NCBI RefSeq assembly: GCF_011300685.1 | Contig: NZ_CP049864.1 | Coordinates: 1-64,000, forward strand | Direction: 5' to 3' | DNA length: 64,000 bases | Origin: Lysobacter sp. HDW10 | GTDB lineage: Bacteria > Pseudomonadota > Gammaproteobacteria > Xanthomonadales > Xanthomonadaceae | Part shown: piece by piece, positions 1 to 64,000 of the stretch | Layout: every line of letters starts with the position of its first letter | Position numbering within the stretch: the first letter of the stretch is position 1 | Translations under genes and position numbers: made by a program | The notes under the pieces: model-generated | The model's input: the letters and a program-made list of their open reading frames with translations, nothing else | The model's database searches: none | What the model was told of the DNA's origin: nothing

Positions 1-338
1 AAGGTGGATTTGCCGATGCCGGGATCGCCGCCGATGAGGACCACCGCACCATCGACCAAGCCGCCACCCAAGACACGATCAAACTCGGAGATGCCCGTGC
101 TGACGCGCGTGGCTTCGGCGTAGTCGACGTCTTTCAATGCGGTAATTTTGGGCGACTCTAACTTGCCCGCCCAGCTGCTGCGACGTGACGCAGTGACAGC
201 CGCTTTTGATTCGAGTGTGATCTCAGTGAGTGAATTCCACGCACCGCAGGCATCGCATTGGCCGGCCCACTTCGCGCTATCAGCACCGCACTCCGTACAC
301 ACGAAGGCGGTTTTGGCTTTAACTTCGGATTTCTTCAT
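1..338 (-). CDS. radA: RadA/Sms DNA repair protein, N-terminal part only
   Basis: RadA is a RecA-like ATPase that helps process recombination intermediates. I translated this end by hand. From the ATG at 338 the protein starts MKKSEVKAKTAF and then shows a four-cysteine zinc finger (CTEC about residues 14-17, CDAC about residues 29-32). The start of the ATPase core follows, with the Walker A sequence GGDPGIGKST at the window edge. About 112 codons are present. The remaining ATPase and Lon-like domains lie outside the window. The family assignment is secure from the zinc finger plus Walker A order. It is on the same strand as ispH. Confidence 0.93.
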   Translation of the reverse strand, partial: MKKSEVKAKTAFVCTECGADSAKWAGQCDACGAWNSLTEITLESKAAVTASRRSSWAGKLESPKITALKDVDYAEATRVSTGISEFDRVLGGGLVDGAVVLIGGDPGIGKST

Positions 339-401
339 GAGGCGTCGCTGTAAGGTGTCCGACGAGCTTGAGGCAGGTGCGGCGCAAAAAGTGAGACGCG
401 A

Positions 402-1352
402 TCAATCGACGAGACGAACGCGCAATTCCTTCGGCAAAGCAAAGACCATCGATTCGGGCTCGCCATCGAGTTCTTTGAGCCCGTTCGCGCCAAGCTCGCG
501 CAGCCGTTGCAGCACCCCTTGCACCAACACATCCGGTGCAGAGGCACCGGCGGTGACACCGATGCACTGCTTGCCTTCAATCCACTCTGGCTGGATTTCA
601 TCTGCGGCATCGATGAGATAGGCCTCGACGCCTACACGCTCAGCCAACTCTCGCAAGCGATTGGAGTTGGAACTGTTGGGTGAACCGACCACCAACACCA
701 AGTCGCAGGTTTTGGTCAGGTCACGCACCGCGTCTTGGCGGTTTTGTGTGGCGTAACAGATGTCGTCATTGCGCGGCCCCTGCATGTGAGGGAAGCGCGC
801 GCGCAGGGTATCGATAATTTCGCGCGTGTCATCGACAGACAAGGTGGTTTGTGTTGTGTACGCCACATTCTCCGGCTGCGCGATTTGCATCGACTGCGCG
901 TCTTGCAAATCTTCCACGAGATAGATACGACCGCCGCCCGCGTTCGCGGCCCACTGCCCCATCGTGCCTTCCACTTCAGGATGGCCTTCGTGACCGATCA
1001 AGATCATGTCTCGACCTGCGCGGCAATGACGTGCGACTTCCAAATGCACCTTGGTCACCAACGGGCACGTGGCATCAAACACTTTAAGGCCGCGGCGGTC
1101 CGCTTCTTCTCGGACAGCCTTTGAAACACCATGCGCGGAAAATATGACCGTGCTGCCATCAGGGACTTCATCCAATTCTTCGACGAAGACCGCGCCGCGT
1201 GTGCGCAAATCGTCAACGACGAATTTATTGTGCACCACCTCATGCCTGACGTAGATCGGCGCGCCCAGAGTTTCGATGGCGCGTTTGACGATCTCAATCG
1301 CACGGTCAACGCCGGCACAGAAACCACGGGGATTGGCGAGCACGATATCCAT
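402..1352 (-). CDS. ispH: 4-hydroxy-3-methylbut-2-enyl diphosphate reductase
   Basis: Last enzyme of the MEP isoprenoid pathway, a [4Fe-4S] enzyme converting HMBPP to IPP and DMAPP. The 316-residue protein has the three cluster cysteines in their family contexts: GFCAGVDRA (C12), [11 protein letters not shown] (C96) and CYATQNRQ near residue 197. The HEVVHN motif near residue 40 and the TQTTLS segment are also present. Length is normal. It is the last gene of the ileS-lspA-ispH run, 12 bases after lspA, an arrangement common in proteobacteria. Another MEP gene, dxr, is at 60 kb in this window. Confidence 0.97.
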
Positions 1353-1364
1353 AGCGTTATTGTC

Positions 1365-1862
1365 TCACTCGCCTTGTTTCTTCGGTGCGAGGACCTGAAA
1401 CAGAATCACACCAATGGCGCCGCCCACAATCGCAGCATCCGCAATATTGAACGCAGGCCACACATAGCTACCCGCATACCACTTGATGAAATCGATCACG
1501 TGGCCATGTTGAATACGGTCGATGACATTGCCAATGGCGCCGCCGATGATCAGTGCGAACGGCAAGGCCGTGCGCCAATCATTGCGTGGCGTGCGCGCCA
1601 TCATGTGAATCAAGACGCCGGAAACAATCACTGCCAAGGCGCTGAACAACCAAATCTGCCAGCCGCCGCTATTTGCGAGGAAGCTGAAGGCTGCGCCTGT
1701 GTTGTAGGTGCGGAACCAGTTCCAAAACCCTGGAATCACGACGATATCGGTGTATTCCGGCAGGTGTGTCAGGACCCAACGTTTGCTGGCCTGATCTAAC
1801 ACAATCACGATGGCACTCAGCAGGAGCCAAGGCAACGCGTTGCGCTTCAGAAACCGTGACAT
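1365..1862 (-). CDS. lspA: Lipoprotein signal peptidase (signal peptidase II)
   Basis: Inner-membrane aspartic protease that removes signal peptides from diacylated prolipoproteins. The 165-residue protein has four hydrophobic segments. Its two conserved active-site regions are visible: [15 protein letters not shown] and [11 protein letters not shown], each with a catalytic Asp. The N-terminal LDQASKRW motif is also typical. The start codon overlaps the ileS stop by one base (TAATG), indicating translational coupling. Likely substrates in this window include NirK, the second PstS and the PCu(A)C protein, which carry lipoboxes. Confidence 0.97.
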
Positions 1863-4711
1863 TAGAAATACCTCCGTGTTTCACCCGCGCCGTCGATATT
1901 CGTCACACAGCGGCCGCAAAGATCCGGGTGCTCGGCATGCGTGCCGACATCGGCTTGACGATGCCAGCATCGAACGCATTTCGGCTTACTTGTGGCCTGC
2001 GCCAGCACGCCCATGACACCGTTTTGACTGTTTGTCACGGTGACATCGCCACTGATGAAGAGGAAACGCAATTCATCTTGCATCGGCGCGAGCCAAGCGG
2101 CTGTCTCTGCAGTTGCAGACACAGTGACGTCGGCTTCCAAGGCGGCACCGATCTCGCCGGCTGCACGCATCGGCTCAAGCGTTTTGTAAACTTGCTCGCG
2201 CAAGGCCATCAACGCATCGAACTGATCGGCGTCTACGCTCGCGCGATCAAGATACGCATCTACCGCTTCGTGACGCGTCGAGAACATGACATCTTTGGCC
2301 TTGTCGCCCGGCAGGTACTGCCACATTTCATCGCCGGTAAAGGCAAAAATGGGCGTAATCCAGCGAACGAAACACTGTGCGATATGCCACATCGCCGTTT
2401 GCGCGCTGCGGCGTGCAGGTGCGTTCTCTTGCAATGTGTACAGACGGTCTTTGGTGACGTCCAAATACATGGCGCCCAACTCAACGCTGCAGTAGTTCAT
2501 CAGCAATTGCACAACTTCCGCAAAATCATAGTCGGCATAGGCCGCCTCGATCTTGGCTTGAACGAGTGCGGTGCGATGCAAGATGTAACGATCCAAAGCC
2601 ACCATGTCGGCGCCTTGCACCGCATGTTTCACCGGATCGAAACCATCAAGGTTGCCGAGCAAGAATCGCGCTGTGTTGCGAATACGACGGTAAGCATCCG
2701 CGGTGCGCTTCAAGATTTCTTTCGACAGCGACATTTCATTGCTGTAGTCGGCAGAGGCGACCCACAAACGCAGAATGTCCGCACCGAGCGTCTTGATGAT
2801 TTCTTGGGGTTCAATGCCGTTGCCGAGCGACTTCGACATCTTTCGGCCTTGTTCGTCGACCGTAAACCCGTGCGTCAAACATTGCTTGTAAGGTGCTTGT
2901 TTATCGATCGCGACCGAAGACAACAGCGATGATTGGAACCAACCACGATGTTGGTCGGACCCTTCCAAATAGAGGTCCACCGGCAAATCATAGCCGCGTG
3001 CTTTGATGACGCATTGATGACTGACCCCCGAATCGAACCACACGTCAAGAATGTCGGTGATCTTGTCGTAGTGCGGCGCCTCATCACCTAAGAGATCAGC
3101 GGCGTCGAGGTCATACCAGGCATCCACACCGGCCGCTTCGACGCGCTCGGCCACTTTCGCCATCAAGTTGACGGTATCCGGATGCGGCTCGCCCGTTTCA
3201 CGATGCACGAAGAGTGCAATCGGCACACCCCATGTGCGTTGACGCGAGATCGTCCAGTCGGGTCGACCTTCAATCATGCCGGCAATACGTTGCTCACCCC
3301 ACGCGGGATACCAATGCACGCCCGGAATGGCTGCCAAGGCATCTTTGCGCAGGTTGCCCTTCTCCATCGAGATGAACCATTGCGGTGTCGCACGGAATAC
3401 CACTGGTTTTTTGTGGCGCCAACAGTTCGGGTAGCTGTGCGAGAGCTTGGATGCGGCAAGCAATGTGCCATTGCTACGCAGCACTTCAATGATGCCGTCT
3501 TGCATCTTCCAAATATGTTGGCCTGCCAACACAAGATCACCTGCAGGCAAGGTGCTCGGCAAATACACACCGCGACCATCCACAGGATTCAATTCGGCCG
3601 CACTGTATTGCTTGATCAAGCCATTGGCTTGCGAGACCTGGAAGTCTTCCTGACCATGACCCGGTGCGGTGTGCACGGCACCCGTACCGTCTTCGTCGGT
3701 CACGTGATCGCCGATCAGAATCGGCAAGACGCGACTTGTATAGAACGGGTGTTGCAATTGAAGTCCGCGCAGGGCTTCGCCTTGCACTTGACCATGCAGA
3801 TGCGCCGCCTCCATGCCATAGCGTTGCAGTGCGCGATCGACCAATTTGCTCGCCAGCACCAACCAACGCGGTTGACCACCACGCGCAGGGCCTTCAACCA
3901 AGCTGTATTCAATGTCGCCGCCGAGTGACACCGCAAGCGATGCCGGCAAGGTCCAAGGCGTGGTGGTCCAGATCGGCACAGCAATTTCGACGCCTTCCGG
4001 CAAGGTGACGCCAAATGCGGTTGCGACTGCGGTGGCATCCAACGCCGGATACGCCACGTCAATCGCAGGCGATTCTTTGTCTGCGTATTCGATTTCTGCT
4101 TCGGCCAATGCAGAGCCGCAATCGAAACACCAATAGACGGGCTTTACGCCGCGATCAAGGTGACCGTTCTCAACGACTTTCGCCAGTGCGCGAATTTCAT
4201 CCGCTTCGTACTTGAAGTCGAGCGTTGCGTAGCGGTTTTCCCAATCACCCAAAATGCCCAGACGCTTGAAGTCCGCACGTTGAATGTCGATTTGACCCGA
4301 GGCGTATTCGCGGCACTGTTGTCTGAAGGCTTTCGCATCCAGCTTGTCGCCGACCTTGCCGAATTTCTTTTCGATGGCAATTTCGATGGGCAGACCATGG
4401 CAATCCCAGCCGGGAATATACGGCGCATCAAACCCGGCCAAAGTGCGCGAGCGCACAATGACGTCCTTCAAAATTTTGTTGACGGCGTGACCCAAGTGGA
4501 TGGAACCATTTGCGTACGGCGGACCGTCGTGCAGCATGAACACCGGACGACCTTTCGTATGCGCACGAATCTGCGCGTACAAGCCTTCTGAATCCCATCG
4601 GGCGAACAGTGCCGGCTCTCGGCTCGGCAAATCCCCACGCATCGGAAATGCAGTTTCCGGCAGGTGGATGGAGTCTTTATAACGACGATTGTCTTTGTCT
4701 TGCTCGCTCAC
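1862..4711 (-). CDS. ileS: Isoleucyl-tRNA synthetase
   Basis: Class I aminoacyl-tRNA synthetase charging tRNA-Ile, with an editing domain against valine. The 949-residue protein has the HIGH signature in [15 protein letters not shown] near residue 68 and the KMSKSLGN signature near residue 610. A C-terminal zinc site is formed by CVRCW and CGRCV in the last 35 residues, as in the bacterial IleS family. ribF lies 8 bases upstream and lspA overlaps at the 3' end, so ribF-ileS-lspA-ispH reads as one operon. Confidence 0.98.
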
Positions 4712-4719
4712 GCGTGTGC

Positions 4720-5679
4720 TCAGTTGACTTTCAATGGATCGGAATTGGGATGCATACCGAGAATGGCACGCGCTTGTGCGTCATCGATACGCATTTGCAG
4801 GACAAGGTCATCCAAGGAATTGAATCGCACCTCATCACGCAGTTTTTCGACGAACGCCACTTCGAGATGTTTGCCGTAGAGGTCGCCGTCGAAATCAAAA
4901 ATATGGGCTTCAAGCAAGGGTTCGACGCCATTGACTGTCGGGCGCGTGCCAAAGCTCGCGACGCCGGGTTTGGGCGCTGCATCAATGCCATGCACGCGCA
5001 CTGCATAAATGCCTTGCAACGCAGGCCGGTAGTGTCCATAGCGAATGTTCGCCGTGGGGTAGCCCAAGGTGCGGCCTAATTGTTGTCCGCGAACCACGCG
5101 TCCGCTGATGGCATAAGGGCGACCCAGCATACGTTCGACTTCATCGAACCGGCCTTCCGCCAACATCGCGCGAATGCCCGTGCTTGAAACGCGTGCATCA
5201 CCGACGGCCACGCCTTCGATCTCACATGCACGAAAGCCTTTCTCAGCGCCCATTGCACGAAGCATGGCCATATCACCCGTGCGGCGATGACCAAATCGAA
5301 ATTCAGGACCGACCCACACCGCATTCGCGCGCAGTCGATTGACGAGCACTTCATTGACGAAGTCTTCTGCGGACATCTGCGTCATCGCTGCATTGAAGCG
5401 AAGCAAGCCAACGGCATCTGCACCCAGCCTGCGCAAACCGACCACTTTGTCACGCGGCAACATCAATCGCTGCGGCTGCGTTTCTTTTGCGAAGAACTCG
5501 CGCGGCAAGGGTTCAAATGAAATCGCGACGGCCGGCAAGTTGTGCGCATGCGCATCCGTGACAGCTTGGCGCACCAGCGCCTGATGGCCCCGGTGGAGTC
5601 CGTCAAAAGCACCTATACAGACCACGCTGCCCTGTGGGAACAACGTCCCGCCAACAGGGTCGCGAAACACTCGATTCAT
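4720..5679 (-). CDS. ribF: Bifunctional riboflavin kinase / FAD synthetase
   Basis: Makes FMN and then FAD from riboflavin. The 319-residue protein has the N-terminal nucleotidyltransferase half, with the [15 protein letters not shown] motif (residues about 22-36) and [12 protein letters not shown] near residue 165. The C-terminal flavokinase half contains [17 protein letters not shown] and [13 protein letters not shown]. It sits directly before ileS, the usual proteobacterial order, and 37 bases after murJ. FMN binding to mRNA is not indicated: no RFN-type leader was seen. Confidence 0.97.
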
Positions 5680-5716
5680 ATCATTTGCATTATACGGATG
5701 GGGCCACGCCGATCAC

Positions 5717-7354
5717 TCAGTGCTCTTTGAAATCGCGCACGCGGAAGCCCAAGGCGTACATCGCGCCGAAGTACGTCAACGCACCACCGCCCACGAGGCC
5801 ACTGAGCCAGAAAATTCGCGTCCACACACTGGCGGTCGGGAAATCCGGCCCGAAGTACTGACCCACCAACAAAAACACCGCCATGGCGACGTTGGCCATC
5901 AACAGGCGCTTCACAAAGCGCGCCCAGCCGGGTTGCGCATCGTAGACGCCCGCCTTTTTCAGCCACCAGCACAATAGGGTCAAGTTCAGATAGCTCGACA
6001 GTGCACTGGCAATGCCCAAGGCGAAATGGAAGCCCGGCAGGTTGGCAAACGTCGCCATCACACCGCCCGTCTTGGCGGATTCAGGTGCCCAGAAGTAGTA
6101 GAGCAAGGCAAGCAAGGCCACGTTGAACACCATGTTCGCGACCAGCGCAACGAGACCCGCGCGCATCGGCGTTGTGGTGTCTTGGCGTGCATAGAACGCA
6201 GGCAAGACGGTTTTGACCAAGGCAAACGCGGGCAAGCCGAAGCTCAAGCCGAAGACTGACAAGGCGGTCATGCGTGCTGCGGCCTCATCAAATTTATTGT
6301 GCTGGAACACCGTTGATACCAGCGGCAAGGACAGCAGCATCAAGCCCAACATCGCCGGCAAAATGATGATCAGCGTGCTGCGCAGACCCCAGTCCAGCGA
6401 TTTTGAAAAGGCATGGCGATCTGCATTGACGTGATGGCGCGACAAGGCCGGCAAGATGACCGTGCCCAATGCAATACCGAACACACCTAAGGGCAGTTCG
6501 AGGAAGCGATCAGCCGTAGAGAGCCAGCTTTGCGAGCCCGACGCCAACTTCGCCGCAATGAAGGTGTCGAACAGCAAATTGATTTGCGCGACAGACGAAC
6601 CGATCAAGGTCGGCACCATCAATTTCATGACGCGTCGAACGTCCGGATGCCTGAAACCAAGCTTCGGAACCGCCAACAAATCGAGTTTTGCGAGGGCCGG
6701 AAATTGGAACAGAAGCTGCAAAATGCCACCCGCCATCACCGCCCAACCCAGGGCCAAAATCGGCGGATCGGTGTAGTTCTTGCCCCAAAGCGCGGCCACG
6801 ATCATGCAGATGTTCAATATGACCGGCGCAAAGGCTGGCAAGCCGAAACGCTGATAGCTGTTCAACGCACCCGCCGCCAATGCCGTCAGCGACACGAAGA
6901 GCAGGAAGGGGAAGGTCAGATAGAGCAGTTGCGTGATGAGCTCAACCTGCCCCGGCACGGGTTCCTCTGTGTTCGAGAACAAGGTGGCAATCCACGGCGC
7001 GCAGAGCATGCCGAGTGCGGTCACGATCATGAGCACGGCGCTCAAGGTGCCGGCAGTTCGGGCGACCAGCGCCTTTAGATCTGCATGGGGGCGTGTTTCT
7101 TTGATCTCAGTGAAGACCGGGACGAAGGCTGTGGAAAACGAGCCCTCGGCAAACAGGCGGCGCATGAAATTGGGGATCCGAAAGGCCACCCAGAAGGCGT
7201 CTGTAACCGCATTGGCGCCAAACTGTGTATTGACGGCAATATCGCGCAATAGCCCGAATACACGGCTAATCAGCGTCATGCTCCCAAACGCGGCAATGCC
7301 ACGCGCCATGCTCTTCTGGCGGGGCTTGGGGGCAACTGAAGGGCTTGGCTTCAT
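5717..7354 (-). CDS. murJ: Lipid II flippase MurJ (MviN)
   Basis: Polytopic inner-membrane flippase of the MOP superfamily that moves lipid II to the periplasmic face for peptidoglycan synthesis. The protein has about 14 hydrophobic segments and the typical N-terminal family sequence GSMTLISRVFGLLRDI, followed by RRLFAEGSFSTAFVPVF. I chose the ATG at 7354 (545 residues) because an AGGA sequence lies 9 bases before it. An in-frame start 8 codons further upstream is possible. It diverges from rpsT, and ribF follows on the same strand. Confidence 0.95.
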   Translation of the reverse strand: MKPSPSVAPKPRQKSMARGIAAFGSMTLISRVFGLLRDIAVNTQFGANAVTDAFWVAFRIPNFMRRLFAEGSFSTAFVPVFTEIKETRPHADLKALVARTAGTLSAVLMIVTALGMLCAPWIATLFSNTEEPVPGQVELITQLLYLTFPFLLFVSLTALAAGALNSYQRFGLPAFAPVILNICMIVAALWGKNYTDPPILALGWAVMAGGILQLLFQFPALAKLDLLAVPKLGFRHPDVRRVMKLMVPTLIGSSVAQINLLFDTFIAAKLASGSQSWLSTADRFLELPLGVFGIALGTVILPALSRHHVNADRHAFSKSLDWGLRSTLIIILPAMLGLMLLSLPLVSTVFQHNKFDEAAARMTALSVFGLSFGLPAFALVKTVLPAFYARQDTTTPMRAGLVALVANMVFNVALLALLYYFWAPESAKTGGVMATFANLPGFHFALGIASALSSYLNLTLLCWWLKKAGVYDAQPGWARFVKRLLMANVAMAVFLLVGQYFGPDFPTASVWTRIFWLSGLVGGGALTYFGAMYALGFRVRDFKEH

Positions 7355-7369
7355 TCGAGGGTGTCCTGG

Positions 7370-7398
7370 TTGACGCAATGGGTATTCTCAGCCATAAT
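7370..7398 (+). promoter_or_regulatory. Sigma-70 promoter of rpsT
   Basis: TTGACG at 7370-7375 and CATAAT at 7393-7398 are separated by exactly 17 bases, a near-consensus housekeeping promoter. The predicted start, near 7405, leaves a leader of about 48 bases before the rpsT GTG. Confidence 0.82.
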
Positions 7399-7452
7399 TT
7401 CCGGTCTCGCCTAGAGCGAGCTCTTCCTTAATCCGATTTTTCAGGTTTACTC

Positions 7453-7722
7453 GTGGCCAATATCAAGTCTGCCAAGAAGCGCGCAAAGCAAACCATTGTG
7501 CGCAATGCCCGCAACAACAGCCAGCGTTCGATGCTGCGCACGTCGGTCAAGAAGGTGCTGAAAGCACTTCAAGACAACGACGCGCAAGGCGCGACCGAAG
7601 CGCTCGCCGCTGCAACCCCGATTCTCGATCGTTTCGCCTCGCGCGGTCTGATCCACAAGAACAAGGCCGCTCGTCATAAGAGCCGCCTCAATGCACGTAT
7701 TCGTGCGTTGAAAGCCGCTTAA
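7453..7722 (+). CDS. rpsT: 30S ribosomal protein S20
   Basis: Small-subunit protein binding 16S rRNA. The 89-residue, very basic protein begins [13 protein letters not shown] and ends in the typical [16 protein letters not shown] helix. Translation starts at GTG with a poor Shine-Dalgarno sequence. S20 genes in enterobacteria also use a weak start linked to autogenous control, so the same may apply here (inference). It is a single-gene unit: strong promoter upstream, strong terminator 24 bases downstream, murJ divergent and obgE convergent. Confidence 0.98.
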
Positions 7723-7745
7723 GACGTACAACGGATTGGAAGAAC

Positions 7746-7772
7746 AAAAACCCGGGGAAACCCGGGTTTTTT
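7746..7772. terminator. Rho-independent terminator between rpsT and obgE
   Basis: AAACCCGGG and CCCGGGTTT arms around a short loop are followed on the plus strand by a run of six T. The minus strand also reads into a T run (five A at the left end), so the hairpin can end both rpsT and obgE transcripts. Confidence 0.9.
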
Positions 7773-7798
7773 GTGTGCGTGTGCTGTGGATGCCGAAC

Positions 7799-8848
<1,050 letters not shown>

Positions 8849-8874
8849 TTAATTCAAATACGGAGATGAAAATG

Positions 8875-8901
8875 AAAAGCCCCGCCGAAGCGGGGCCTTT
8901 C
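8875..8901 (-). terminator. Terminator after rplU-rpmA
   Basis: Read on the minus strand, GCCCCGC and GCGGGGC arms close a TTCG tetraloop and are followed by TTTTCATTTTC. It should end most rplU-rpmA transcripts before obgE. Confidence 0.85.
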
Positions 8902-8922
8902 GAAAGCAAACGCCCGGGCGGA

Positions 8923-9183
8923 TTATTCGCCGGAGACGACGCTCACCGTGCGGCGCTTGTTAGCACCCTTCACGGAGAACTCAACCTTGCCGTCGACCAG
9001 CGCGAACAAGGTGTGGTCACGGCCCAAGCCCACGCCGGTACCCGGGTGGAATTGCGTGCCGCGTTGGCGAACGATGATGTTGCCGGCTTCAATGGCTTGG
9101 CCGCCGTACATCTTGACGCCGAGGTATTTCGGGTTGGAATCGCGACCGTTGCGCGAGGAGCCTACGCCCTTCTTATGTGCCAT
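8923..9183 (-). CDS. rpmA: 50S ribosomal protein L27
   Basis: Large-subunit protein whose N-terminus reaches the peptidyl-transferase centre. The 86-residue protein begins [19 protein letters not shown], the form without the cleavable N-terminal extension found in Firmicutes. A strong AAGGAGAG Shine-Dalgarno sequence precedes the ATG. It lies 12 bases after rplU in a two-gene unit. Confidence 0.98.
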
Positions 9184-9195
9184 GAGGTTCTCTCC

Positions 9196-9513
9196 TTACT
9201 TCTTGCCGCCGGCAATGCCGGTGATCTCGATTTCGGTGTAATGCTGACGGTGACCCATCTGCTTCATGTGGTGCTTACGGCGACGGAACTTCACGATGCG
9301 CAATTTATCAGCGCGGCCGTGGCCGACAACCTTGGCGGAAACGGTAGCGCCCTTCAGCGCATCACCGAACTTCACGCCATCGCCATCACCCAGCATCAGG
9401 ATTTGATCGAACGTGACGTCCTTACCAGCCTCAAGGTCGAGTTTCTCGACGCGCAGGGTTTCGCCCTGCATCACGCGGTATTGCTTACCGCCGGTTACTA
9501 CAACTGCGTACAT
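9196..9513 (-). CDS. rplU: 50S ribosomal protein L21
   Basis: Large-subunit protein binding 23S rRNA. The 105-residue protein begins [14 protein letters not shown] and contains the [16 protein letters not shown] segment typical of L21. I chose the ATG at 9513 rather than the in-frame TTG two codons upstream, because of an AAGGAAG sequence about 8 bases before it. It is first in rplU-rpmA, with its own promoter and a structured leader. Confidence 0.98.
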
Positions 9514-9539
9514 GACCAAGCTTCCTTTGTCGTTATTGT

Positions 9540-9568
9540 GGTCCAGCGCGCTTCAGGCGCACTGAACC
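9540..9568 (-). promoter_or_regulatory. Hairpin at the 5' end of the rplU mRNA
   Basis: The minus-strand RNA folds as GGTTCAGTGCGC, loop CTGAA, GCGCGCTGGACC: 12 continuous pairs including two G-U pairs. It starts within one or two bases of the predicted transcription start and ends 26 bases before the rplU ATG. It may stabilise the mRNA or serve as an L21 autoregulatory site. Neither role is shown by sequence alone. Confidence 0.6.
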
Positions 9569-9572
9569 GAGA

Positions 9573-9602
9573 ATTATAGCAGCGCGTAGAGGCTTGCTGC
9601 AA
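9573..9602 (-). promoter_or_regulatory. Sigma-70 promoter of rplU-rpmA
   Basis: On the minus strand, TTGCAG (9602-9597), an 18-base spacer and a perfect TATAAT (9578-9573) preceded by TGC, which is an extended -10. Predicted start near 9566. Confidence 0.82.
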
Positions 9603-9750
9603 GGTCAATAACCGGAAAGGGATGGACGCCTAAGATATTGATTTTAAACGAAGACCCAACAGATCCGGGGGATTCGTCCGGCGCCCTTGAATGGCAGCGT
9701 CATGACCGCCACTCAGCTTAAACTTATCGATTGGCCGACGGAAACCCAAG

Positions 9751-12597
9751 ATGGCACTGGATACGATCCGCGTTCGCGGTGCACGTACACACAACCTTAA
9801 AAATATCGACATCGACTTGCCGCGGGACAAGCTGATTGTCATTACGGGCCTGTCGGGCTCGGGTAAATCCTCCCTCGCCTTCGACACCATCTACGCTGAA
9901 GGTCAGCGCCGTTACGTGGAATCGCTGTCGGCGTATGCGCGTCAGTTCTTGAGCGTCATGGACAAGCCCGATGTGGATCACATTGAAGGCTTGTCGCCCG
10001 CGATCTCAATTGAGCAAAAGTCGACCTCGCATAATCCGCGTTCCACGGTCGGCACCATTACCGAGATCTACGATTACTTGCGCTTGCTGTATGCACGCGT
10101 CGGTACGCCGCGTTGTCCCGATCATCATTTCGCACTTGAAGCGCAAACCGTCAGTCAGATGGTCGACACGGTCATGGCGATGGCAGACGATCCGAAAAAA
10201 GCGGATACGCGCTGGATGCTGTTGGCGCCGGTTATTCGCGAACGTAAAGGCGAGCACGCACACATCTTCGAGCAACTGCGCGCGCAAGGGTATGTGCGCG
10301 TGCGTGTTGACGGCATCTTGTATGAGATCGACGCGGTGCCGAAGCTCGCGCTGCGACAAAAGCACACGATTGAAGCTGTGATCGATCGCTTCAAAGTGCG
10401 CGACGACATTCGCCAACGCTTGGCAGAAAGCTTTGAAAACGCCTTGAAATTGGGCGATGGCATGGCCTTTGTTCAATCCATGGACAACGAGAAGGAAGAC
10501 GCGCAGCTGTTCTCATCGCGCTATTCCTGCCCTGTGTGTGATTACGCGTTGCCTGAACTCGAACCGCGTTTGTTCTCGTTCAATTCACCGCAAGGTGCGT
10601 GCCCCACCTGCGACGGTTTGGGCGTTGCGCAATTCTTTGATCCGGCACGTGTCGTGATTCACCCTGAGTTGTCATTGTCAGCGGGTGCTGTGCGCGGCTG
10701 GGATCGACGCAACGGCTATTACTTCCAAATGATTCAGTCATTGGCGAAGCACTATGACTTCAAAGTCGACGCGCCCTGGCAAGACTTGGATGCCGACAAG
10801 CAAGACGCGGTGTTGTACGGCAGCAAAGGCAAGGCGATTCAATTCACCTATGTCAACGACGCCGGCACGCGCATGCAACGCAAACATGCCTTTGAAGGCA
10901 TTCTGCCGAACCTCGAGCGCCGTTACCGCGAGACAGAGTCTTCTGCGGTTCGCGAAGAGTTGTCGAAATACATCAGCGAGCGCCCTTGCCCCGCCTGTGG
11001 TGGCGCACGCCTGAATCGTGAGGCGCGCAATGTGTTTGTGGACGAAAAGCCACTGCACGAAATTGTCGTATTGCCTGTCGGTGATGCGATGGCCTTTTTC
11101 CAACAGCTGACATTGCCCGGTTGGCGTGGCGAAATCGCGGTCAAGATCGTCAAGGAAATTGGCGAGCGTTTGCGCTTCTTGATCGACGTTGGCTTGGACT
11201 ACCTCACGCTGGAACGAAAGGCGGACACCTTGTCGGGTGGTGAGGCGCAGCGCATTCGCCTCGCATCGCAAATCGGCGCCGGACTGGTCGGTGTGATGTA
11301 CGTACTGGATGAACCCTCAATCGGCCTGCATCAACGCGACAACGAGCGCTTGCTTGGCACGCTGACGCGACTGCGTGACTTGGGCAATACGGTCATCGTG
11401 GTCGAACACGACGAAGACGCGATCAAGCTTGCAGATCATGTCCTGGATATTGGCCCCGGTGCCGGTGTGCACGGCGGCGAAGTCGTGGGTCAAGGCAGCG
11501 TCGAAGACATCATGAATTCGCCGCGCTCTGTCACCGGACAATTCTTGAGTGGCAAGCGAAAGATTGAAGTGCCAAAGAAGCGACACGCGCCGAACAAGAA
11601 GCAAATGCTGAAGTTGAAAGGTGCGCGTGGCAACAACTTGAAAGGCGTCGATTTGGAGATACCGGCCGGCTTGTTCACTTGTGTGACGGGTGTTTCCGGC
11701 TCGGGCAAATCAACACTGATCAACGACACCTTGTACGCACTGGCCGCCAACGAAATCAATGGCGCCTCACACAAGCCCTCGGAACACAAAGACATCAAGG
11801 GCCTCGATCTGTTCGATAAAGTGGTCGACATCGATCAGTCGCCGATTGGTCGAACCCCTCGCTCGAATCCAGCAACGTACACGGGCTTGTTCACACCTTT
11901 GCGCGAACTCTACGCGCAGGTGCCCGAAGCGCGTGCGCGCGGCTACGCGCCGGGACGTTTCAGTTTCAACGTCAAAGGTGGTCGCTGCGAAGCCTGCCAG
12001 GGCGATGGCTTGATCAAAGTCGAAATGCACTTCTTGCCAGACGTCTACGTGCCATGCGATGTGTGTCACGGCAAACGCTACAACCGCGAAACCTTGGAGA
12101 TTCTCTACAAGGGTTATAGCGTCCATGATGTGCTCGACATGACGGTGGAAGATGCACTCGCCTTGTTTGCACCCGTGCCTTCCATTGCGCGCAAGCTCGA
12201 AACTTTGATGGACGTGGGTTTGAGCTACATCAAACTGGGGCAATCGGCGACGACCCTGTCGGGCGGTGAAGCGCAACGCGTGAAGCTGTCGAAAGAACTG
12301 TCGCGACGCGATACCGGACGCACGCTCTACATTTTGGATGAGCCCACCACGGGCTTGCACTTCCACGATATCGAAGCGCTCTTGGGTGTGCTGCATCGTT
12401 TGCGCGACGACGGCAATACCGTAGTGGTCATCGAACACAATCTGGACGTCATCAAGACCGCAGATTGGGTGATCGACATGGGACCTGAAGGCGGCCATCG
12501 CGGCGGTGAACTGATCGCGCAAGGCACACCGGAAGAAGTGGCTAAAAACAAGGTCTCACACACTGGGCGCTTCCTCGCGCCCCTGCTTAAGGCTTGA
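9751..12597 (+). CDS. uvrA: Excinuclease ABC subunit A
   Basis: Damage-recognition ATPase of nucleotide excision repair. The 948-residue protein has two ABC modules. The first has Walker [14 protein letters not shown] and signature [16 protein letters not shown]. The second has [13 protein letters not shown] and [15 protein letters not shown]. Zinc-binding cysteines are visible in CPVC...CPTCDGLG and in CEACQGDG...[10 protein letters not shown]. Length matches the family. I saw no convincing LexA box in the 150 bases before the start. A small thioesterase gene follows 3 bases later and is probably co-transcribed. Confidence 0.98.
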
Positions 12598-12600
12598 ATC

Positions 12601-13008
12601 ATGGCATTTACCTACCCCATTGAATTGCGCTGGCGTGATCTGGATGCGTTCAATCACGTCAATAACTCCAACTATTTGACGTTTCTTGAAGAAGCACGGA
12701 TTCGCTGGTTTGCCACACTGCGTGAGCCGTGGTTGACGGACGAGTTTGCGCCGGTGATTGCGTCGGCATTGGTGAACTACAAGTTCCCGATTGAATATCC
12801 GGCCAATGTCCACGTCGAACTGTTTACGGCGGCACTCGGTACTTCCAGCGTCACGATCGGCCATCGCATCGTCGGTGACGATGGGCGTTTGTACTGCGAT
12901 GGCCAAGTGGTGGCGGTATGGATCAGCCGCAAGACGGGCAAGCCGATCACGCTACCGGAAGGTGTCCGTCACGCGTCGGAAATGCTGATGGAGCCCGCGG
13001 CCTCTTAG
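12601..13008 (+). CDS. Acyl-CoA thioesterase, 4HBT hotdog family
   Basis: Small hotdog-fold protein of 135 residues likely hydrolysing an acyl-CoA thioester. The N-terminal sequence RWRDLDAFNHVNNSNYLTFL is typical of YbgC/FcbC-type thioesterases, with an acidic residue in the catalytic loop and HVNN forming the active-site region. Substrate cannot be told from sequence. It starts 3 bases after the uvrA stop, but nothing links its chemistry to DNA repair. Confidence 0.88.
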   Translation: MAFTYPIELRWRDLDAFNHVNNSNYLTFLEEARIRWFATLREPWLTDEFAPVIASALVNYKFPIEYPANVHVELFTAALGTSSVTIGHRIVGDDGRLYCDGQVVAVWISRKTGKPITLPEGVRHASEMLMEPAAS

Positions 13009-13026
13009 ACCACGCGTTGCGCTGTA

Positions 13027-13464
13027 TTAAATCGGCTTTACGGCAAACGGTACGCGTAACGTACGACCGTCGCGCAATGTAAAGGTCAACTCTGTGCGAT
13101 CACCTGCGCGCACTTTGCGCGTGGGTGACATCAACATGATGTGCGTGCCACCGGAGTGCATTTGCACGGTCGCGCCGGGCGCAATGGTAAGCACCGGCAT
13201 TGCACGCATCTTGCTGACGCCATTGACGATTTGGGTCGAATGCAGCGACACGTCTGCCCAACCCGAACTGCTGGCGGATGTGATTTCAATGACCTGTTTG
13301 CACGGGTTGTGAATCGTCACGTACGCGGCCTGCATCGGCATTTCGACCGGCATGACGCGCACAGTCGCCTGGGTAAACTGCGGCGCACAGATGGCCGGCT
13401 TGGATTGCGCACAGCCCATCATCGGCAACACGAGTGCGCCCAAGAAAAATGCGAGTGTCTTCAT
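13027..13464 (-). CDS. PCu(A)C-family periplasmic copper chaperone
   Basis: Copper(I)-binding protein that delivers copper to cuproenzymes such as cytochrome oxidase CuA. The 145-residue protein has an N-terminal signal with a plausible lipobox (LPMMGC, Cys18), so it may be membrane anchored. The copper motif is present: HSTQIVNGVSKM (His, ten residues, Met), then HSGGTHIML with the HxM pair. Its stop overlaps the start side of the sulfurtransferase operon (4-base overlap with sseA). Copper enzymes encoded here include NirK, and a SCO protein is at 38.5 kb. Confidence 0.88.
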   Translation of the reverse strand: MKTLAFFLGALVLPMMGCAQSKPAICAPQFTQATVRVMPVEMPMQAAYVTIHNPCKQVIEITSASSSGWADVSLHSTQIVNGVSKMRAMPVLTIAPGATVQMHSGGTHIMLMSPTRKVRAGDRTELTFTLRDGRTLRVPFAVKPI

Positions 13465-14339
13465 TCGTGCGGGTGTCCTATGTAACTCGATTCGCCTGTT
13501 TCAACAGGGCGCGCGTCGGAGGCGATCCAACCACTCCAACTGCCTTTGTAAAGTTTGACGCCTTCAAGTCCGGCATGCGCCATCGCGAGCAAATGATGAC
13601 ACGCGGTAACGCCTGAGCCGCACATCGCCACCATATCGGACGGCGTCCGCCCTGACAGCAATGTGTGGAACTCTTCGAACAGCACATCTTTCGACTTGAA
13701 AACGCCTTCGGACACATTCGCCATAAACGGCCGATTCACGGCGCCCGGTACGTGACCGGCTTTGCGATCGAGCGGTTCGGTTTCGCCACGGAAGCGTTCG
13801 GGTGCGCGTGCATCCACCAACAACCCGCCTGACTCGACGTGTGCGGCGACGTCTTCGTGATCAAACAATCGGGCGTAGTCGAATCCGCCCGGGTGACGCA
13901 TCTCTGTGCGTTCGGCCACTTTGATTTCAGACGTGACCGGCAAACCCAGCTGTAACCAGCGCGCAATGCCGCCATCCAACACGGCGACCTTGGCATGGCC
14001 AAACAAGCGCAGCATGCACCAGAATCGCGCGGCATACATGCCGACATCCGCGTCGTAGACCACAACTTGATGGTCAGGGCTGATGCCCAATTTTTGCAGC
14101 AACACGGCAAAATCCGCGTCACTCGGCCAAGGATGACGTCCTTGTCCTTCTATTGAATGGTCCGAGAGATCGGTTTCCAAGTCGACGAACTGCGCGCCAG
14201 GCAAATGTGCGATTTCATAGGCCTCGCGCCCTGCCCCGCGTGCACCGCCCACCACCGCACGCGCGTCGACTATGCGAATTGAACTGTCGGCGAGCGACGT
14301 CGCCAATGTCTCGCAATCCACCAAAGTAAACCAGCTCAT
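13461..14339 (-). CDS. sseA: 3-mercaptopyruvate/thiosulfate sulfurtransferase
   Basis: Two-rhodanese-domain enzyme transferring sulfur from mercaptopyruvate or thiosulfate to an acceptor. The protein has an inactive N-terminal rhodanese domain and a C-terminal one with the active-site loop CGSGVTA, which is the mercaptopyruvate type (thiosulfate types usually have CRKGVT). I chose the ATG at 14339 (292 residues) because GGAGAAG precedes it and it overlaps the stop of the upstream NUDIX gene by 4 bases. It is followed by the copper chaperone gene with another 4-base overlap. Confidence 0.9.
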   Translation of the reverse strand: MSWFTLVDCETLATSLADSSIRIVDARAVVGGARGAGREAYEIAHLPGAQFVDLETDLSDHSIEGQGRHPWPSDADFAVLLQKLGISPDHQVVVYDADVGMYAARFWCMLRLFGHAKVAVLDGGIARWLQLGLPVTSEIKVAERTEMRHPGGFDYARLFDHEDVAAHVESGGLLVDARAPERFRGETEPLDRKAGHVPGAVNRPFMANVSEGVFKSKDVLFEEFHTLLSGRTPSDMVAMCGSGVTACHHLLAMAHAGLEGVKLYKGSWSGWIASDARPVETGESSYIGHPHE

Positions 14340-14992
14340 GTGTTCTTCTCCAGATGCGCGCGAAGATTTTGCAACATCATCGCGGTAGCCCCCCAAATCG
14401 GATACGGCGCGTAGTCCGCGTGAATGATGTACTGCGGAATTTTGCGCGAATGGGTGCCCATTCCGATCTCACGATACTCCAAATTTGCGGTATTCAGCAG
14501 CCAGTCCAGTGGCGCTTCGAACACCGCAGAGACCTCGCGAGGATTCATCTCAATGCGATGGTCTGATTCAATTTCTGCAACGACCGGAACGACTTGATAG
14601 CCGCTGATTGTGGCCATCGGCGGGAGCACACCCATGGGACGCACCAGCATTTCAGGAATACCGGTTTCTTCTTGCAATTCGCGCAGCGCGGCGTGCACCA
14701 CAGACGCATCACTGTCATCCACACGTCCACCCGGAAAGCTGACCTGTCCTGCATGACTGCGCATGGCTTCTGCACGCACGGTGAGCAGCACATTGAGCCC
14801 CGTTGCGCGCCGAATCAGGCCGATCAGCACTGCAGCATCGCGAAATTCCATGATGCCCAGCGCCTCGCGCATCAAAGAAGCATTCTCGACTTCCTCGCAA
14901 CCCCACTCGGGCACGACATCCAAGGGCAGGATTTTGTGCTCGATGAATTCCAGTTGCGATGCGGCATCGCCTTGCTGGAAATCAGGCGACAT
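14336..14992 (-). CDS. NUDIX hydrolase, probable CoA pyrophosphatase (NudL-like)
   Basis: Likely cleaves CoA or related nucleotides at the pyrophosphate. The NUDIX box is present as GGRVDDSDAS followed by ALRELQEETGI. The VDDxDAS spacing is that of the NudL/UPF0035 group. An ATG at 14992 gives 218 residues and has GAGG just before it. A GTG 12 bases upstream (222 residues) is also possible. It overlaps both the DUF1289 gene upstream and sseA downstream, indicating a coupled operon DUF1289-nudL-sseA-PCu(A)C. Confidence 0.87.
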   Translation of the reverse strand: MSPDFQQGDAASQLEFIEHKILPLDVVPEWGCEEVENASLMREALGIMEFRDAAVLIGLIRRATGLNVLLTVRAEAMRSHAGQVSFPGGRVDDSDASVVHAALRELQEETGIPEMLVRPMGVLPPMATISGYQVVPVVAEIESDHRIEMNPREVSAVFEAPLDWLLNTANLEYREIGMGTHSRKIPQYIIHADYAPYPIWGATAMMLQNLRAHLEKNT

Positions 14993-15170
14993 CCTCGGCC
15001 TCACGTTTGGGTAACTCTTCGGTCATGATGCGCAAGCGTTCTGCATGACTCATCATGCCCCAAGCCGCGATCTCATCCAACGTGCGCAAACAGCCGACAC
15101 AGACGTTGCGCTCGTTCACTTCGCAAACCGACACGCATGGGCTGATGACAAACTGATTCAAACGATTCAC
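14982..15170 (-). CDS. DUF1289 family small cysteine protein
   Basis: Short protein of about 62 residues with the family pattern SPCVSVCEVNERNVCVGC, four cysteines likely binding a metal, followed by a helical segment containing RTLDEIAAWG. Function is not established. I chose the GTG at 15170 because the longer reading from an ATG at 15215 would run through the hairpin that terminates the upstream FKBP gene. First gene of a coupled four-gene operon. Confidence 0.8.
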   Translation of the reverse strand: MNRLNQFVISPCVSVCEVNERNVCVGCLRTLDEIAAWGMMSHAERLRIMTEELPKREAEDVA

Positions 15171-15175
15171 CTTGA

Positions 15176-15206
15176 AATAGAAACGCCGACTGTCTCCAGT
15201 CGGCGT
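15176..15206 (-). terminator. Terminator after the FKBP isomerase gene
   Basis: On the minus strand, arms ACGCCGACTG and CAGTCGGCGT (10 bp, perfect) close a GAGA tetraloop and are followed by TTCTATTTC. Placed 32 bases after the FKBP stop and just before the DUF1289 gene. Confidence 0.78.
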
Positions 15207-15237
15207 CCATGACACACCTTACCGCTGTGTGTACGTC

Positions 15238-15942
15238 TTACTTAACCGACTTAACTTTCACGTCGAACTGAACCACCACATTCGGCGGGACGTCCGGGTT
15301 CGGTTGATCGCCAAATGCTTTTTCCGGCGGCAAGGTGATTTCCCAGCGCGAACCGGCCGGCATTTGCGTGATTGCTTCACGCAGACCAACCAATTGGATT
15401 TCGCTGACCTTGATGGACGGAACCGATTGAACGCCCTTGTTGCCTTGCGGTGCGTCGCCGTAAGCGTAAGGACCGTTGATATCCAAAGCCACGGTGCTGC
15501 TCAAGGTCGGACGTGCGCCGGTGCCCTTTTCGATCACGCGGTACTGAACGCCGCTTGGCAATGCAACGACACCCGGCTTGGCCTTGTTATCGTTCATCAC
15601 CTTGGCGCTGACGGTCTTGTTGGCCGCCGCAGCTTTATCGAATTCCGCTTTGGCTTGTGCGCCGCGTTGTTCCATACGCTTTTGGAATGCGTCAACAGCC
15701 GGCTTCAACTGTGCTTCGGTGAAAGGCGGTTGCTTTTTCGCATACGCATCTTGCATGCCTTTGATGGCCGCATTGATATCGATTTGTTCGCCTTGTTGCG
15801 TCAGGCCAGCCATGTTGGCGCCCGCACGATAGCCGAAGTAATAGCTCAGCTTGCCTTTGTCGGAATTGAGATCTTGCGCGTGCGCAACCGAGGTGGCAAG
15901 CGATGCTGCGGCGAGAGCCGCGGCCAGGTAACGCATCTTCAT
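15238..15942 (-). CDS. FKBP-type peptidyl-prolyl isomerase, periplasmic
   Basis: Proline isomerase assisting folding of secreted proteins. The 234-residue protein has a Sec signal peptide ending ATSVAHA, an N-terminal dimerisation region (KLSYYFGYRAGANMA, then helices) and a C-terminal FKBP domain including LPSGVQYRVIEKGTG, the IQLVGLREAITQMPAGSRWE region and PPNVVVQFDVKV. This is the FkpA/Mip architecture. CAGGAG lies 8 bases before the ATG. It has its own terminator, so it is probably monocistronic. Confidence 0.93.
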   Translation of the reverse strand: MKMRYLAAALAAASLATSVAHAQDLNSDKGKLSYYFGYRAGANMAGLTQQGEQIDINAAIKGMQDAYAKKQPPFTEAQLKPAVDAFQKRMEQRGAQAKAEFDKAAAANKTVSAKVMNDNKAKPGVVALPSGVQYRVIEKGTGARPTLSSTVALDINGPYAYGDAPQGNKGVQSVPSIKVSEIQLVGLREAITQMPAGSRWEITLPPEKAFGDQPNPDVPPNVVVQFDVKVKSVK

Positions 15943-16017
15943 TCAAAAACTCCTGATGTTTAAAGTGGCAGCCGCACATCGACCGACCAGCACGTTAGGA
16001 TAACGACCGAAGGGCAA

Positions 16018-16047
16018 AACCGCGACTTACAGCCTCAGACCGCGGTT
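16018..16047. repeat. Inverted repeat before the enoyl-CoA hydratase gene
   Basis: AACCGCG (16018-16024) and CGCGGTT (16041-16047) are perfect 7-base arms 16 bases apart, ending 36 bases before the next start codon. This could be an operator or a leader hairpin. No T run follows, so it is not a clear terminator. Confidence 0.45.
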
Positions 16048-16083
16048 CCCGAACAAAGTTCCCATTCACGCCAAGAGCCGCAA

Positions 16084-16866
16084 ATGACTGATTCTCCGTT
16101 GTTAATTAGCAAAAAAGACGCCATTTGCGTCATCACCGTGAATAGGCCGGAAAAGCTGAACGCGCTTAATGCGGCGACCTTGGATGCGCTGGATGCGGCC
16201 TTTGTAGATGCCGAGCAAGACGCGCACATTCGCGTGATCATCCTCACGGGCGCGGGTCCGAAAGCCTTTGTCGCAGGTGCGGACATCAGCGAAATGAACA
16301 CCCTGTCTGCCGCTGAAGGCCGTGATTTCTCATTGCGCGGCACGCGCATGATGCGCAGCGTGGAGCGCTTGTCTAAGCCGGTCATCGCCATGGTGAACGG
16401 ATTTGCATTGGGCGGTGGCCTCGAGCTCGCCATGTGCTGCCATATGCGCATTGCTTCAGAGAACGCCAAAGTCGGTCAACCCGAAATCAATCTCGGTTTG
16501 ATTCCCGGTTTTGGTGGCACACAACGTTTGCTTCGATTGGCAGGCCGCGCTGCCGCGCTTGAGCTTTGCTTGACCGGTGCGCCGATCACGGCAGACCGTG
16601 CGTTGCAATTGGGCATCGTCAATCGCGTTGTCGCAGCAGAAGCACTCGAAGCCGCGACGTTTGAATTGGCGACGCAATTTGCCCATGCGTCGCCCCTCGC
16701 ATTGCGCGGCATGTTGGATTGCCTCAACGTCGGTGGCGAGTGCGGCATTGAAGAAGGTTTGGAATACGAATCGGCACAATTCGGCTTAATGTTCTCCACA
16801 GAAGACATGCGCGAAGGCACGACGGCGTTCTTGGAAAAGCGCCCCGCGGTTTTCAAAGGACGCTGA
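16084..16866 (+). CDS. Enoyl-CoA hydratase/isomerase family protein
   Basis: Crotonase-fold enzyme, likely hydrating an enoyl-CoA. The 260-residue protein has oxyanion-hole segments AGADISEM (near residue 67) and ALGGGLELAMCCHMRIA. Catalytic Glu candidates lie in GGGLELA and PEINLGLIPGFGGTQR, the pattern of true hydratases (ECH/short-chain enoyl-CoA hydratase). No beta-oxidation partners are adjacent, so the pathway (fatty acid or amino-acid breakdown) is not determined by context. The next gene starts 4 bases later. Confidence 0.92.
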   Translation: MTDSPLLISKKDAICVITVNRPEKLNALNAATLDALDAAFVDAEQDAHIRVIILTGAGPKAFVAGADISEMNTLSAAEGRDFSLRGTRMMRSVERLSKPVIAMVNGFALGGGLELAMCCHMRIASENAKVGQPEINLGLIPGFGGTQRLLRLAGRAAALELCLTGAPITADRALQLGIVNRVVAAEALEAATFELATQFAHASPLALRGMLDCLNVGGECGIEEGLEYESAQFGLMFSTEDMREGTTAFLEKRPAVFKGR

Positions 16867-16870
16867 GCGC

Positions 16871-17236
16871 ATGTCAATGGCAGACCCACAAGACCTGCCA
16901 TCGTTCGACGCGCAAAGCGTCTTGGCTGCTTTGCGCTTGAATGATGTGGATGCCGCCCTTGCGGCGGGACTGCTGCATGCGCCGGCGTTGGACGAACTGC
17001 TTCGATTGAATCTGTCCGAAGAAGACGCACGCCGCGTCGACAGTGCCGCGTCGCGTCGGCGGACGGCTCTGGCCGCGCGCGAGCGCTTCAATCAACGCAA
17101 CAAGCGCGTCGCCGCGCGCAAGCATGCGCGCGATACGGCGCATCAGAACAAGCTGGATCAAACCAGCAAGCTTCCACCTGCCGCCAATGCTGCATTGCTG
17201 CGCGCACTGGCACGCGTGAAAAAGCCGCAACAGTGA
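16871..17236 (+). CDS. Hypothetical protein, basic and helical
   Basis: I do not recognise this family. The 121-residue product has no signal peptide or membrane segment. Its first half is acidic to neutral and Ala/Leu rich. Residues about 65-95 are strongly basic (RRRTALAARERFNQRNKR, VAARKHARD). This suggests nucleic-acid contact or an unstructured basic linker, but nothing specific. Position supports a real gene: it starts 4 bases after the enoyl-CoA hydratase stop, and its stop overlaps the GTG of nth by 4 bases. Confidence 0.75.
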   Translation: MSMADPQDLPSFDAQSVLAALRLNDVDAALAAGLLHAPALDELLRLNLSEEDARRVDSAASRRRTALAARERFNQRNKRVAARKHARDTAHQNKLDQTSKLPPAANAALLRALARVKKPQQ

Positions 17237-17898
17237 CAGCCCGCTCGAAGCTGATGACCCTCGCTCAAATCGATGAAGCCTTTCATCGGTTTTGCGAGTT
17301 GGAACCCACGCCCAAAACCGAACTGCTGTATGACTCGCCGTTCGAGCTCTTGGTGGCCGTGGTGTTGTCTGCGCAATCGACAGATATCGGCGTCAACAAA
17401 GCCACTCGCAAGCTGTATCCGGTGGCCAATTCACCGAAGAAAGTTGCCGCCTTGGGCGTAGAGGGCCTCAAGCCCTACATCGCGACCTTGGGCCTTTACA
17501 ACGCGAAGGCTGCCAACGTCATCGCGCTCTCAAACGCACTGCTTGAGCAGCACAACAGTGAAGTGCCAAAGACGCGCGTTGAACTCGAGGCCTTGCCAGG
17601 TGTCGGCCGCAAAACAGCCAATGTCGTGCTCAACACGCTCTACGGTGAAGCGGTGATGGCGGTGGATACGCACATTTTTCGTGTTTCCAATCGCACAGGC
17701 ATGGCGCCTGGCAAGACCGTGCGACAAGTCGAAGACAAATTGATGAAACGTGTGCCGAAATGGGCGATGCAACATGCGCACCATTGGCTGATATTGCATG
17801 GTCGTTACATTTGTAAGGCGCGATCTCCGCAATGTCGCGCATGCCCAATTGTGGATTTGTGCAACTACACCGACAAGCAACTTGCGTCTCTCGAGTGA
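17233..17898 (+). CDS. nth: Endonuclease III
   Basis: Base-excision repair glycosylase/AP lyase acting on oxidised pyrimidines. The 221-residue protein has the helix-hairpin-helix LPGVGRKTANVVLN with the catalytic Lys, the catalytic Asp in MAVDTHIFRVSNR, and the C-terminal [4Fe-4S] motif with the spacing C-x6-C-x2-C-x5-C (CKARSPQCRACPIVDLC). The GTG start overlaps the upstream stop (GTGA). An ATG seven codons later is an alternative. Confidence 0.97.
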   Translation: MTARSKLMTLAQIDEAFHRFCELEPTPKTELLYDSPFELLVAVVLSAQSTDIGVNKATRKLYPVANSPKKVAALGVEGLKPYIATLGLYNAKAANVIALSNALLEQHNSEVPKTRVELEALPGVGRKTANVVLNTLYGEAVMAVDTHIFRVSNRTGMAPGKTVRQVEDKLMKRVPKWAMQHAHHWLILHGRYICKARSPQCRACPIVDLCNYTDKQLASLE

Positions 17899-17999
17899 GC
17901 GCTGCACCGCGATTGAAATTCCGCGCTTTCTTGTCACGCAAACGAAATATTCACACCGTAATCTGCGCAGGTCATCCAAACGCCCAAGGGCATCCTGTA

Positions 18000-19301
18000 A
18001 TGAAACCGACACGTCATCTACTTGCCGCCGGATTGGCTGCAATCATTTTCGCTCCTGCTGCCCACGCCGAGATCACGATGGATCGCGTGGCCGGCTCAGA
18101 AATTTCGTTTGAAGGCCTCGTGCAAGCGGACTTCATCTACTTTGATGAAGACAAGTTCGACTTCGGTATTGGCGGTCTCTCTCGCAATGCATCCAACGAC
18201 GGTCGCCGCCAAGAATGGAGCATGCGTCGCGCTGAGCTCGTATTGAAGGGCAAGGGTCCCGGCAATAACGAATGGGTCATGGGCTATGACGCCTATGGCA
18301 AGAAATGGCTGGACGTGAACTGGAAGTACAAGATCGGCGGCAACAGCAACCACACCGTGCAAGTGGGCCAATACAAGCAGCTCAACAGCATGGAAGAACT
18401 GTCGTCGACCAAGAACAACGACTTCATCGCCAAGGCAAACATCACCAACACCTTCGGTGTCGGTCGTCGTGTCGGCGCGATGTATACCTATGGCGACAAC
18501 AACTGGGCGGTAGCCGCATCGATCTTCGGACGTGAACTCACGCGTGGCGGGAATCGTGGCAATGGGTTTGGTGTGCGTGGCTACTTCGCCCCGATCAATA
18601 ACGAAGACACCACGTTGCATCTCGGCCTCAGCTACAACCGCTATGAAGCGGAAATCGCCACCTACCCTGGTGCAACGCAGTGGGATCGTGCACGCCTGCG
18701 TTCGCGTCCCAACGCCGATTTGGCTGCAAATCGCTTCGTCGACACCGGCAACATCGATCGCGCCAAAGACGTGTCCATCATCGGCGGCGAAGCCTTGTTC
18801 ATCTCAGGTCCGTTCAAGGTCCAGGGTGAATACATGAAGACCACGGTGACGCGCAAATTCGACACCTTGAAGAATTGGAACGGCTCAGGCGGTTATGTCA
18901 GTGCCGTTTGGAATGTCACCGGTGAAAAGTTTGGCTACAAGGGTGGCACGCCAACCACGCCGCTCCCGAATGAACCTGCGACCGGCATGCTCCAACTCGG
19001 TTTGCGTTACGACACGCTGAACTTGAACGACGGCACGTTCACGACGGTGGGCGGTGTACCAACGGTCGCACCTTACACCTATGAAGGCGGCAAGCTCGAT
19101 ACCTGGACGCTTGGCGCCAACTGGTATTGGCATTCGAATTTCAAAGTCTCGTTGAACTACGTGGCGGTCAAATCTTCCAAGTTCTATAACCGCACACCTG
19201 CTGCTTTCTCTGCAGATCCCAACTGGAATAACCGGGTCGTCAACGGCCGTGTCCACGACGATCCGAACATGGTCGAAGCGCGCTTCCAGTTCTTTTGGTA
19301 A
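18000..19301 (+). CDS. OprP/OprO-family phosphate-selective porin
   Basis: Outer-membrane channel expected to pass phosphate or polyphosphate. I chose the ATG at 18000 (433 residues), which gives a signal peptide ending FAPAAHA followed by a mature protein of alternating strands. It ends in the aromatic terminus VEARFQFFW required for beta-barrel insertion. Segments such as SMRRAELVLKGKG and GGEALFISGPFKVQGEYM are typical of the Porin_O_P family. It lies 33 bases before the first pstS and is probably co-transcribed. A weak Pho-like TTGTCAC is at 17931, not a full box. Confidence 0.9.
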   Translation: MKPTRHLLAAGLAAIIFAPAAHAEITMDRVAGSEISFEGLVQADFIYFDEDKFDFGIGGLSRNASNDGRRQEWSMRRAELVLKGKGPGNNEWVMGYDAYGKKWLDVNWKYKIGGNSNHTVQVGQYKQLNSMEELSSTKNNDFIAKANITNTFGVGRRVGAMYTYGDNNWAVAASIFGRELTRGGNRGNGFGVRGYFAPINNEDTTLHLGLSYNRYEAEIATYPGATQWDRARLRSRPNADLAANRFVDTGNIDRAKDVSIIGGEALFISGPFKVQGEYMKTTVTRKFDTLKNWNGSGGYVSAVWNVTGEKFGYKGGTPTTPLPNEPATGMLQLGLRYDTLNLNDGTFTTVGGVPTVAPYTYEGGKLDTWTLGANWYWHSNFKVSLNYVAVKSSKFYNRTPAAFSADPNWNNRVVNGRVHDDPNMVEARFQFFW

Positions 19302-19334
19302 TCCATTTCAACACCCAATTAAAAGGAACTCCCC

Positions 19335-20354
19335 GTGTCTAAGTTCATTCAATTGAGCGCGGTCGCATTGACCGCAGCCGTGGCATTTAGCAGTCAAGCC
19401 ATGGCGTCCGATGTTACCGGTGCTGGCGCATCGTTCGTCTATCCGGTCATGTCGAAGTGGTCTTCTGACTACGTCAAAGCCACCGGAAAGAAAGTGAACT
19501 ATCAATCGATCGGTTCCGGTGGCGGTATTGCACAAATCAAAGCGGGCACAGTGGACTTCGGTTCGTCCGACGCACCCCTCAAGCCGGCCGAGCTCGAACA
19601 ATTCGGCTTGATTCAATTCCCTTCGGTGATTGGCGGCGTCGTACCGGTCGTCAATTTGCCAGGTGTCCCCGCGGGCGCGATGAAGTTCGATGGCGCCCTG
19701 CTGGCCGATATTTTTGCCGGCAAAGTCGAGAACTGGAACGATCCGCGCATCGTCGCACTGAACGGTGGCGTGAAACTGCCGAACGACAAAATCATGGTTG
19801 TGCATCGCTCTGATGCTTCGGGCACGACATTTAACTTCACCAACTATCTGTCGAAAGTAAACAGCGATTGGAAAGCGAAGTACGGCGAAGGCACGTCGGT
19901 CAAATGGTCGACAGGTATCGGCGGCAAAGGCAATGAAGGCGTCGCTGCATACGTTAAGCAAATCAAGGGCTCGATTGGCTATGTGGAGCTGTCTTACGCA
20001 CTGCAAAACAAACTGACCTACACACGCTTGAAGAACGCCTCCGGCAACTTTGTGAATCCAAGTGATGACACCTTCCAAGCCGCTGCGGCCAATGCTGACT
20101 GGGCCAACTCGAAGGACTTCTACTTGGTCATGACCAATGCCAAGGGCGAAAAATCGTGGCCGATAACCGCGACCAACTTCATCTTGATGCACAAGCGACC
20201 GAAAAACGTGGACACCGCTAAGAATGCCAAGGCCTTCTTCACCTGGATTTATGCCAATGGTGGCGCACAAGCCATGGCTTTGGACTACGTTCCGCTGCCG
20301 AACAGTTTGGTCCAGCAAATCAAGACCTATTGGGCGGCTGAAGTGACCTACTGA
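19335..20354 (+). CDS. pstS: Phosphate-binding protein PstS, first copy (soluble periplasmic)
   Basis: Periplasmic receptor of the Pst phosphate ABC transporter. GTG start with AAAAGGAA before it. The 339-residue protein has a Sec signal ending SSQAMA and the phosphate-loop segments GAGASFVYPVMSKW, SIGSGGGIAQIKAGTVDFGSSD and RSDASGTTFNFTNYL. It has no lipobox, unlike the second copy, to which it is closely similar along its length. It is the second gene after the porin, and a terminator follows, so porin-pstS forms one unit. Confidence 0.96.
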   Translation: MSKFIQLSAVALTAAVAFSSQAMASDVTGAGASFVYPVMSKWSSDYVKATGKKVNYQSIGSGGGIAQIKAGTVDFGSSDAPLKPAELEQFGLIQFPSVIGGVVPVVNLPGVPAGAMKFDGALLADIFAGKVENWNDPRIVALNGGVKLPNDKIMVVHRSDASGTTFNFTNYLSKVNSDWKAKYGEGTSVKWSTGIGGKGNEGVAAYVKQIKGSIGYVELSYALQNKLTYTRLKNASGNFVNPSDDTFQAAAANADWANSKDFYLVMTNAKGEKSWPITATNFILMHKRPKNVDTAKNAKAFFTWIYANGGAQAMALDYVPLPNSLVQQIKTYWAAEVTY

Positions 20355-20382
20355 TCTCAAACCCTTTCGAAAATGCATACAA

Positions 20383-20406
20383 AGCGGGCCTCGGCTCGCT
20401 TTTTTT
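20383..20406 (+). terminator. Terminator after the first pstS
   Basis: AAGCGGGC, loop CTCG, GCTCGCTT (8 pairs, one G-U) followed by a run of six or more T. Separates porin-pstS from the second pstS unit. Confidence 0.82.
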
Positions 20407-20442
20407 GTGCACATGGCAGGTTTATGACCGATGCGTCCTGTT

Positions 20443-20460
20443 TCGTCATATTCCTGTCAT
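20443..20460 (+). promoter_or_regulatory. Pho box (PhoB site) before the second pstS
   Basis: TCGTCAT-ATTC-CTGTCAT is two 7-base repeats 4 bases apart, matching the PhoB consensus (CTGTCAT repeats). A candidate -10, TTATGA, starts 12 bases later at 20473, so the box takes the place of a -35. Confidence 0.78.
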
Positions 20461-20523
20461 CTAAAAACGTTCTTATGACGCAACAGGATTTTTCATAGCG
20501 CATCAGCGCCTTTTGGAGTCGGA

Positions 20524-21579
20524 ATGAAACACGCATCAAAAACGCTCACCGCGCTTGCACTGGCAGCAGTTGTGCTGGTAGCGGGTTGTACCCAGAAGAC
20601 GGAAACGGCGGGCGTTGCACCCAAGGCCGAGGCACAAGTGACGGGCGCAGGCGCAAGCTTCATCTATCCGCTGATGGCGCAGTGGTCGAGCGACTACCGC
20701 GCTGCCACCGGCAACAAGATCAATTACCAATCGATTGGCTCAGGTGGCGGAATCGCGCAGATCAAAGCCGGTACGGTGGATTTCGGCTCCTCAGACAAAC
20801 CCTTGAGCAGCGAAGAATTGGCAGCAGCGAACCTTGCGCAATTCCCGAGTGCGATCGGCGGCGTCGTGCCGGTCATCAACCTCACTGGTTTCGAAAGCGC
20901 TGGCAAGCTTCGCCTGACAGGCTCCGTGCTTGCAGAGATTTACATGGGCAAGATCACGCAGTGGAATGACCCGAAGATTGCAGCGTTGAATGTGGGTGCC
21001 ACCCTGCCCGCAGAGAAGATCAATGTGGTGCGTCGTTCGGATGGCTCGGGTACCACGTTCAACTTCACGAACTACTTGTCGAAAGTCAGCCCGGAATTCA
21101 AAGCGGCTGTCGGCGAAGGGACCAGTGTGAATTGGACCTCGGGCATCGGCGGCAAGGGCAACGAAGGCGTCGCCTCGTATGTCAAGCAGATGAAGCAGTC
21201 GATCGGCTACGTCGAACTCTCCTACGCGTTGCAAAACAAAATGTCGTACGCCACTTTGCAGAACGCAGCAGGTGCTTGGGTGCAACCCAATGCGGCAAGC
21301 TTTGCCGCCGCCGCGGCTTCGGCAGATTGGCAGAACGCGAAAGATTTCAACTTGGTCATCACCAATGCCAGCGGACAAGACGCTTGGCCGATCGCCGCCA
21401 GCAACTTCATGATCATGCAAAAGCACCCGAAAAATCCGGCCGCACGCGCCGCTGCGCTCGACTTTTTCAAGTGGGCTTTTGAGAAGGGCCAGAAGCAGGC
21501 GGAAGCCTTGGATTACGTACCGCTTCCGCCGGCGCTTGTGCAGCAGATCGAAGCGTCTTGGGCTGTAAACTTTAAGTAA
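20524..21579 (+). CDS. pstS: Phosphate-binding protein PstS, second copy (lipoprotein)
   Basis: Second phosphate receptor. The 351-residue protein starts with a lipoprotein signal ending LVAGC (Cys22), so it should be lipid anchored rather than free in the periplasm. The same binding segments as in the first copy are present (GAGASFIYPLMAQW, QSIGSGGGIAQIKAGTVDF, RSDGSGTTFNFTNYL). It heads pstSCAB-phoU behind a Pho box, with pstC 15 bases downstream. The tandem arrangement and high similarity indicate a duplication. Confidence 0.96.
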   Translation: MKHASKTLTALALAAVVLVAGCTQKTETAGVAPKAEAQVTGAGASFIYPLMAQWSSDYRAATGNKINYQSIGSGGGIAQIKAGTVDFGSSDKPLSSEELAAANLAQFPSAIGGVVPVINLTGFESAGKLRLTGSVLAEIYMGKITQWNDPKIAALNVGATLPAEKINVVRRSDGSGTTFNFTNYLSKVSPEFKAAVGEGTSVNWTSGIGGKGNEGVASYVKQMKQSIGYVELSYALQNKMSYATLQNAAGAWVQPNAASFAAAAASADWQNAKDFNLVITNASGQDAWPIAASNFMIMQKHPKNPAARAAALDFFKWAFEKGQKQAEALDYVPLPPALVQQIEASWAVNFK

Positions 21580-21594
21580 TCGACGCCCGTACAC

Positions 21595-22563
21595 ATGAAT
21601 GCCACAGCTTTGACGCGCAAAACGGATCTCTCAACAGACGTGATCGATGCACGCAACGATCGCGTCTTCCGTTGGGCACTGACTGCAACAGCGATCTTCG
21701 TGCTCGTTTCGCTCGCCGGTGCCGCATTGTCGATGCTATGGGGTGGTCGATCCGTCTTGATGCAAGAAGGACTCGACTTCTTTCTGTCCACCGATTGGGA
21801 TCCCGTGCAAAACAAGTACGGCGCCTTGGTACCGATCTACGGCACGATCGTCACATCGATCATCGCCCTCATCATCGGTGTGCCGGTGAGCTTCGGCATC
21901 GCATTTTTTCTGACGGAAGTGGCACCCCGCAAACTCAGAACACCGATCGGTGTATTGATCGAACTGCTGGCGGGTGTGCCTTCCATCATCTATGGCATGT
22001 GGGGCTTCTTCGTGTTGATGCCGATGATGCGCGAAACCTTTATCCCTTGGGTGAGTGAGCATCTTGCGCAATGGCCCGTTGTGGGCCGTCTGTTCGAAGG
22101 GGTGCCGATCGGCGCGGGGATGTTCACGGCGGGCTTGGTGCTTGCCATCATGATCATCCCGTTCATTGCGTCCACAATGCGCGAGGTCTTTTTGACGGTC
22201 CCGACGCGCCTGAAAGAAAGTGCCTATGCATTGGGCTCGACGCGATGGGAAGTGAATTGGGACATCGTGCTGCCCTACACCCGGTCTGCGGTGATTGGCG
22301 GTGTGTTTTTAGGCCTGGGTCGCGCTTTGGGTGAAACCATGGCGGTCGCCTTTGTCATTGGCAATAGTGTGAACTTCACGGCCTCGTTGTTCGAACCTTC
22401 GACGACAATTGCCGCCTTGATCGCGAATGATTTTGGTGAAGCGACCGAGACCTATCGTGCTGCACTGCTGTTGTTGGGCTTCGTACTCTTTATTGTGACC
22501 TTCGTGGTATTGGCGTTGGCGCGCCTAATGCTCCGTCGACTTGAACGCAAGGAGGGGCGCTGA
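21595..22563 (+). CDS. pstC: Phosphate ABC transporter permease PstC
   Basis: Inner-membrane permease of the Pst transporter. The 322-residue protein has six predicted membrane segments and the EAA-type loop (ALGSTRWEVNWDIVLPYTRSAVIGG) that docks onto PstB, here seen as a longer conserved block near residue 215. The N-terminal cytoplasmic extension is normal for PstC. Its stop overlaps the pstA start by one base. Confidence 0.96.
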   Translation: MNATALTRKTDLSTDVIDARNDRVFRWALTATAIFVLVSLAGAALSMLWGGRSVLMQEGLDFFLSTDWDPVQNKYGALVPIYGTIVTSIIALIIGVPVSFGIAFFLTEVAPRKLRTPIGVLIELLAGVPSIIYGMWGFFVLMPMMRETFIPWVSEHLAQWPVVGRLFEGVPIGAGMFTAGLVLAIMIIPFIASTMREVFLTVPTRLKESAYALGSTRWEVNWDIVLPYTRSAVIGGVFLGLGRALGETMAVAFVIGNSVNFTASLFEPSTTIAALIANDFGEATETYRAALLLLGFVLFIVTFVVLALARLMLRRLERKEGR

Positions 22564-23444
22564 TGAACGCGCAGGTCACATCCTCTGCAAGTAGATCGCT
22601 GTATCGCCGTCGCGCGATCATCAACGCAATTGCAGTGTCGTTGTCAGTTGCTGCGACGATTTTTGGCTTGGCTTTTTTGGCATGGATTCTTTTCACCCTG
22701 GTGAAGAACGGCCTGCCAGGCTTGGACTGGAACCTCTTCGTCGGTGATCAACCGCCGCCGAATGAATCGGGTGGCGGTTTACGACACGCGTTCGTGGGCA
22801 GTCTGCTGATGTGCGGCATGGCGATCTTGCTCGGCACACCGATCGGCATTGCTGCGGGCACTTGGCTCGCGGAGTACGGCGATCGCAGCAAGTTGGGCAG
22901 TGCTGTGCGCTTCGTCAACGACGTGCTGCTGTCTGCGCCTTCGATCGTGTTGGGCTTGTTTGTGTACGCCGTGTACGTGATGAATACCGGCGGTCGTTTC
23001 TCGGCGATCGCGGGTGCCATTTCTTTGGCCTTCATCGTCTTGCCCGTCATTGTTCGAACCACCGACGAAATGTTGCGGCTTGTGCCTACAACGATGCGCG
23101 AAGCCGCCCTCTCCTTGGGCGTCCCGCAATGGAAGATGATTATGCAAGTGCTGTATCGCTCTGCTGCGCCGGGTGTCGTGACAGGCATTTTGTTGGCCTT
23201 GGCACGCATCTCGGGCGAAACGGCACCTTTGATTTTTACCGCTTTCGGCAACGAATTTTTCAGCGCGGATGTGACGGGCCCAATGTCGTCCATTCCCTTG
23301 GTGATGTACAAGTTCGCCGGTAGCCCTTATGAGAACTGGCAACACCTTGCATGGGCCGGCGCACTTGTCGTCACCGCTTTCATTTTCCTTTTAAGTCTTT
23401 TCGCCAGAATCGTGTTGCTGCGTAAGGCCGCCCCACATGACTGA
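22563..23444 (+). CDS. pstA: Phosphate ABC transporter permease PstA
   Basis: Second membrane subunit of the Pst transporter, 293 residues with six hydrophobic segments. The family loop is visible as [20 protein letters not shown] and then [15 protein letters not shown]. It is coupled to pstC at its start, and its last codons overlap the beginning of pstB by 8 bases if the first pstB ATG is used. Confidence 0.96.
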
Positions 23445-24276
23445 CTTCAGCCGGACTCCCGATATGAACACTGCTGCACCCTTCTCTTCCCTGCAAGCTT
23501 CGGCCGCCGACTTGCCACTGAGAGAAGCGAAGCTCGCCGCCCGACATTTGAATTTCCATTACGGCAAATTCCATGCACTGAAAGACATCACGCTCAACAT
23601 CCCCGAAAAACGCGTGACCGCGTTAATCGGCCCATCGGGCTGCGGCAAGTCCACCTTGCTTCGCGTATTCAACCGCATTTATGCCTTGTACCCGGGCCTC
23701 GTTGCCACGGGCGAAGTTGTGCTCGATGGCGAGAATATTCTCGACGCGAAGTATTCGATGAACAAGCTGCGCAGCAAGGTCGGCATGGTGTTTCAAAAGC
23801 CTGTGCCGTTCCCGATGACGATCTATGAAAACGTCGCGTATGGCATTCGCCATCATGAAAAGCTCTCGAAATCCGAGATGGCAGATCGCGTCGAACATGC
23901 CTTGCGCCAAGGCGCACTGTGGGATGAAGTGAAAGACAAGTTGCAACAGAATGCGCTCGGCTTGTCCGGTGGACAGCAACAGCGTCTGTGCATTTCACGT
24001 GCGGTTGCGTTGCGTCCTGAGGTGCTGTTGTTAGACGAGCCCACGTCTGCGCTTGATCCGATTTCGACGGCAAGAATTGAGCAGCTTGTGGAAGAGCTCA
24101 AACACGACTACACAATTTGTATCGTGACGCACAACATGCAACAGGCCGCACGCGTATCCGACTACACCGCTTTCATGTATCTGGGTGACCTGATCGAACA
24201 CGATGAAACATCGACGATCTTCTCCAACCCGACGCAGAAGCAAACCGAAGACTACATCACCGGCCGATTCGGCTGA
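23437..24276 (+). CDS. pstB: Phosphate ABC transporter ATP-binding protein PstB
   Basis: ATPase of the Pst transporter. The 279-residue protein has Walker [14 protein letters not shown]-loop [10 protein letters not shown], signature [16 protein letters not shown] and Walker [15 protein letters not shown]. Two starts are possible: ATG 23437, which overlaps pstA, or ATG 23464, nine codons later. The ABC core begins only near residue 28 of the longer form, so the choice does not affect function. Confidence 0.96.
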
Positions 24277-24293
24277 TCGCAGGTACTTTCACC

Positions 24294-24998
24294 ATGGCAA
24301 ACACCCACCTCATGTCCGGTATTGAAGAAGAACACGCGCGCTTGCGCTCGGAAATCGAACGCATGGGCGAAATGGCCATTGCGCAGCTTGAAGCCGCACT
24401 CGATGTCATCGCACGTCGTGACGACCGTGCCGCACAACGCATTGTTGCCAACGACGATGCCATTGATGCGCTCGAGCAACAGGTCAGCGAAGACGTCATG
24501 AAGCTCGCCACCGGTGGCCCGCTGGCCTCTGACCTCCGCGCAATTTTGAGCTCGTTACGCATTGCCTCTGATATTGAGCGTGTGGGCGACTATGCCTCGA
24601 ACCTCGCAAAGCGCGCGATCGCTTTGAATGCCGCGCCTGCCCTGCCCGTGCCGCATGTGGTTGGTCTGGATGCATTGGGACGACTGGCCGTACAGCAATT
24701 GCGCAATGTCATGAAAGCCTATTCCGACTTGGATCCGGAGCGTGCCATGAAAGTCCGTGAGGACGACGCCGCCCTTGATATGCAGTACACCGGCATCTTC
24801 CGCGAGCTGCTGACCTACATGATGGAAGATCCGCGCAATATCACTTCGTGCACTCACTTGCTCTTCATGGCAAAAAACATCGAGCGCATCGGTGATCACG
24901 CCACCAATATTGCTGAAAACATCGTCTATCGCGTGCACGGGCCGCGCGCACTGCCGCGTCGAACCAAGATGGACGACTCCAACACCATGCACGACTGA
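24294..24998 (+). CDS. phoU: Phosphate signalling protein PhoU
   Basis: Negative regulator linking Pst to the PhoR/PhoB system. The 234-residue, all-helical protein has two copies of the PhoU repeat, with the metal-contact motifs ASDIERVGDYASNLAKRA near residue 90 and AKNIERIGDHATNIAENI near residue 203. It is the last gene of pstSCAB-phoU. phoB and phoR are not in the window. Confidence 0.96.
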   Translation: MANTHLMSGIEEEHARLRSEIERMGEMAIAQLEAALDVIARRDDRAAQRIVANDDAIDALEQQVSEDVMKLATGGPLASDLRAILSSLRIASDIERVGDYASNLAKRAIALNAAPALPVPHVVGLDALGRLAVQQLRNVMKAYSDLDPERAMKVREDDAALDMQYTGIFRELLTYMMEDPRNITSCTHLLFMAKNIERIGDHATNIAENIVYRVHGPRALPRRTKMDDSNTMHD

Positions 24999-25008
24999 TG
25001 CCACCTCT

Positions 25009-25032
25009 GTGTCGCTGCCTAGCCGGCGACAC
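25009..25032. repeat. Inverted repeat after phoU
   Basis: GTGTCGC (25009-25015) and GCGACAC (25026-25032) are perfect arms around a 10-base loop, 10 bases after the phoU stop. It may help end the pst transcript but lacks a T run. Confidence 0.4.
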
Positions 25033-25047
25033 CGTTAAACTGTCGGC

Positions 25048-25701
25048 ATGGATGCACCGATCGAGTCAAAAACCGCTCCCTTCACCATGGCCAGCCGTTT
25101 CCGCGGCTTTCTACCCGTGGTGGTGGATGTCGAAACCGGCGGCTTTGACTGCGGCAAGCACGCACTCTTGGAGATTGCGGCGGTGACGCTGCGGTTCGAC
25201 GAAAACGGACAGCTGAAACTGCACGATTCTGCGCACGCCCATGTGGTGCCCGCCGAAGGCATGGAGATCGATCCAAAATCTCTAGAAGTGACCGGCATTC
25301 AATTGGATCACCCGTTTCGCTTGGCCAAGCAGGAACGCGACGCGCTCGAGCACGTCTTTGCATTGGTCCGTGAAGAGGTGCGGGTTCAAAACTGTCAGCG
25401 CGCGATTCTTGTAGGGCACAACGCGCATTTCGATCTGGGATTCGTCAATGCGGCGGTGGCGCGCAGCAAGCACAAGCGCAATCCCTTCCACCCTTTCTCG
25501 GTGTTCGATACCGTGACTTTGGCCGGCGTCGGTTTAGGTCAAACCGTGCTCGCTCGGGCTGTGCAATCGATTGGTGTGCAATGGGACAGCAAGGCGGCAC
25601 ATTCTGCGCTCTATGATGCCGAGCGAACCGCAGATGTTTTTTGTGCTTTGGTGAATCGTTGGGGACCGCTAAGCGGCGATCCTCACACCGAAACGCGCTG
25701 A
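25048..25701 (+). CDS. rnt: Ribonuclease T
   Basis: DEDD-family 3'-5' exonuclease that trims tRNA and other stable RNA 3' ends. The 217-residue protein has the Exo I motif VVDVETGGF (Asp, Glu), Exo [13 protein letters not shown] (Asp) and Exo [17 protein letters not shown] (His, Asp), as expected for RNase T. Its last 19 bases overlap the convergent rlmB gene. Confidence 0.95.
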
Positions 25702-26435
25702 CGCACCGCTTCGAACAAGGCGATTCCGGCCGCCACTGACACATTCAAGCTTTCCATCTGGCCGGGCATCGGAATCGCGACGATGCCATCGCAATGCTCA
25801 CGCGTGAGACGGCGCATGCCTTCGCCTTCGCTGCCCATCACCAATGCGACATTCCCTTTGAGGTCGGTGTCGTAGATGCGCGACGTGGCTTCACCATCGA
25901 TGCCGTAAATCCAAACATTCAGCTGCTGCAGGTCCTTCAAGGCACGCGCGAGATTGGTGACGCGCACCACCGGAATACGATCAGCGGCACCTGCCGACGT
26001 TTTACGCACCGTAGCGTTCACCTGGACTGCTTTGTCTTTCGGGATCATCACCGCATGGGCGCCGGCCGCATAGGCACTGCGCAAACAGGCACCCAAGTTG
26101 TGTGGATCTTGCACACCATCCAACACCAGAATGAGCGCTTTGCCGTCCGCTTGATCGACGATGTCTTGCAAGGCGTTCTCGTCCAGCACCGGCGCCGCCG
26201 CATAGCGCGCTGCCGCGCCCTGGTGACGGGTCACGCCGCCGGCGATGCCCTCCATCGCTTGCTTGCCGACTTTGCGGACTTCGATACCGAGCCTTCTGGC
26301 CTGCTGTTCGATCTCTGTCGCACGCGGGTTTTGACTCCCCGCTTCAATCAATACTTCGAGCACATGCGCAGCATCATGCTCGAGCGCTGCCGCCACTGCG
26401 TTTAGGCCGACGACCCATTGGGAATCTTTACTCAT
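25683..26435 (-). CDS. rlmB: 23S rRNA (guanosine-2'-O-)-methyltransferase RlmB
   Basis: SpoU-family methyltransferase expected to modify G2251 of 23S rRNA. The 250-residue protein has an N-terminal substrate-binding domain and a C-terminal knot domain with [30 protein letters not shown] and [16 protein letters not shown], the three SpoU motifs. It follows rnr on the same strand 26 bases downstream, the classical rnr-rlmB pair. Confidence 0.96.
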
Positions 26436-26461
26436 GTGCGTATTGTGCCTGCTGTGCGCGT

Positions 26462-28882
26462 TCAGTATTTCTTCTTATTGCGTTTGACCGGCTTGCCGCG
26501 CGTGTCTTCCATCGGCGCTGCGCCGCCTTCGGCCAATTTGAAGTCGATCTTGCGGTCTTCCATATTGGCCTTCATCACGATGATGTCGACGCGATCACCC
26601 AAGCGGAAGACGCGGCCGCGGCGCTCACCTGTCATGGTTTTGCGAATGGGATCGAAGTGATAGAAATCATTCGGCAACTGGGTCACATGCACCAAGCCAT
26701 TGACCTTTGACTCATCCAACTCAACAAAGACGCCGAAGTTGGTGACGCCGCTAATCACGCCACTGAACTTTCCACCGACGTGCTTTTCCATCCAGGCAGC
26801 GCGATAGCGCTCATCCACTTCACGCTCGGCTTCGTCTGCACGACGTTCGCGTTCGCTGCACTGCAACGTCAGTGCCGCCATTTCACGCGGGGAATACCAA
26901 TCCTTACCCGCGGATCCGCCATGCAAGATGTGCTTGATCGCGCGGTGTACCAAGAGATCGGGATAGCGACGAATGGGCGACGTAAAGTGCGCGTATTCCG
27001 ACAGTGCCAAGCCGAAGTGACCGATGTTGTCCGGTGAGTACACGGCCAAACTTTGACTGCGGAGTAGCACCGTTTCGATCAAGGCCGCGTCGGGCCGCTC
27101 GCGAATCTTCTCAAGCAAGCGCGTGAAATCGCCCGGTTGGATTTTGCCCCACGGCGGCAAGCTCAGCGAGAACTCTTTCAAGAACTCCAACGTGTCTGCA
27201 AACTTCGCTTCAGGCGGCTTGTCGTGAATGCGATAGGGCGCGGGAATGTGATTTCGCTCGAGAAAACGCGCAGCTTCCACGTTTGCCGCAATCATGCACT
27301 CCTCAATGAGCTTGTGTGCATCGTTACGTAACAACATGCCCGCCTGCGTCACCTGCCCTGTGTTGTCCAACACAAAGCGCACTTCAGACGATTCGAACTC
27401 AATCGCGCCGCGCGACTTACGCGCAGCTGAGAACACTTTGTACAAAGCATGTAGGTTGCGGACTTGCGGCAACAGATCACCGACCGCTGCCAGTGCCTGC
27501 AGTTTGTCTTCTTCGCCGATATCCTCACCCAAGGCATTCCACACTTGCGTATAGGTCAAGCGCGCATGGGAGCGCATGACGGCTTCGTGGAAGCTCGATT
27601 CAAGCACTTCACCACGTGCGTTGATCTCCATGTCGCACACGAAGCAGAGGCGATCGACTTTGGGATTGAGCGAGCAAATGCCGTTCGATAGGGTCTCGGG
27701 CAACATCGGCACGACAAAGCCCGGGAAGTACACACTGGTAGCGCGAAGCTGTGCTTCATCGTCCAAAGGCGTGCCGGGACGGACGTAGTGCGAGACATCT
27801 GCAATCGCGACAATCAATCGGAAGCCGCGCGCTGTCGGTTCGCACCACACCGCATCGTCAAAATCTTTTGCGTCTTCGCCATCAATGGTGACCAGCGGTA
27901 CCGCACGCAAATCCAATCGCTGTGCGGAGACCGACGCCGGCACTTCCAAGGGCACGCTGGCCGCTTCATCCAAGACGGCCTGCGGAAACTCGAAGGGCAA
28001 GTTGTGGCCGTGAATGGCCGCTTCGACCACCAATGAGGGCGTCAACTTATCGCCCAACACCGCCACGATCTTGCCGATCGGTGGACGAATGTTGTCGCCG
28101 GGACTCGTCATCTCTGCAACAACCAATTGACCGTTGTTTGCAGCGCCGCGCGCATCTTGCGGAATTTGCACATTGCGTTGAATGCGTTTGTCGTCCGGAA
28201 TCAGATAGCTGATGCCGGATTCAAGTACGAAGCGACCCGTGAGGCGCGCAATTCTGCGCTCGAGCACTTCAACAATCTGTCCTTCTGGCCGTCCGCGACG
28301 ATCAAGACCCGCAATGCTGACCAATACGCGATCGCCGTGAAGGGCTTTGCGCATTTCGTACGGCGGCAAAAAGATGTCTTCGCGCGATTCATCTGGACGC
28401 AAAAATCCGAAGCCTTCCGGGTTCGCAATCAAGGTGCCGGAAATGAGGTCGACCTTGTGTGCGGGGACATAGCCATCGGCACGGTTCAACAACAGTTGTC
28501 CATCGCGCACCATGGCAGCCAATCGCTTGCGCAAGACCTCTAGGCGCTCGGGCACCGTCAGTTCGAATTGCGCGGCAATGTCCAGATCTGTTTGCGGTTC
28601 ACCTGCCTGAGACAGGAACAACAAAATGGCTTCACGGCTCGCGATCGGGTCTGCATAGCGTTCGGCTTCACGGCGCGCCATGGGGTCCATGGCCATTTGC
28701 CCGGGTCGATCTGGCAGCCAGCCAGGCAAGTGAGATTTGCGCTTTCCGGCCGGTTTGCCGGGGTGCTTTCCTGCGAAATTTCCGGTCGACTTGCCGGGCG
28801 ATTTGCCCTTGTTTGTCGCGCTAGGGGTCTTTGACCCAGATTTGAATCCTTTGCCGGAGCCTTTCGTTGTTTTCTTCGTCAT
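26462..28882 (-). CDS. rnr: Ribonuclease R
   Basis: Processive 3'-5' exoribonuclease that degrades structured RNA. The 806-residue protein has a Lys/Gly-rich N-terminal tail (GSGKGFKSGSK onward), cold-shock-type domains, the RNB catalytic core with ITIDGEDAKDFDDAVW-type acidic residues (here TIDGEDAKDFDDAVW), and a C-terminal S1 domain. I chose the ATG at 28882. The reading frame is open further up, but that extension runs through the tRNA-Leu gene in reverse. The low-complexity basic tail is longer than in E. coli. Confidence 0.95.
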   Translation of the reverse strand: MTKKTTKGSGKGFKSGSKTPSATNKGKSPGKSTGNFAGKHPGKPAGKRKSHLPGWLPDRPGQMAMDPMARREAERYADPIASREAILLFLSQAGEPQTDLDIAAQFELTVPERLEVLRKRLAAMVRDGQLLLNRADGYVPAHKVDLISGTLIANPEGFGFLRPDESREDIFLPPYEMRKALHGDRVLVSIAGLDRRGRPEGQIVEVLERRIARLTGRFVLESGISYLIPDDKRIQRNVQIPQDARGAANNGQLVVAEMTSPGDNIRPPIGKIVAVLGDKLTPSLVVEAAIHGHNLPFEFPQAVLDEAASVPLEVPASVSAQRLDLRAVPLVTIDGEDAKDFDDAVWCEPTARGFRLIVAIADVSHYVRPGTPLDDEAQLRATSVYFPGFVVPMLPETLSNGICSLNPKVDRLCFVCDMEINARGEVLESSFHEAVMRSHARLTYTQVWNALGEDIGEEDKLQALAAVGDLLPQVRNLHALYKVFSAARKSRGAIEFESSEVRFVLDNTGQVTQAGMLLRNDAHKLIEECMIAANVEAARFLERNHIPAPYRIHDKPPEAKFADTLEFLKEFSLSLPPWGKIQPGDFTRLLEKIRERPDAALIETVLLRSQSLAVYSPDNIGHFGLALSEYAHFTSPIRRYPDLLVHRAIKHILHGGSAGKDWYSPREMAALTLQCSERERRADEAEREVDERYRAAWMEKHVGGKFSGVISGVTNFGVFVELDESKVNGLVHVTQLPNDFYHFDPIRKTMTGERRGRVFRLGDRVDIIVMKANMEDRKIDFKLAEGGAAPMEDTRGKPVKRNKKKY

Positions 28883-28946
28883 CGGCAAATGGTTGCACAG
28901 GATGCTTGACGGTGCCGTATTTACCGTAAATAGAGACCCTGCAGAA

Positions 28947-28975
28947 TTGACAGTCTGGCGGCTGCAGTGCAGACT
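28947..28975 (+). promoter_or_regulatory. Probable promoter of the tRNA-Leu gene
   Basis: A perfect TTGACA (28947-28952) and a weak CAGACT (28970-28975) lie 17 bases apart, ending 13 bases before the mature tRNA. Confidence 0.6.
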
Positions 28976-28988
28976 ATCCCGCTCACCT

Positions 28989-29073
<85 letters not shown>

Positions 29074-29085
29074 AGATTCAATCCG

Positions 29086-29112
29086 AAAAGCCTCGCTTGC
29101 AGCGGGGCTTTT
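29086..29112 (+). terminator. Terminator after tRNA-Leu
   Basis: AAAAGCCTCGC and GCGGGGCTTTT arms around a short loop, with the T run formed by the end of the stem. It separates the tRNA from norB. Confidence 0.78.
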
Positions 29113-29150
29113 CCGTGTCTGCGACCCCAAAAACCACGACGTCGCCGCAC

Positions 29151-29192
29151 TTGACCTGAATCAAGACTGTCCACGAACCCCGGGATGAGAAT
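29151..29192 (+). promoter_or_regulatory. FNR/DNR-type box and -10 of the norB operon
   Basis: TTGACCTGAATCAA (29151-29164) matches the FNR/CRP-superfamily half-sites TTGAT-N4-ATCAA at 9 of 10 positions. If its centre is set at -41.5, as in class II activated promoters, the -10 should fall at 29187-29192. GAGAAT is found there. The predicted start at 29199 leaves a 19-base leader to the norB ATG. Confidence 0.78.
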
Positions 29193-29217
29193 GGCGGGGA
29201 CTTAGTGGAGAACAAAA

Positions 29218-31521
29218 ATGTCGACAACCAAGAAACTTTGGCTTGGCTTGGCAGCACTCCTGATTGCAAGCTTCGGGGTGATGCTTTGGCTAGGCAGTGA
29301 GCTGTATCGAACGAAACCACCGGTTCCGGAACGGGTCGTCACCCAAGCGGGCCAAGTGCTCTACACCCGAGCCGATATTGATAAAGGCCGTCAAGTTTGG
29401 CAAAGCATCGGCGGGCAACAGCTTGGCTCGATCTGGGGCCATGGTGCATTGGTCGCCCCTGACTGGTCTGCCGACTGGATTCACCGCGAGGTCGTTGCCC
29501 GCACTGAATTGATGTCGCGTGCGAAAGCCGGCGTGCCGTCGAGTGCATTGACGCCGGAAGAATTGGCCGGTGTCCATGCCGGTATCAAGCGCGAGTTCCG
29601 TGCGAACACCTATGACGCCAAGACTGGGGATTTGGTGGTCTCTGACGAACGCGCGCTTGCGATGAGTGCGGTTGCCGCGCACTACATGAGCCTGTTCTCG
29701 AATGACCCGGCGACGCATGAGTTGCGTGAAACCTACGCCATGCGCGAAAACACCGTGCCAGATGAATCACATCGTCGCGCACTGACCTCTTTCATTTTCT
29801 GGACGGCTTGGGCCGCAAGTACCGATCGTCCTGAAAAGGTCGACGTGACCTACACCAACAACTGGCCGTATGACCCCGCCATCGGCAATGTGCCGACGTC
29901 GAGCGCCTTCATGTGGTCGATGTTTTCCATCCTCTTCTTGATTGCCGGTATTGGCCTTCTCACCTGGCACTACGCGGCTTATCACGGCAAGGAAGAAGCA
30001 CCTGTACCGCCGGCACGCGACCCGATGTTGGATCTCACGATCACACCGTCGATGAAGGCCACGGCTAAGTATTTCTGGATCGTGGTCGCCTTGTTCTTGG
30101 TGCAGATCGTGTTGGGTGCCACCACGGCGCACTATCAAGTCGAAGGTCAAGAAGCCTATGGCTTCAAGATTGCCGAATACCTGCCCTACTCGCTCACGCG
30201 AAGCTGGCACACGCAACTGGCCGTGTTGTGGATTGCGACCGCGTGGCTCGGTACCGGCCTCTACATTGCGCCTGCAATTTCAGGGCACGAACCGAAGTTC
30301 CAACGCTTTGGCGTGAACTTCTTGTTTGTCTGTTTGCTGGTCATTGTGATCGGCGCATTCGGCGGCCAATGGTTTGCCGTCATGCAAAAGATGGGCTTGG
30401 ACAAGAACTTCTGGTTCGGTCATCAGGGCTGGGAATACGTCGACATCGGCCGTTTCTGGCAGGCCTTCCTGTTCATTGGTTTGTTGCTGTGGCTCTTCCT
30501 CGTAGGCCGTGCACTGTGGCCGGCACTCCGTCGCAAAGATGAAATGTCGTCCATCGTCGGGTTGATGTTCCTCTCAACCGTGGCTATCGGCCTGTTCTAC
30601 GGCGCGGGTTTGATGTGGGGCGAAAAGACGCACATTTCCGTCGTCGAGTATTGGCGCTGGTGGGTCGTCCATCTCTGGGTGGAAGGCTTCTTTGAAGTGT
30701 TTGCCGTCGCCGTTCTGAGCTTCTTGTTCGTCAAGCTCGGATTGATTCGCGGAAAGACCGCCACCAACAACGTGTTGTTTGCCACGATCATCTACCTCAC
30801 GGGCGGTGTGTTGGGCATGTTCCATCACCTCTACTTCGCAGGGACGACAACGGCAGCCGTGGCATTGGGTGCGTCGTTCTCCGCACTTGAAGTGGTGCCG
30901 CTCGCGATCATTGGTCTTGAAGCGCACGAAACTTGGCGTCACGGACAATCTGTGCCGTGGATGGCGCGCTATCGCTGGCCGATCATGTTCTTCCTCGCTG
31001 TGAGCTTCTGGAACTTGGTGGGTGCAGGCTTGTTCGGCTTCTTGATCAACACGCCGATTGCGCTGTACTACATGCAGGGCTTGAACCTCACCCCGCTCCA
31101 CGGACACACGGCGTTGTTTGGTGTCTACGGCATGCTCGGTATTGGTTTGATGCTGTTCTGCCTGCGTGGCTTGAAAGGCAATGCGCTATGGCACACCGGC
31201 ACGTTGAAGGCATCGTTCTGGGCGTTCAATATCGGCTTGACGCTGATGGCCGTACTCACCTTGTTGCCCTTGGGCACACTGCAGCTGCAAGCCGCATTGG
31301 ATCACGGCTACTGGTATGCACGTTCGGCTGAGTTCATGGGCAAGCCCATTGTTGATGTGCTGGTTTGGATGCGTATGCCGGGCGACATCATCTTCTCGAT
31401 TGGTGCCGTGCTCTTGGGTTGGTTCGTCCTTCGGCATTGGATCTTGCCGAAGGCGGATCCGTCATTTGACGAAACGACCCCGGCGGATGTCCAACGCACG
31501 ATTGACCAAAGCCCACTGTGA
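29218..31521 (+). CDS. norB: Quinol-dependent nitric oxide reductase
   Basis: Inner-membrane heme-copper oxidase relative that reduces NO to N2O with electrons from quinol (qNOR/NorZ type). The 767-residue protein has the N-terminal extension of fused NorC-like fold without a CxxCH heme-c site (GRQVWQSIGGQQLGSIWGHG near residue 60), then about 13 membrane segments. Heme and FeB ligand regions are visible: HLWVEGFFEVF, GMFHHLYFAG and LHGHTALFGVYG. GGAG lies 7 bases before the ATG. It is the first gene of a four-gene operon under an FNR-type box. Confidence 0.97.
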   Translation: MSTTKKLWLGLAALLIASFGVMLWLGSELYRTKPPVPERVVTQAGQVLYTRADIDKGRQVWQSIGGQQLGSIWGHGALVAPDWSADWIHREVVARTELMSRAKAGVPSSALTPEELAGVHAGIKREFRANTYDAKTGDLVVSDERALAMSAVAAHYMSLFSNDPATHELRETYAMRENTVPDESHRRALTSFIFWTAWAASTDRPEKVDVTYTNNWPYDPAIGNVPTSSAFMWSMFSILFLIAGIGLLTWHYAAYHGKEEAPVPPARDPMLDLTITPSMKATAKYFWIVVALFLVQIVLGATTAHYQVEGQEAYGFKIAEYLPYSLTRSWHTQLAVLWIATAWLGTGLYIAPAISGHEPKFQRFGVNFLFVCLLVIVIGAFGGQWFAVMQKMGLDKNFWFGHQGWEYVDIGRFWQAFLFIGLLLWLFLVGRALWPALRRKDEMSSIVGLMFLSTVAIGLFYGAGLMWGEKTHISVVEYWRWWVVHLWVEGFFEVFAVAVLSFLFVKLGLIRGKTATNNVLFATIIYLTGGVLGMFHHLYFAGTTTAAVALGASFSALEVVPLAIIGLEAHETWRHGQSVPWMARYRWPIMFFLAVSFWNLVGAGLFGFLINTPIALYYMQGLNLTPLHGHTALFGVYGMLGIGLMLFCLRGLKGNALWHTGTLKASFWAFNIGLTLMAVLTLLPLGTLQLQAALDHGYWYARSAEFMGKPIVDVLVWMRMPGDIIFSIGAVLLGWFVLRHWILPKADPSFDETTPADVQRTIDQSPL

Positions 31522-32783
31522 TGAAAACCGACCACACCGCAGCCTCGAAGGATGGCAAGCAGGGCTTCAGTATTGAAGTCCTGTCCAATGCACCGCATCG
31601 CTTGCTGTTCTTCGTGGGTGCACTCAATGTGTTGCTCGCAACGGTGTGGTGGTTGAGTTGGCTGGCCAATACACGCTGGCAATTGTTCAACGCGCCGCAG
31701 CCACTGGTGTACGCCGGTTGGCTGCACGCCTTGATCATGCAATACCAGCTGTTTCCGCCCTTCTTCTTCGGTTTTCTACTGACTGTTTTCCCGCGTTGGA
31801 TGGGACTTAAGGACTTTGCCCGCTGGCACTATGTGCCGGTGGGCGTTGGTCTGTTGGGTGGTCAAGTAGCTACGGTCGCAGGTGCGGCGTTTGGCCTGCA
31901 GGCATGGGTGCATATCGGCATCTTCATGACCTTGGCAGGCTGGACAACCGGTCTATTCCTGTTAGGGGAAAAATTGTTCGAAGCACGTCGCGAACTGAAA
32001 CCCACGAACTGGCATGCGTGGTCATGCTTTGCCGGCATGTTGTGCGGTTTATTGGGTTTGTTGTGCGCAGTCGTCTACATGAATTTGGAAGATGCACGCT
32101 GGATGGTGGCGAGTATCAAGGTGGGCACGTACGTCCTGTTGGTACCGATCTTTTTCACCGTCGCGCATCGGATGTTTCCGTTCTTTGCAAACAACGTCGT
32201 CGCGGGCTATTCGATGTGGCGACCGAACGCGTTGCTGGTCATCCTTTGGATCGCAATGCTGCTGTTGTGCACGCTGAAAATCATGGATGCACATCGCTTC
32301 ACTTGGTTGGTTGAAATCGCCTTTGCATCTGTCGCGGCATTCGCGCTGGCACGCTGGTGGCCGCGTGGAAAATCGCCGGGCTTGTTGCGTGTCCTGTTCA
32401 TCGCGCTTGCATGGCTGCCGATTTCGTTTGCATTGATGGGCGCACAAGATGTGTTCGCCCTACTCAATCCCAGTGCAGGCACGCTGGGTCGCGGGCCATT
32501 GCATCTGCTGTACATCGGCTGTTTCGGCGGCTTGCTGGTGGCAATGGTCACCCGCGTGACGCAGGGACATTCGGGCCGCATGTTGGAAATGCCGAAGGCC
32601 GCGTGGTTTGCATTTGTACTCGTGCAACTGACGGCCGTCTTGCGCCTATTTGGCGAACTATTAAGTGACCCCATGGCGGGTTACGCTTGGGCCGCACTGC
32701 TTTGGGTGATCGCCTTCCTGCCTTGGGTCGCCCGCTCCACCCTCATTTACTTGCAGCCACGTCGTGATGGCAAACCCGGCTGA
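31521..32783 (+). CDS. nnrS: NnrS family membrane protein
   Basis: Heme- and copper-containing membrane protein linked to NO tolerance in denitrifiers and pathogens. The 420-residue protein has about 12 hydrophobic segments and family stretches such as LHALIMQYQLFPPFFFGFLLTV, shown here as HALIMQYQLFPPFF near residue 72, plus TVAHRMFPFFANNV and GHSGRMLE. I chose the ATG at 31521, overlapping the norB stop by one base (TGATG), over a GTG one codon earlier. Exact biochemical role of NnrS is unsettled. Coupling to norB supports NO stress. Confidence 0.93.
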   Translation: MKTDHTAASKDGKQGFSIEVLSNAPHRLLFFVGALNVLLATVWWLSWLANTRWQLFNAPQPLVYAGWLHALIMQYQLFPPFFFGFLLTVFPRWMGLKDFARWHYVPVGVGLLGGQVATVAGAAFGLQAWVHIGIFMTLAGWTTGLFLLGEKLFEARRELKPTNWHAWSCFAGMLCGLLGLLCAVVYMNLEDARWMVASIKVGTYVLLVPIFFTVAHRMFPFFANNVVAGYSMWRPNALLVILWIAMLLLCTLKIMDAHRFTWLVEIAFASVAAFALARWWPRGKSPGLLRVLFIALAWLPISFALMGAQDVFALLNPSAGTLGRGPLHLLYIGCFGGLLVAMVTRVTQGHSGRMLEMPKAAWFAFVLVQLTAVLRLFGELLSDPMAGYAWAALLWVIAFLPWVARSTLIYLQPRRDGKPG

Positions 32784-32798
32784 GCAAAGAGACTTCAA

Positions 32799-33200
32799 AT
32801 GATTGAGTTTTACCCTGTTATTCGTTCCATCCACATTTTGACCGTCATCTTGAGTGGCAGCTTGTTCGCACTACGTGGTGCTGCTGCTTTGTTCAATCAG
32901 AACTGGCCCTATCACACCGGTATGCGCTGGACGAGCTGGGTGATCGATACCACCCTGCTCACCGCAGCGGCGATGTTGTTCAGCATGTTGCCGGGTGCGA
33001 TGTTTGCGAACGGCTGGCTAACCGTCAAATTGATTCTGGTGGTGGTCTATGTGCTGCTTGGCGTGCTCGCGATGCGCAGAAAGTTCAGCAGACCTACGCG
33101 TACCGTCTATTACGTTCTGGCGCTGTGTGTCTTCGGCACCATTGTCAGCATTGCGCGAGCGCATCATCCGTACGGTTGGCTGCTAAAATACTTGGCGTGA
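32799..33200 (+). CDS. SirB2-family small membrane protein
   Basis: 133 residues with four hydrophobic segments and the SirB2 pattern YPVIRSIHILTVILSG at the N-terminus. MRRKFSRPTRTVYYV and AHHPYGW follow near the C-terminus. The family's molecular function is unknown. It is 15 bases after nnrS, and its stop overlaps the GTG of the next gene, so it belongs to the nor operon. His residues within the first and last membrane segments could ligate heme, but this is speculation. Confidence 0.82.
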   Translation: MIEFYPVIRSIHILTVILSGSLFALRGAAALFNQNWPYHTGMRWTSWVIDTTLLTAAAMLFSMLPGAMFANGWLTVKLILVVVYVLLGVLAMRRKFSRPTRTVYYVLALCVFGTIVSIARAHHPYGWLLKYLA

Positions 33201-34276
33201 ATACGCCCTCAAATCCGACGTCGATCGACCGTACTTGGGTCAATCAAGCCATTCGCGCAATCCAGCGCGAATCCGCCCGCTCCGCCGATACACACCTGCT
33301 GCATGTGCAATTCAGTGCCTTTCCCGGCATTGATTTCTATTTCAAGGATGAAGCCTCGCACCCCACGGGTAGCTTGAAGCACCGTTTGGCGCGTTCGTTG
33401 TTCTTGTACGCACTGTGCAATGGCCGCTTGAAAGAAGGCATGTCGGTGGTGGACGCCTCATCGGGCAGCACCGCGATTTCCGAAGCGTGGTTTGCGCGCA
33501 TGTTGGGTCTTACATTCACCGCGGTGATGCCTGAAACGACTTCGCCGGGCAAGATTGATGCCATTCGCGCACTCGGCGGCATTTGTGATTTGACCCGCGT
33601 AGGCCAATGCACACAAGCGCGCGCACGTGAGATTGCGCAGAACGGCGCCTGTTTCTTGGATCAATTCGGTCTTGCGGAACGCGCAACGGATTGGCGTGGC
33701 AACAACAACATCGCCGAATCCATCATCGGTCAGATGGAAAAAGAGAAGCACCCGATTCCACGACACATTGTGTGCGGTGCCGGCACCGGCGGCACGTCGG
33801 CCACAATTGGTCGCTACTTGCGCTATCGCATGTTGAACACGGTGCTGACCGTGGCCGAACCCAAAGGTCAGGTCTTCGCAGAAGGGTGGCGCGACAATAA
33901 TCGTGATGCATCCGTCGACTGCTGGAGCTTGATCGAAGGCATTGGTCGTCAGAAAGTTGAGCCCAGCTTCCAATTCGACGTGATTGACCGCGTCATTGAA
34001 GTGGAAGATGCGGACGCCATTGCAGCAATGCTGGTTTTGGAAGGCGTGTTGGGGATTCGCTACGGCGGCTCTTCGGGCACCAATCTCATTGCCTGTATCG
34101 AACTCGCACGCGAAATGCGTGCGAACAACGAGCAAGGGAGCATCGTCACCCTGCTGTGCGATCGCGGCATTCGCTATCGCGAAACGCTCTACGACGCTGA
34201 GTGGCGTTCTCAGCGCAATATTGAAGTCGACGCACGCATGCGCACGATTCGTGACGAACTAGGCAGCCACTGCTGA
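33197..34276 (+). CDS. PLP-dependent cysteine synthase family protein
   Basis: Fold-type II PLP enzyme related to cysteine synthase and the cysteine desulfhydrase Cds1. I chose the GTG at 33197 (359 residues), which overlaps the SirB2-like stop by 4 bases. The PLP lysine is in HPTGSLKHRL near residue 55, the substrate loop is SSGSTAIS, and the phosphate loop is GAGTGGTSATIG. Whether it makes or breaks down cysteine cannot be decided from sequence. Its place as last gene of norB-nnrS-SirB2-like suggests a role in recovering from NO (sulfide or cysteine supply). Confidence 0.85.
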   Translation: MNTPSNPTSIDRTWVNQAIRAIQRESARSADTHLLHVQFSAFPGIDFYFKDEASHPTGSLKHRLARSLFLYALCNGRLKEGMSVVDASSGSTAISEAWFARMLGLTFTAVMPETTSPGKIDAIRALGGICDLTRVGQCTQARAREIAQNGACFLDQFGLAERATDWRGNNNIAESIIGQMEKEKHPIPRHIVCGAGTGGTSATIGRYLRYRMLNTVLTVAEPKGQVFAEGWRDNNRDASVDCWSLIEGIGRQKVEPSFQFDVIDRVIEVEDADAIAAMLVLEGVLGIRYGGSSGTNLIACIELAREMRANNEQGSIVTLLCDRGIRYRETLYDAEWRSQRNIEVDARMRTIRDELGSHC

Positions 34277-34293
34277 CCCTGTGTGAGTCGGGC

Positions 34294-35502
34294 TTAGGCC
34301 CGTGCAAACACCAAGGCGGCATTCGTGCCGCCGAAGCCAAAACTGTTTGACAGCACTGTGTTCACCGCGCGATCTGCACGTGATTGCAGGATATTGAAGC
34401 CTTCGCAGTCGGGATCCAATTGTTCGATATTGGCGGAGGCTGCCAAGAAGTCGTTCTGCATCATCAGAATGGAATAGATCGCTTCATGCACACTCGCCGC
34501 ACCGAGTGAATGACCACTCAAAGCTTTTGTCGACGAAATCGCAGGCATGTTGTCGCCAAAGACTTCTCGAACCGCCTTCAATTCGGTGATATCGCCCAAA
34601 GGTGTCGACGTGCCATGGGTATTGACGTAGTCAATCTCGCGACCGATTCCTTCAATGGCCATGCGCATGCATCGCACGGCACCTTCGCCTGACGGCGCGA
34701 CCATATCCATGCCGTCGCTGGTCACGCCGTAGCCAATCAACTCAGCATGGATTTTGGCGCCACGTTTCTTCGCATGCTCGTAGTCTTCGAGCACCAACAT
34801 GCCGCCACCGCTGCCGATGACAAAACCATCGCGCGATGCGTCATAAGGACGCGATGCGGTTTGCGGTGTGTCGTTGAAGTGCGTGGACAGCGCGCCCATC
34901 GCATCGAACTGACAGGTCATGCCCCAGTGCAATTCTTCGCCACCGCCGGCAAACACAATGTCTTGTGCACCGTGTCGAATCAAATCTGCCGCTGCACCAA
35001 TGCAATGCGCAGATGTTGCACACGCTGCAGACAAGGAATAGCTGACGCCGCGAATACCAAAGCTAGTGGCCAACGCGGCCGACACCGTGCTGCACATCGT
35101 GCGCGGCACCATATAGGGGCCGACCTTGCGCACGCCGCGCTCGCGCATCAAATCGCCTGTGGCGATCTGCCACTCAGCCGATGCACCACCCGACCCTGCA
35201 ATCACACCAATGCGTGGATTGCCTGAGACGACATCCTCAAGACCTGCGTCCGTCATGGCGTTCTTCATGGCAACCGCCGCGAAAGCCGCGGCATCGCCCA
35301 TGAAGCGTTTTTGCTTGCGATCGATCAATGCATCCAAATCAATCGTGCAGACACCTGCGATCTGCGATCGCATGCCCATCTCTGCGTACTCGGCAATATG
35401 CGCAATACCCGCTCGGCTATCGCGCAAAGACGCTGTGACTGTCGCCGCATCATTGCCAAGCGGCGACACAATTCCCATACCTGTGACGACCACGCGACGC
35501 AT
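34294..35502 (-). CDS. fabB: 3-oxoacyl-[ACP] synthase I
   Basis: Condensing enzyme needed for unsaturated fatty-acid elongation. The 402-residue protein has the catalytic Cys in [13 protein letters not shown] near residue 162, the two active-site His residues in [11 protein letters not shown] and [14 protein letters not shown], and the C-terminal [12 protein letters not shown]. The ATG overlaps the fabA stop by one base. It is convergent with the PLP enzyme gene, with only 17 bases between the stops. fabA-fabB sit between the nor and nir operons. Confidence 0.96.
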
Positions 35503-36014
35503 CAAAACGCCTCCGTCTCTTGGAACAAGCCCACGCGCAAATTGCTTGCTGTGTAAATCTCTTTGCCATCGACAAAGGTTTCACCGTCGGCAATCACCAG
35601 ACGCAGCTTGCCGCGCATCACGCGACGAATGTGGATGTTGTAAGACACCGTCTTCGACGACGGCAGCACTTGACCGGCGAACTTCACTTCGCCCACGCCC
35701 AAAGCGCGACCGCGACCCGGTTCGCCCAGCCACGGCAAATAGAACCCTGCGAGTTGCCACATGGCATCAACGCCCAAGCAGCCAGGCATGACGGGATCAT
35801 CGACAAAATGGCATTTGAAGAACCAAAGATCGGGATTGATATCAAGCTCGGCGCGCAACACGCCTTTGCCGTGATGGCCGCCGGTTTCACTGATTTCAGT
35901 GATACGGTCAAACATCAACATGGGGGGCGCGGGCAATTTCGCGTTGCCAGGGCCGAAAAGTTCGCCACGGGCACACGCCAGTAGTTGTTCTTTGTCCAAT
36001 GAACTCGGTCGCAC
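35502..36014 (-). CDS. fabA: 3-hydroxydecanoyl-[ACP] dehydratase/isomerase
   Basis: Introduces the double bond for unsaturated fatty acids at the C10 stage. The 170-residue protein has the active-site His in [16 protein letters not shown] near residue 69 and the catalytic Asp in [12 protein letters not shown] start with ACAGG 8 bases before it. No in-frame ATG gives a full-length protein. Coupled to fabB. It diverges from nirK, and the shared 173-base gap holds the nirK FNR-type box. Confidence 0.96.
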
Positions 36015-36110
36015 GCATGCAGCCTGTCGGAGAAGTAGACTGACTAGTGTAGGCGGCAGATATGACCATTCGCGCCTGTACGCGAGGGATTTAACGGGAG
36101 ATTAGCCAAC

Positions 36111-36152
36111 TTGATTCATGTCAAGATGAACGGGGAAAGAAAGGCAAATAAT
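36111..36152 (+). promoter_or_regulatory. FNR/DNR-type box and -10 of the nirK operon
   Basis: TTGATTCATGTCAA (36111-36124) matches TTGAT-N4-ATCAA at 9 of 10 positions. Setting its centre at -41.5 predicts a -10 at 36147-36152, where AATAAT is found (5 of 6 to TATAAT). The predicted start is 36159, 29 bases before the nirK ATG. Confidence 0.82.
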
Positions 36153-36187
36153 TCACTTCAGAACATTTGGGTTCTAAGAGGAAGACC

Positions 36188-37708
36188 ATGAAAAGTACCG
36201 TTTTAAGCTTCATGATTGCCGCCAGCTTGCTATTCGCAGGCTGTGATAAGACCGATAAAAATGCAGATGCCCAAGGGCAAACGCAGCCAAAGCCAGGTGA
36301 TGGCGGCTCGGCACACGGCGACTTCGGCCCGCCACAAGGCCCGCCGATCCATGCGGTACTCACGTCTCCCCCTCTTGTGCCACCAGCGACCGGCCGCAAC
36401 AAGCCGGCGAAGGTCATTGTCGACCTGATCGTGCAAGAAAAAGAAATGGAAATCTCTGAAGGCGTGACCTACACCTTCTGGACCTTCGGTGGCACCGTGC
36501 CAGGCAGCTTCATTCGCGTTCGCCAAGGCGACACGGTTGAAATGCGCCTGCACAACATGCCCGACTCGAAGATGCCGCACAACATCGACCTTCACGGCGT
36601 GACCGGTCCGGGCGGTGGTGCTTCGTCCTCGTTTACGGCGCCTGGCCACACCACGCAATTCACGTTCAAGGCCTTGAACGCGGGCATCTATGTGTACCAC
36701 TGCGCGACCGCGCCGGTCGGCATGCACATTGCCAACGGGATGTACGGCTTGATCTTGGTTGAACCGCCGGAGGGCTTGCCGAAGGTCGACAAGGAGTACT
36801 ACGTGATGCAGGGCGACTTCTATACGGTCGGCAAGTATCACGACAAGGGTCACCAAGGCTTCGACATGGAAAAAGCCATTGCCGAGCAACCGAGCTATGT
36901 GTTGTTCAACGGTCGCGAAGGTTCGTTGACCAATGAAAAAGCCTTGAAGGCCAAGGTTGGCGAAAACGTTCGCCTGTATGTCGGCAACGGTGGCCCGAAC
37001 TTGGTGTCGAGCTTCCACGTCATCGGTGAAATCTTCGACAAGGTCTATCCGGAAGGCGCACGCAACCCGAACGAAAATATCCAAACCACGCTGATTCCGG
37101 CGGGTGGTGCATCGATGATGGATTTCCACGTCGAAGTGCCGGGTAGCTACGTGATGGTCGATCACTCGATCTTCCGTGCATTCAACAAGGGCGCGCTGGC
37201 CATCCTGAAAGTGGACGGTCCGGAAAACAAATCGATCTATTCCGGCAAGGAAGTCGACGAAATGTATATCGGCGACAAGGCAGGCAGCGGCCCCATCACG
37301 GCCATCGGCACGGCAGCTGCGACCGCGGCTGCAACGGGCGCGGCAACCAAGGAAGAACGCATTGCCGCAGGCAAGGTGCTCTTCGCCGGTACGTGTTCAA
37401 CCTGTCACCAAGCCAATGGTGAAGGCATGCCGGGTGTGTTCCCGCCGCTCGCCAAGTCGGATTACATCGCCAAGAATCCCAAGATTGTGGCTGAAGTGAT
37501 CTTGCACGGTAAGGTCGGTCCGATCACGGTCAACGGCAAGGACTACAACTCCAACATGCCGCCGATGAATCAGCTCACGGACGATGAAGTGGCCAATATC
37601 AGTACCTTTGTGCTGAACAGCTGGGGCAACCCGGGTGGCCAAATCACGCGCGAAGATGCTGCCAAGGCACGTGCCGCGAAACCGGCGGATGCGAGTAGCG
37701 GTCACTGA
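36188..37708 (+). CDS. nirK: Copper nitrite reductase, lipoprotein with C-terminal cytochrome c domain
   Basis: Reduces nitrite to NO. From the ATG at 36188 (AGAGGAAG before it) the 506-residue protein has a lipobox LLFAGC (Cys19), a short linker and two cupredoxin domains. Copper ligands are visible in [30 protein letters not shown] and [11 protein letters not shown]. An Ala/Thr-rich linker then leads to a class I cytochrome c domain with CSTCH near residue 403 and a Met-rich NMPPMNQL region. The anchor resembles neisserial AniA, and the fused cytochrome can hand electrons directly to the copper centre. nirV follows 2 bases later. Confidence 0.95.
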
Positions 37709-37710
37709 TC

Positions 37711-38472
37711 GTGAATAAATGGCTCGCCATCGCTTTGCTGACACTCCCCGTCGTAAGTACGGGGAGTGTCTCGCCGAAGTACGTGGCAATTCCCGGTGGT
37801 AGTTTTCGCTCTGCGTTGAAGTATGAAGATGCAGCGCGTATCAAAATTGCACCTTTCAAGCTGATGCGCGTGCCGGTGACGAATGCTGACTTTTTGGCCT
37901 TCGTCAAAGCCAATCCAAAATGGCAGCGCGGCAAAGTGCCTACGGTCTTTGCGGAAAAACGGTATCTGAGTTCCTGGGCCGCACCCACCGTGTTGGGGTC
38001 CAAAGTTCAACCCGATCAACCCGTCGTCAATGTCAGCTGGTTCGCAGCCGATGCGTACTGCAAAGCGCAAGGCGCACGTCTACCTGATTGGAGCGAGTGG
38101 GAATGGGTGGCCGCTGCCGATGAAACGCGAACGGATGCACGCAAAGATCCGGTGTGGCGTGAACGCATTTTGCGTTGGTATTCGCGTCCTTCCAACACCA
38201 CATTAATGCGTGTGGGTTTGCAAACACCCAACGCCTATGGCGTCTCCGACATGCACGGTTTGGTGTGGGAATGGACCGGTGATTTCTCCTCGTTGTTGGT
38301 CGATGCCGACAATCGCAAGCAAGGTGATGCCGACAATTCGAAATTCTGCGGTGCAGGTGCACTGTCAATGAATGACCGCGATAACTACGCAGTATTGATG
38401 CGCATTGCCATGCTTTCTTCTTTGAAAGCGTCCGACGTGACATCCAACCTTGGATTCCGTTGTGCGCAGTGA
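37711..38472 (+). CDS. nirV: NirV-like formylglycine-generating-enzyme family protein
   Basis: The 253-residue protein has a signal peptide and a SUMF1/FGE-type domain (VAIPGGSFRSALKYED, PVVNVSWFAADAYCKAQGARLPDWSEWEW, split here as conserved blocks near residues 25 and 110; GLVWEWTGD; NLGFRCAQ at the end). Proteins of this type, called NirV, often sit beside nirK. The role is not established, and formylglycine formation has not been shown for them. GTG start 2 bases after the nirK stop. A perfect 12-bp inverted repeat lies in its signal-peptide codons. Confidence 0.87.
   Translation: MNKWLAIALLTLPVVSTGSVSPKYVAIPGGSFRSALKYEDAARIKIAPFKLMRVPVTNADFLAFVKANPKWQRGKVPTVFAEKRYLSSWAAPTVLGSKVQPDQPVVNVSWFAADAYCKAQGARLPDWSEWEWVAAADETRTDARKDPVWRERILRWYSRPSNTTLMRVGLQTPNAYGVSDMHGLVWEWTGDFSSLLVDADNRKQGDADNSKFCGAGALSMNDRDNYAVLMRIAMLSSLKASDVTSNLGFRCAQ
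37740..37770. repeat. Perfect 12-bp hairpin inside the start of nirV
   Basis: GACACTCCCCGT (37740-37751) and ACGGGGAGTGTC (37759-37770) are perfectly complementary with a 7-base loop, 29 bases into nirV. No T run follows, so it is not an intrinsic terminator. It could protect the nirK 3' end or limit nirV-SCO expression. Confidence 0.8.
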
Positions 38473-38473
38473 G

Positions 38474-39073
38474 ATGACACACATGTTCAAACTGACGAAT
38501 GTCTTTCTGTGTTTGACGCTAGCAGCGGCAACATTAAGCCTGCCTGCGAAAGCACAATCCAACAAACCCTTGCCCAGCGATTCCGTCTATCAATTGGATG
38601 CGAAATTCATTGACGAATCCGGTAAGCGTTCAACCTTTCCGCAGATGCGCGGCTATGTCCGTGTCGTCGGTATGTTCTATACCTCTTGCAAGTTCATTTG
38701 CCCTTTGATTGTGGACAGTGGCCTTGCCATTGATAAGCAACTGAGTGCCGACGAGAAGGTGCGCCTGGGCATCACCTTGATCAGCATGGATGACGAGCGC
38801 GATACGCCGCCAAAGCTGATGGCGGTGGCCAAGCAACGCCGACTTGACCTGACGCGCTGGAACTTGGTGACACCGGCGAAAGAAGACGTCGCCGCTGTTG
38901 CGGGTGTGCTGGGCATCAAATACCGCAAGCTCAGTGATGGCGAGTTCAACCACACCAGCGCTTTGATCCTGCTGGACCGCGACGGCCGCGAGCTCGCACG
39001 TACCGAGCAAATGGGCAGCGTGCCCGACCCTGCCTTCATACAAGCCATCCACGCGGCGTTGAAGCAGCGTTAA
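38474..39073 (+). CDS. SCO1/SenC family copper-binding protein
   Basis: Periplasmic thioredoxin-fold protein that inserts copper into cuproenzymes. The 199-residue protein has an N-terminal membrane segment or signal, the copper motif TSCKFICP (CxxxC near residue 78) and the distal His in [15 protein letters not shown]. Placed third after nirK and nirV with a 1-base gap, it is probably devoted to NirK copper loading rather than to cytochrome oxidase (inference). An ATG three codons later is an alternative start. Confidence 0.88.
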
Positions 39074-39074
39074 C

Positions 39075-39106
39075 GGGTAAAATCGGGTTTTCGACCCGAG
39101 TTACCC
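39075..39106. repeat. Nested inverted repeat just before parC
   Basis: GGGTAA...TTACCC encloses TCGGGT...ACCCGA with a 5-base loop, together 12 pairs with a small internal bulge. It ends 5 bases before the parC ATG. It may end the nir transcript (no T run) or be an operator. parC shows no Shine-Dalgarno sequence. Confidence 0.5.
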
Positions 39107-39111
39107 AACGC

Positions 39112-41358
39112 ATGACCGATCTACCCGCGCGCCCCAGCTTTCACGGTCATGAGCAGATTCTGCTGCGTGAATATGCCGAACGCGCCTACCTTGATTACTC
39201 GATGTACGTGGTGCTGGACCGCGCCCTGCCCTTTGTTGGCGACGGTCTGAAACCGGTTCAACGCCGCATCATCTACGCCATGAGTGAGCTGGGTTTGTCG
39301 GCCACTTCGAAACATAAGAAGTCGGCCAGAACGGTAGGCGACGTGATTGGTAAATTCCATCCGCACGGTGACATCGCGTGCTACGAAGCCTTGGTGCTGA
39401 TGGCGCAACCGTTTTCGTACCGCTATCCCTTGATTGATGGTCAAGGCAACTTCGGCTCGAGCGAAGATCCGAAATCCTTTGCCGCCATGCGCTATACCGA
39501 ATCCAAGCTCACGCCGATCGCGGAAGTGCTGCTTGCGGAACTTGGCCAGGGCACGGTGGATTGGGATCCGAACTTTGACGGCACATTGGAAGAACCGTCT
39601 TGGCTACCCGCGCGCTTACCGCATGTGCTGTTGAACGGCACGACGGGGATTGCCGTCGGTATGGCGACCGACATCCCGCCGCACAATCTCAATGAAATTG
39701 TCAGCGCGTGTTTGATCTTGCTCGATGATCCTGACGCGACGCTCGATACCTTGTGCGAACACGTCCGTGGTCCTGACTACCCGACCACTGCGGAAATCAT
39801 TACGTCGACGGCTGATCTGAAGCAGATTTATGCCACCGGAAACGGAGGCGTGCGTGCACGCGCCACCTTCGTCAAAGAAGGCAATCACATTGTTGTGAAC
39901 AGCCTGCCCTACCAAGTGTCACCATCCAAAGTCATCGAACAGATCGCCACGCAAATGCGGGCGAAGAAGTTGCCGTGGTTGGAGGACATCCGCGACGAAT
40001 CCGATCATGAGAATCCCGTTCGAATTACCTTGATTCCGCGCAGCAATCGAATTGATGCCGATCAGTTGATGGGGCATTTGTTTGCCACCACCGATTTGGA
40101 AAAGAGCTTCCGCGTCAACTTGAACGTGATTGGCTTGGATGGCAAGCCGCGCGTCAAGAACTTGAAGACGATGCTGTCCGAATGGTTGGTGTTCCGCCAA
40201 GACACCGTGACCCGTCGCTTGAGCTACCGACTTGAGCGCGTCGAGCGTCGTCTGCATTTATTGGACGGCCTGTTGGTGGCCTTCCTCAACCTCGACGAAG
40301 TGATTCATATCATTCGTACTGAGGACGAACCCAAAGCCGCCTTAATCGCGCGCTTCGAACTGAGTGAGGATCAAGCGGACTACATTCTTGATACGCGCTT
40401 GAAGCAATTGGCGCGCTTGGAAGAAATGAAGATTCGCGGCGAGCAAGATGAGCTGGATGCCGAGCGCGACCGTTTGATGGCGATTCTGGGCAGCAAAGCA
40501 AAGCTCAAGAAACTGATCAAAGACGAATTGTTGGCAGACGCCAAAAAGTTCGGCGATGCACGCAAGTCGCCCATCGTTTCACGCGGTGCCGCACAAGCCC
40601 TGGCAGAAACCGAACTCGTCGCAAGTGAACCTGTCACCGTTATTTTGAGTGAGAAGGGTTGGGTGCGAGCGGCGAAGGGACATGACATTGATGCTTCGAC
40701 GATTGCGTATCGGGACGGCGACGCGTTGCTTGTAGCGGTGCGTACGCGAAGCAACCTCAATGTTGCGTTTATGGATTCGAATGGGCGCGCCTATTCGACC
40801 TCTGCGCATACGCTGCCCTCAGCCCGCGGCAACGGCGAGCCACTGACCGGTCGATTCTCGCCGGCGGCAGGGGCACGGTTCTCGGCTATTGCCAGTGCAG
40901 AGAACGACGTCAAGCTCATCTTGGCTTCCGACCAAGGACATGGCTTCGTCACTCGATTTGAGAATCTGGTCGGCCGCCAAAAAGCCGGTAAAGCCATGCT
41001 TTCATTGCCTGCCGGTGCCAATACGCTGCAGCCCGCGCTGCTCACAAACCACGCCGATGAGCGCTTGGTCGTCGTGACCAGCGCGGGGCATTTGTTGGCC
41101 TTCCCGGTTTCCGAGCTGCCTGAGCTCGACAAGGGCAAAGGCAACAAGATGATTGAGATTCCTAAGGCCAAGCGCGGTACAGAGCATGTGGTTGCCGTGG
41201 CAGCCATTGCACCTGGCAACACTTTGATGGTCCACTCCGGCGCACGCACGATGAGTTTGTCCTTCAAGGATCTCGATGCCTATGTGGGCGCACGGGCGAG
41301 CCGCGGTGGTTTGCTACCGCGTGGCTGGCAAAAGGTGGATCGCCTCTCTCGCGAATGA
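39112..41358 (+). CDS. parC: DNA topoisomerase IV subunit A
   Basis: Breaks and rejoins DNA to unlink daughter chromosomes. The 748-residue protein has the active-site Tyr128 in [11 protein letters not shown] and begins with the family segment [20 protein letters not shown]. The quinolone-determining region reads [14 protein letters not shown]. Residue 88, equivalent to Ser80 of E. coli ParC, is Ile (ATC, 39373-39375), while the Glu84 equivalent (Glu92) is kept. That exact Ser-to-Ile change is a known quinolone-resistance substitution. parE is not in the window. Confidence 0.96.
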
Positions 41359-41388
41359 GAACTTACACGCGGGATTAACAGACATATG

Positions 41389-41407
41389 CCGCCGACAAAG
41401 TCGGCGG
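41389..41407. repeat. Hairpin after parC
   Basis: CCGCCGAC and GTCGGCGG (perfect, loop AAA) 30 bases after the parC stop. No T run follows. It is a possible factor-assisted end of the parC transcript. Confidence 0.5.
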
Positions 41408-41456
41408 TAACCGCATGTTAAGATTGATGTTCCCCCGCACACCAAGGGCCGACTGT

Positions 41457-41942
41457 ATGTCGAACCTGCCGAAAAACTTGACTAAAAACGAAGCATCCGG
41501 CTGCATCATGGCTCGGATCATGCGCAACAAAGAACAGTACGCGCGCAATTTCTCCTTGGTCGAGTACGGTTCTTGGAAGAAAGCCGAGAAGGCAGCCGCA
41601 GAGTGGCTGGCCAAGATAAAGAAGACCCTGCCGCCGCCGATCACATCGCACGGCGTCAAGACCTCACGCAACAGTTCCGGTGTCGTAGGCGTCTCTTTGA
41701 AGGCCGCACCGCTGGCCAGTGGCGCAATGAACTACGCGTGGCACGCGTTCTGGCCTGGTAACGCAAATGGCACTCGATGGGCGGTTGAAAAGTTCGGCGA
41801 CGACAACGCATTCTGTCTCGCGGTCATTTCACGCCAACGCGAATCCGCAGACCGCAAAGCCGTTGAACGCGAGTTCAAACGTATTCAAGGTAAGCCGGTG
41901 TACAAGGCGATTCTCAAGCAGAAGATGATTGCGGTTGTTTGA
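41457..41942 (+). CDS. AP2-domain protein, stand-alone
   Basis: The C-terminal half carries a bacterial AP2 DNA-binding domain: SRNSSGVVGVSLKAA, WHAFWPGNANGTRWAVEKFG and AFCLAVISRQRES follow the AP2 pattern of GVxG, W and basic strands. These domains occur mostly in phage and mobile endonucleases, but no HNH nuclease motif is seen here. The N-terminal 75 residues are basic and contain EYGSWKKAEKAAAEW. The start is uncertain: ATG 41457 gives 161 residues, ATG 41415 gives 175. It lies in an accessory pocket between parC and asnB. Confidence 0.7.
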   Translation: MSNLPKNLTKNEASGCIMARIMRNKEQYARNFSLVEYGSWKKAEKAAAEWLAKIKKTLPPPITSHGVKTSRNSSGVVGVSLKAAPLASGAMNYAWHAFWPGNANGTRWAVEKFGDDNAFCLAVISRQRESADRKAVEREFKRIQGKPVYKAILKQKMIAVV

Positions 41943-41993
41943 TTTGAGAACTGCCACTGCGTAGATTTCAGACGCTTTGAAATGGTCGCTCAA

Positions 41994-42046
41994 TCTGCCG
42001 CCGACCATTTTGTGTGTGGCATCGATGCCCATCGCGACATCCATAA
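41994..42046. repeat. 53-bp copy of an internal asnB segment
   Basis: Matches asnB positions 42963-43015 at 51 of 53 bases in the same orientation, 969 bases away. On the minus strand it still spells DVAMGIDATHKMVGGR, but there is no asnB frame around it. It starts 52 bases after the AP2 gene and ends 8 bases from the stop of the small membrane-protein gene. Confidence 0.92.
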
Positions 42047-42054
42047 TGGTGTTA

Positions 42055-42393
42055 TCACCCTGAAATAGTTGCAATAACCGAACCCAGCAAAGAGCCAATA
42101 GCTACAAGCGCAATTCCGAGGCAATGACGAGCGACTATCGTTTGCCGCCCAGAGAGAAAAACCGTCTTCGCCTTTCTCAATTCGACTCCATCATTCTCGT
42201 CAATGATTTTAGCTGGTCGAAACAAGTAGTTGAACTTCATTGCCGGCGAAAAGTTAAACTCAAATTGATTCCCTTCCTTCAGTGCCGCAGCCTTAACCGC
42301 CATGATTTGCCGCTGAAAATACGCCATGTTTTTTAGTACGTACAGCAATCCTGGTGCCGCCCCGAGAAAGAATCCCCATGCGCCTGCGCTCAT
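42055..42393 (-). CDS. Hypothetical small membrane protein
   Basis: I do not recognise this family. The 112-residue product has a hydrophobic N-terminal segment (GFFLGAAPGLLYVL), a charged middle (FRPAKIIDENDGVELRKAK) and a hydrophobic C-terminal segment (LGIALVAIGSLLGSVIA), so both ends are probably in the membrane. A very good AGAGGAG 8 bases before the ATG supports translation. The region is visibly richer in A/T than its neighbours, suggesting acquisition. It sits between the 53-bp asnB copy and the 3' end of asnB. Confidence 0.65.
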   Translation of the reverse strand: MSAGAWGFFLGAAPGLLYVLKNMAYFQRQIMAVKAAALKEGNQFEFNFSPAMKFNYLFRPAKIIDENDGVELRKAKTVFLSGRQTIVARHCLGIALVAIGSLLGSVIATISG

Positions 42394-42569
42394 CTATCTA
42401 TCTCCTCTAGATTCTTTAAGGACATTTCCTGCAACAATGCCCTCCGTTCGTCGACATATCCTCACGCGTCCCAGCTTCCAACGTCAATGCGGTTCTCCCA
42501 TGCAGGAAGCATCTACGTTTCGAAGCACACAAACGCTCTTTTGCCATGCCGACAAACGATCAGGGCAAG

Positions 42570-44258
42570 TCAAGCAGTTGATCTTGAGATGTGCACACTC
42601 TTGACCGCTCGGCCCGAAGGATCCGCACTCGCCGCGAATGCTGCATCCCATGCCAACGCTGCAGGCGATGAACATGCAATCGACTTGCCACCGGGCACCG
42701 TGGCTGCGCACGCGGCAGATGGAAAGACTTGTTCGAAGAGTGATCGGTAGAGATAAGCCTCTTTGCTGGCGGGCGTGTTCAACGGGAATCGAACGGCCGC
42801 GGTCACGAATTGCATATCGCTGACGACGGATTCGGCGTGCGCCTTCAAGCCATCGATCCAGCCATAGCCGACGCCGTCACTGAACTGTTCCTTTTGACGC
42901 CATAGGATTTCATCCGGCAGGACCCCTTTGAATGCCTCGCGCAGAATGTGCTTTTCGATGCGTCTGCCACCGACCATTTTGTGTGTGGCATCGATGCCCA
43001 TCGCTACATCCATAAAAGCGGGATCCAGGAACGGTACACGCGGTTCAACGCCCCAAGCCATCATGGATTTGTTGGCACGCAGGCAATCGAACTGGTGCAG
43101 CGCATCCAACTTACGAACCAATTCCTCGTGGAAGCTTTGCGCGTCCGGTGCCTTGTGGAAATAAAGGTAGCCGCCGAACAGTTCATCGCTGCCCTCGCCC
43201 GACAGCACCATCTTCACACCCATGGATTTAATCCGACGTGCTAACAGAAACATCGGCGTTGAGGCACGCACCGTGGTGACGTCAAAGGTCTCGATGTGAC
43301 GTATCACATCGGGCAATGCATCCAAACCTTCTTCCAAGGTGAAGGTGAAACCGTGGTGCACGGAATCGATCGCGCGCGCAGCGACTTCGGCCGCTGCAAG
43401 ATCGGGGGAACCTTCAAGTCCGATCGCAAAGGAGTGCACGCGCGGCCACCATGCCTCACTGGCGTCACCGTCGTCTACGCGCTTCCGTGCGAATCGTGCC
43501 GCGCACGCGGCAATGATCGAAGAGTCAAGGCCGCCGGACAGCAAGACGCCATAAGGCACGTCGCCCATCAATTGACGATGTACCGCGGATTCCAAGGCTT
43601 CACGAATCTCTTCGGGTGTCGCGTCTTGTCCAGCGACGTCCGCATGGGTTCGCCATGTCGGTGCATACCATGCAGTGAGTTCGCCGGTTTGCGTATCGAA
43701 CACATGACCGGGCGGAAATTGACTGACATCCGCGCACATGCGGGCGATGGCTTTCATTTCAGACGCAACCCATAGGCGACCATCCACATCGTGTCCCCAG
43801 TACAAGGGGCAGATGCCCATGTGGTCACGCGAGATCAGCGCACGCTTTCGTGCCGCATCCCACAACACGAATGCAAACATGCCGTTTAAGCGTTTCAACC
43901 AATCGGACGGGTCCCCCTCTGGCTCACGCGCATAGAGGGCGTTGATCACTTCGCAATCTGATCCCGTTTGAAACGCATAGGTCGACGCAAGGGGGGCGCG
44001 GAATTTCATGTGGTTGTAGATCTCTCCGTTCACGGCGAGTGCAAGCTGTCCGTCTTTTGAACGCAAAGGCTGCGCGCCACCTGCCGGATCGACGATGGAC
44101 AGGCGCTCATGCACCAACAGCGCATTCGGATGTTCATACACACCACTCCAGTCCGGACCACGGTGCCGCTGCATGGCGGATAAGGCGATCGCTGACGGCC
44201 TCAAGATGGAGACATCTGCGCGTTCACGCAGGTCGATGACGGAAAGGATGGAACACAT
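42570..44258 (-). CDS. asnB: Asparagine synthetase B (glutamine-hydrolysing)
   Basis: Makes asparagine from aspartate, glutamine and ATP. From the ATG at 44258 (GGAG 7 bases before it) the 562-residue protein begins MCSIL, so Cys becomes the N-terminal nucleophile of the glutaminase domain after Met removal. RHRGPDWSG and AVNGEIYNH belong to that domain. The synthetase half has LLSGGLDSSIIA, the PP-loop, near residue 235, and ends VPGGKSIACSS...DPSGRAV as in E. coli AsnB. It is preceded by a leader peptide rich in Asn codons and a terminator. Confidence 0.97.
   Translation of the reverse strand: MCSILSVIDLRERADVSILRPSAIALSAMQRHRGPDWSGVYEHPNALLVHERLSIVDPAGGAQPLRSKDGQLALAVNGEIYNHMKFRAPLASTYAFQTGSDCEVINALYAREPEGDPSDWLKRLNGMFAFVLWDAARKRALISRDHMGICPLYWGHDVDGRLWVASEMKAIARMCADVSQFPPGHVFDTQTGELTAWYAPTWRTHADVAGQDATPEEIREALESAVHRQLMGDVPYGVLLSGGLDSSIIAACAARFARKRVDDGDASEAWWPRVHSFAIGLEGSPDLAAAEVAARAIDSVHHGFTFTLEEGLDALPDVIRHIETFDVTTVRASTPMFLLARRIKSMGVKMVLSGEGSDELFGGYLYFHKAPDAQSFHEELVRKLDALHQFDCLRANKSMMAWGVEPRVPFLDPAFMDVAMGIDATHKMVGGRRIEKHILREAFKGVLPDEILWRQKEQFSDGVGYGWIDGLKAHAESVVSDMQFVTAAVRFPLNTPASKEAYLYRSLFEQVFPSAACAATVPGGKSIACSSPAALAWDAAFAASADPSGRAVKSVHISRSTA
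42963..43015. repeat. Parent copy of the 53-bp repeat, inside asnB
   Basis: Encodes asnB residues about 415-432 (DVAMGIDATHKMVGGR region). Two of 53 bases differ from the copy at 41994-42046. Confidence 0.92.
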
Positions 44259-44290
44259 GTCGAACTCCAATTGGGTAAATCGTGGGCAAT

Positions 44291-44319
44291 AAAAAAGCCC
44301 GCTTTTTCAAGCGGGCTTC
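44291..44319 (-). terminator. Terminator/attenuator hairpin before asnB
   Basis: On the minus strand, AAGCCCGCTT (44318-44309) and AAGCGGGCTT (44304-44295) form a perfect 10-bp stem with a GAAA tetraloop followed by TTTTATT. It ends 32 bases before the asnB ATG and starts 28 bases after the leader-peptide stop. AGCGGG inside the leader (44363-44358) can pair with CCCGCT of the first arm and would prevent the hairpin. It could also simply end the dapE transcript. Confidence 0.85.
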
Positions 44320-44346
44320 GGATAGGCGTTTGTCGAATTTCGTGCG

Positions 44347-44418
44347 CTAACCGTCGTCCCGCTGTTGGCAGGCATTATTGTTATTGCGATTGACGGTGGT
44401 GGCGGAAATGCGGTTCAT
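44347..44418 (-). CDS. Putative Asn-rich leader peptide of asnB
   Basis: A 23-codon reading frame from ATG 44418 to TAG 44347 on the asnB strand. It starts MNRISATTVNRNNNN and ends ACQQRDDG. Six of 23 codons are Asn, five of them within six consecutive codons (44391-44374: AAT CGC AAT AAC AAT AAT). It begins 19 bases after the dapE stop and is followed by a terminator just before asnB. This is the layout of his, thr and leu attenuators, with the end product of the regulated enzyme as the tested amino acid. The Shine-Dalgarno sequence is weak (CAGGG 13 bases upstream), and I saw no clear promoter of its own. Confidence 0.72.
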   Translation of the reverse strand: MNRISATTVNRNNNNACQQRDDG

Positions 44419-44437
44419 GGCTTGAGTGTGCCCTGCT

Positions 44438-45574
44438 TCATTCCGGTTTGACAAGTAGTTTCTGCATCAGTGACACAAAAATAGTTGGCAGCTTGTTCAA
44501 ATCTGAAACAAGGACGTTTTCGTCAACTTTATGAATACTGGCATTGACCGGGCCAATTTCCACGCAGTGGGCACCCATGGGGGCAATAAATCGTGCGTCG
44601 GAGGTGCCACCCCCCGTGCTTTCTTCCGGCGGCTGGCCCGTGAAGGTCGTCAGCACCTCGCGGCAAGCAACGCGTAAAGGCCCTTCCGGCGTGTAGAACG
44701 GTGCGCCACTTTGATGCCAGTGAATGTCGAAACGCACTAGATGTGCGTTGAGAATCTTCTCGCACTCGGATTGAAGTTGCTCCGCTGTCCAGTTCGGGTT
44801 GTAGCGCAGATTGAACAACACATCCAACTGCCCCGGAATCACATTGTTTGCGCCATTGCCGGCATGTGTATCGGTGATTTGCAAACTGGTCGGCGGAAAC
44901 GATTCGTAGCCGTCATCCCAGACTTTGGACGACAACGCCGCAAGTGCGGGCAATGCACGATGGACGGGGTTATCGGCTTTCTCAGGATAGGCGACATGAC
45001 CTTGCACACCGTCGACGCGCAGCTTTGCCGACAATGAGCCGCGTCGGCCCACACGTAACAAGTCACCTAAGCTGTTCTTGGATGAAGGTTCGCCCGTGAT
45101 GCAGTAGTCGATGCGCTGCCCACGTGCCTTAAACGTCTCAACGACTTTGCGAACGCCATTGATGGCCGCGCCCTCTTCATCGGAGGTGAGCAACAGGGCC
45201 ACCGTGCCAGCGTGGTCCGGGTGCTCCGTAACAAATTGCCTCAGTGCCACGACGAATGCAGCCACACTGCCCTTCATATCTGCAGCACCGCGTCCATACA
45301 ACACGCCGTCGCGAATGACGGGCTCAAACGGATCTGACGTCCAATCTTCTAGTGGCCCGGGGGGCACCACATCGGTATGCCCTAGAAATACCAGCACCGG
45401 CCCGTCACGCCCGTGCGTCGCCCACAAGTTATCGACGTCGCCGAAGCGCATGTGTTCACAGCTGAAGCCAGCGTCGCTCAATTGCGTCGCCAATAAGTGC
45501 TGGCAACCCAAATCGTCCGGTGTGATGGAAGGACGCGATATGAGCGCTTGCGTCAGTGCGAGGACGTCGGTCAT
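44438..45574 (-). CDS. dapE: Succinyl-diaminopimelate desuccinylase
   Basis: Zinc enzyme of lysine/diaminopimelate synthesis (M20 family). The 378-residue protein has the first metal His in [12 protein letters not shown] near residue 67, the shared Asp in [14 protein letters not shown] near residue 100, and the catalytic Glu pair in [14 protein letters not shown]-terminal metal His is in [14 protein letters not shown]. It overlaps yffB by 4 bases. The Asn-rich leader of asnB begins 19 bases after its stop. Confidence 0.96.
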
Positions 45575-45930
45575 TTCGAGATTCCAAACAAAGCTTTGAA
45601 GCCGTTATCAGTGAATCCTTGGTGCACAGTGCCATCGTCGGTTTCGACCAGCGGGCGTTTGACCAAAGCGGGATGTTCGCGGAGCAAAAGTTTCCATTCC
45701 GCGTCCGACCCAGGCGACTTCCGCGCATCCGGCAATTGCCGCCATGTGGTCGAAGACTTGTTTACCAACTTTTCCCAACCGCCCACGGCGGCTTGCCAGT
45801 GCACGAACTGATCGGGCGTAGGTCGTGTGTCTCGAACGTCCACAAACGTATACGGAATGTCGAACCGTTTCAGCCAGTTTTGTGCCTTACGGCAGCTGTC
45901 GCAATTTTTCAGTCCGTAGACAGTTGTCAT
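45571..45930 (-). CDS. yffB: ArsC/Spx-family protein YffB
   Basis: Thioredoxin-fold protein of the arsenate-reductase/Spx superfamily. The 119-residue protein begins [19 protein letters not shown] with a CxxC pair. It has the family's [10 protein letters not shown] motif near residue 85. In E. coli the homologue yffB is also next to dapE. Arsenate reduction has not been established for this group and there are no ars genes nearby, so the name arsC would mislead. It overlaps dapD and dapE by 4 bases each. Confidence 0.88.
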
Positions 45931-46751
45931 TGGGCATGCCCGCGAAGCAAATCATTGATGCTGGTTTTGCTGCGTGTTTTCTCGTCCACTTGCTTCACGA
46001 TGACCGCGCAATACAGTGAGTGAGAACCGTCGGCCGCTGGCAGCGAGCCCGACACAACGACGCTACCCGGCGGCACATAGCCATAGGTGATTTCACGCGT
46101 TTCGCGGTTGTAGATACGCGTCGATTGGCCAATGAACACGCCCATCCCGATCACACTATGGTGTCCGACAATCACGCCTTCAACAATTTCCGAACGTGCA
46201 CCGATGAAGCAGTGGTCTTCGATAATCGTCGGCGAGGCTTGTAAAGGCTCGAGCACCCCACCGATGCCGGCACCGCCCGAGATATGGCAATGCTGACCAA
46301 TCTGCGCGCATGAACCGACGGTCGCCCAGGTATCGACCATGGTGCCTTCGCCCACATGCGCACCGATATTGACAAAGCTCGGCGTCAATACGACGTCACG
46401 TCCCAAATAGGTGCCACGACGCACAACGGTGCCCGGCAACACGCGCACGCCCATGGCTCGGAAATCGGCTTCACTGAAGTCGGCAAAACGCATCGGAATC
46501 TTGTCGAAGAAAGGCGATGGTTGTGATTCGATCAGTTGCATGTCTTCCGTGCGGAAATACAGCAATACGGCTTTCTTCAACCACTCGTTGACGACCCACC
46601 CGGAATCACTTGGCGAAGCGACACGAAATTCACCGGACTCCAAGCCTTCGATAGCCTGCAAGACATCAGGACGCAATGCGGCCAGGCCTGCGGCGTCTAG
46701 ATCTGCGCGCGCGTCCCAAGCGTGTTCAATGCGTGCTTTCAATGCGTTCAA
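45927..46751 (-). CDS. dapD: Tetrahydrodipicolinate N-succinyltransferase
   Basis: Acyl-transferase of the succinylase branch of lysine synthesis. The 274-residue protein has a helical N-terminal domain, then a left-handed beta-helix built from hexapeptide repeats ([48 protein letters not shown]). It overlaps glnD upstream and yffB downstream by 4 bases, so map-glnD-dapD-yffB-dapE are translationally coupled. Confidence 0.96.
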
Positions 46752-49324
46752 TGTGTTGCTCCTACAAGTATGGGTTCGAGTGCCGCCGTCAGTGTCGAAA
46801 GACGCGCCTCGGTGAGTGATTCGCCATTGTCCGGCGAAACGGTAAACATATCTTCAGCGCGTTCGCCGAAGGTGGCAATGCGTGCGTCGTGTACGCGCAA
46901 TCCTTCCTTGCGCAGGAACGCCGCGACATCTGCCAATAAGCCCGCGCGGTCATTGCAGACAATGCTCAGCAAGTTGCGACCACCCGCCTGCTCAGAGACG
47001 GCAATTTGCGGTGTGATTTTGAACTGGCGCAAATGTCTGTGTGTGGTGCGACGTGCGGGACTCTCGTCCATCAAGGACGATTTTTCCAAGACTGTGCGCA
47101 ACCGTCGCTCCACTTCACGCGGATCGACCACGCGTGTGGCATCGCGCGGCAAGCAATGAAACACGTCTAAGACCATGCCGTCGACAGCGTCCATCAGGCG
47201 CGCTTGCAACACTTCAAGACCTAAGCGATCCAAGGTCATCACGATTGCAGCGAACAAACCTCTGCGGTCGCGTGACCACACCATGATTTCCAATGCGCGA
47301 CCCGCGTCGTCCACGGCGTGCGCCGCGGCGAGCATGTCTTTGGAGGATTCGATCGCCTGTGCCATCCATGCAATCTGCTCGGGACGATATCGAAGCAATG
47401 CATCGGCAGGCAGCCAATTGATCACCGGGATTGCGGCACTGCCATCACTGAGCAAGGCCACGGCCGCTTGGCGCGTTTCTTCAATGCGTTCTTCGCGCGC
47501 CAGCGGATCTTCCAAGCCGCGTCGCAACGCCAAACGTGTTGACACCTGCAAGTCCGCCAACAGACGGTCTTTCCATGCATTCCAGAGTTTCGGCGATGTG
47601 CCGGCAATGTCTGCGCAGGTCAACAGATAGAGATAGTCGAGACGCTCACGGTCGGCCACGAAATGCGCAAACCGCGTAATGACATCCGGATCAGAAATGT
47701 CTTGTTTTTGGGCCGTGACCGACATCAGCAAATGGTGTCGAACCAACCATTCCACCATGTCGACATCGGCAGGCTGCAGGTCATGCGCTGCGCAAAAATC
47801 TCGCGCATCTACCGCACCCAACTCGGCGTGATCGCCGCCCCGCCCCTTTGCAATGTCATGAAAGAGCGCAGCCAGCAAGAGCAACTCCGGCTTGCGCAAC
47901 CGTGGCATGACGGTGTGCGCTTGCGAGAAACGCTCAGCGTCTTCGCCGGACTGGAACAAGGCCAAAGTACGCAACACCATCAAGGTGTGCTGATCAACCG
48001 TGTAGACATGAAACAGATCGAATTGCATGCGACCGGTGACATTCGCAAATGCTGGAATCCAACGTGCCAGCACACCGGTCTTTGCCATCTCGATCAGAAT
48101 GCGAATCGCATCCGGCCCGCGCAGCAGCTGCATGAACTGCGCACGCATCCCTGCATCGGCATCCATCCATGCGGGGATACACGGTAAGGATTCAGCAAGC
48201 GCGCGCGCCGTGCGCGAATGTAATGCAGGAAGTTGCGCGGCCGTCGACCAAGTTTCAAACAGTCGGAAGATTTTTGAAGGGTCGCCTGCAGGCCACGCGG
48301 GGTCGTGTGCCGCTAGATAGCCATTCAACGCATCAAAATCGGCATCAATGGCCACCGGTGTTGATTCGCCTTGCAAATGTTCTTCAAAGCGTTGCAACAA
48401 GCGCTCAGAAATGCGTTGAATCAGGCCCGCGCTGCGATAGAAGCCCTGCATGACCTGCTCAACATCCGCATTAGATGCCGCTTCCACATGTAACAAACGC
48501 GCAGCCAAGGCGCGTTGATGATCGAAACGCAATCGTTCTTCACGTTTGCCTGCCACCAAGTGCAAACCGAAGCGAAGCTTCTGCAAGTTCGCCCCGGAAC
48601 GCATCAAAGTTTCATGCTCATCGGCACCGAGTTGTCCGTGCGCCTGCAACGCCTCCAGACCCGGCTCGCCCAAAACACGCATGGCCATCCAACGCAGGGT
48701 TTGCATATCACGCAATCCGCCTGGGCCTTCCTTGATGTTGGGTTCTAGATTCTCTGATGTGTCATGGAAGCGCGCGTGGCGTGCGCGCAACTCTTCGCGT
48801 TTGGCGGCGAAGTAGCGTGCAGCTGACCACATGTGCCGTGGCGATGTGGCTGCGCGCAACGCTTCGAACCGCTCTCCATCGCCAGACAACACGCGCGCAT
48901 CCATCATCGCCGTCAGCACAGTGATGTCTTCTTCGCAGGCGCGTGCCGCTTCGCCCACGGTGCGAACCGCATGCGAAATGGGAATGCGTGCATCCCACAC
49001 CATGGCGACAAATCTTGAAATGGCGTCGGCATGCGCGCGACGTTCTGCCGACTCCACCAAGATCAGGAGATCGACATCAGACTGCGGATACACACTTGCT
49101 CGACCGTAACCACCGACCGCAATCAACGTAACGGGTGATCCCGGCAAGCACGCCTGCCAAGCCTCACACATCACTTGATCCATGAACGCCGCGCGTTCGC
49201 GATTCAGCTCGCGAACGGGTGCTTGTTCATCAAAGCGCTGCGCCAATGCAAGGTCGAAGGCAGCAAGTCGCTGCCGCGCGTGTTGCGACCAAGTCGAACC
49301 TTGAGAGGCTTCGTCGGCACTCAC
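46748..49324 (-). CDS. glnD: PII uridylyltransferase / uridylyl-removing enzyme
   Basis: Main glutamine sensor, modifying PII proteins. The 858-residue protein has a nucleotidyltransferase domain ([21 protein letters not shown] near residue 80, with the Asp pair), an HD hydrolase domain ([19 protein letters not shown] near residue 485) and two C-terminal ACT domains. I chose the GTG at 49324, which overlaps the map stop by 4 bases. The frame is open further up but only within map. glnB is not in the window. Confidence 0.95.
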
Positions 49325-50097
49325 GGAGGCGGCGGTGAGCCCGCGGACAAGGTCAGCACATCGAAGCCGTCGTCGGTTACGGCGATCATGTGTTCCCATT
49401 GCGCAGACAAAGAACGGTCACGCGTGACGACCGTCCAACCATCCGGCAGAAGTTTCGTCCGGTAGCTGCCTTCGTTAACCATCGGTTCGATGGTGAAGGT
49501 CATGCCCTTCTTCAAGACCAAGCCTTCGCCGGCGGTGCCGTAATGCAAGACCTGCGGATCTTCGTGATAGATCTTGCCGATGCCATGACCACAGTACTCA
49601 CGCACAACGCTAAAGCGTTGTGATTCAACAAACGATTGAATCGCTGCGCCGATGTCACCCAACGTGGCACCCGGGCGCACTTGGCGAATGCCGCGCCACA
49701 TGGCTTCGTAGGTGGTTTCGGCCAAACGCTTTGCCATCACCGAGGGTGTGCCCGCGTAGTACATGCGACTGGTGTCGCCGTGCCAGCCGTCTTTGATGAC
49801 GGTGACATCGATATTGACGATATCGCCCTCTTTCAGAATCTTCCCTTCATTCGGGATGCCATGACAGATGACGTTGTTGACCGAGGTGCAGAGGGTCTTC
49901 GGGAACCCGCGGTAGCCCACATTCGCCGGAACAGCCTTCTGAACGTTCACAATATGATCGTGGGCAATTCGGTCCAGTTCAGCGGTGCTGATGCCTGGGC
50001 GGACATGTTCAGACATCAAATCCAGTACTTCACTGGCCAAACGGCCCGCAATGCGCATGGATTCAATGTCTTCTTGGGTCTTAATCGAAATACTCAT
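49321..50097 (-). CDS. map: Methionine aminopeptidase, type I
   Basis: Removes the initiator Met from new proteins. From the ATG at 50097 the 258-residue protein has all five metal ligands: Asp in NIDVTVIKDGWHGD (two), His in GHGIGKIYHEDPQV, Glu in IEPMVNEG and Glu in AQWEHMIAVTDDG. It is back to back with rpsB, as in many bacteria. The promoter spacing suggests a leaderless mRNA: the predicted start is the A of the ATG, and no Shine-Dalgarno sequence precedes it. Confidence 0.96.
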   Translation of the reverse strand: MSISIKTQEDIESMRIAGRLASEVLDLMSEHVRPGISTAELDRIAHDHIVNVQKAVPANVGYRGFPKTLCTSVNNVICHGIPNEGKILKEGDIVNIDVTVIKDGWHGDTSRMYYAGTPSVMAKRLAETTYEAMWRGIRQVRPGATLGDIGAAIQSFVESQRFSVVREYCGHGIGKIYHEDPQVLHYGTAGEGLVLKKGMTFTIEPMVNEGSYRTKLLPDGWTVVTRDRSLSAQWEHMIAVTDDGFDVLTLSAGSPPPP

Positions 50098-50103
50098 CCC
50101 AGT

Positions 50104-50133
50104 ATTATCGCCGATGGCTGGCAGGCGCGGCAA
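50104..50133 (-). promoter_or_regulatory. Promoter of map
   Basis: On the minus strand, TTGCCG (50133-50128), an 18-base spacer and GATAAT (50109-50104). Only six bases separate the -10 from the map ATG, so transcription should start at or next to the start codon. Confidence 0.65.
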
Positions 50134-50142
50134 AGGGTTTCC

Positions 50143-50151
50143 TGATATCAT
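50143..50151 (+). promoter_or_regulatory. Extended -10 promoter of rpsB
   Basis: TGATATCAT contains TGn followed by TATCAT. No good -35 is visible 17 bases upstream, consistent with an extended -10 promoter. Predicted start near 50158. Confidence 0.5.
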
Positions 50152-50157
50152 GACGCC

Positions 50158-50354
50158 CGCTACACCTGTGTAGTCGCCACGTCGGGCGACACCGACGAAT
50201 ACACACCAATCGGCAATCCCTGCTCCGGGGTGCCTGCCTAGTGCAGGTTCGGCAGCAGTGACGATTGGGAGGCCCAACCCCGGAACCTCGCACGCTCGCG
50301 TGCAGCTGCCCCACATTCCATGGCAGTGGTTCCTTATTTATGGAGTTACACGCA
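50158..50354 (+). promoter_or_regulatory. Structured 5' leader of rpsB
   Basis: About 197 bases between the likely start and the rpsB ATG, with several hairpins: CCTGC/TGCAGG near 50233-50247, GCACG/CGTGC with a CTCG loop at 50290-50303, and CTGCC/GGCAG at 50306-50326, just before the Shine-Dalgarno GGAG (50342). In gammaproteobacteria the rpsB leader is the site of S2 autoregulation. I infer the same role here from position and structure. Confidence 0.5.
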
Positions 50355-51200
50355 ATGCCACAGATCACCATGCGCCAAATGCTTGAAGCAGGCGTTCACT
50401 TCGGTCACCAAACCCGTTACTGGAACCCGAAAATGGGTCCGTACATCTTCGGTGCCCGCGGCAAGATCCACATCATCAACCTCGAAAAGACCGTGCCGTT
50501 GTTCAACGACGCGATGAACTTCCTTTCGAAAGTTGCGCAAAAGCGCGGCACCGTCTTGTTTGTTGGCACCAAGCGCAGCGCGCGCGACGCCATCAAGGAA
50601 GAAGCTGAACGTTGCGGCATGCCGTTCATGACCCAACGCTGGTTGGGCGGCACCTTGACCAACTTTGCAACGGTCAAGAAGTCGGTTGCACGTTTGAAAG
50701 AACTCGAAGCCGGTGAAAGCGACGGCACGTTCGAAAAGCTCGTCAAGCACGAAGTGCTCGGCCTGCGTCGCGAACGCGACAAGCTGGAAGCATCGCTCGG
50801 CGGTATCAAAGACATGAACCGTCTGCCCGACGCTTTGTTTGTCATCGATATCGGTCACGAAGACATCGCCATCAAGGAAGCCAAGACCCTCGGCATCCCG
50901 GTGATCGCTGTTGTCGATACCAACTACGATCCGGCTTTGGTCGACTACGCCATCCCGGGCAACGACGACGCCATCCGCGCTGTGCAGTTGTACGCACGCG
51001 CTGCTGCTGACGCCGTGCTGGAAGGCAAGGCTGCTTCGCCAAACGCTGCTTCGGTCAGCGAAGACGAATTCGCAGACGCCAAGCCGGCCCGTGGCCGCAA
51101 GCCGGCTGCCAAGGCTGCCGCTGCTGAAGCTGCACCCGAAGCCGCGCCGGAAGCCGCAGCAGAAGCCGCTGGCGAATCTGACGTCGCCGCCGCCGAATAA
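50355..51200 (+). CDS. rpsB: 30S ribosomal protein S2
   Basis: Small-subunit protein binding last to the 30S body. From ATG 50355 the 281-residue protein begins [19 protein letters not shown] and contains [13 protein letters not shown] and [18 protein letters not shown]. After about residue 235 it continues into an Ala/Glu/Pro-rich tail (repeats of the type [15 protein letters not shown]), so it is longer than E. coli S2 (about 240). The tail is probably unstructured. tsf follows after 93 bases. Confidence 0.97.
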
Positions 51201-51293
51201 TCGGCACGCACGACCCGGGCGCCGGTCACGGCGCCCGACCCTTTCATGTCACTGCGCTAAGGCGGTGACGGCACTACATTCAAGGAAACCGTA

Positions 51294-52157
51294 ATGGCTG
51301 ATATTTCCGCATCCATGGTCAAAGAACTTCGCGAGCGCACTGGCGCCGGCATGATGGAATGCAAGAAGGCTTTGACTGAAAACAATGGCGACATCGACGC
51401 ATCGGCAGATTGGTTGCGTAAGACCGGTCTCGCCAAGGCTGACAAAAAGGCCGACCGCGTTGCTGCCGAAGGCCGTATCTCGATGGCCACCGCACCGGGC
51501 AAAGCTGCATTGGTCGAAGTGAACTCTGAAACCGACTTCGTCGCGAAAGACGCCAACTTCACCGGCTTTGCTGATCAAGTGGCACAAGCCGCATTGAATG
51601 CCGCTGACATCGACGCGTTGAAGAACGAGAAGATCGGCGACGAAACCGTTGAAGTGACCCGCGCTGCTGTTGTCGCCAAGGTCGGCGAAAACGTGCAAGT
51701 GCGTCGTATGGCACGCATCGAAAGCGCGAACACCATCGGCGCATACGTGCACGGTGGCCGTATCGGCGTGTTGGTTGAATTGAAGGGTGGCACCGAAGAA
51801 TTGGCACGCGGTATCGCCATGCACATCGCTGCCATGAACCCGCCCTACATCTCGCCTGCACACGTGCCGGCTGAATTCGTTGAGCGCGAAAAAGAAATCG
51901 CTTTGGCCCAAGTGAAAGATTCCGGCAAGCCGGCTGAAATCCTTGAAAAGATGATTTCGGGCAAGGTCGACAAGACCGTCAAGGAAATCACCCTCACCGG
52001 TCAGCCCTACGTGCTGAACAACGAGCAAACCGTTGAAGCCGCCCTCAAGGCTGCAGGCGCGGAAGTGCTGAAGTTCGAACGCTTGGCTGTTGGCGAAGGC
52101 ATCGAAAAAGTGAAGGAAGACTACGCAGCTGAAGTCGCCAAGGCGATGCAAGTCTGA
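51294..52157 (+). CDS. tsf: Elongation factor Ts
   Basis: Nucleotide exchange factor for EF-Tu. The 287-residue protein has the N-terminal UBA-like domain and the TDFV contact motif ([12 protein letters not shown] near residue 80). [16 protein letters not shown] at the start is family-typical. Second gene of rpsB-tsf, with a strong terminator 27 bases after the stop. Confidence 0.98.
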
Positions 52158-52183
52158 AACACGTCTGACCTTTGCGCATTAAG

Positions 52184-52208
52184 AACCCGCCGCGAGGCGG
52201 GTTTTTTT
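52184..52208 (+). terminator. Terminator after rpsB-tsf
   Basis: AACCCGCC, loop GCGA, GGCGGGTT and a run of seven T. Confidence 0.92.
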
Positions 52209-52233
52209 ATGCCCGACATGATTGTTGTTGAAC

Positions 52234-52248
52234 TGACGCACTGCGTCA
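52234..52248. promoter_or_regulatory. 15-base palindrome upstream of the pilus operon
   Basis: TGACGCA-C-TGCGTCA is a perfect palindrome, about 127 bases before the -24 element. Possible regulator site. It does not match the CRP/Clp spacing. Confidence 0.45.
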
Positions 52249-52307
52249 CATTTTTCTGCGATGCGTGCGTAAGTGTCATCGGATGATTAAGAGACTTTTG
52301 ATGCGTG

Positions 52308-52324
52308 TTAATCGCCCTGATTAA
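52308..52324. promoter_or_regulatory. TTAATC/GATTAA inverted repeat upstream of the sigma-54 promoter
   Basis: TTAATC-N5-GATTAA, perfect arms, 50 bases before the -24 element. A further GATTAA half-site lies at 52285-52290. Spacing suits an enhancer-binding-protein site, but the regulator is unknown. Confidence 0.45.
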
Positions 52325-52373
52325 TGCGCCTACACCTTTAAAAGGCCCTATGTTTTAAGCGCTTTCGTGATGT

Positions 52374-52389
52374 TGGCACGGATTTTGCT
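52374..52389 (+). promoter_or_regulatory. Sigma-54 (-24/-12) promoter of the pilus operon
   Basis: TGGCACGGATTTTGCT has GG (52375-52376) and GC (52387-52388) exactly ten bases apart and follows the consensus TGGCACG-N4-TTGC. Predicted start near 52400, 28 bases before the first pilin ATG. Confidence 0.85.
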
Positions 52390-52427
52390 TTAACCCATGG
52401 CATTCACTCACTCTCTAGGAATTCACC

Positions 52428-52925
52428 ATGATCATTCGCACTGCACTTGTCGCCGCACTCGTTTCTGTTCTCGCCGCACCGGCCATGGCCGATACCAAAA
52501 CTGCAACCTTTGACGTCAAGTTGAACGTCAAGAAGGCCTGCAGCATTTCGGCGAGCGACCTCGACTTCGGCTCGCACGATTTCAGCGAATCCGCCAATAT
52601 TGATGCCACCTCCACGATCACCGTGAAGTGCACCAAAGGCACCTCGTATACCGTGGGCTTGAACGCCGGTTCCACATCGGGCAACACGGATACGGCACGC
52701 AAAATGGCAGGCATCACTTCCGGCAACACGGATACGGTCGCCTACGCCTTGTACAGCAACAGTGGTCGCACGACCAATTGGGGCGCAACGGTCGGCATGC
52801 CCACTGCTGCAACCGGCAACAACAACAACCAAACCCTGACCGTGTACGGCCGCGTACTGCCAGGCGCCTTAAACGTTCAAGCCGACGACTACAAAGACAC
52901 CATCACGGCAACCATTACATACTGA
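52428..52925 (+). CDS. SCPU-domain major pilin (Csu-like)
   Basis: Secreted structural subunit of an archaic chaperone-usher pilus. The 165-residue protein has a signal peptide ending APAMA and one spore-coat-U domain, with the first conserved Cys in VKKACSISASDLDFGSHD and the second in ITVKCTKGTSYTVGL. It ends DTITATITY, the donor-type last strand pattern of these pilins. Internal Ser/Gly/Asn-Thr-Asp-Thr segments repeat (SGNTDTARK, SGNTDTVAY). First gene behind the sigma-54 promoter. Confidence 0.9.
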   Translation: MIIRTALVAALVSVLAAPAMADTKTATFDVKLNVKKACSISASDLDFGSHDFSESANIDATSTITVKCTKGTSYTVGLNAGSTSGNTDTARKMAGITSGNTDTVAYALYSNSGRTTNWGATVGMPTAATGNNNNQTLTVYGRVLPGALNVQADDYKDTITATITY

Positions 52926-52929
52926 TGCC

Positions 52930-53649
52930 ATGAAACTCGGCCTTCTCTTCAAATCGTGTGTCTTGGCGATTGGCCTGTGCTTGACGATGCCGGTTTCGGC
53001 ATCGTCATTGCAAGTGTCACCGACCGGTTTGGATATGCGTGCCAACCAGACGTCCGACGCGCTGACGTTGACGAATACGGGCAGTGCGCCGGTTCGGGCG
53101 CAGGTTCAAGTGTTCCTTTGGCGGCAAGTCGATGGCAAAGATGTCTTGGAACCCACGCGCGACATCGTTGCAACGCCCGCGATGCTCAATATTGCACCCG
53201 GCGCCAAGCAATTGGTGCGCGTCGTGCGCCTCACGCCACCGTCAGACAACGAAGGGACATACCGCGTGATTGTCAGCGAACTTCCGGCGGCCACACCTCA
53301 GGGGTCCAAGGCCGGTCTGACGTTTCTGCTGAAGTATTCATTGCCGGTGTTCATTGCACCGGTTTCGCAAGCAAATGCCATACAACCGAAATTAACTGCA
53401 CGCGCGCACGACGCTGTGTTGGAAGTGGCCAACACAGGACGCCAACACGCACGACTGTCACAAGTGTGGTGGGTCGGCCCCGGCAATCAACGCCGCGAAT
53501 TAAACCCGGGATTGCTGGGTTATGTGCTGCCTGGCGAAACCATGCGCTGGCCGATTCCTGCGGCAATGGCCACAGGGAATGGGCATTTCGAAGCCGTAAT
53601 CAACGATGACCATGACGCAACCGCGCTCCCGCCATCGTCTTCGCCCTGA
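52930..53649 (+). CDS. Periplasmic pilus chaperone (PapD-like, Csu type)
   Basis: Folds and caps pilin subunits before delivery to the usher. The 239-residue protein has a signal peptide ending MPVSA and a PapD N-terminal domain with SLQVSPTGLDM and the LVRVVRLTPP strand that carries the basic anchor residue. EGTYRVIVSELP follows, then a second domain. It starts 4 bases after the pilin stop and overlaps the usher gene by up to 44 bases. Confidence 0.9.
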   Translation: MKLGLLFKSCVLAIGLCLTMPVSASSLQVSPTGLDMRANQTSDALTLTNTGSAPVRAQVQVFLWRQVDGKDVLEPTRDIVATPAMLNIAPGAKQLVRVVRLTPPSDNEGTYRVIVSELPAATPQGSKAGLTFLLKYSLPVFIAPVSQANAIQPKLTARAHDAVLEVANTGRQHARLSQVWWVGPGNQRRELNPGLLGYVLPGETMRWPIPAAMATGNGHFEAVINDDHDATALPPSSSP

Positions 53650-55996
53650 CCTGCTCGCATTTGCGGTTGCTTGTTGCCTCAGTGTTTCAGCTTTCGCAGG
53701 CGACGGCGTCTCTGCGCTCTCGCCTTCGACTGACATCAGTGAAGCCGCAGACGAACTGTATTTGCAGGTAACGGTTAACGAACAGTTGCGTCCGTCTGTC
53801 TATCGCTTTGTTTTGCGTGATGGGCATTTGTTCGCAAGTCCGGCAACATTGCTAGAGCTTGGGCTTCAAGTCCAAGCGACCGAATCAAATGAACGCCTGT
53901 TGCCCGTGGAACGCGATGGCATTCGCGTCTTCTATGACAGCGCCGCACAGACGGTTGCTTTGAGCGCACCTGTTTCTGCGTTAAGCGCGGACACCACACG
54001 ATTGAATGCACCACCCATCTCGCCGCCTGTCTCCGATGCGCCCTGGGGCGGTCTGTTGAACTACGATCTCGATGCATTCAGAGGCAACGGCGTATCGAAC
54101 ATTGTTGTGGCGCCCGCACTGCGATTGTTCGGCCCCGGCAACTTCACGTTCGAAACAAACGGCGTGCTGCAAACCACGGATGTCGGCGGAAAATGGAACT
54201 CACGCGCCATTCGTCTAGACACGCGTTTGCGCTGGACGTCCGCCGACAAAGCACTTGAAGTCATCTTGGGTGACTTGGTGACAAATAGCCCGGAATGGGC
54301 ACGACAAACGCGCATGGCGGGCATCCGCTTCGGAACCAACTACCCGTCGTTGCAACCCTACCGAGTGCTTTCACCCGGACCTATTTTCAGCGGTGAAAGC
54401 GCTGTGCCCACGAGTGTCGAGTTGTATGTCAACGGCATCAAACAATTCGAAGGTGAATCACCACCGGGTCGATTTGTGGTTTCCGGACTTCCGTCAATGG
54501 AAGGCTTGGGAAACGCGCGATTGGTTCTCACAGATGCCTATGGTCGTGCGCGCGAAGTGGACATTCCGTTTTATGGCACGCGTCGGTTGCTCGCGCGCGG
54601 GCTCAATGACTGGTCGGTCTCCGTGGGGCGCGTTCGTCTCGGCTATGGCGCAGACTCCAATCGCTATGACGCGCCAGTGGCACTCGATGCAAGTTGGCGC
54701 CGCGGCATCTCCGAAAGATTCACCGGTGAAGTCCACGCAGAAGTGCGACGTGACTTGCAACTCGGGGGTGCCGGTGGTGCATTTCTTATTGGCAAGGCCG
54801 GTGTCGTGCATGCAGCTTGGAGTGACAGCCGATCGCGCGGATTGAAAGGCAGTCAGACGCGATGGGGTTATCAATGGTCGAATGGTGTTTTGAGCGCCGC
54901 ATTCGACAGCCAACGCACGCATGGCGACTATCGCGATCTTGCGGCCGTTTCAAGCGGTTTTCTACCGGCGCAACGTTCTGAGAGTGCGAACGTGGGGCTG
55001 AACAGCGCCCTGCTCGGTAGCTTCAACCTCACCTATGCCAATTTGCAATATCCGAAACAAGCCCGAAACAGAATTGCCGGCGCCTATTGGAGTCGTGCAA
55101 TCGGGCGTGGCTGGTTCGCGCATGCCGGCATCCAGAGAGATTTGGACAACTCGGCGCAGAACAGCTTCCAATTCGGCATTTCCGCCACACTCGGCGACGA
55201 CTACCAATCGAGTGCATCGATGCGGCACACAAATGCCACCGATATGTATGAAGCAAACGTCATGAAGCAGGCGCGCGCCAATGGCGACATCGGCTGGCGC
55301 ATTCAAGCGCGACAAGACACGCCGAGCGGGTACTCAGGGCTTGCCGAAGCGACTTGGCTCACGCGCGCGGCGGAGCTAACGGCCGGCGTTGCACACGGCA
55401 CTGACGGAAGTGGCAATCAATACCGCATGGCTGCGCGAGGCAGCGTGTTGTGGATGGGTCGGAGCCTCTTCGCATCGCGCGAAGTGGTCAGTGGATTTGC
55501 ACTGGTCGACACCGGTATCGCAGGCGTTCCTGTGAGCTTGGAGAATCGACCTTACGGTGTGACCAACGCCTCAGGCCAATTGATTGTGACGCCTGTATTT
55601 CCGTTCCAAAATAATCGGATCTCCATTGACCCGACGGCCTTGCCCGCAAATATCCGCGTTCCTCGTAAAGACTTGGACGCGGTACCGGGCGCGAGCGGCG
55701 CCGCCAAAGTGACGTTCGACTTGCAACCGGTACACGCTGCCGTCGTGGTTTTAGTCGACACCTCAGGTACGGTTGTGCCGATGGGCAGCAGTGTTCGTCG
55801 CATCGGTACCGACAGCGTGCAGGAAGACACGATAGTGGGCTACGACGGCGAGGTCTATCTCGAGGGGCTTGCCAAAACAAACACGCTTGAAGTGACGATT
55901 CAATCAGCGAAGTGCATTGCCGAATTCACTTACGATGAGAAAGCCACTGGCATACCAAGAATTGAACCGGTGCAATGCGTGGTGGAGACGAAATGA
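53606..55996 (+). CDS. Outer-membrane pilus usher (Csu type)
   Basis: Outer-membrane pore that assembles and secretes the pilus. The 796-residue protein has a signal peptide ending SAFAGDG, a periplasmic N-terminal domain (ELYLQVTVNEQLRPSVYRFV), a long beta-barrel region with SVELYVNGIKQFEGESPPGRF (here in the plug region, near residue 270) and C-terminal domains. Size fits the archaic usher group. Its start lies inside the chaperone gene and its stop overlaps the adhesin ATG (ATGA). An ATG two codons later is an alternative. Confidence 0.9.
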   Translation: MTMTQPRSRHRLRPDLLAFAVACCLSVSAFAGDGVSALSPSTDISEAADELYLQVTVNEQLRPSVYRFVLRDGHLFASPATLLELGLQVQATESNERLLPVERDGIRVFYDSAAQTVALSAPVSALSADTTRLNAPPISPPVSDAPWGGLLNYDLDAFRGNGVSNIVVAPALRLFGPGNFTFETNGVLQTTDVGGKWNSRAIRLDTRLRWTSADKALEVILGDLVTNSPEWARQTRMAGIRFGTNYPSLQPYRVLSPGPIFSGESAVPTSVELYVNGIKQFEGESPPGRFVVSGLPSMEGLGNARLVLTDAYGRAREVDIPFYGTRRLLARGLNDWSVSVGRVRLGYGADSNRYDAPVALDASWRRGISERFTGEVHAEVRRDLQLGGAGGAFLIGKAGVVHAAWSDSRSRGLKGSQTRWGYQWSNGVLSAAFDSQRTHGDYRDLAAVSSGFLPAQRSESANVGLNSALLGSFNLTYANLQYPKQARNRIAGAYWSRAIGRGWFAHAGIQRDLDNSAQNSFQFGISATLGDDYQSSASMRHTNATDMYEANVMKQARANGDIGWRIQARQDTPSGYSGLAEATWLTRAAELTAGVAHGTDGSGNQYRMAARGSVLWMGRSLFASREVVSGFALVDTGIAGVPVSLENRPYGVTNASGQLIVTPVFPFQNNRISIDPTALPANIRVPRKDLDAVPGASGAAKVTFDLQPVHAAVVVLVDTSGTVVPMGSSVRRIGTDSVQEDTIVGYDGEVYLEGLAKTNTLEVTIQSAKCIAEFTYDEKATGIPRIEPVQCVVETK

Positions 55997-56982
55997 AATT
56001 TCGCACAAGCTTCTTTCTGTTGATCGTGCTTGCGCTGTCGATGTATTCGATGCGCGCGCACGCCGCCACGACCTGCAGCGCGTCTGCCCCGAATATTGTG
56101 CTGACGGGATACAACGGAACGGCCGTTGTATCCGGAAACACAAGCATCACGGTCACTTGCTCGACCACGGGCGCACTCACATTAGGGGGTAACGTCCATG
56201 TCGCCGTGTGTCTTTACATCGACGGCGTGCCCCGGCAACTAGTCAATGGCATCAACACGCTGAACTACGATTTGTATACCTCGGCCAATGTGCCCTGGCA
56301 GGCTTATTCGGCGTCACCGCCTACTCAACAGCGGACTACCCTGTCTTACAACATTCCCTTTCTGGGGAGCTCAGGCTCGGGCAGTGCCAGTCCCGTGTTG
56401 GTCACCGCACGCATTCCCATTCAAACGGGTGCCGTTTCGGGGACGTACGCGCATGCGCTGAGTGGTAACGCCACCCGCATCGAATTTCGCTATGACGAAC
56501 CCGACTTCTTTGGCGGCTCGACGCCACCGACCGACTGCAAAAGCGGCGGCACCGCCGGCAGCACGACGCCGACCTTTCCGTTCACAACGACTGCGCAAGT
56601 CACGACACACTGCAAAATCAATACGGCGAGCGATCTCAACTTCGGCGACGTCGAAGGCTTCATGACCGCGCCCGTGAACCAAACTTCGCAAATCAGTTTG
56701 GAATGTGTGGGCGGCACTGCTTGGAAGTTGGGGCTGAACAACGGTAGCAATGCGAGCGGCACCCAGCGAAGAATGAAAGATGCCGCAGGGAACTTCGTGC
56801 TGTACGAGCTCTATCGCGAATCTTCGCGCAGCACACGCTGGGGAAATACCTTGAATGCGGACACCGTCAGTGGCACCGGAACCGGGACGACTCAGCTCGC
56901 GACGGTCTACGGGCAGGTCCCCGTGCAGACCGCAACCCCTGGCAATTACAGCGACACCATTACCGTCACGATTACCTATTAA
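55993..56982 (+). CDS. Two-domain SCPU tip adhesin (CsuE-like)
   Basis: Likely pilus tip subunit. From ATG 55993 (GGAG 8 bases before it) the 329-residue protein has a signal peptide ending MRAHA. It then has two spore-coat-U domains: the first with TTCSASAPNIVLTGYNG, the second from about residue 205 with THCKINTASDLNFGDVEG. It ends DTITVTITY like the pilin. The two-domain form is that of CsuE, whose N-terminal domain binds surfaces in Acinetobacter. No second minor pilin gene is present, so this is a minimal four-gene cluster. Confidence 0.88.
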   Translation: MKFRTSFFLLIVLALSMYSMRAHAATTCSASAPNIVLTGYNGTAVVSGNTSITVTCSTTGALTLGGNVHVAVCLYIDGVPRQLVNGINTLNYDLYTSANVPWQAYSASPPTQQRTTLSYNIPFLGSSGSGSASPVLVTARIPIQTGAVSGTYAHALSGNATRIEFRYDEPDFFGGSTPPTDCKSGGTAGSTTPTFPFTTTAQVTTHCKINTASDLNFGDVEGFMTAPVNQTSQISLECVGGTAWKLGLNNGSNASGTQRRMKDAAGNFVLYELYRESSRSTRWGNTLNADTVSGTGTGTTQLATVYGQVPVQTATPGNYSDTITVTITY

Positions 56983-57051
56983 TCGTGCCGCCTGTGATGC
57001 CGCGGTTCCCCGTCCGTTAGAATGTGCGCATCTTCTATCGACAGGTGTCCC

Positions 57052-57768
57052 ATGTCTGAACTCGTCTATCGCCGCGTTTTGTTGAAACTTTCCGGCGAGG
57101 CGTTGATGGGGGACGAAGACTACGGCATCGACCCCAAGATTTTGGGTCGCATCGCAACTGAAGTCATCGAAGCGCGCGCAGCCGGTGCGGAAATTGCCTT
57201 GGTGATTGGCGGTGGCAATATTTTCCGCGGCGCAGGCCTTGCTGCAGCGGGCATGGATCGTGTCACGGGTGACCAGATGGGCATGTTGGCCACGGTGATC
57301 AACGCCTTGGCCATGCAAGATGCATTGGAAAAGCTCGGTGCCAAATGCCGCGTGATGAGCGCAATCAAGATCAACGATGTTTGCGAAGACTACATCCGTC
57401 GTCGTGCAGTGCGTCATTTGGAGAAAGGTCGCATCTGCATTTTCGCCGCAGGCGTGGGTAGCCCCTTCTTCACCACCGATTCGGGTGCGGCCTTGCGCGC
57501 CATTGAAATCGGTGCAGATTTGTTGCTGAAGGCCACCAAGGTGGACGGCATTTACGACAAAGACCCGAACAAGCATGCGGATGCCGTGCGATTTGATGAC
57601 CTCACCTACGCGGAAGTCTTGCAACGCAACCTTCAGGTGATGGATACAGCGGCGTTTGCCTTGGCACGCGACAGTGCCCTGCCGATGCGCGTCTTCGACA
57701 TGTATCAGCCGGGTGTGATTGCGCGAATCCTTCAAGGTGAACCGGTGGGAACGCTCGTTCACGCCTAA
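57052..57768 (+). CDS. pyrH: UMP kinase
   Basis: Phosphorylates UMP to UDP; hexameric amino-acid-kinase-fold enzyme. From ATG 57052 the 238-residue protein begins [19 protein letters not shown]. It contains [30 protein letters not shown] (the acceptor-site region) and [13 protein letters not shown]. The frame is open 10 codons further up, but CAGG before 57052 and family length favour this start. frr follows after 81 bases. Confidence 0.97.
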
Positions 57769-57849
57769 AGCCCCGCCAAAGGCCGCTTAAAACACGGCAG
57801 GCATCGCATCCGCTCTATAATGGCCGGTCAGATTCGCGGAGCATCGACC

Positions 57850-58407
57850 ATGTTGAATGAAATCAAGAAAGACGCGCAGTCGCGCATGCAGAAAAGCATT
57901 GAAGCGCTTCGCACCACCTTGAGCAAAGTGCGCACAGGGCGCGCCACCACGGCCTTGGTCGACCATTTGAAAGTGAATTACTACGGCTCGGACATGCCCC
58001 TGACCCAAGTGGCGAGCGTCACCGTCAGCGATGCCCGCTCCTTGACCATTACGCCTTGGGAAAAGCCCATGGTGGCCGCGATCGAAAAAGCGATCTTGGG
58101 TTCAGACCTCGGCCTCACGCCGAACACGGCCGGCACCACGATCCGAATCAATATTCCGGCATTGACTGAAGAACGTCGCAAGGACCTGACCAAGGTCGTG
58201 CATAGCGAAGGCGAAGACGCAAAAGTCGCGGTCCGCAATATTCGCCGTGATGCGAACCAGCAAATCAAAGATTTGTTGAAAGAAAAGGCGATCACCGAAG
58301 ACGATGAACGCCGCACCGAAGACGAAATCCAAAAAATCACCGATAAGGCGATCAAGGACATCGACGAGGTGATCAAAGAGAAAGAAGTTGAATTAATGGC
58401 TGTTTGA
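57850..58407 (+). CDS. frr: Ribosome recycling factor
   Basis: Splits post-termination ribosomes together with EF-G. From ATG 57850 the protein has 185 residues, exactly the usual length. It begins [20 protein letters not shown] and contains the conserved [19 protein letters not shown] region and the long C-terminal helix ([17 protein letters not shown]). Confidence 0.98.
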
Positions 58408-58429
58408 CGCACCTGCGTCCGTCCGGCAC

Positions 58430-59182
58430 ATGTCCGATACAAAGCCGATGCCCCGCCACTTAGCCGTCATCATGGACGGCAATGGCCGTTGGGCGCAGCA
58501 ACGTCGGCGCCCCCGCATCATTGGTCATCGGGCCGGTGCACGGGCTGTGCGCAACACCATTGATTTCTGCCTGCAGCAAGGTGTCGAAGTCCTCACTTTG
58601 TATGCGTTCTCAAGCGAAAACTGGCGTCGTCCGGAAGAAGAAGTCAGCGGCTTGATGCGCATCTTCTTGAATGTGCTCGACACCGAAGTCTCCGAGCTGG
58701 CGCGGCGTGGCGTTCGTATCCGCTTCATCGGCGATCGTGAAGCCTTCAGCGACGCCCTTCGCAGCAAGATGCAGCACACCGAGACCCTGTCTGGAGCCAA
58801 TGCAAAGCTCACCTTGGTGATTGCTGCAAGCTACGGCGGCCAACAAGACATTGCGCATGCCGCGCGCGTTTTGGCGCAGCAAGTGGCGGACGGGCAATTG
58901 GCCGCACAAGACATCACCGCAGCAAAATTAGCTGAACACGTGGCCCTGTCGGATCTGCCCGAGGTCGACCTGTGTATTCGTACCGGTGGCGATTTACGCA
59001 TCAGCAACTTCTTGTTGTGGCAAATTGCATATTCCGAACTTTGGTTCACCCCGGTGCTTTGGCCGGATGTGGATGAAAAGCTTTTGTCCCAAGCCTTCAA
59101 CGACTACGCGCAAAGGCAGCGTCGTTTTGGCATGACGGGCGAACAAATCGACGCCGGCGCAGGAGCGGCACTCAACCCATGA
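58430..59182 (+). CDS. uppS: Undecaprenyl diphosphate synthase
   Basis: Cis-prenyltransferase making the C55 carrier lipid of the cell wall. The 250-residue protein has the catalytic Asp motif AVIMDGNGRWAQ near residue 15, YAFSSENWRRP near residue 63, and the pyrophosphate-binding RTGGDLRISNFLLWQ near residue 185. It overlaps cdsA by 4 bases. Together with dxr and ispH it links isoprenoid supply to peptidoglycan synthesis. Confidence 0.97.
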   Translation: MSDTKPMPRHLAVIMDGNGRWAQQRRRPRIIGHRAGARAVRNTIDFCLQQGVEVLTLYAFSSENWRRPEEEVSGLMRIFLNVLDTEVSELARRGVRIRFIGDREAFSDALRSKMQHTETLSGANAKLTLVIAASYGGQQDIAHAARVLAQQVADGQLAAQDITAAKLAEHVALSDLPEVDLCIRTGGDLRISNFLLWQIAYSELWFTPVLWPDVDEKLLSQAFNDYAQRQRRFGMTGEQIDAGAGAALNP

Positions 59183-60048
59183 CCCGAACACGCGTAATTT
59201 CGGCCTTAGTGATGGCACCTGCCGCCATCGCCGCCATCTTGTTGCTCCCCACTCAGTGGATGTCTGTGCTTGCCGCCGTGGTCTTCTTGGGTGCGCTTTG
59301 GGAATGGCTCAAGCTGTCAGACGTCGATGATACTTTGGCGCGAAGCATTCTGATTGCACTGAATCTGTTGCTTCTGGTGGTTTTGGTGTGGGGTTCGCAT
59401 TCCGAGCAAGGCGGCACCACCGCCCTCCTCCAGCTGATGACCATGATTGGCGTCGTGTGGTGGTGCTTCAGTGCTGTTTGGATGCGCTATCCGAGTTTTG
59501 GCTCGCACCACGAAAGCTGGGCACGCGTTTTCAAATTGTTTGCCGCAAGCCTCGCGGTGTTGCCCGCGTGGTGTGCTTTGATGCTGCTACACAGCGGCGC
59601 AGAAGATGTCGTCAAGCTGGGTTTGTGGCATCTCCCATCCGGGCATTGGTGGCTGCTTACAGCCTTGGCCACCGTTTGGATGGCCGATTCAGGCGCCTAC
59701 TTTGCCGGCAAGCGCTTTGGCAAACGCAAGATGAGCCCGCGCATCAGCCCGAATAAAACCGTCGAGGGTTTGATCGGCGGCATTGTGATGGGCGTGATCA
59801 CCTGCATGGTGTTTTCGCTCGCCACAGGCATTTCCGCTGCGTCGTTGCCGATGGTCGCTTTGATTGGCTTCATCACCGTAGTGGCCGCGGTCATTGGTGA
59901 CTTGTTTGAAAGCATGTTGAAGCGTCACGCAGGTGCCAAAGACTCTAGCGATCTCATTCCGGGCCATGGCGGCATCTTGGATCGCGTAGATAGCGTCTTG
60001 GCGGCACTCCCTGTGTTCGCACTCTCAAAACTCTTGCTCGGGTTGTGA
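59179..60048 (+). CDS. cdsA: Phosphatidate cytidylyltransferase
   Basis: Makes CDP-diacylglycerol for phospholipid synthesis. The 289-residue protein has about eight hydrophobic segments and the family signature near the C-terminus, [20 protein letters not shown] followed by [24 protein letters not shown] and ISPNKTVEG precede it. It is coupled by 4-base overlaps to uppS and dxr. Confidence 0.97.
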
Positions 60049-61223
60049 CCACACACACGCCACAGCGCATTGCTTTATTCGGTGCCACAGGGTCCATTGG
60101 CACTTCTGCGTTAGACGTCATTGCGCGACACCCTGAGCGGTTCAGCGTAGACACCCTGGCAGCGGGGTCAAACGTCACTGCGTTATTGAAGCTGTGTGAA
60201 CGTTTCAAACCGCAGGTGGCCGTGATCGCGGATGAAAAACAATTTGCATCACTCAAACAGGGCCTGCAAGACTTAGGGCTGTCGACGCGTGCAGAAGCTG
60301 GCGATGCCGCACTGCGCGCGCGCGCTGCCGCATCTGAGGTCGATACCGTCATTGCAGCCATCGTGGGTGCTGCGGGTTTGACCTCTACGTTGGCCGCTGC
60401 GCGCGCGGGCAAGCGTTTGTTGCTCGCCAACAAAGAATCTTTGGTGTTGGCCGGCGAGTTGCTGATGCAAGCCGCGCAGGCATCGGGCGCCACCTTGGTG
60501 CCGGTCGACAGTGAACACAACGCCATCTTTCAATGCATGCCCGCCGACGGTGAAACACGCACCGTCAAGCGCATTATTTTGACGGCTTCCGGTGGTCCGT
60601 TTCGTGGGCGTACGCGTGCCGCACTTTCAGACATCACACCGGCGCAAGCCATTGCGCATCCCAACTGGTCGATGGGTGCAAAAATTTCGGTTGATTCCGC
60701 CACCTTGATGAACAAGGGTTTGGAAGTGATCGAAGCGCATCATTTGTTTGCGATGCCTGCCTCGCGCATCGCCGTTGTGGTGCATCCGCAAAGCATTGTG
60801 CATTCCATGGTCGAGTACGAAGACGGTTCGACACTCGCGCAATTGGGTAGACCTGATATGCGCACCACGCTCGCGGTCGGTCTCGCGTGGCCAGACAGAG
60901 TGAATTCGGGCGTAGAAGGTCTGGATTGGACGCAGCACAACAAACTCGAATTTGAAGCGCCGGATCTTGAAACCTTTCCCGCGCTTCAATTGGCTTTCGA
61001 TGCCATGGCAGCAGGTGGCACGGCGCCGGCCATGCTCAATGCATTGAACGAAATTGCAGTTTCAGCCTTTCTTCAGGCGCAATGCAGTTTCCTAGGCATA
61101 CCCGCGCTGGTTGCTGCGGGTCTGGATGCCCTCGAATCCGGCCCGGCGACTTCACTGGATGCGTTGCTCGCTGCTGATCAGCGTGCTCGTGCGTTTGGCG
61201 CGGAATACCTGCGCAAACATTGA
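60045..61223 (+). CDS. dxr: 1-deoxy-D-xylulose 5-phosphate reductoisomerase
   Basis: First committed enzyme of the MEP isoprenoid pathway, NADPH dependent. GTG start overlapping the cdsA stop. The 392-residue protein has the nucleotide-binding [29 protein letters not shown], the metal-site [12 protein letters not shown] and [16 protein letters not shown]. It is on the pathway that ends with ispH (402-1352). Confidence 0.98.
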
Positions 61224-61252
61224 CTCTTCGCATCCAGGAATCGCAGTAACGC

Positions 61253-62590
61253 ATGAGTACATTTTTCGGATCTCTCCTTTGGCTTGTCGTCACGCTTGGC
61301 GTGCTGGTGACATTGCACGAGCTTGGACATTTCTGGATGGCGCGTGCGTTCGGCATCAAGGTGAATCGTTTTTCTTGGGGCTTTGGTAAACCGTTGTGGA
61401 CGCGTCGCGGAAAGGACGGTGTCGAATACGCCATCGCCGGCATTCCCCTCGGCGGCTACGTCGCCATTCTCGAAGACCCGGATAACACCTTGGTTGAGCC
61501 GATGCGTTCGCAAGCGCTCACCCATAAGCCGAAGTGGCAACGCGCCTGCGTATTCGCAGCCGGCCCCTTAATGAACTTGCTGCTATGCGTGCTCTTTCTA
61601 TGGGTCATGTTGGTGGTCGGTCGTCCCGACTACACACCCGTTGTGGGTGACGTGCGCGGCTTGGCCGCCGAGCAAGGGTTCAAGCCAGGTGACACGCTGC
61701 TCTCGATTGATGGCGATGCGGTGCCCACATGGAACGACGCATTGATGCCCATCCTGCGTCACGGTGTGGCACGTGATCGCGTGCCGGTCGAAGTGCGCAC
61801 GGCCGATGGCACCGTGACGCAAAGACAGATGGATTTCAGCGCACTGCCCGCAGGGACCTCCGACGCGGATGTGTTTGCGGCAACAGGCCTGTTGCCCAAG
61901 CATTGGCTGATTCCCCCCGTGGTGGGCGAAGTGCAGGCAGGCACGCCTGCCGCGAACGTTTTCAAGCGTGGCGATCAGATCACGTCGATCGACGGCAAGG
62001 CCATTCGGGGTTACCCGGAGATTGGCACGGCGATTCGTGCGGCCGCCCCAGAACATACGTTTGAAATCAATTTCGTACGCGATGGCCAGCCGTTGACTGC
62101 GCGCTTAAAGGCGCAGGTCTCCGGATCTAGCCACATCATCGGCATTGGCCCGGCGTCCACGGAAAGCCCCCCCTTCGATACTGTTTACGCATTGAGCCCG
62201 CTCGCCGCAGTGCCCGCTGCTCTGAAGGAAACCGTTCAGTTAGGGCGGGATACGGTCACCCTGGTGATGCGCTTATTCAGCACTTCGAGCGCACGTGAAG
62301 GGGTTTCAGGCCCAATCACCATCGCGCGCGTCGCCAATGAATCGGCCAGTCAGGGGCTTGCCTGGTTCTTGCGTTTCCTTGCGTTAATGTCTTTGAGTCT
62401 TGCAGTCATTAACCTTATGCCTGTCCCATTCTTGGATGGCGGGCACCTGCTGTACTTGGCAATTGAAGCTGTTCGTGGCCGTCCGCTGGAACCAAATGCG
62501 ATGATGGTGGGTCAATTGCTAGGTGCAACCTTAATCGTGTGCCTTATGGGGCTCGCGTTCTACAATGACATCTTAGGCCTGCTACGGTAG
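61253..62590 (+). CDS. rseP: RIP metalloprotease RseP
   Basis: Site-2 protease that cleaves anti-sigma factor RseA and clears signal-peptide remnants. The 445-residue protein has the zinc motif LHELGHFW (HExxH, near residue 22), two periplasmic PDZ domains (GLAAEQGFKPGDTLLSIDG and the later PAANVFKRGDQITSIDG) and the second active-site motif NLMPVPFLDGGHLLYL in a C-terminal membrane segment. It lies between dxr and bamA, the standard order. Confidence 0.97.
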   Translation: MSTFFGSLLWLVVTLGVLVTLHELGHFWMARAFGIKVNRFSWGFGKPLWTRRGKDGVEYAIAGIPLGGYVAILEDPDNTLVEPMRSQALTHKPKWQRACVFAAGPLMNLLLCVLFLWVMLVVGRPDYTPVVGDVRGLAAEQGFKPGDTLLSIDGDAVPTWNDALMPILRHGVARDRVPVEVRTADGTVTQRQMDFSALPAGTSDADVFAATGLLPKHWLIPPVVGEVQAGTPAANVFKRGDQITSIDGKAIRGYPEIGTAIRAAAPEHTFEINFVRDGQPLTARLKAQVSGSSHIIGIGPASTESPPFDTVYALSPLAAVPAALKETVQLGRDTVTLVMRLFSTSSAREGVSGPITIARVANESASQGLAWFLRFLALMSLSLAVINLMPVPFLDGGHLLYLAIEAVRGRPLEPNAMMVGQLLGATLIVCLMGLAFYNDILGLLR

Positions 62591-62612
62591 CCGGTCAGAA
62601 ATAACGGAAATC

Positions 62613-64000
62613 ATGATGACGAGACGTCCAACTCGCCGCCTCATTGCGCTTGCTCTTGCAGCAGCGCTCTCGGTCCCCGCCTTTGCACAAGAAATCGAGC
62701 CTTTCCAGGTCAGCGATGTTCGCGTGGACGGTCTACAACGCATTTCCGCAGGCACGGTCTTCACCTACCTGCCGATTGAACGGGGTGACACCGTCAATCA
62801 ATCCAATGCTGGCGACGCAATTCGTGCACTGTACAAGACCGGCTTCTTTGAAGACGTGCGTCTCAGTCGTGAAGGCAACATTCTCGTCGTCAATGTCGTT
62901 GAACGTCCTGCGATCAACAAGATCGAAATGAAGGGCAACAAGGACATCAAAGAAGACGACCTTCGAAAAGGCCTGAAAGAAATCGGTCTGGAAGAAGGCG
63001 ACACCTTTGATCGCATGAGCTTGGACCGCGTGACGCAAGAATTGACGCGTCAATACAACAACCGCGGCAAGTACAACGTTGAAATCAATCCGGTGGTCAC
63101 CCAACTGGATCGCAATCGCGTTAACGTTGCCATCAATGTGAAGGAAGGCAAGGCCGCCAAGATCCGTCACATCAACGTGATCGGTAACGAGTTGTTTACC
63201 GATAAAGAATTGATGGACAACTGGGAATCGCATCCCACAGGTTGGCTATCTTGGTACAAGCGCGACGATCAGTATTCAAAAGAACGCTTGTCTGGCGATC
63301 TTGAGAAACTTCAGTCCTACTACCTCGACCGCGGCTACATTGACGCGGATGTGACACCTGACAACACGCAGGTCACCATTAGCCCGAACAAGCGTGATCT
63401 CTACATCACCGCGGGTTTGACCGAAGGTGAACAGTACAAGGTGTCCACCGTGACCGTCTCCGGTGACACGGTACTGCCGCATGAAGACATCGAAAAACAA
63501 GTGCAATTGTTTGTGGCACCCGACAAGGTGTTCTCTCGCCGTGGTTTGGAAGCCGCTAACGAATCTGTTGCTGCTGCGCTAAGCAATATTGGCTACGCGT
63601 TTGCTTCGGTGAACCCGGTACCGAATGTCGATCGCGAAAAACGTACCGTCTCACTGGATTTCCAAGTGAACCCGGGCCCGCGCGTCAACGTTCGCCGTAT
63701 CGTATTCGATGGCAACACCCGCACTGCAGACAACGTCTTGCGCCGCGAAATGCGTCAAATGGAAGGCAGCTGGTACTCGCAAGCCGCGATCGACCGCTCC
63801 AAGATCCGCTTGCAACAATTGGGCTTTTTTGAAGAAGTCAAAATCGAATCGAAACCTGTGCCGGGCACGCAAGACCAAGTGGATCTCGCTGTCAGCGTAA
63901 AGGAAACGAACTCAGGCACGATGAACTTCGGTGTCGGCTATTCGCAGTTGGGTGGCATCCAATTGAATGGTTCGATCTCTGAACGCAATTTCATGGGTTC
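62613..64000 (+). CDS. bamA: Outer membrane protein assembly factor BamA, C-terminus missing
   Basis: Core of the Bam complex that inserts beta-barrel proteins. I translated this end by hand from ATG 62613 (an ATG one codon later is equally possible). There is a signal peptide ending VPAFA and then five POTRA repeats, recognisable by FQVSDVRVDGLQRISAGTVF, KIEMKGNKDIKED, HINVIGNELF, VSTVTVSGDTVLP and RIVFDGNTRTADN. The barrel begins at MNFGVGYSQLGGIQ, and the window ends shortly after. About 462 codons are present. rseP ends 22 bases upstream. Confidence 0.95.
   Translation, partial: MMTRRPTRRLIALALAAALSVPAFAQEIEPFQVSDVRVDGLQRISAGTVFTYLPIERGDTVNQSNAGDAIRALYKTGFFEDVRLSREGNILVVNVVERPAINKIEMKGNKDIKEDDLRKGLKEIGLEEGDTFDRMSLDRVTQELTRQYNNRGKYNVEINPVVTQLDRNRVNVAINVKEGKAAKIRHINVIGNELFTDKELMDNWESHPTGWLSWYKRDDQYSKERLSGDLEKLQSYYLDRGYIDADVTPDNTQVTISPNKRDLYITAGLTEGEQYKVSTVTVSGDTVLPHEDIEKQVQLFVAPDKVFSRRGLEAANESVAAALSNIGYAFASVNPVPNVDREKRTVSLDFQVNPGPRVNVRRIVFDGNTRTADNVLRREMRQMEGSWYSQAAIDRSKIRLQQLGFFEEVKIESKPVPGTQDQVDLAVSVKETNSGTMNFGVGYSQLGGIQLNGSISERNFMG

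Follow-up and report, generated by a model that had tools for sequence, protein, structure and literature searches.

In the his, thr, leu, trp and phe attenuators, a short frame rich in codons for the cognate amino acid stands before a biosynthetic gene, and an antiterminator competes with an intrinsic terminator. In known attenuators, the antiterminator helix between strands 2 and 3 (2:3) forms before strand 4 is transcribed. T-box control of asparagine genes in Firmicutes senses the charging of tRNA-Asn through an RNA that binds the tRNA directly, with no leader frame. A 2004 abstract by Vitreschak reportedly covers attenuators for branched-chain amino acids, His, Thr, Trp and Phe.

Among described leaders, the attenuator RNA of Sinorhizobium meliloti trpL (rnTrpL) is reported to start with the ATG of the leader frame and to be a leaderless mRNA (PMC7298713). 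According to the title of Morbach 2000, as given in PMC10272879, the ilvBNC leader peptide of Corynebacterium glutamicum is made in the absence of a ribosome binding site. In Rhodobacterales, the cysS uORF candidate uORFC-8-2 carries cognate codons, and ribosome stalling leading to read-through has been proposed for it (PMC8632094). The words "asn" and "asparagine" do not occur in the main text of that study, and the main text of PMC2965389 names no asparagine leader. The portions of PMC1183508 and PMC3568101 covered by our search respectively discuss leader codon bias, with Asn not included, and treat AsnB inserts only. Our literature search, whose coverage stopped short of Vitreschak 2004 and Lopatovskaya 2010, returned no description of an asnB leader-peptide attenuator, and any novelty of the leader reported here is limited to the literature searched.

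Here we investigated a leader frame upstream of asnB in the window (the whole stretch of DNA analysed, 64,000 nucleotides). Judged from its sequence and that of its relatives, it is very probably a transcription attenuator of asnB that is ribosome-mediated and specific for Asn, with its leader peptide translated from a leaderless mRNA. It is like the his, thr, leu, trp and phe attenuators in its short cognate-codon frame, competing antiterminator and terminator, but unlike them in its Asn codons, its lack of a Shine-Dalgarno sequence and a promoter that abuts the ATG. With S. meliloti trpL it would share a leaderless start, predicted in the case of asnB, whereas trpL concerns Trp in an alphaproteobacterium. 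The C. glutamicum ilvBNC leader differs in serving branched-chain amino acids in Actinobacteria. The candidate uORFC-8-2 was likewise a comparative-genomics find with cognate-amino-acid codons, but involves Cys, a tRNA synthetase gene and alphaproteobacteria. Charging of tRNA-Asn is sensed by the T-box and, as proposed here, by the asnB leader, although the T-box does so without a leader frame.

An Asn-rich frame and a terminator lie between dapE and asnB

The original prediction described a 23-codon frame with six Asn codons, five of them within six consecutive codons, followed by a perfect 10-bp GAAA hairpin with a T run that ends 32 bases before the asnB start. Its coordinates for the frame, the terminator and asnB proved exact, a recount gave the same Asn codons, and the hairpin was as described. 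The features of the locus, all on the minus strand, are as follows.

44438-45574 (-): dapE, the upstream neighbour, its name taken from the original prediction, which used the sequence alone
44449-44454 (-): -35 element TTGTCA, which falls within the 3' end of dapE
44425-44430 (-): -10 element CACACT, after an 18-nt spacer, ending 6 nt before the leader ATG and weak on its own
44418 (-): predicted transcription start, the A of the leader ATG, placed by spacing
44347-44418 (-): leader peptide frame MNRISATTVNRNNNNACQQRDDG, 23 codons, stop TAG
44374-44391 (-): putative regulatory Asn codons, five in six codons, from the sequence and its relatives
44368-44372 (-): strand 1 (CCTGC), a possible, weak protector pairing with GCGGG at 44362-44358
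44344-44363 (-): strand 2 of the antiterminator, with the core AGCGGG (44363-44358) and an extension that includes the stop codon
44310-44327 (-): strand 3 of the antiterminator, overlapping the 5' arm of the terminator
44291-44318 (-): intrinsic terminator (strands 3:4), 10-bp stem, GAAA loop and T run
44265-44268 (-): GGAG, the Shine-Dalgarno sequence of asnB, in contrast to the leader
42570-44258 (-): asnB, glutamine-hydrolysing asparagine synthase B (NF006949, PF00733)

Read along the minus strand, the stop codon of dapE (44440-44438) is followed 19 nt later by the leader (44418-44347; ATG at 44418-44416, TAG at 44349-44347), then by the terminator (44318-44291) and, after 32 bases, by the asnB ATG at 44258. 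The six Asn codons are AAC at 44415-44413 and the run AAT 44391, (CGC), AAT 44385, AAC 44382, AAT 44379 and AAT 44376. The terminator consists of the stem AAGCCCGCTT (44318-44309), the GAAA loop (44308-44305), the second arm AAGCGGGCTT (44304-44295) and a T run (44296-44291). The asnB product matched NF006949 at 810.6 bits (cut-off 499) and also PF00733; the AsnB protein queries were missing their first four residues. Just downstream of asnB, a piece at 41982-42056 (-) matches residues 408-433 of the AsnB query at 76% identity (E = 1.1e-4) and is possibly a duplication remnant.

No Rfam leader model reached its gathering score over the leader region of the window. Leu_leader (RF00512; E = 0.006, 23.7 bits vs a gathering score of 50, spanning the whole leader) and Trp_leader (RF00513; E = 0.005, 24.4 bits vs 41) were among 13 weak Rfam matches, most of them chance. 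A riboswitch or T-box was likewise rejected as a candidate, as the only Rfam match at gathering score in the window was a tRNA, and the loci of five relatives gave none. Searches with four leader peptides, that of the window queried without its Met, matched no Pfam or NCBIfam family at E ≤ 10.

Asn-rich leader frames accompany asnB in related families

We compared the upstream regions of asnB among relatives, using the best 80 of 585 confirmed matches from one scan together with further loci from other searches. Five exact duplicates were removed, as was L079, whose upstream DNA was too short, and two loci (L023, L028) were replaced by new stretches of the same genomes, which left 115 distinct regions. 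A leader was called where an ATG frame of 12-60 codons held at least three Asn in 8 codons, and 100 of the 115 regions contained one. A further region (L081) was masked with N and went uncounted, with Asn codons in its visible part. The original prediction would have been contradicted by relatives that keep the terminator without the frame or its Asn run; instead, frame and terminator were kept together in 100 of the 115. As all loci were found through asnB, the association with asnB is no independent test.

The Asn frame was missing in 14 of the 115 regions. One of these belongs to the window's family and has an asnB 69% identical (L027), two come from records named Rhodococcus and Prescottella (L069, L080), and one from a Planctomycetota MAG (L109). 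The other ten (L111-L120), with asnB 59-67% identical, comprise two members of the window's family and eight of other families in the order. A second set of 42 loci, in which Asn count and promoter were used jointly to select the frame and which may share species with the first set, gave 24 with the frame and an adjacent promoter, one with the frame only (L159) and 17 without the frame. Thus, within families f1, f2 and f12, the loci examined show the leader together with an asnB closer to that of the window (exception L027), and most loci of other families are without it. Leader-bearing genera include Xanthomonas, Stenotrophomonas, Lysobacter, Luteimonas, Pseudoxanthomonas, Thermomonas, Dyella and Rhodanobacter. 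Between clades, the leader peptides are hardly alike outside the Asn cluster, and what is kept despite this drift is the Asn cluster, the antiterminator strand and the terminator.

The exception among the other families, L159 (f7; genome G113), has a separate-looking Asn leader MFAIYNTINTTNNRLLRSAGSF before asnB, with the elements TTGACA-17-GATAGT, a AAGCCCGCTT/AAGCGGGCTT terminator and an ATG about 25 nt past the -10-like element. Other examined loci of its family have no such frame. Outside the order, two samplings of the class turned up a similar asnB in 2 of 369 and 3 of 274 genomes (one genome in both samples). The upstream regions from these four genomes held no ATG, GTG or TTG frame with at least four Asn in 8 codons; one has three.

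To gauge chance occurrence, we counted runs of four Asn codons in the 2.18-Mb genome. There were 12. The one in the window's leader sits in a short frame with a terminator behind it, and the frames that hold the remaining 11 have 127-1003 codons. Markov-shuffled upstream regions gave an ATG frame with at least three Asn in 8 codons in 25 of 2000 cases and with at least four in 1 of 2000, compared with at least four in 95 of the 100 real loci, themselves preselected from the 115 for at least three. Outside the window, at G000:C1 496294-498636, seven four-Asn-codon runs, mostly 336 bases apart, lie in open frames of about 1000 codons within the stretch analysed, a repetitive Asn-bearing protein. 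Among leader Asn codons, AAU makes up 301 of 624 (48%) vs 71 of 648 (11%) in asnB of the named loci. Five genes of the window use AAU for 26 of 63 Asn codons (41%), so the AAU bias of leaders is not special in the window's own genome; the bias in relatives is unexplained.

The terminator is kept without dapE upstream

A terminator scan called the window's hairpin (two found in 501 bases, 0.7 expected), and a terminator-like hairpin with a T-rich tail followed the frame in all 100 leader loci. Tails were T-poor in several (e.g. L018, L034, L036), and the hairpin pick of L122 was poor. The hairpin was sought after the frame, and the order is therefore by construction; the promoter and the Asn cluster were found independently of it.

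A perfect hairpin with a T run between dapE and asnB could also be the ordinary terminator of the upstream gene, with an Asn frame arising by chance and asnB transcribed from its own downstream start, and the original prediction had cautioned that it might double as the dapE terminator. In general this fails. A dapE gene lies upstream in 29 of 97 loci. In the remaining 68, the 600 nt ahead of asnB gave no dapE match, yet the frame and the hairpin are there, on which ground we rejected a dapE terminator as a general explanation. Taken with the independent finding of the promoter and the Asn cluster, this makes an ordinary terminator beside a chance frame scarcely credible.

Promoter elements adjoin the leader start codon

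When upstream regions were anchored on the leader ATG without shifting, position -35 carried 1.43 bits and was the best-conserved column more than 2 nt upstream of the ATG; -36 carried 0.9 bits, and positions -15 to -7 were also raised. At the -35 place, 99 of the 100 loci had TTG and 93 had TTGC. In the -10 hexamer, T occupied position 6 in all 100 and A position 2 in 77. The scoring restricted the -10-to-ATG distance to 5-8 nt and the spacer to 16-19 nt; within these limits, distances of 6, 7 and 8 nt were found in 61, 37 and 2 loci and spacers of 17, 18 and 19 nt in 57, 42 and 1 (n = 100). A promoter score of at least 13 was reached by 95 of the 100 leader ATGs vs 2.4% of 381 other ATGs. 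In 32 of the 100 loci, which have several in-frame ATGs, the leader ATG had itself been selected by promoter score; among the 68 loci with a single candidate ATG, 64 scored at least 13 and all 68 had TTG.

An SD-like motif precedes asnB in 98 of the 100 loci and the leader in 21, counting 14 -10 hexamers (CAGGAT or TAGGAT) that themselves contain AGGA. With a promoter this close to the leader ATG, the mRNA is predicted to be leaderless; its start site and leaderless translation are deduced from sequence. The poor Shine-Dalgarno sequence, listed as a weak point in the original prediction, is thereby accounted for across the 100 loci: the leader would lack one because the promoter adjoins its ATG. 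A second weak point, the want of a dedicated promoter, was largely answered. The TTG and -10 boxes recur across relatives, but the window's own -10 (CACACT) is poor, and a scan with a fixed consensus failed to pick it up.

The same attenuator might work with a leader that is weakly translated from longer transcripts, arising by read-through from dapE or from an upstream start. The dapE stop lies so near the leader ATG, with no terminator called between them, that such transcripts are conceivable, and the L159 ATG at about 25 nt from its -10-like element suits a leader with a 5' extension. However, the 64 of 68 single-ATG loci place their promoter boxes at leaderless distance, though dapE is upstream in 29 of 97, and 79 of the 100 loci are missing an SD-like motif before the leader. 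We therefore regard translation from longer transcripts as unlikely and continue with the leaderless attenuator.

Strands 2 and 3 co-vary as a predicted antiterminator

AGCGGG at 44363-44358 is, as the original prediction stated, complementary to CCCGCT at 44315-44310 in the terminator arm. Across the 100 loci, strand 2 paired with its own terminator arm at a mean of -18.3 kcal/mol vs -15.7 kcal/mol when partners were permuted (0 of 2000 permutations; relatedness ignored), and in 55 of the 100 the pairing fell within the best 5% of same-strand shuffles. A second, inner helix starts just past the core, spans the stop codon and reaches as far as the bases preceding strand 3. It averaged -11.5 vs -8.9 kcal/mol permuted (0 of 2000; 99 loci; relatedness ignored), and was within the best 5% of shuffles in 46 of 99 loci.

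In a position-wise analysis of the core, where strand 2 was placed by best complementarity, five core positions paired in 95-99 of 99 loci (L122 left out). At one position, seven of the 99 loci carry C>T in strand 3; strand 2 has A in all seven, and strand 4 still has G in six. These seven may represent few evolutionary events. When the strand 2-to-3 stretch was folded, the 2:3 core pair formed in 88 of 99 loci.

Co-variation of strands 2 and 3 also bears on another reading, in which the frame encodes a trans-acting small protein, or the terminated leader RNA acts as an sRNA, and asnB is not attenuated. Trans roles have been reported for the RNA and the peptide of the S. meliloti trpL attenuator (PMC7298713). 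Here, however, the co-variation involves the terminator, and the peptides have little in common between clades beyond their Asn. A purely trans role is hence very improbable, and we return to attenuation of asnB.

In the window, the antiterminator folds at -20.1 vs -19.1 kcal/mol for the full terminator. The antiterminator was the more stable in 46 of 99 loci, and within 3 kcal/mol or better in 70; mean energies over the 99 were -21.4 kcal/mol for the antiterminator and -22.5 for the full terminator. The concern that only 6 bp of antiterminator pairing exist was largely relieved, as the pairing is longer and includes a second helix, but it outweighs the terminator in only 46 of the 99. Once strand 4 was included, the terminator fold won in all examples inspected (ten, and two in a later comparison), and therefore the switch must be kinetic.

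RNAalifold found no useful structure when given all 100 segments. When segments were sorted by peptide ending into three clades, each with 22 distinct ones, the chosen pairing differed between clades: 1:2, with paired changes, in the Lysobacter-like clade, 2:3 in the Rhodanobacter-like clade, and neither in the Xanthomonas-like clade. The region of the 1:2 protector hairpin was no more stable than shuffles (100 loci, mean z = -0.02).

A model for asparagine-responsive read-through into asnB

The hallmarks of an attenuator can be followed through the set. In 100 of 115 loci, asnB is preceded by a short frame (translation predicted) with a cluster of codons for its product, Asn; an intrinsic terminator stands between frame and asnB in 100 of 100 (some with weak tails), and the antiterminator is exclusive with the terminator and overlaps the end of the frame. 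Support for the interpretation first offered in the original prediction thus comes from the relatives, the co-varying antiterminator and the adjacent promoter.

Comparison of the loci brought out the frame, its Asn cluster, the adjacent promoter, the terminator and the co-varying strands 2 and 3; from these we infer the start site, leaderless translation, stalling and read-through. The first transcribed nucleotide would be the A of the leader ATG, and the nascent RNA would take up a ribosome at its bare 5' end. With charged tRNA-Asn plentiful, the ribosome would reach the stop codon and mask strand 2, and the 3:4 terminator would end transcription before asnB. With charged tRNA-Asn scarce, the ribosome would stall in the Asn run; on the last Asn codon it would come into contact with the beginning of strand 2. 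That strand (AGCGGG and the stop-codon stretch) could then pair with strand 3 before strand 4 exists, and polymerase would read through into asnB.

We somewhat favor the view that these leaders form a distinct attenuator class, an Asn-sensing leaderless switch that already existed before the window's family and two related families of its order diverged. In this class, promoter, start codon, Asn sensor and stop-codon-spanning antiterminator would be fused, within about 160 nt in the window, and loading of the ribosome on the raw 5' end would be the first regulatory step, a proposal we hold with the same modest preference. The age of the switch is read from its distribution only, which transfer could also have produced. 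If the attenuator is real, leader-peptide attenuation in proteobacteria extends to the sensing of asparagine and can operate on leaderless mRNA in gammaproteobacteria, where a leaderless start would set the polymerase-to-ribosome distance from the first nucleotide. With Xanthomonas, Stenotrophomonas, Lysobacter and Dyella among the relatives, a regulatory peptide would precede asnB in many studied genomes.

The window's genome has asnS over the cut-off and no match to gatA or asnA; therefore charged tRNA-Asn should track free asparagine, which would close the regulatory loop. Among 36 genomes, gatA was over the cut-off in none (weaker matches in 26) and asnS in 35, which left no contrast for an attenuator tied to the indirect tRNA route, and this candidate was dropped. 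Five genomes that are 99-100% complete, four of the window's genus (G001, G006, G010, G012) and one of its family (G146), have asnS, no asnB over the cut-off, no asnA match and gatA below the cut-off (weaker matches in G010 and G146). These are predicted to be asparagine auxotrophs.

As a comparison, we looked for His leaders before hisG and found one in 22 loci, in another family. This leader, MNINLIALHHHHHHFIMDGAC (L218, + strand, 1332), comes from a family distant within the order and lies close to hisG. Upstream it has TTGACA and, 7 nt ahead of its ATG, a TACTAT resembling a -10 box; it is perhaps another leaderless attenuator.
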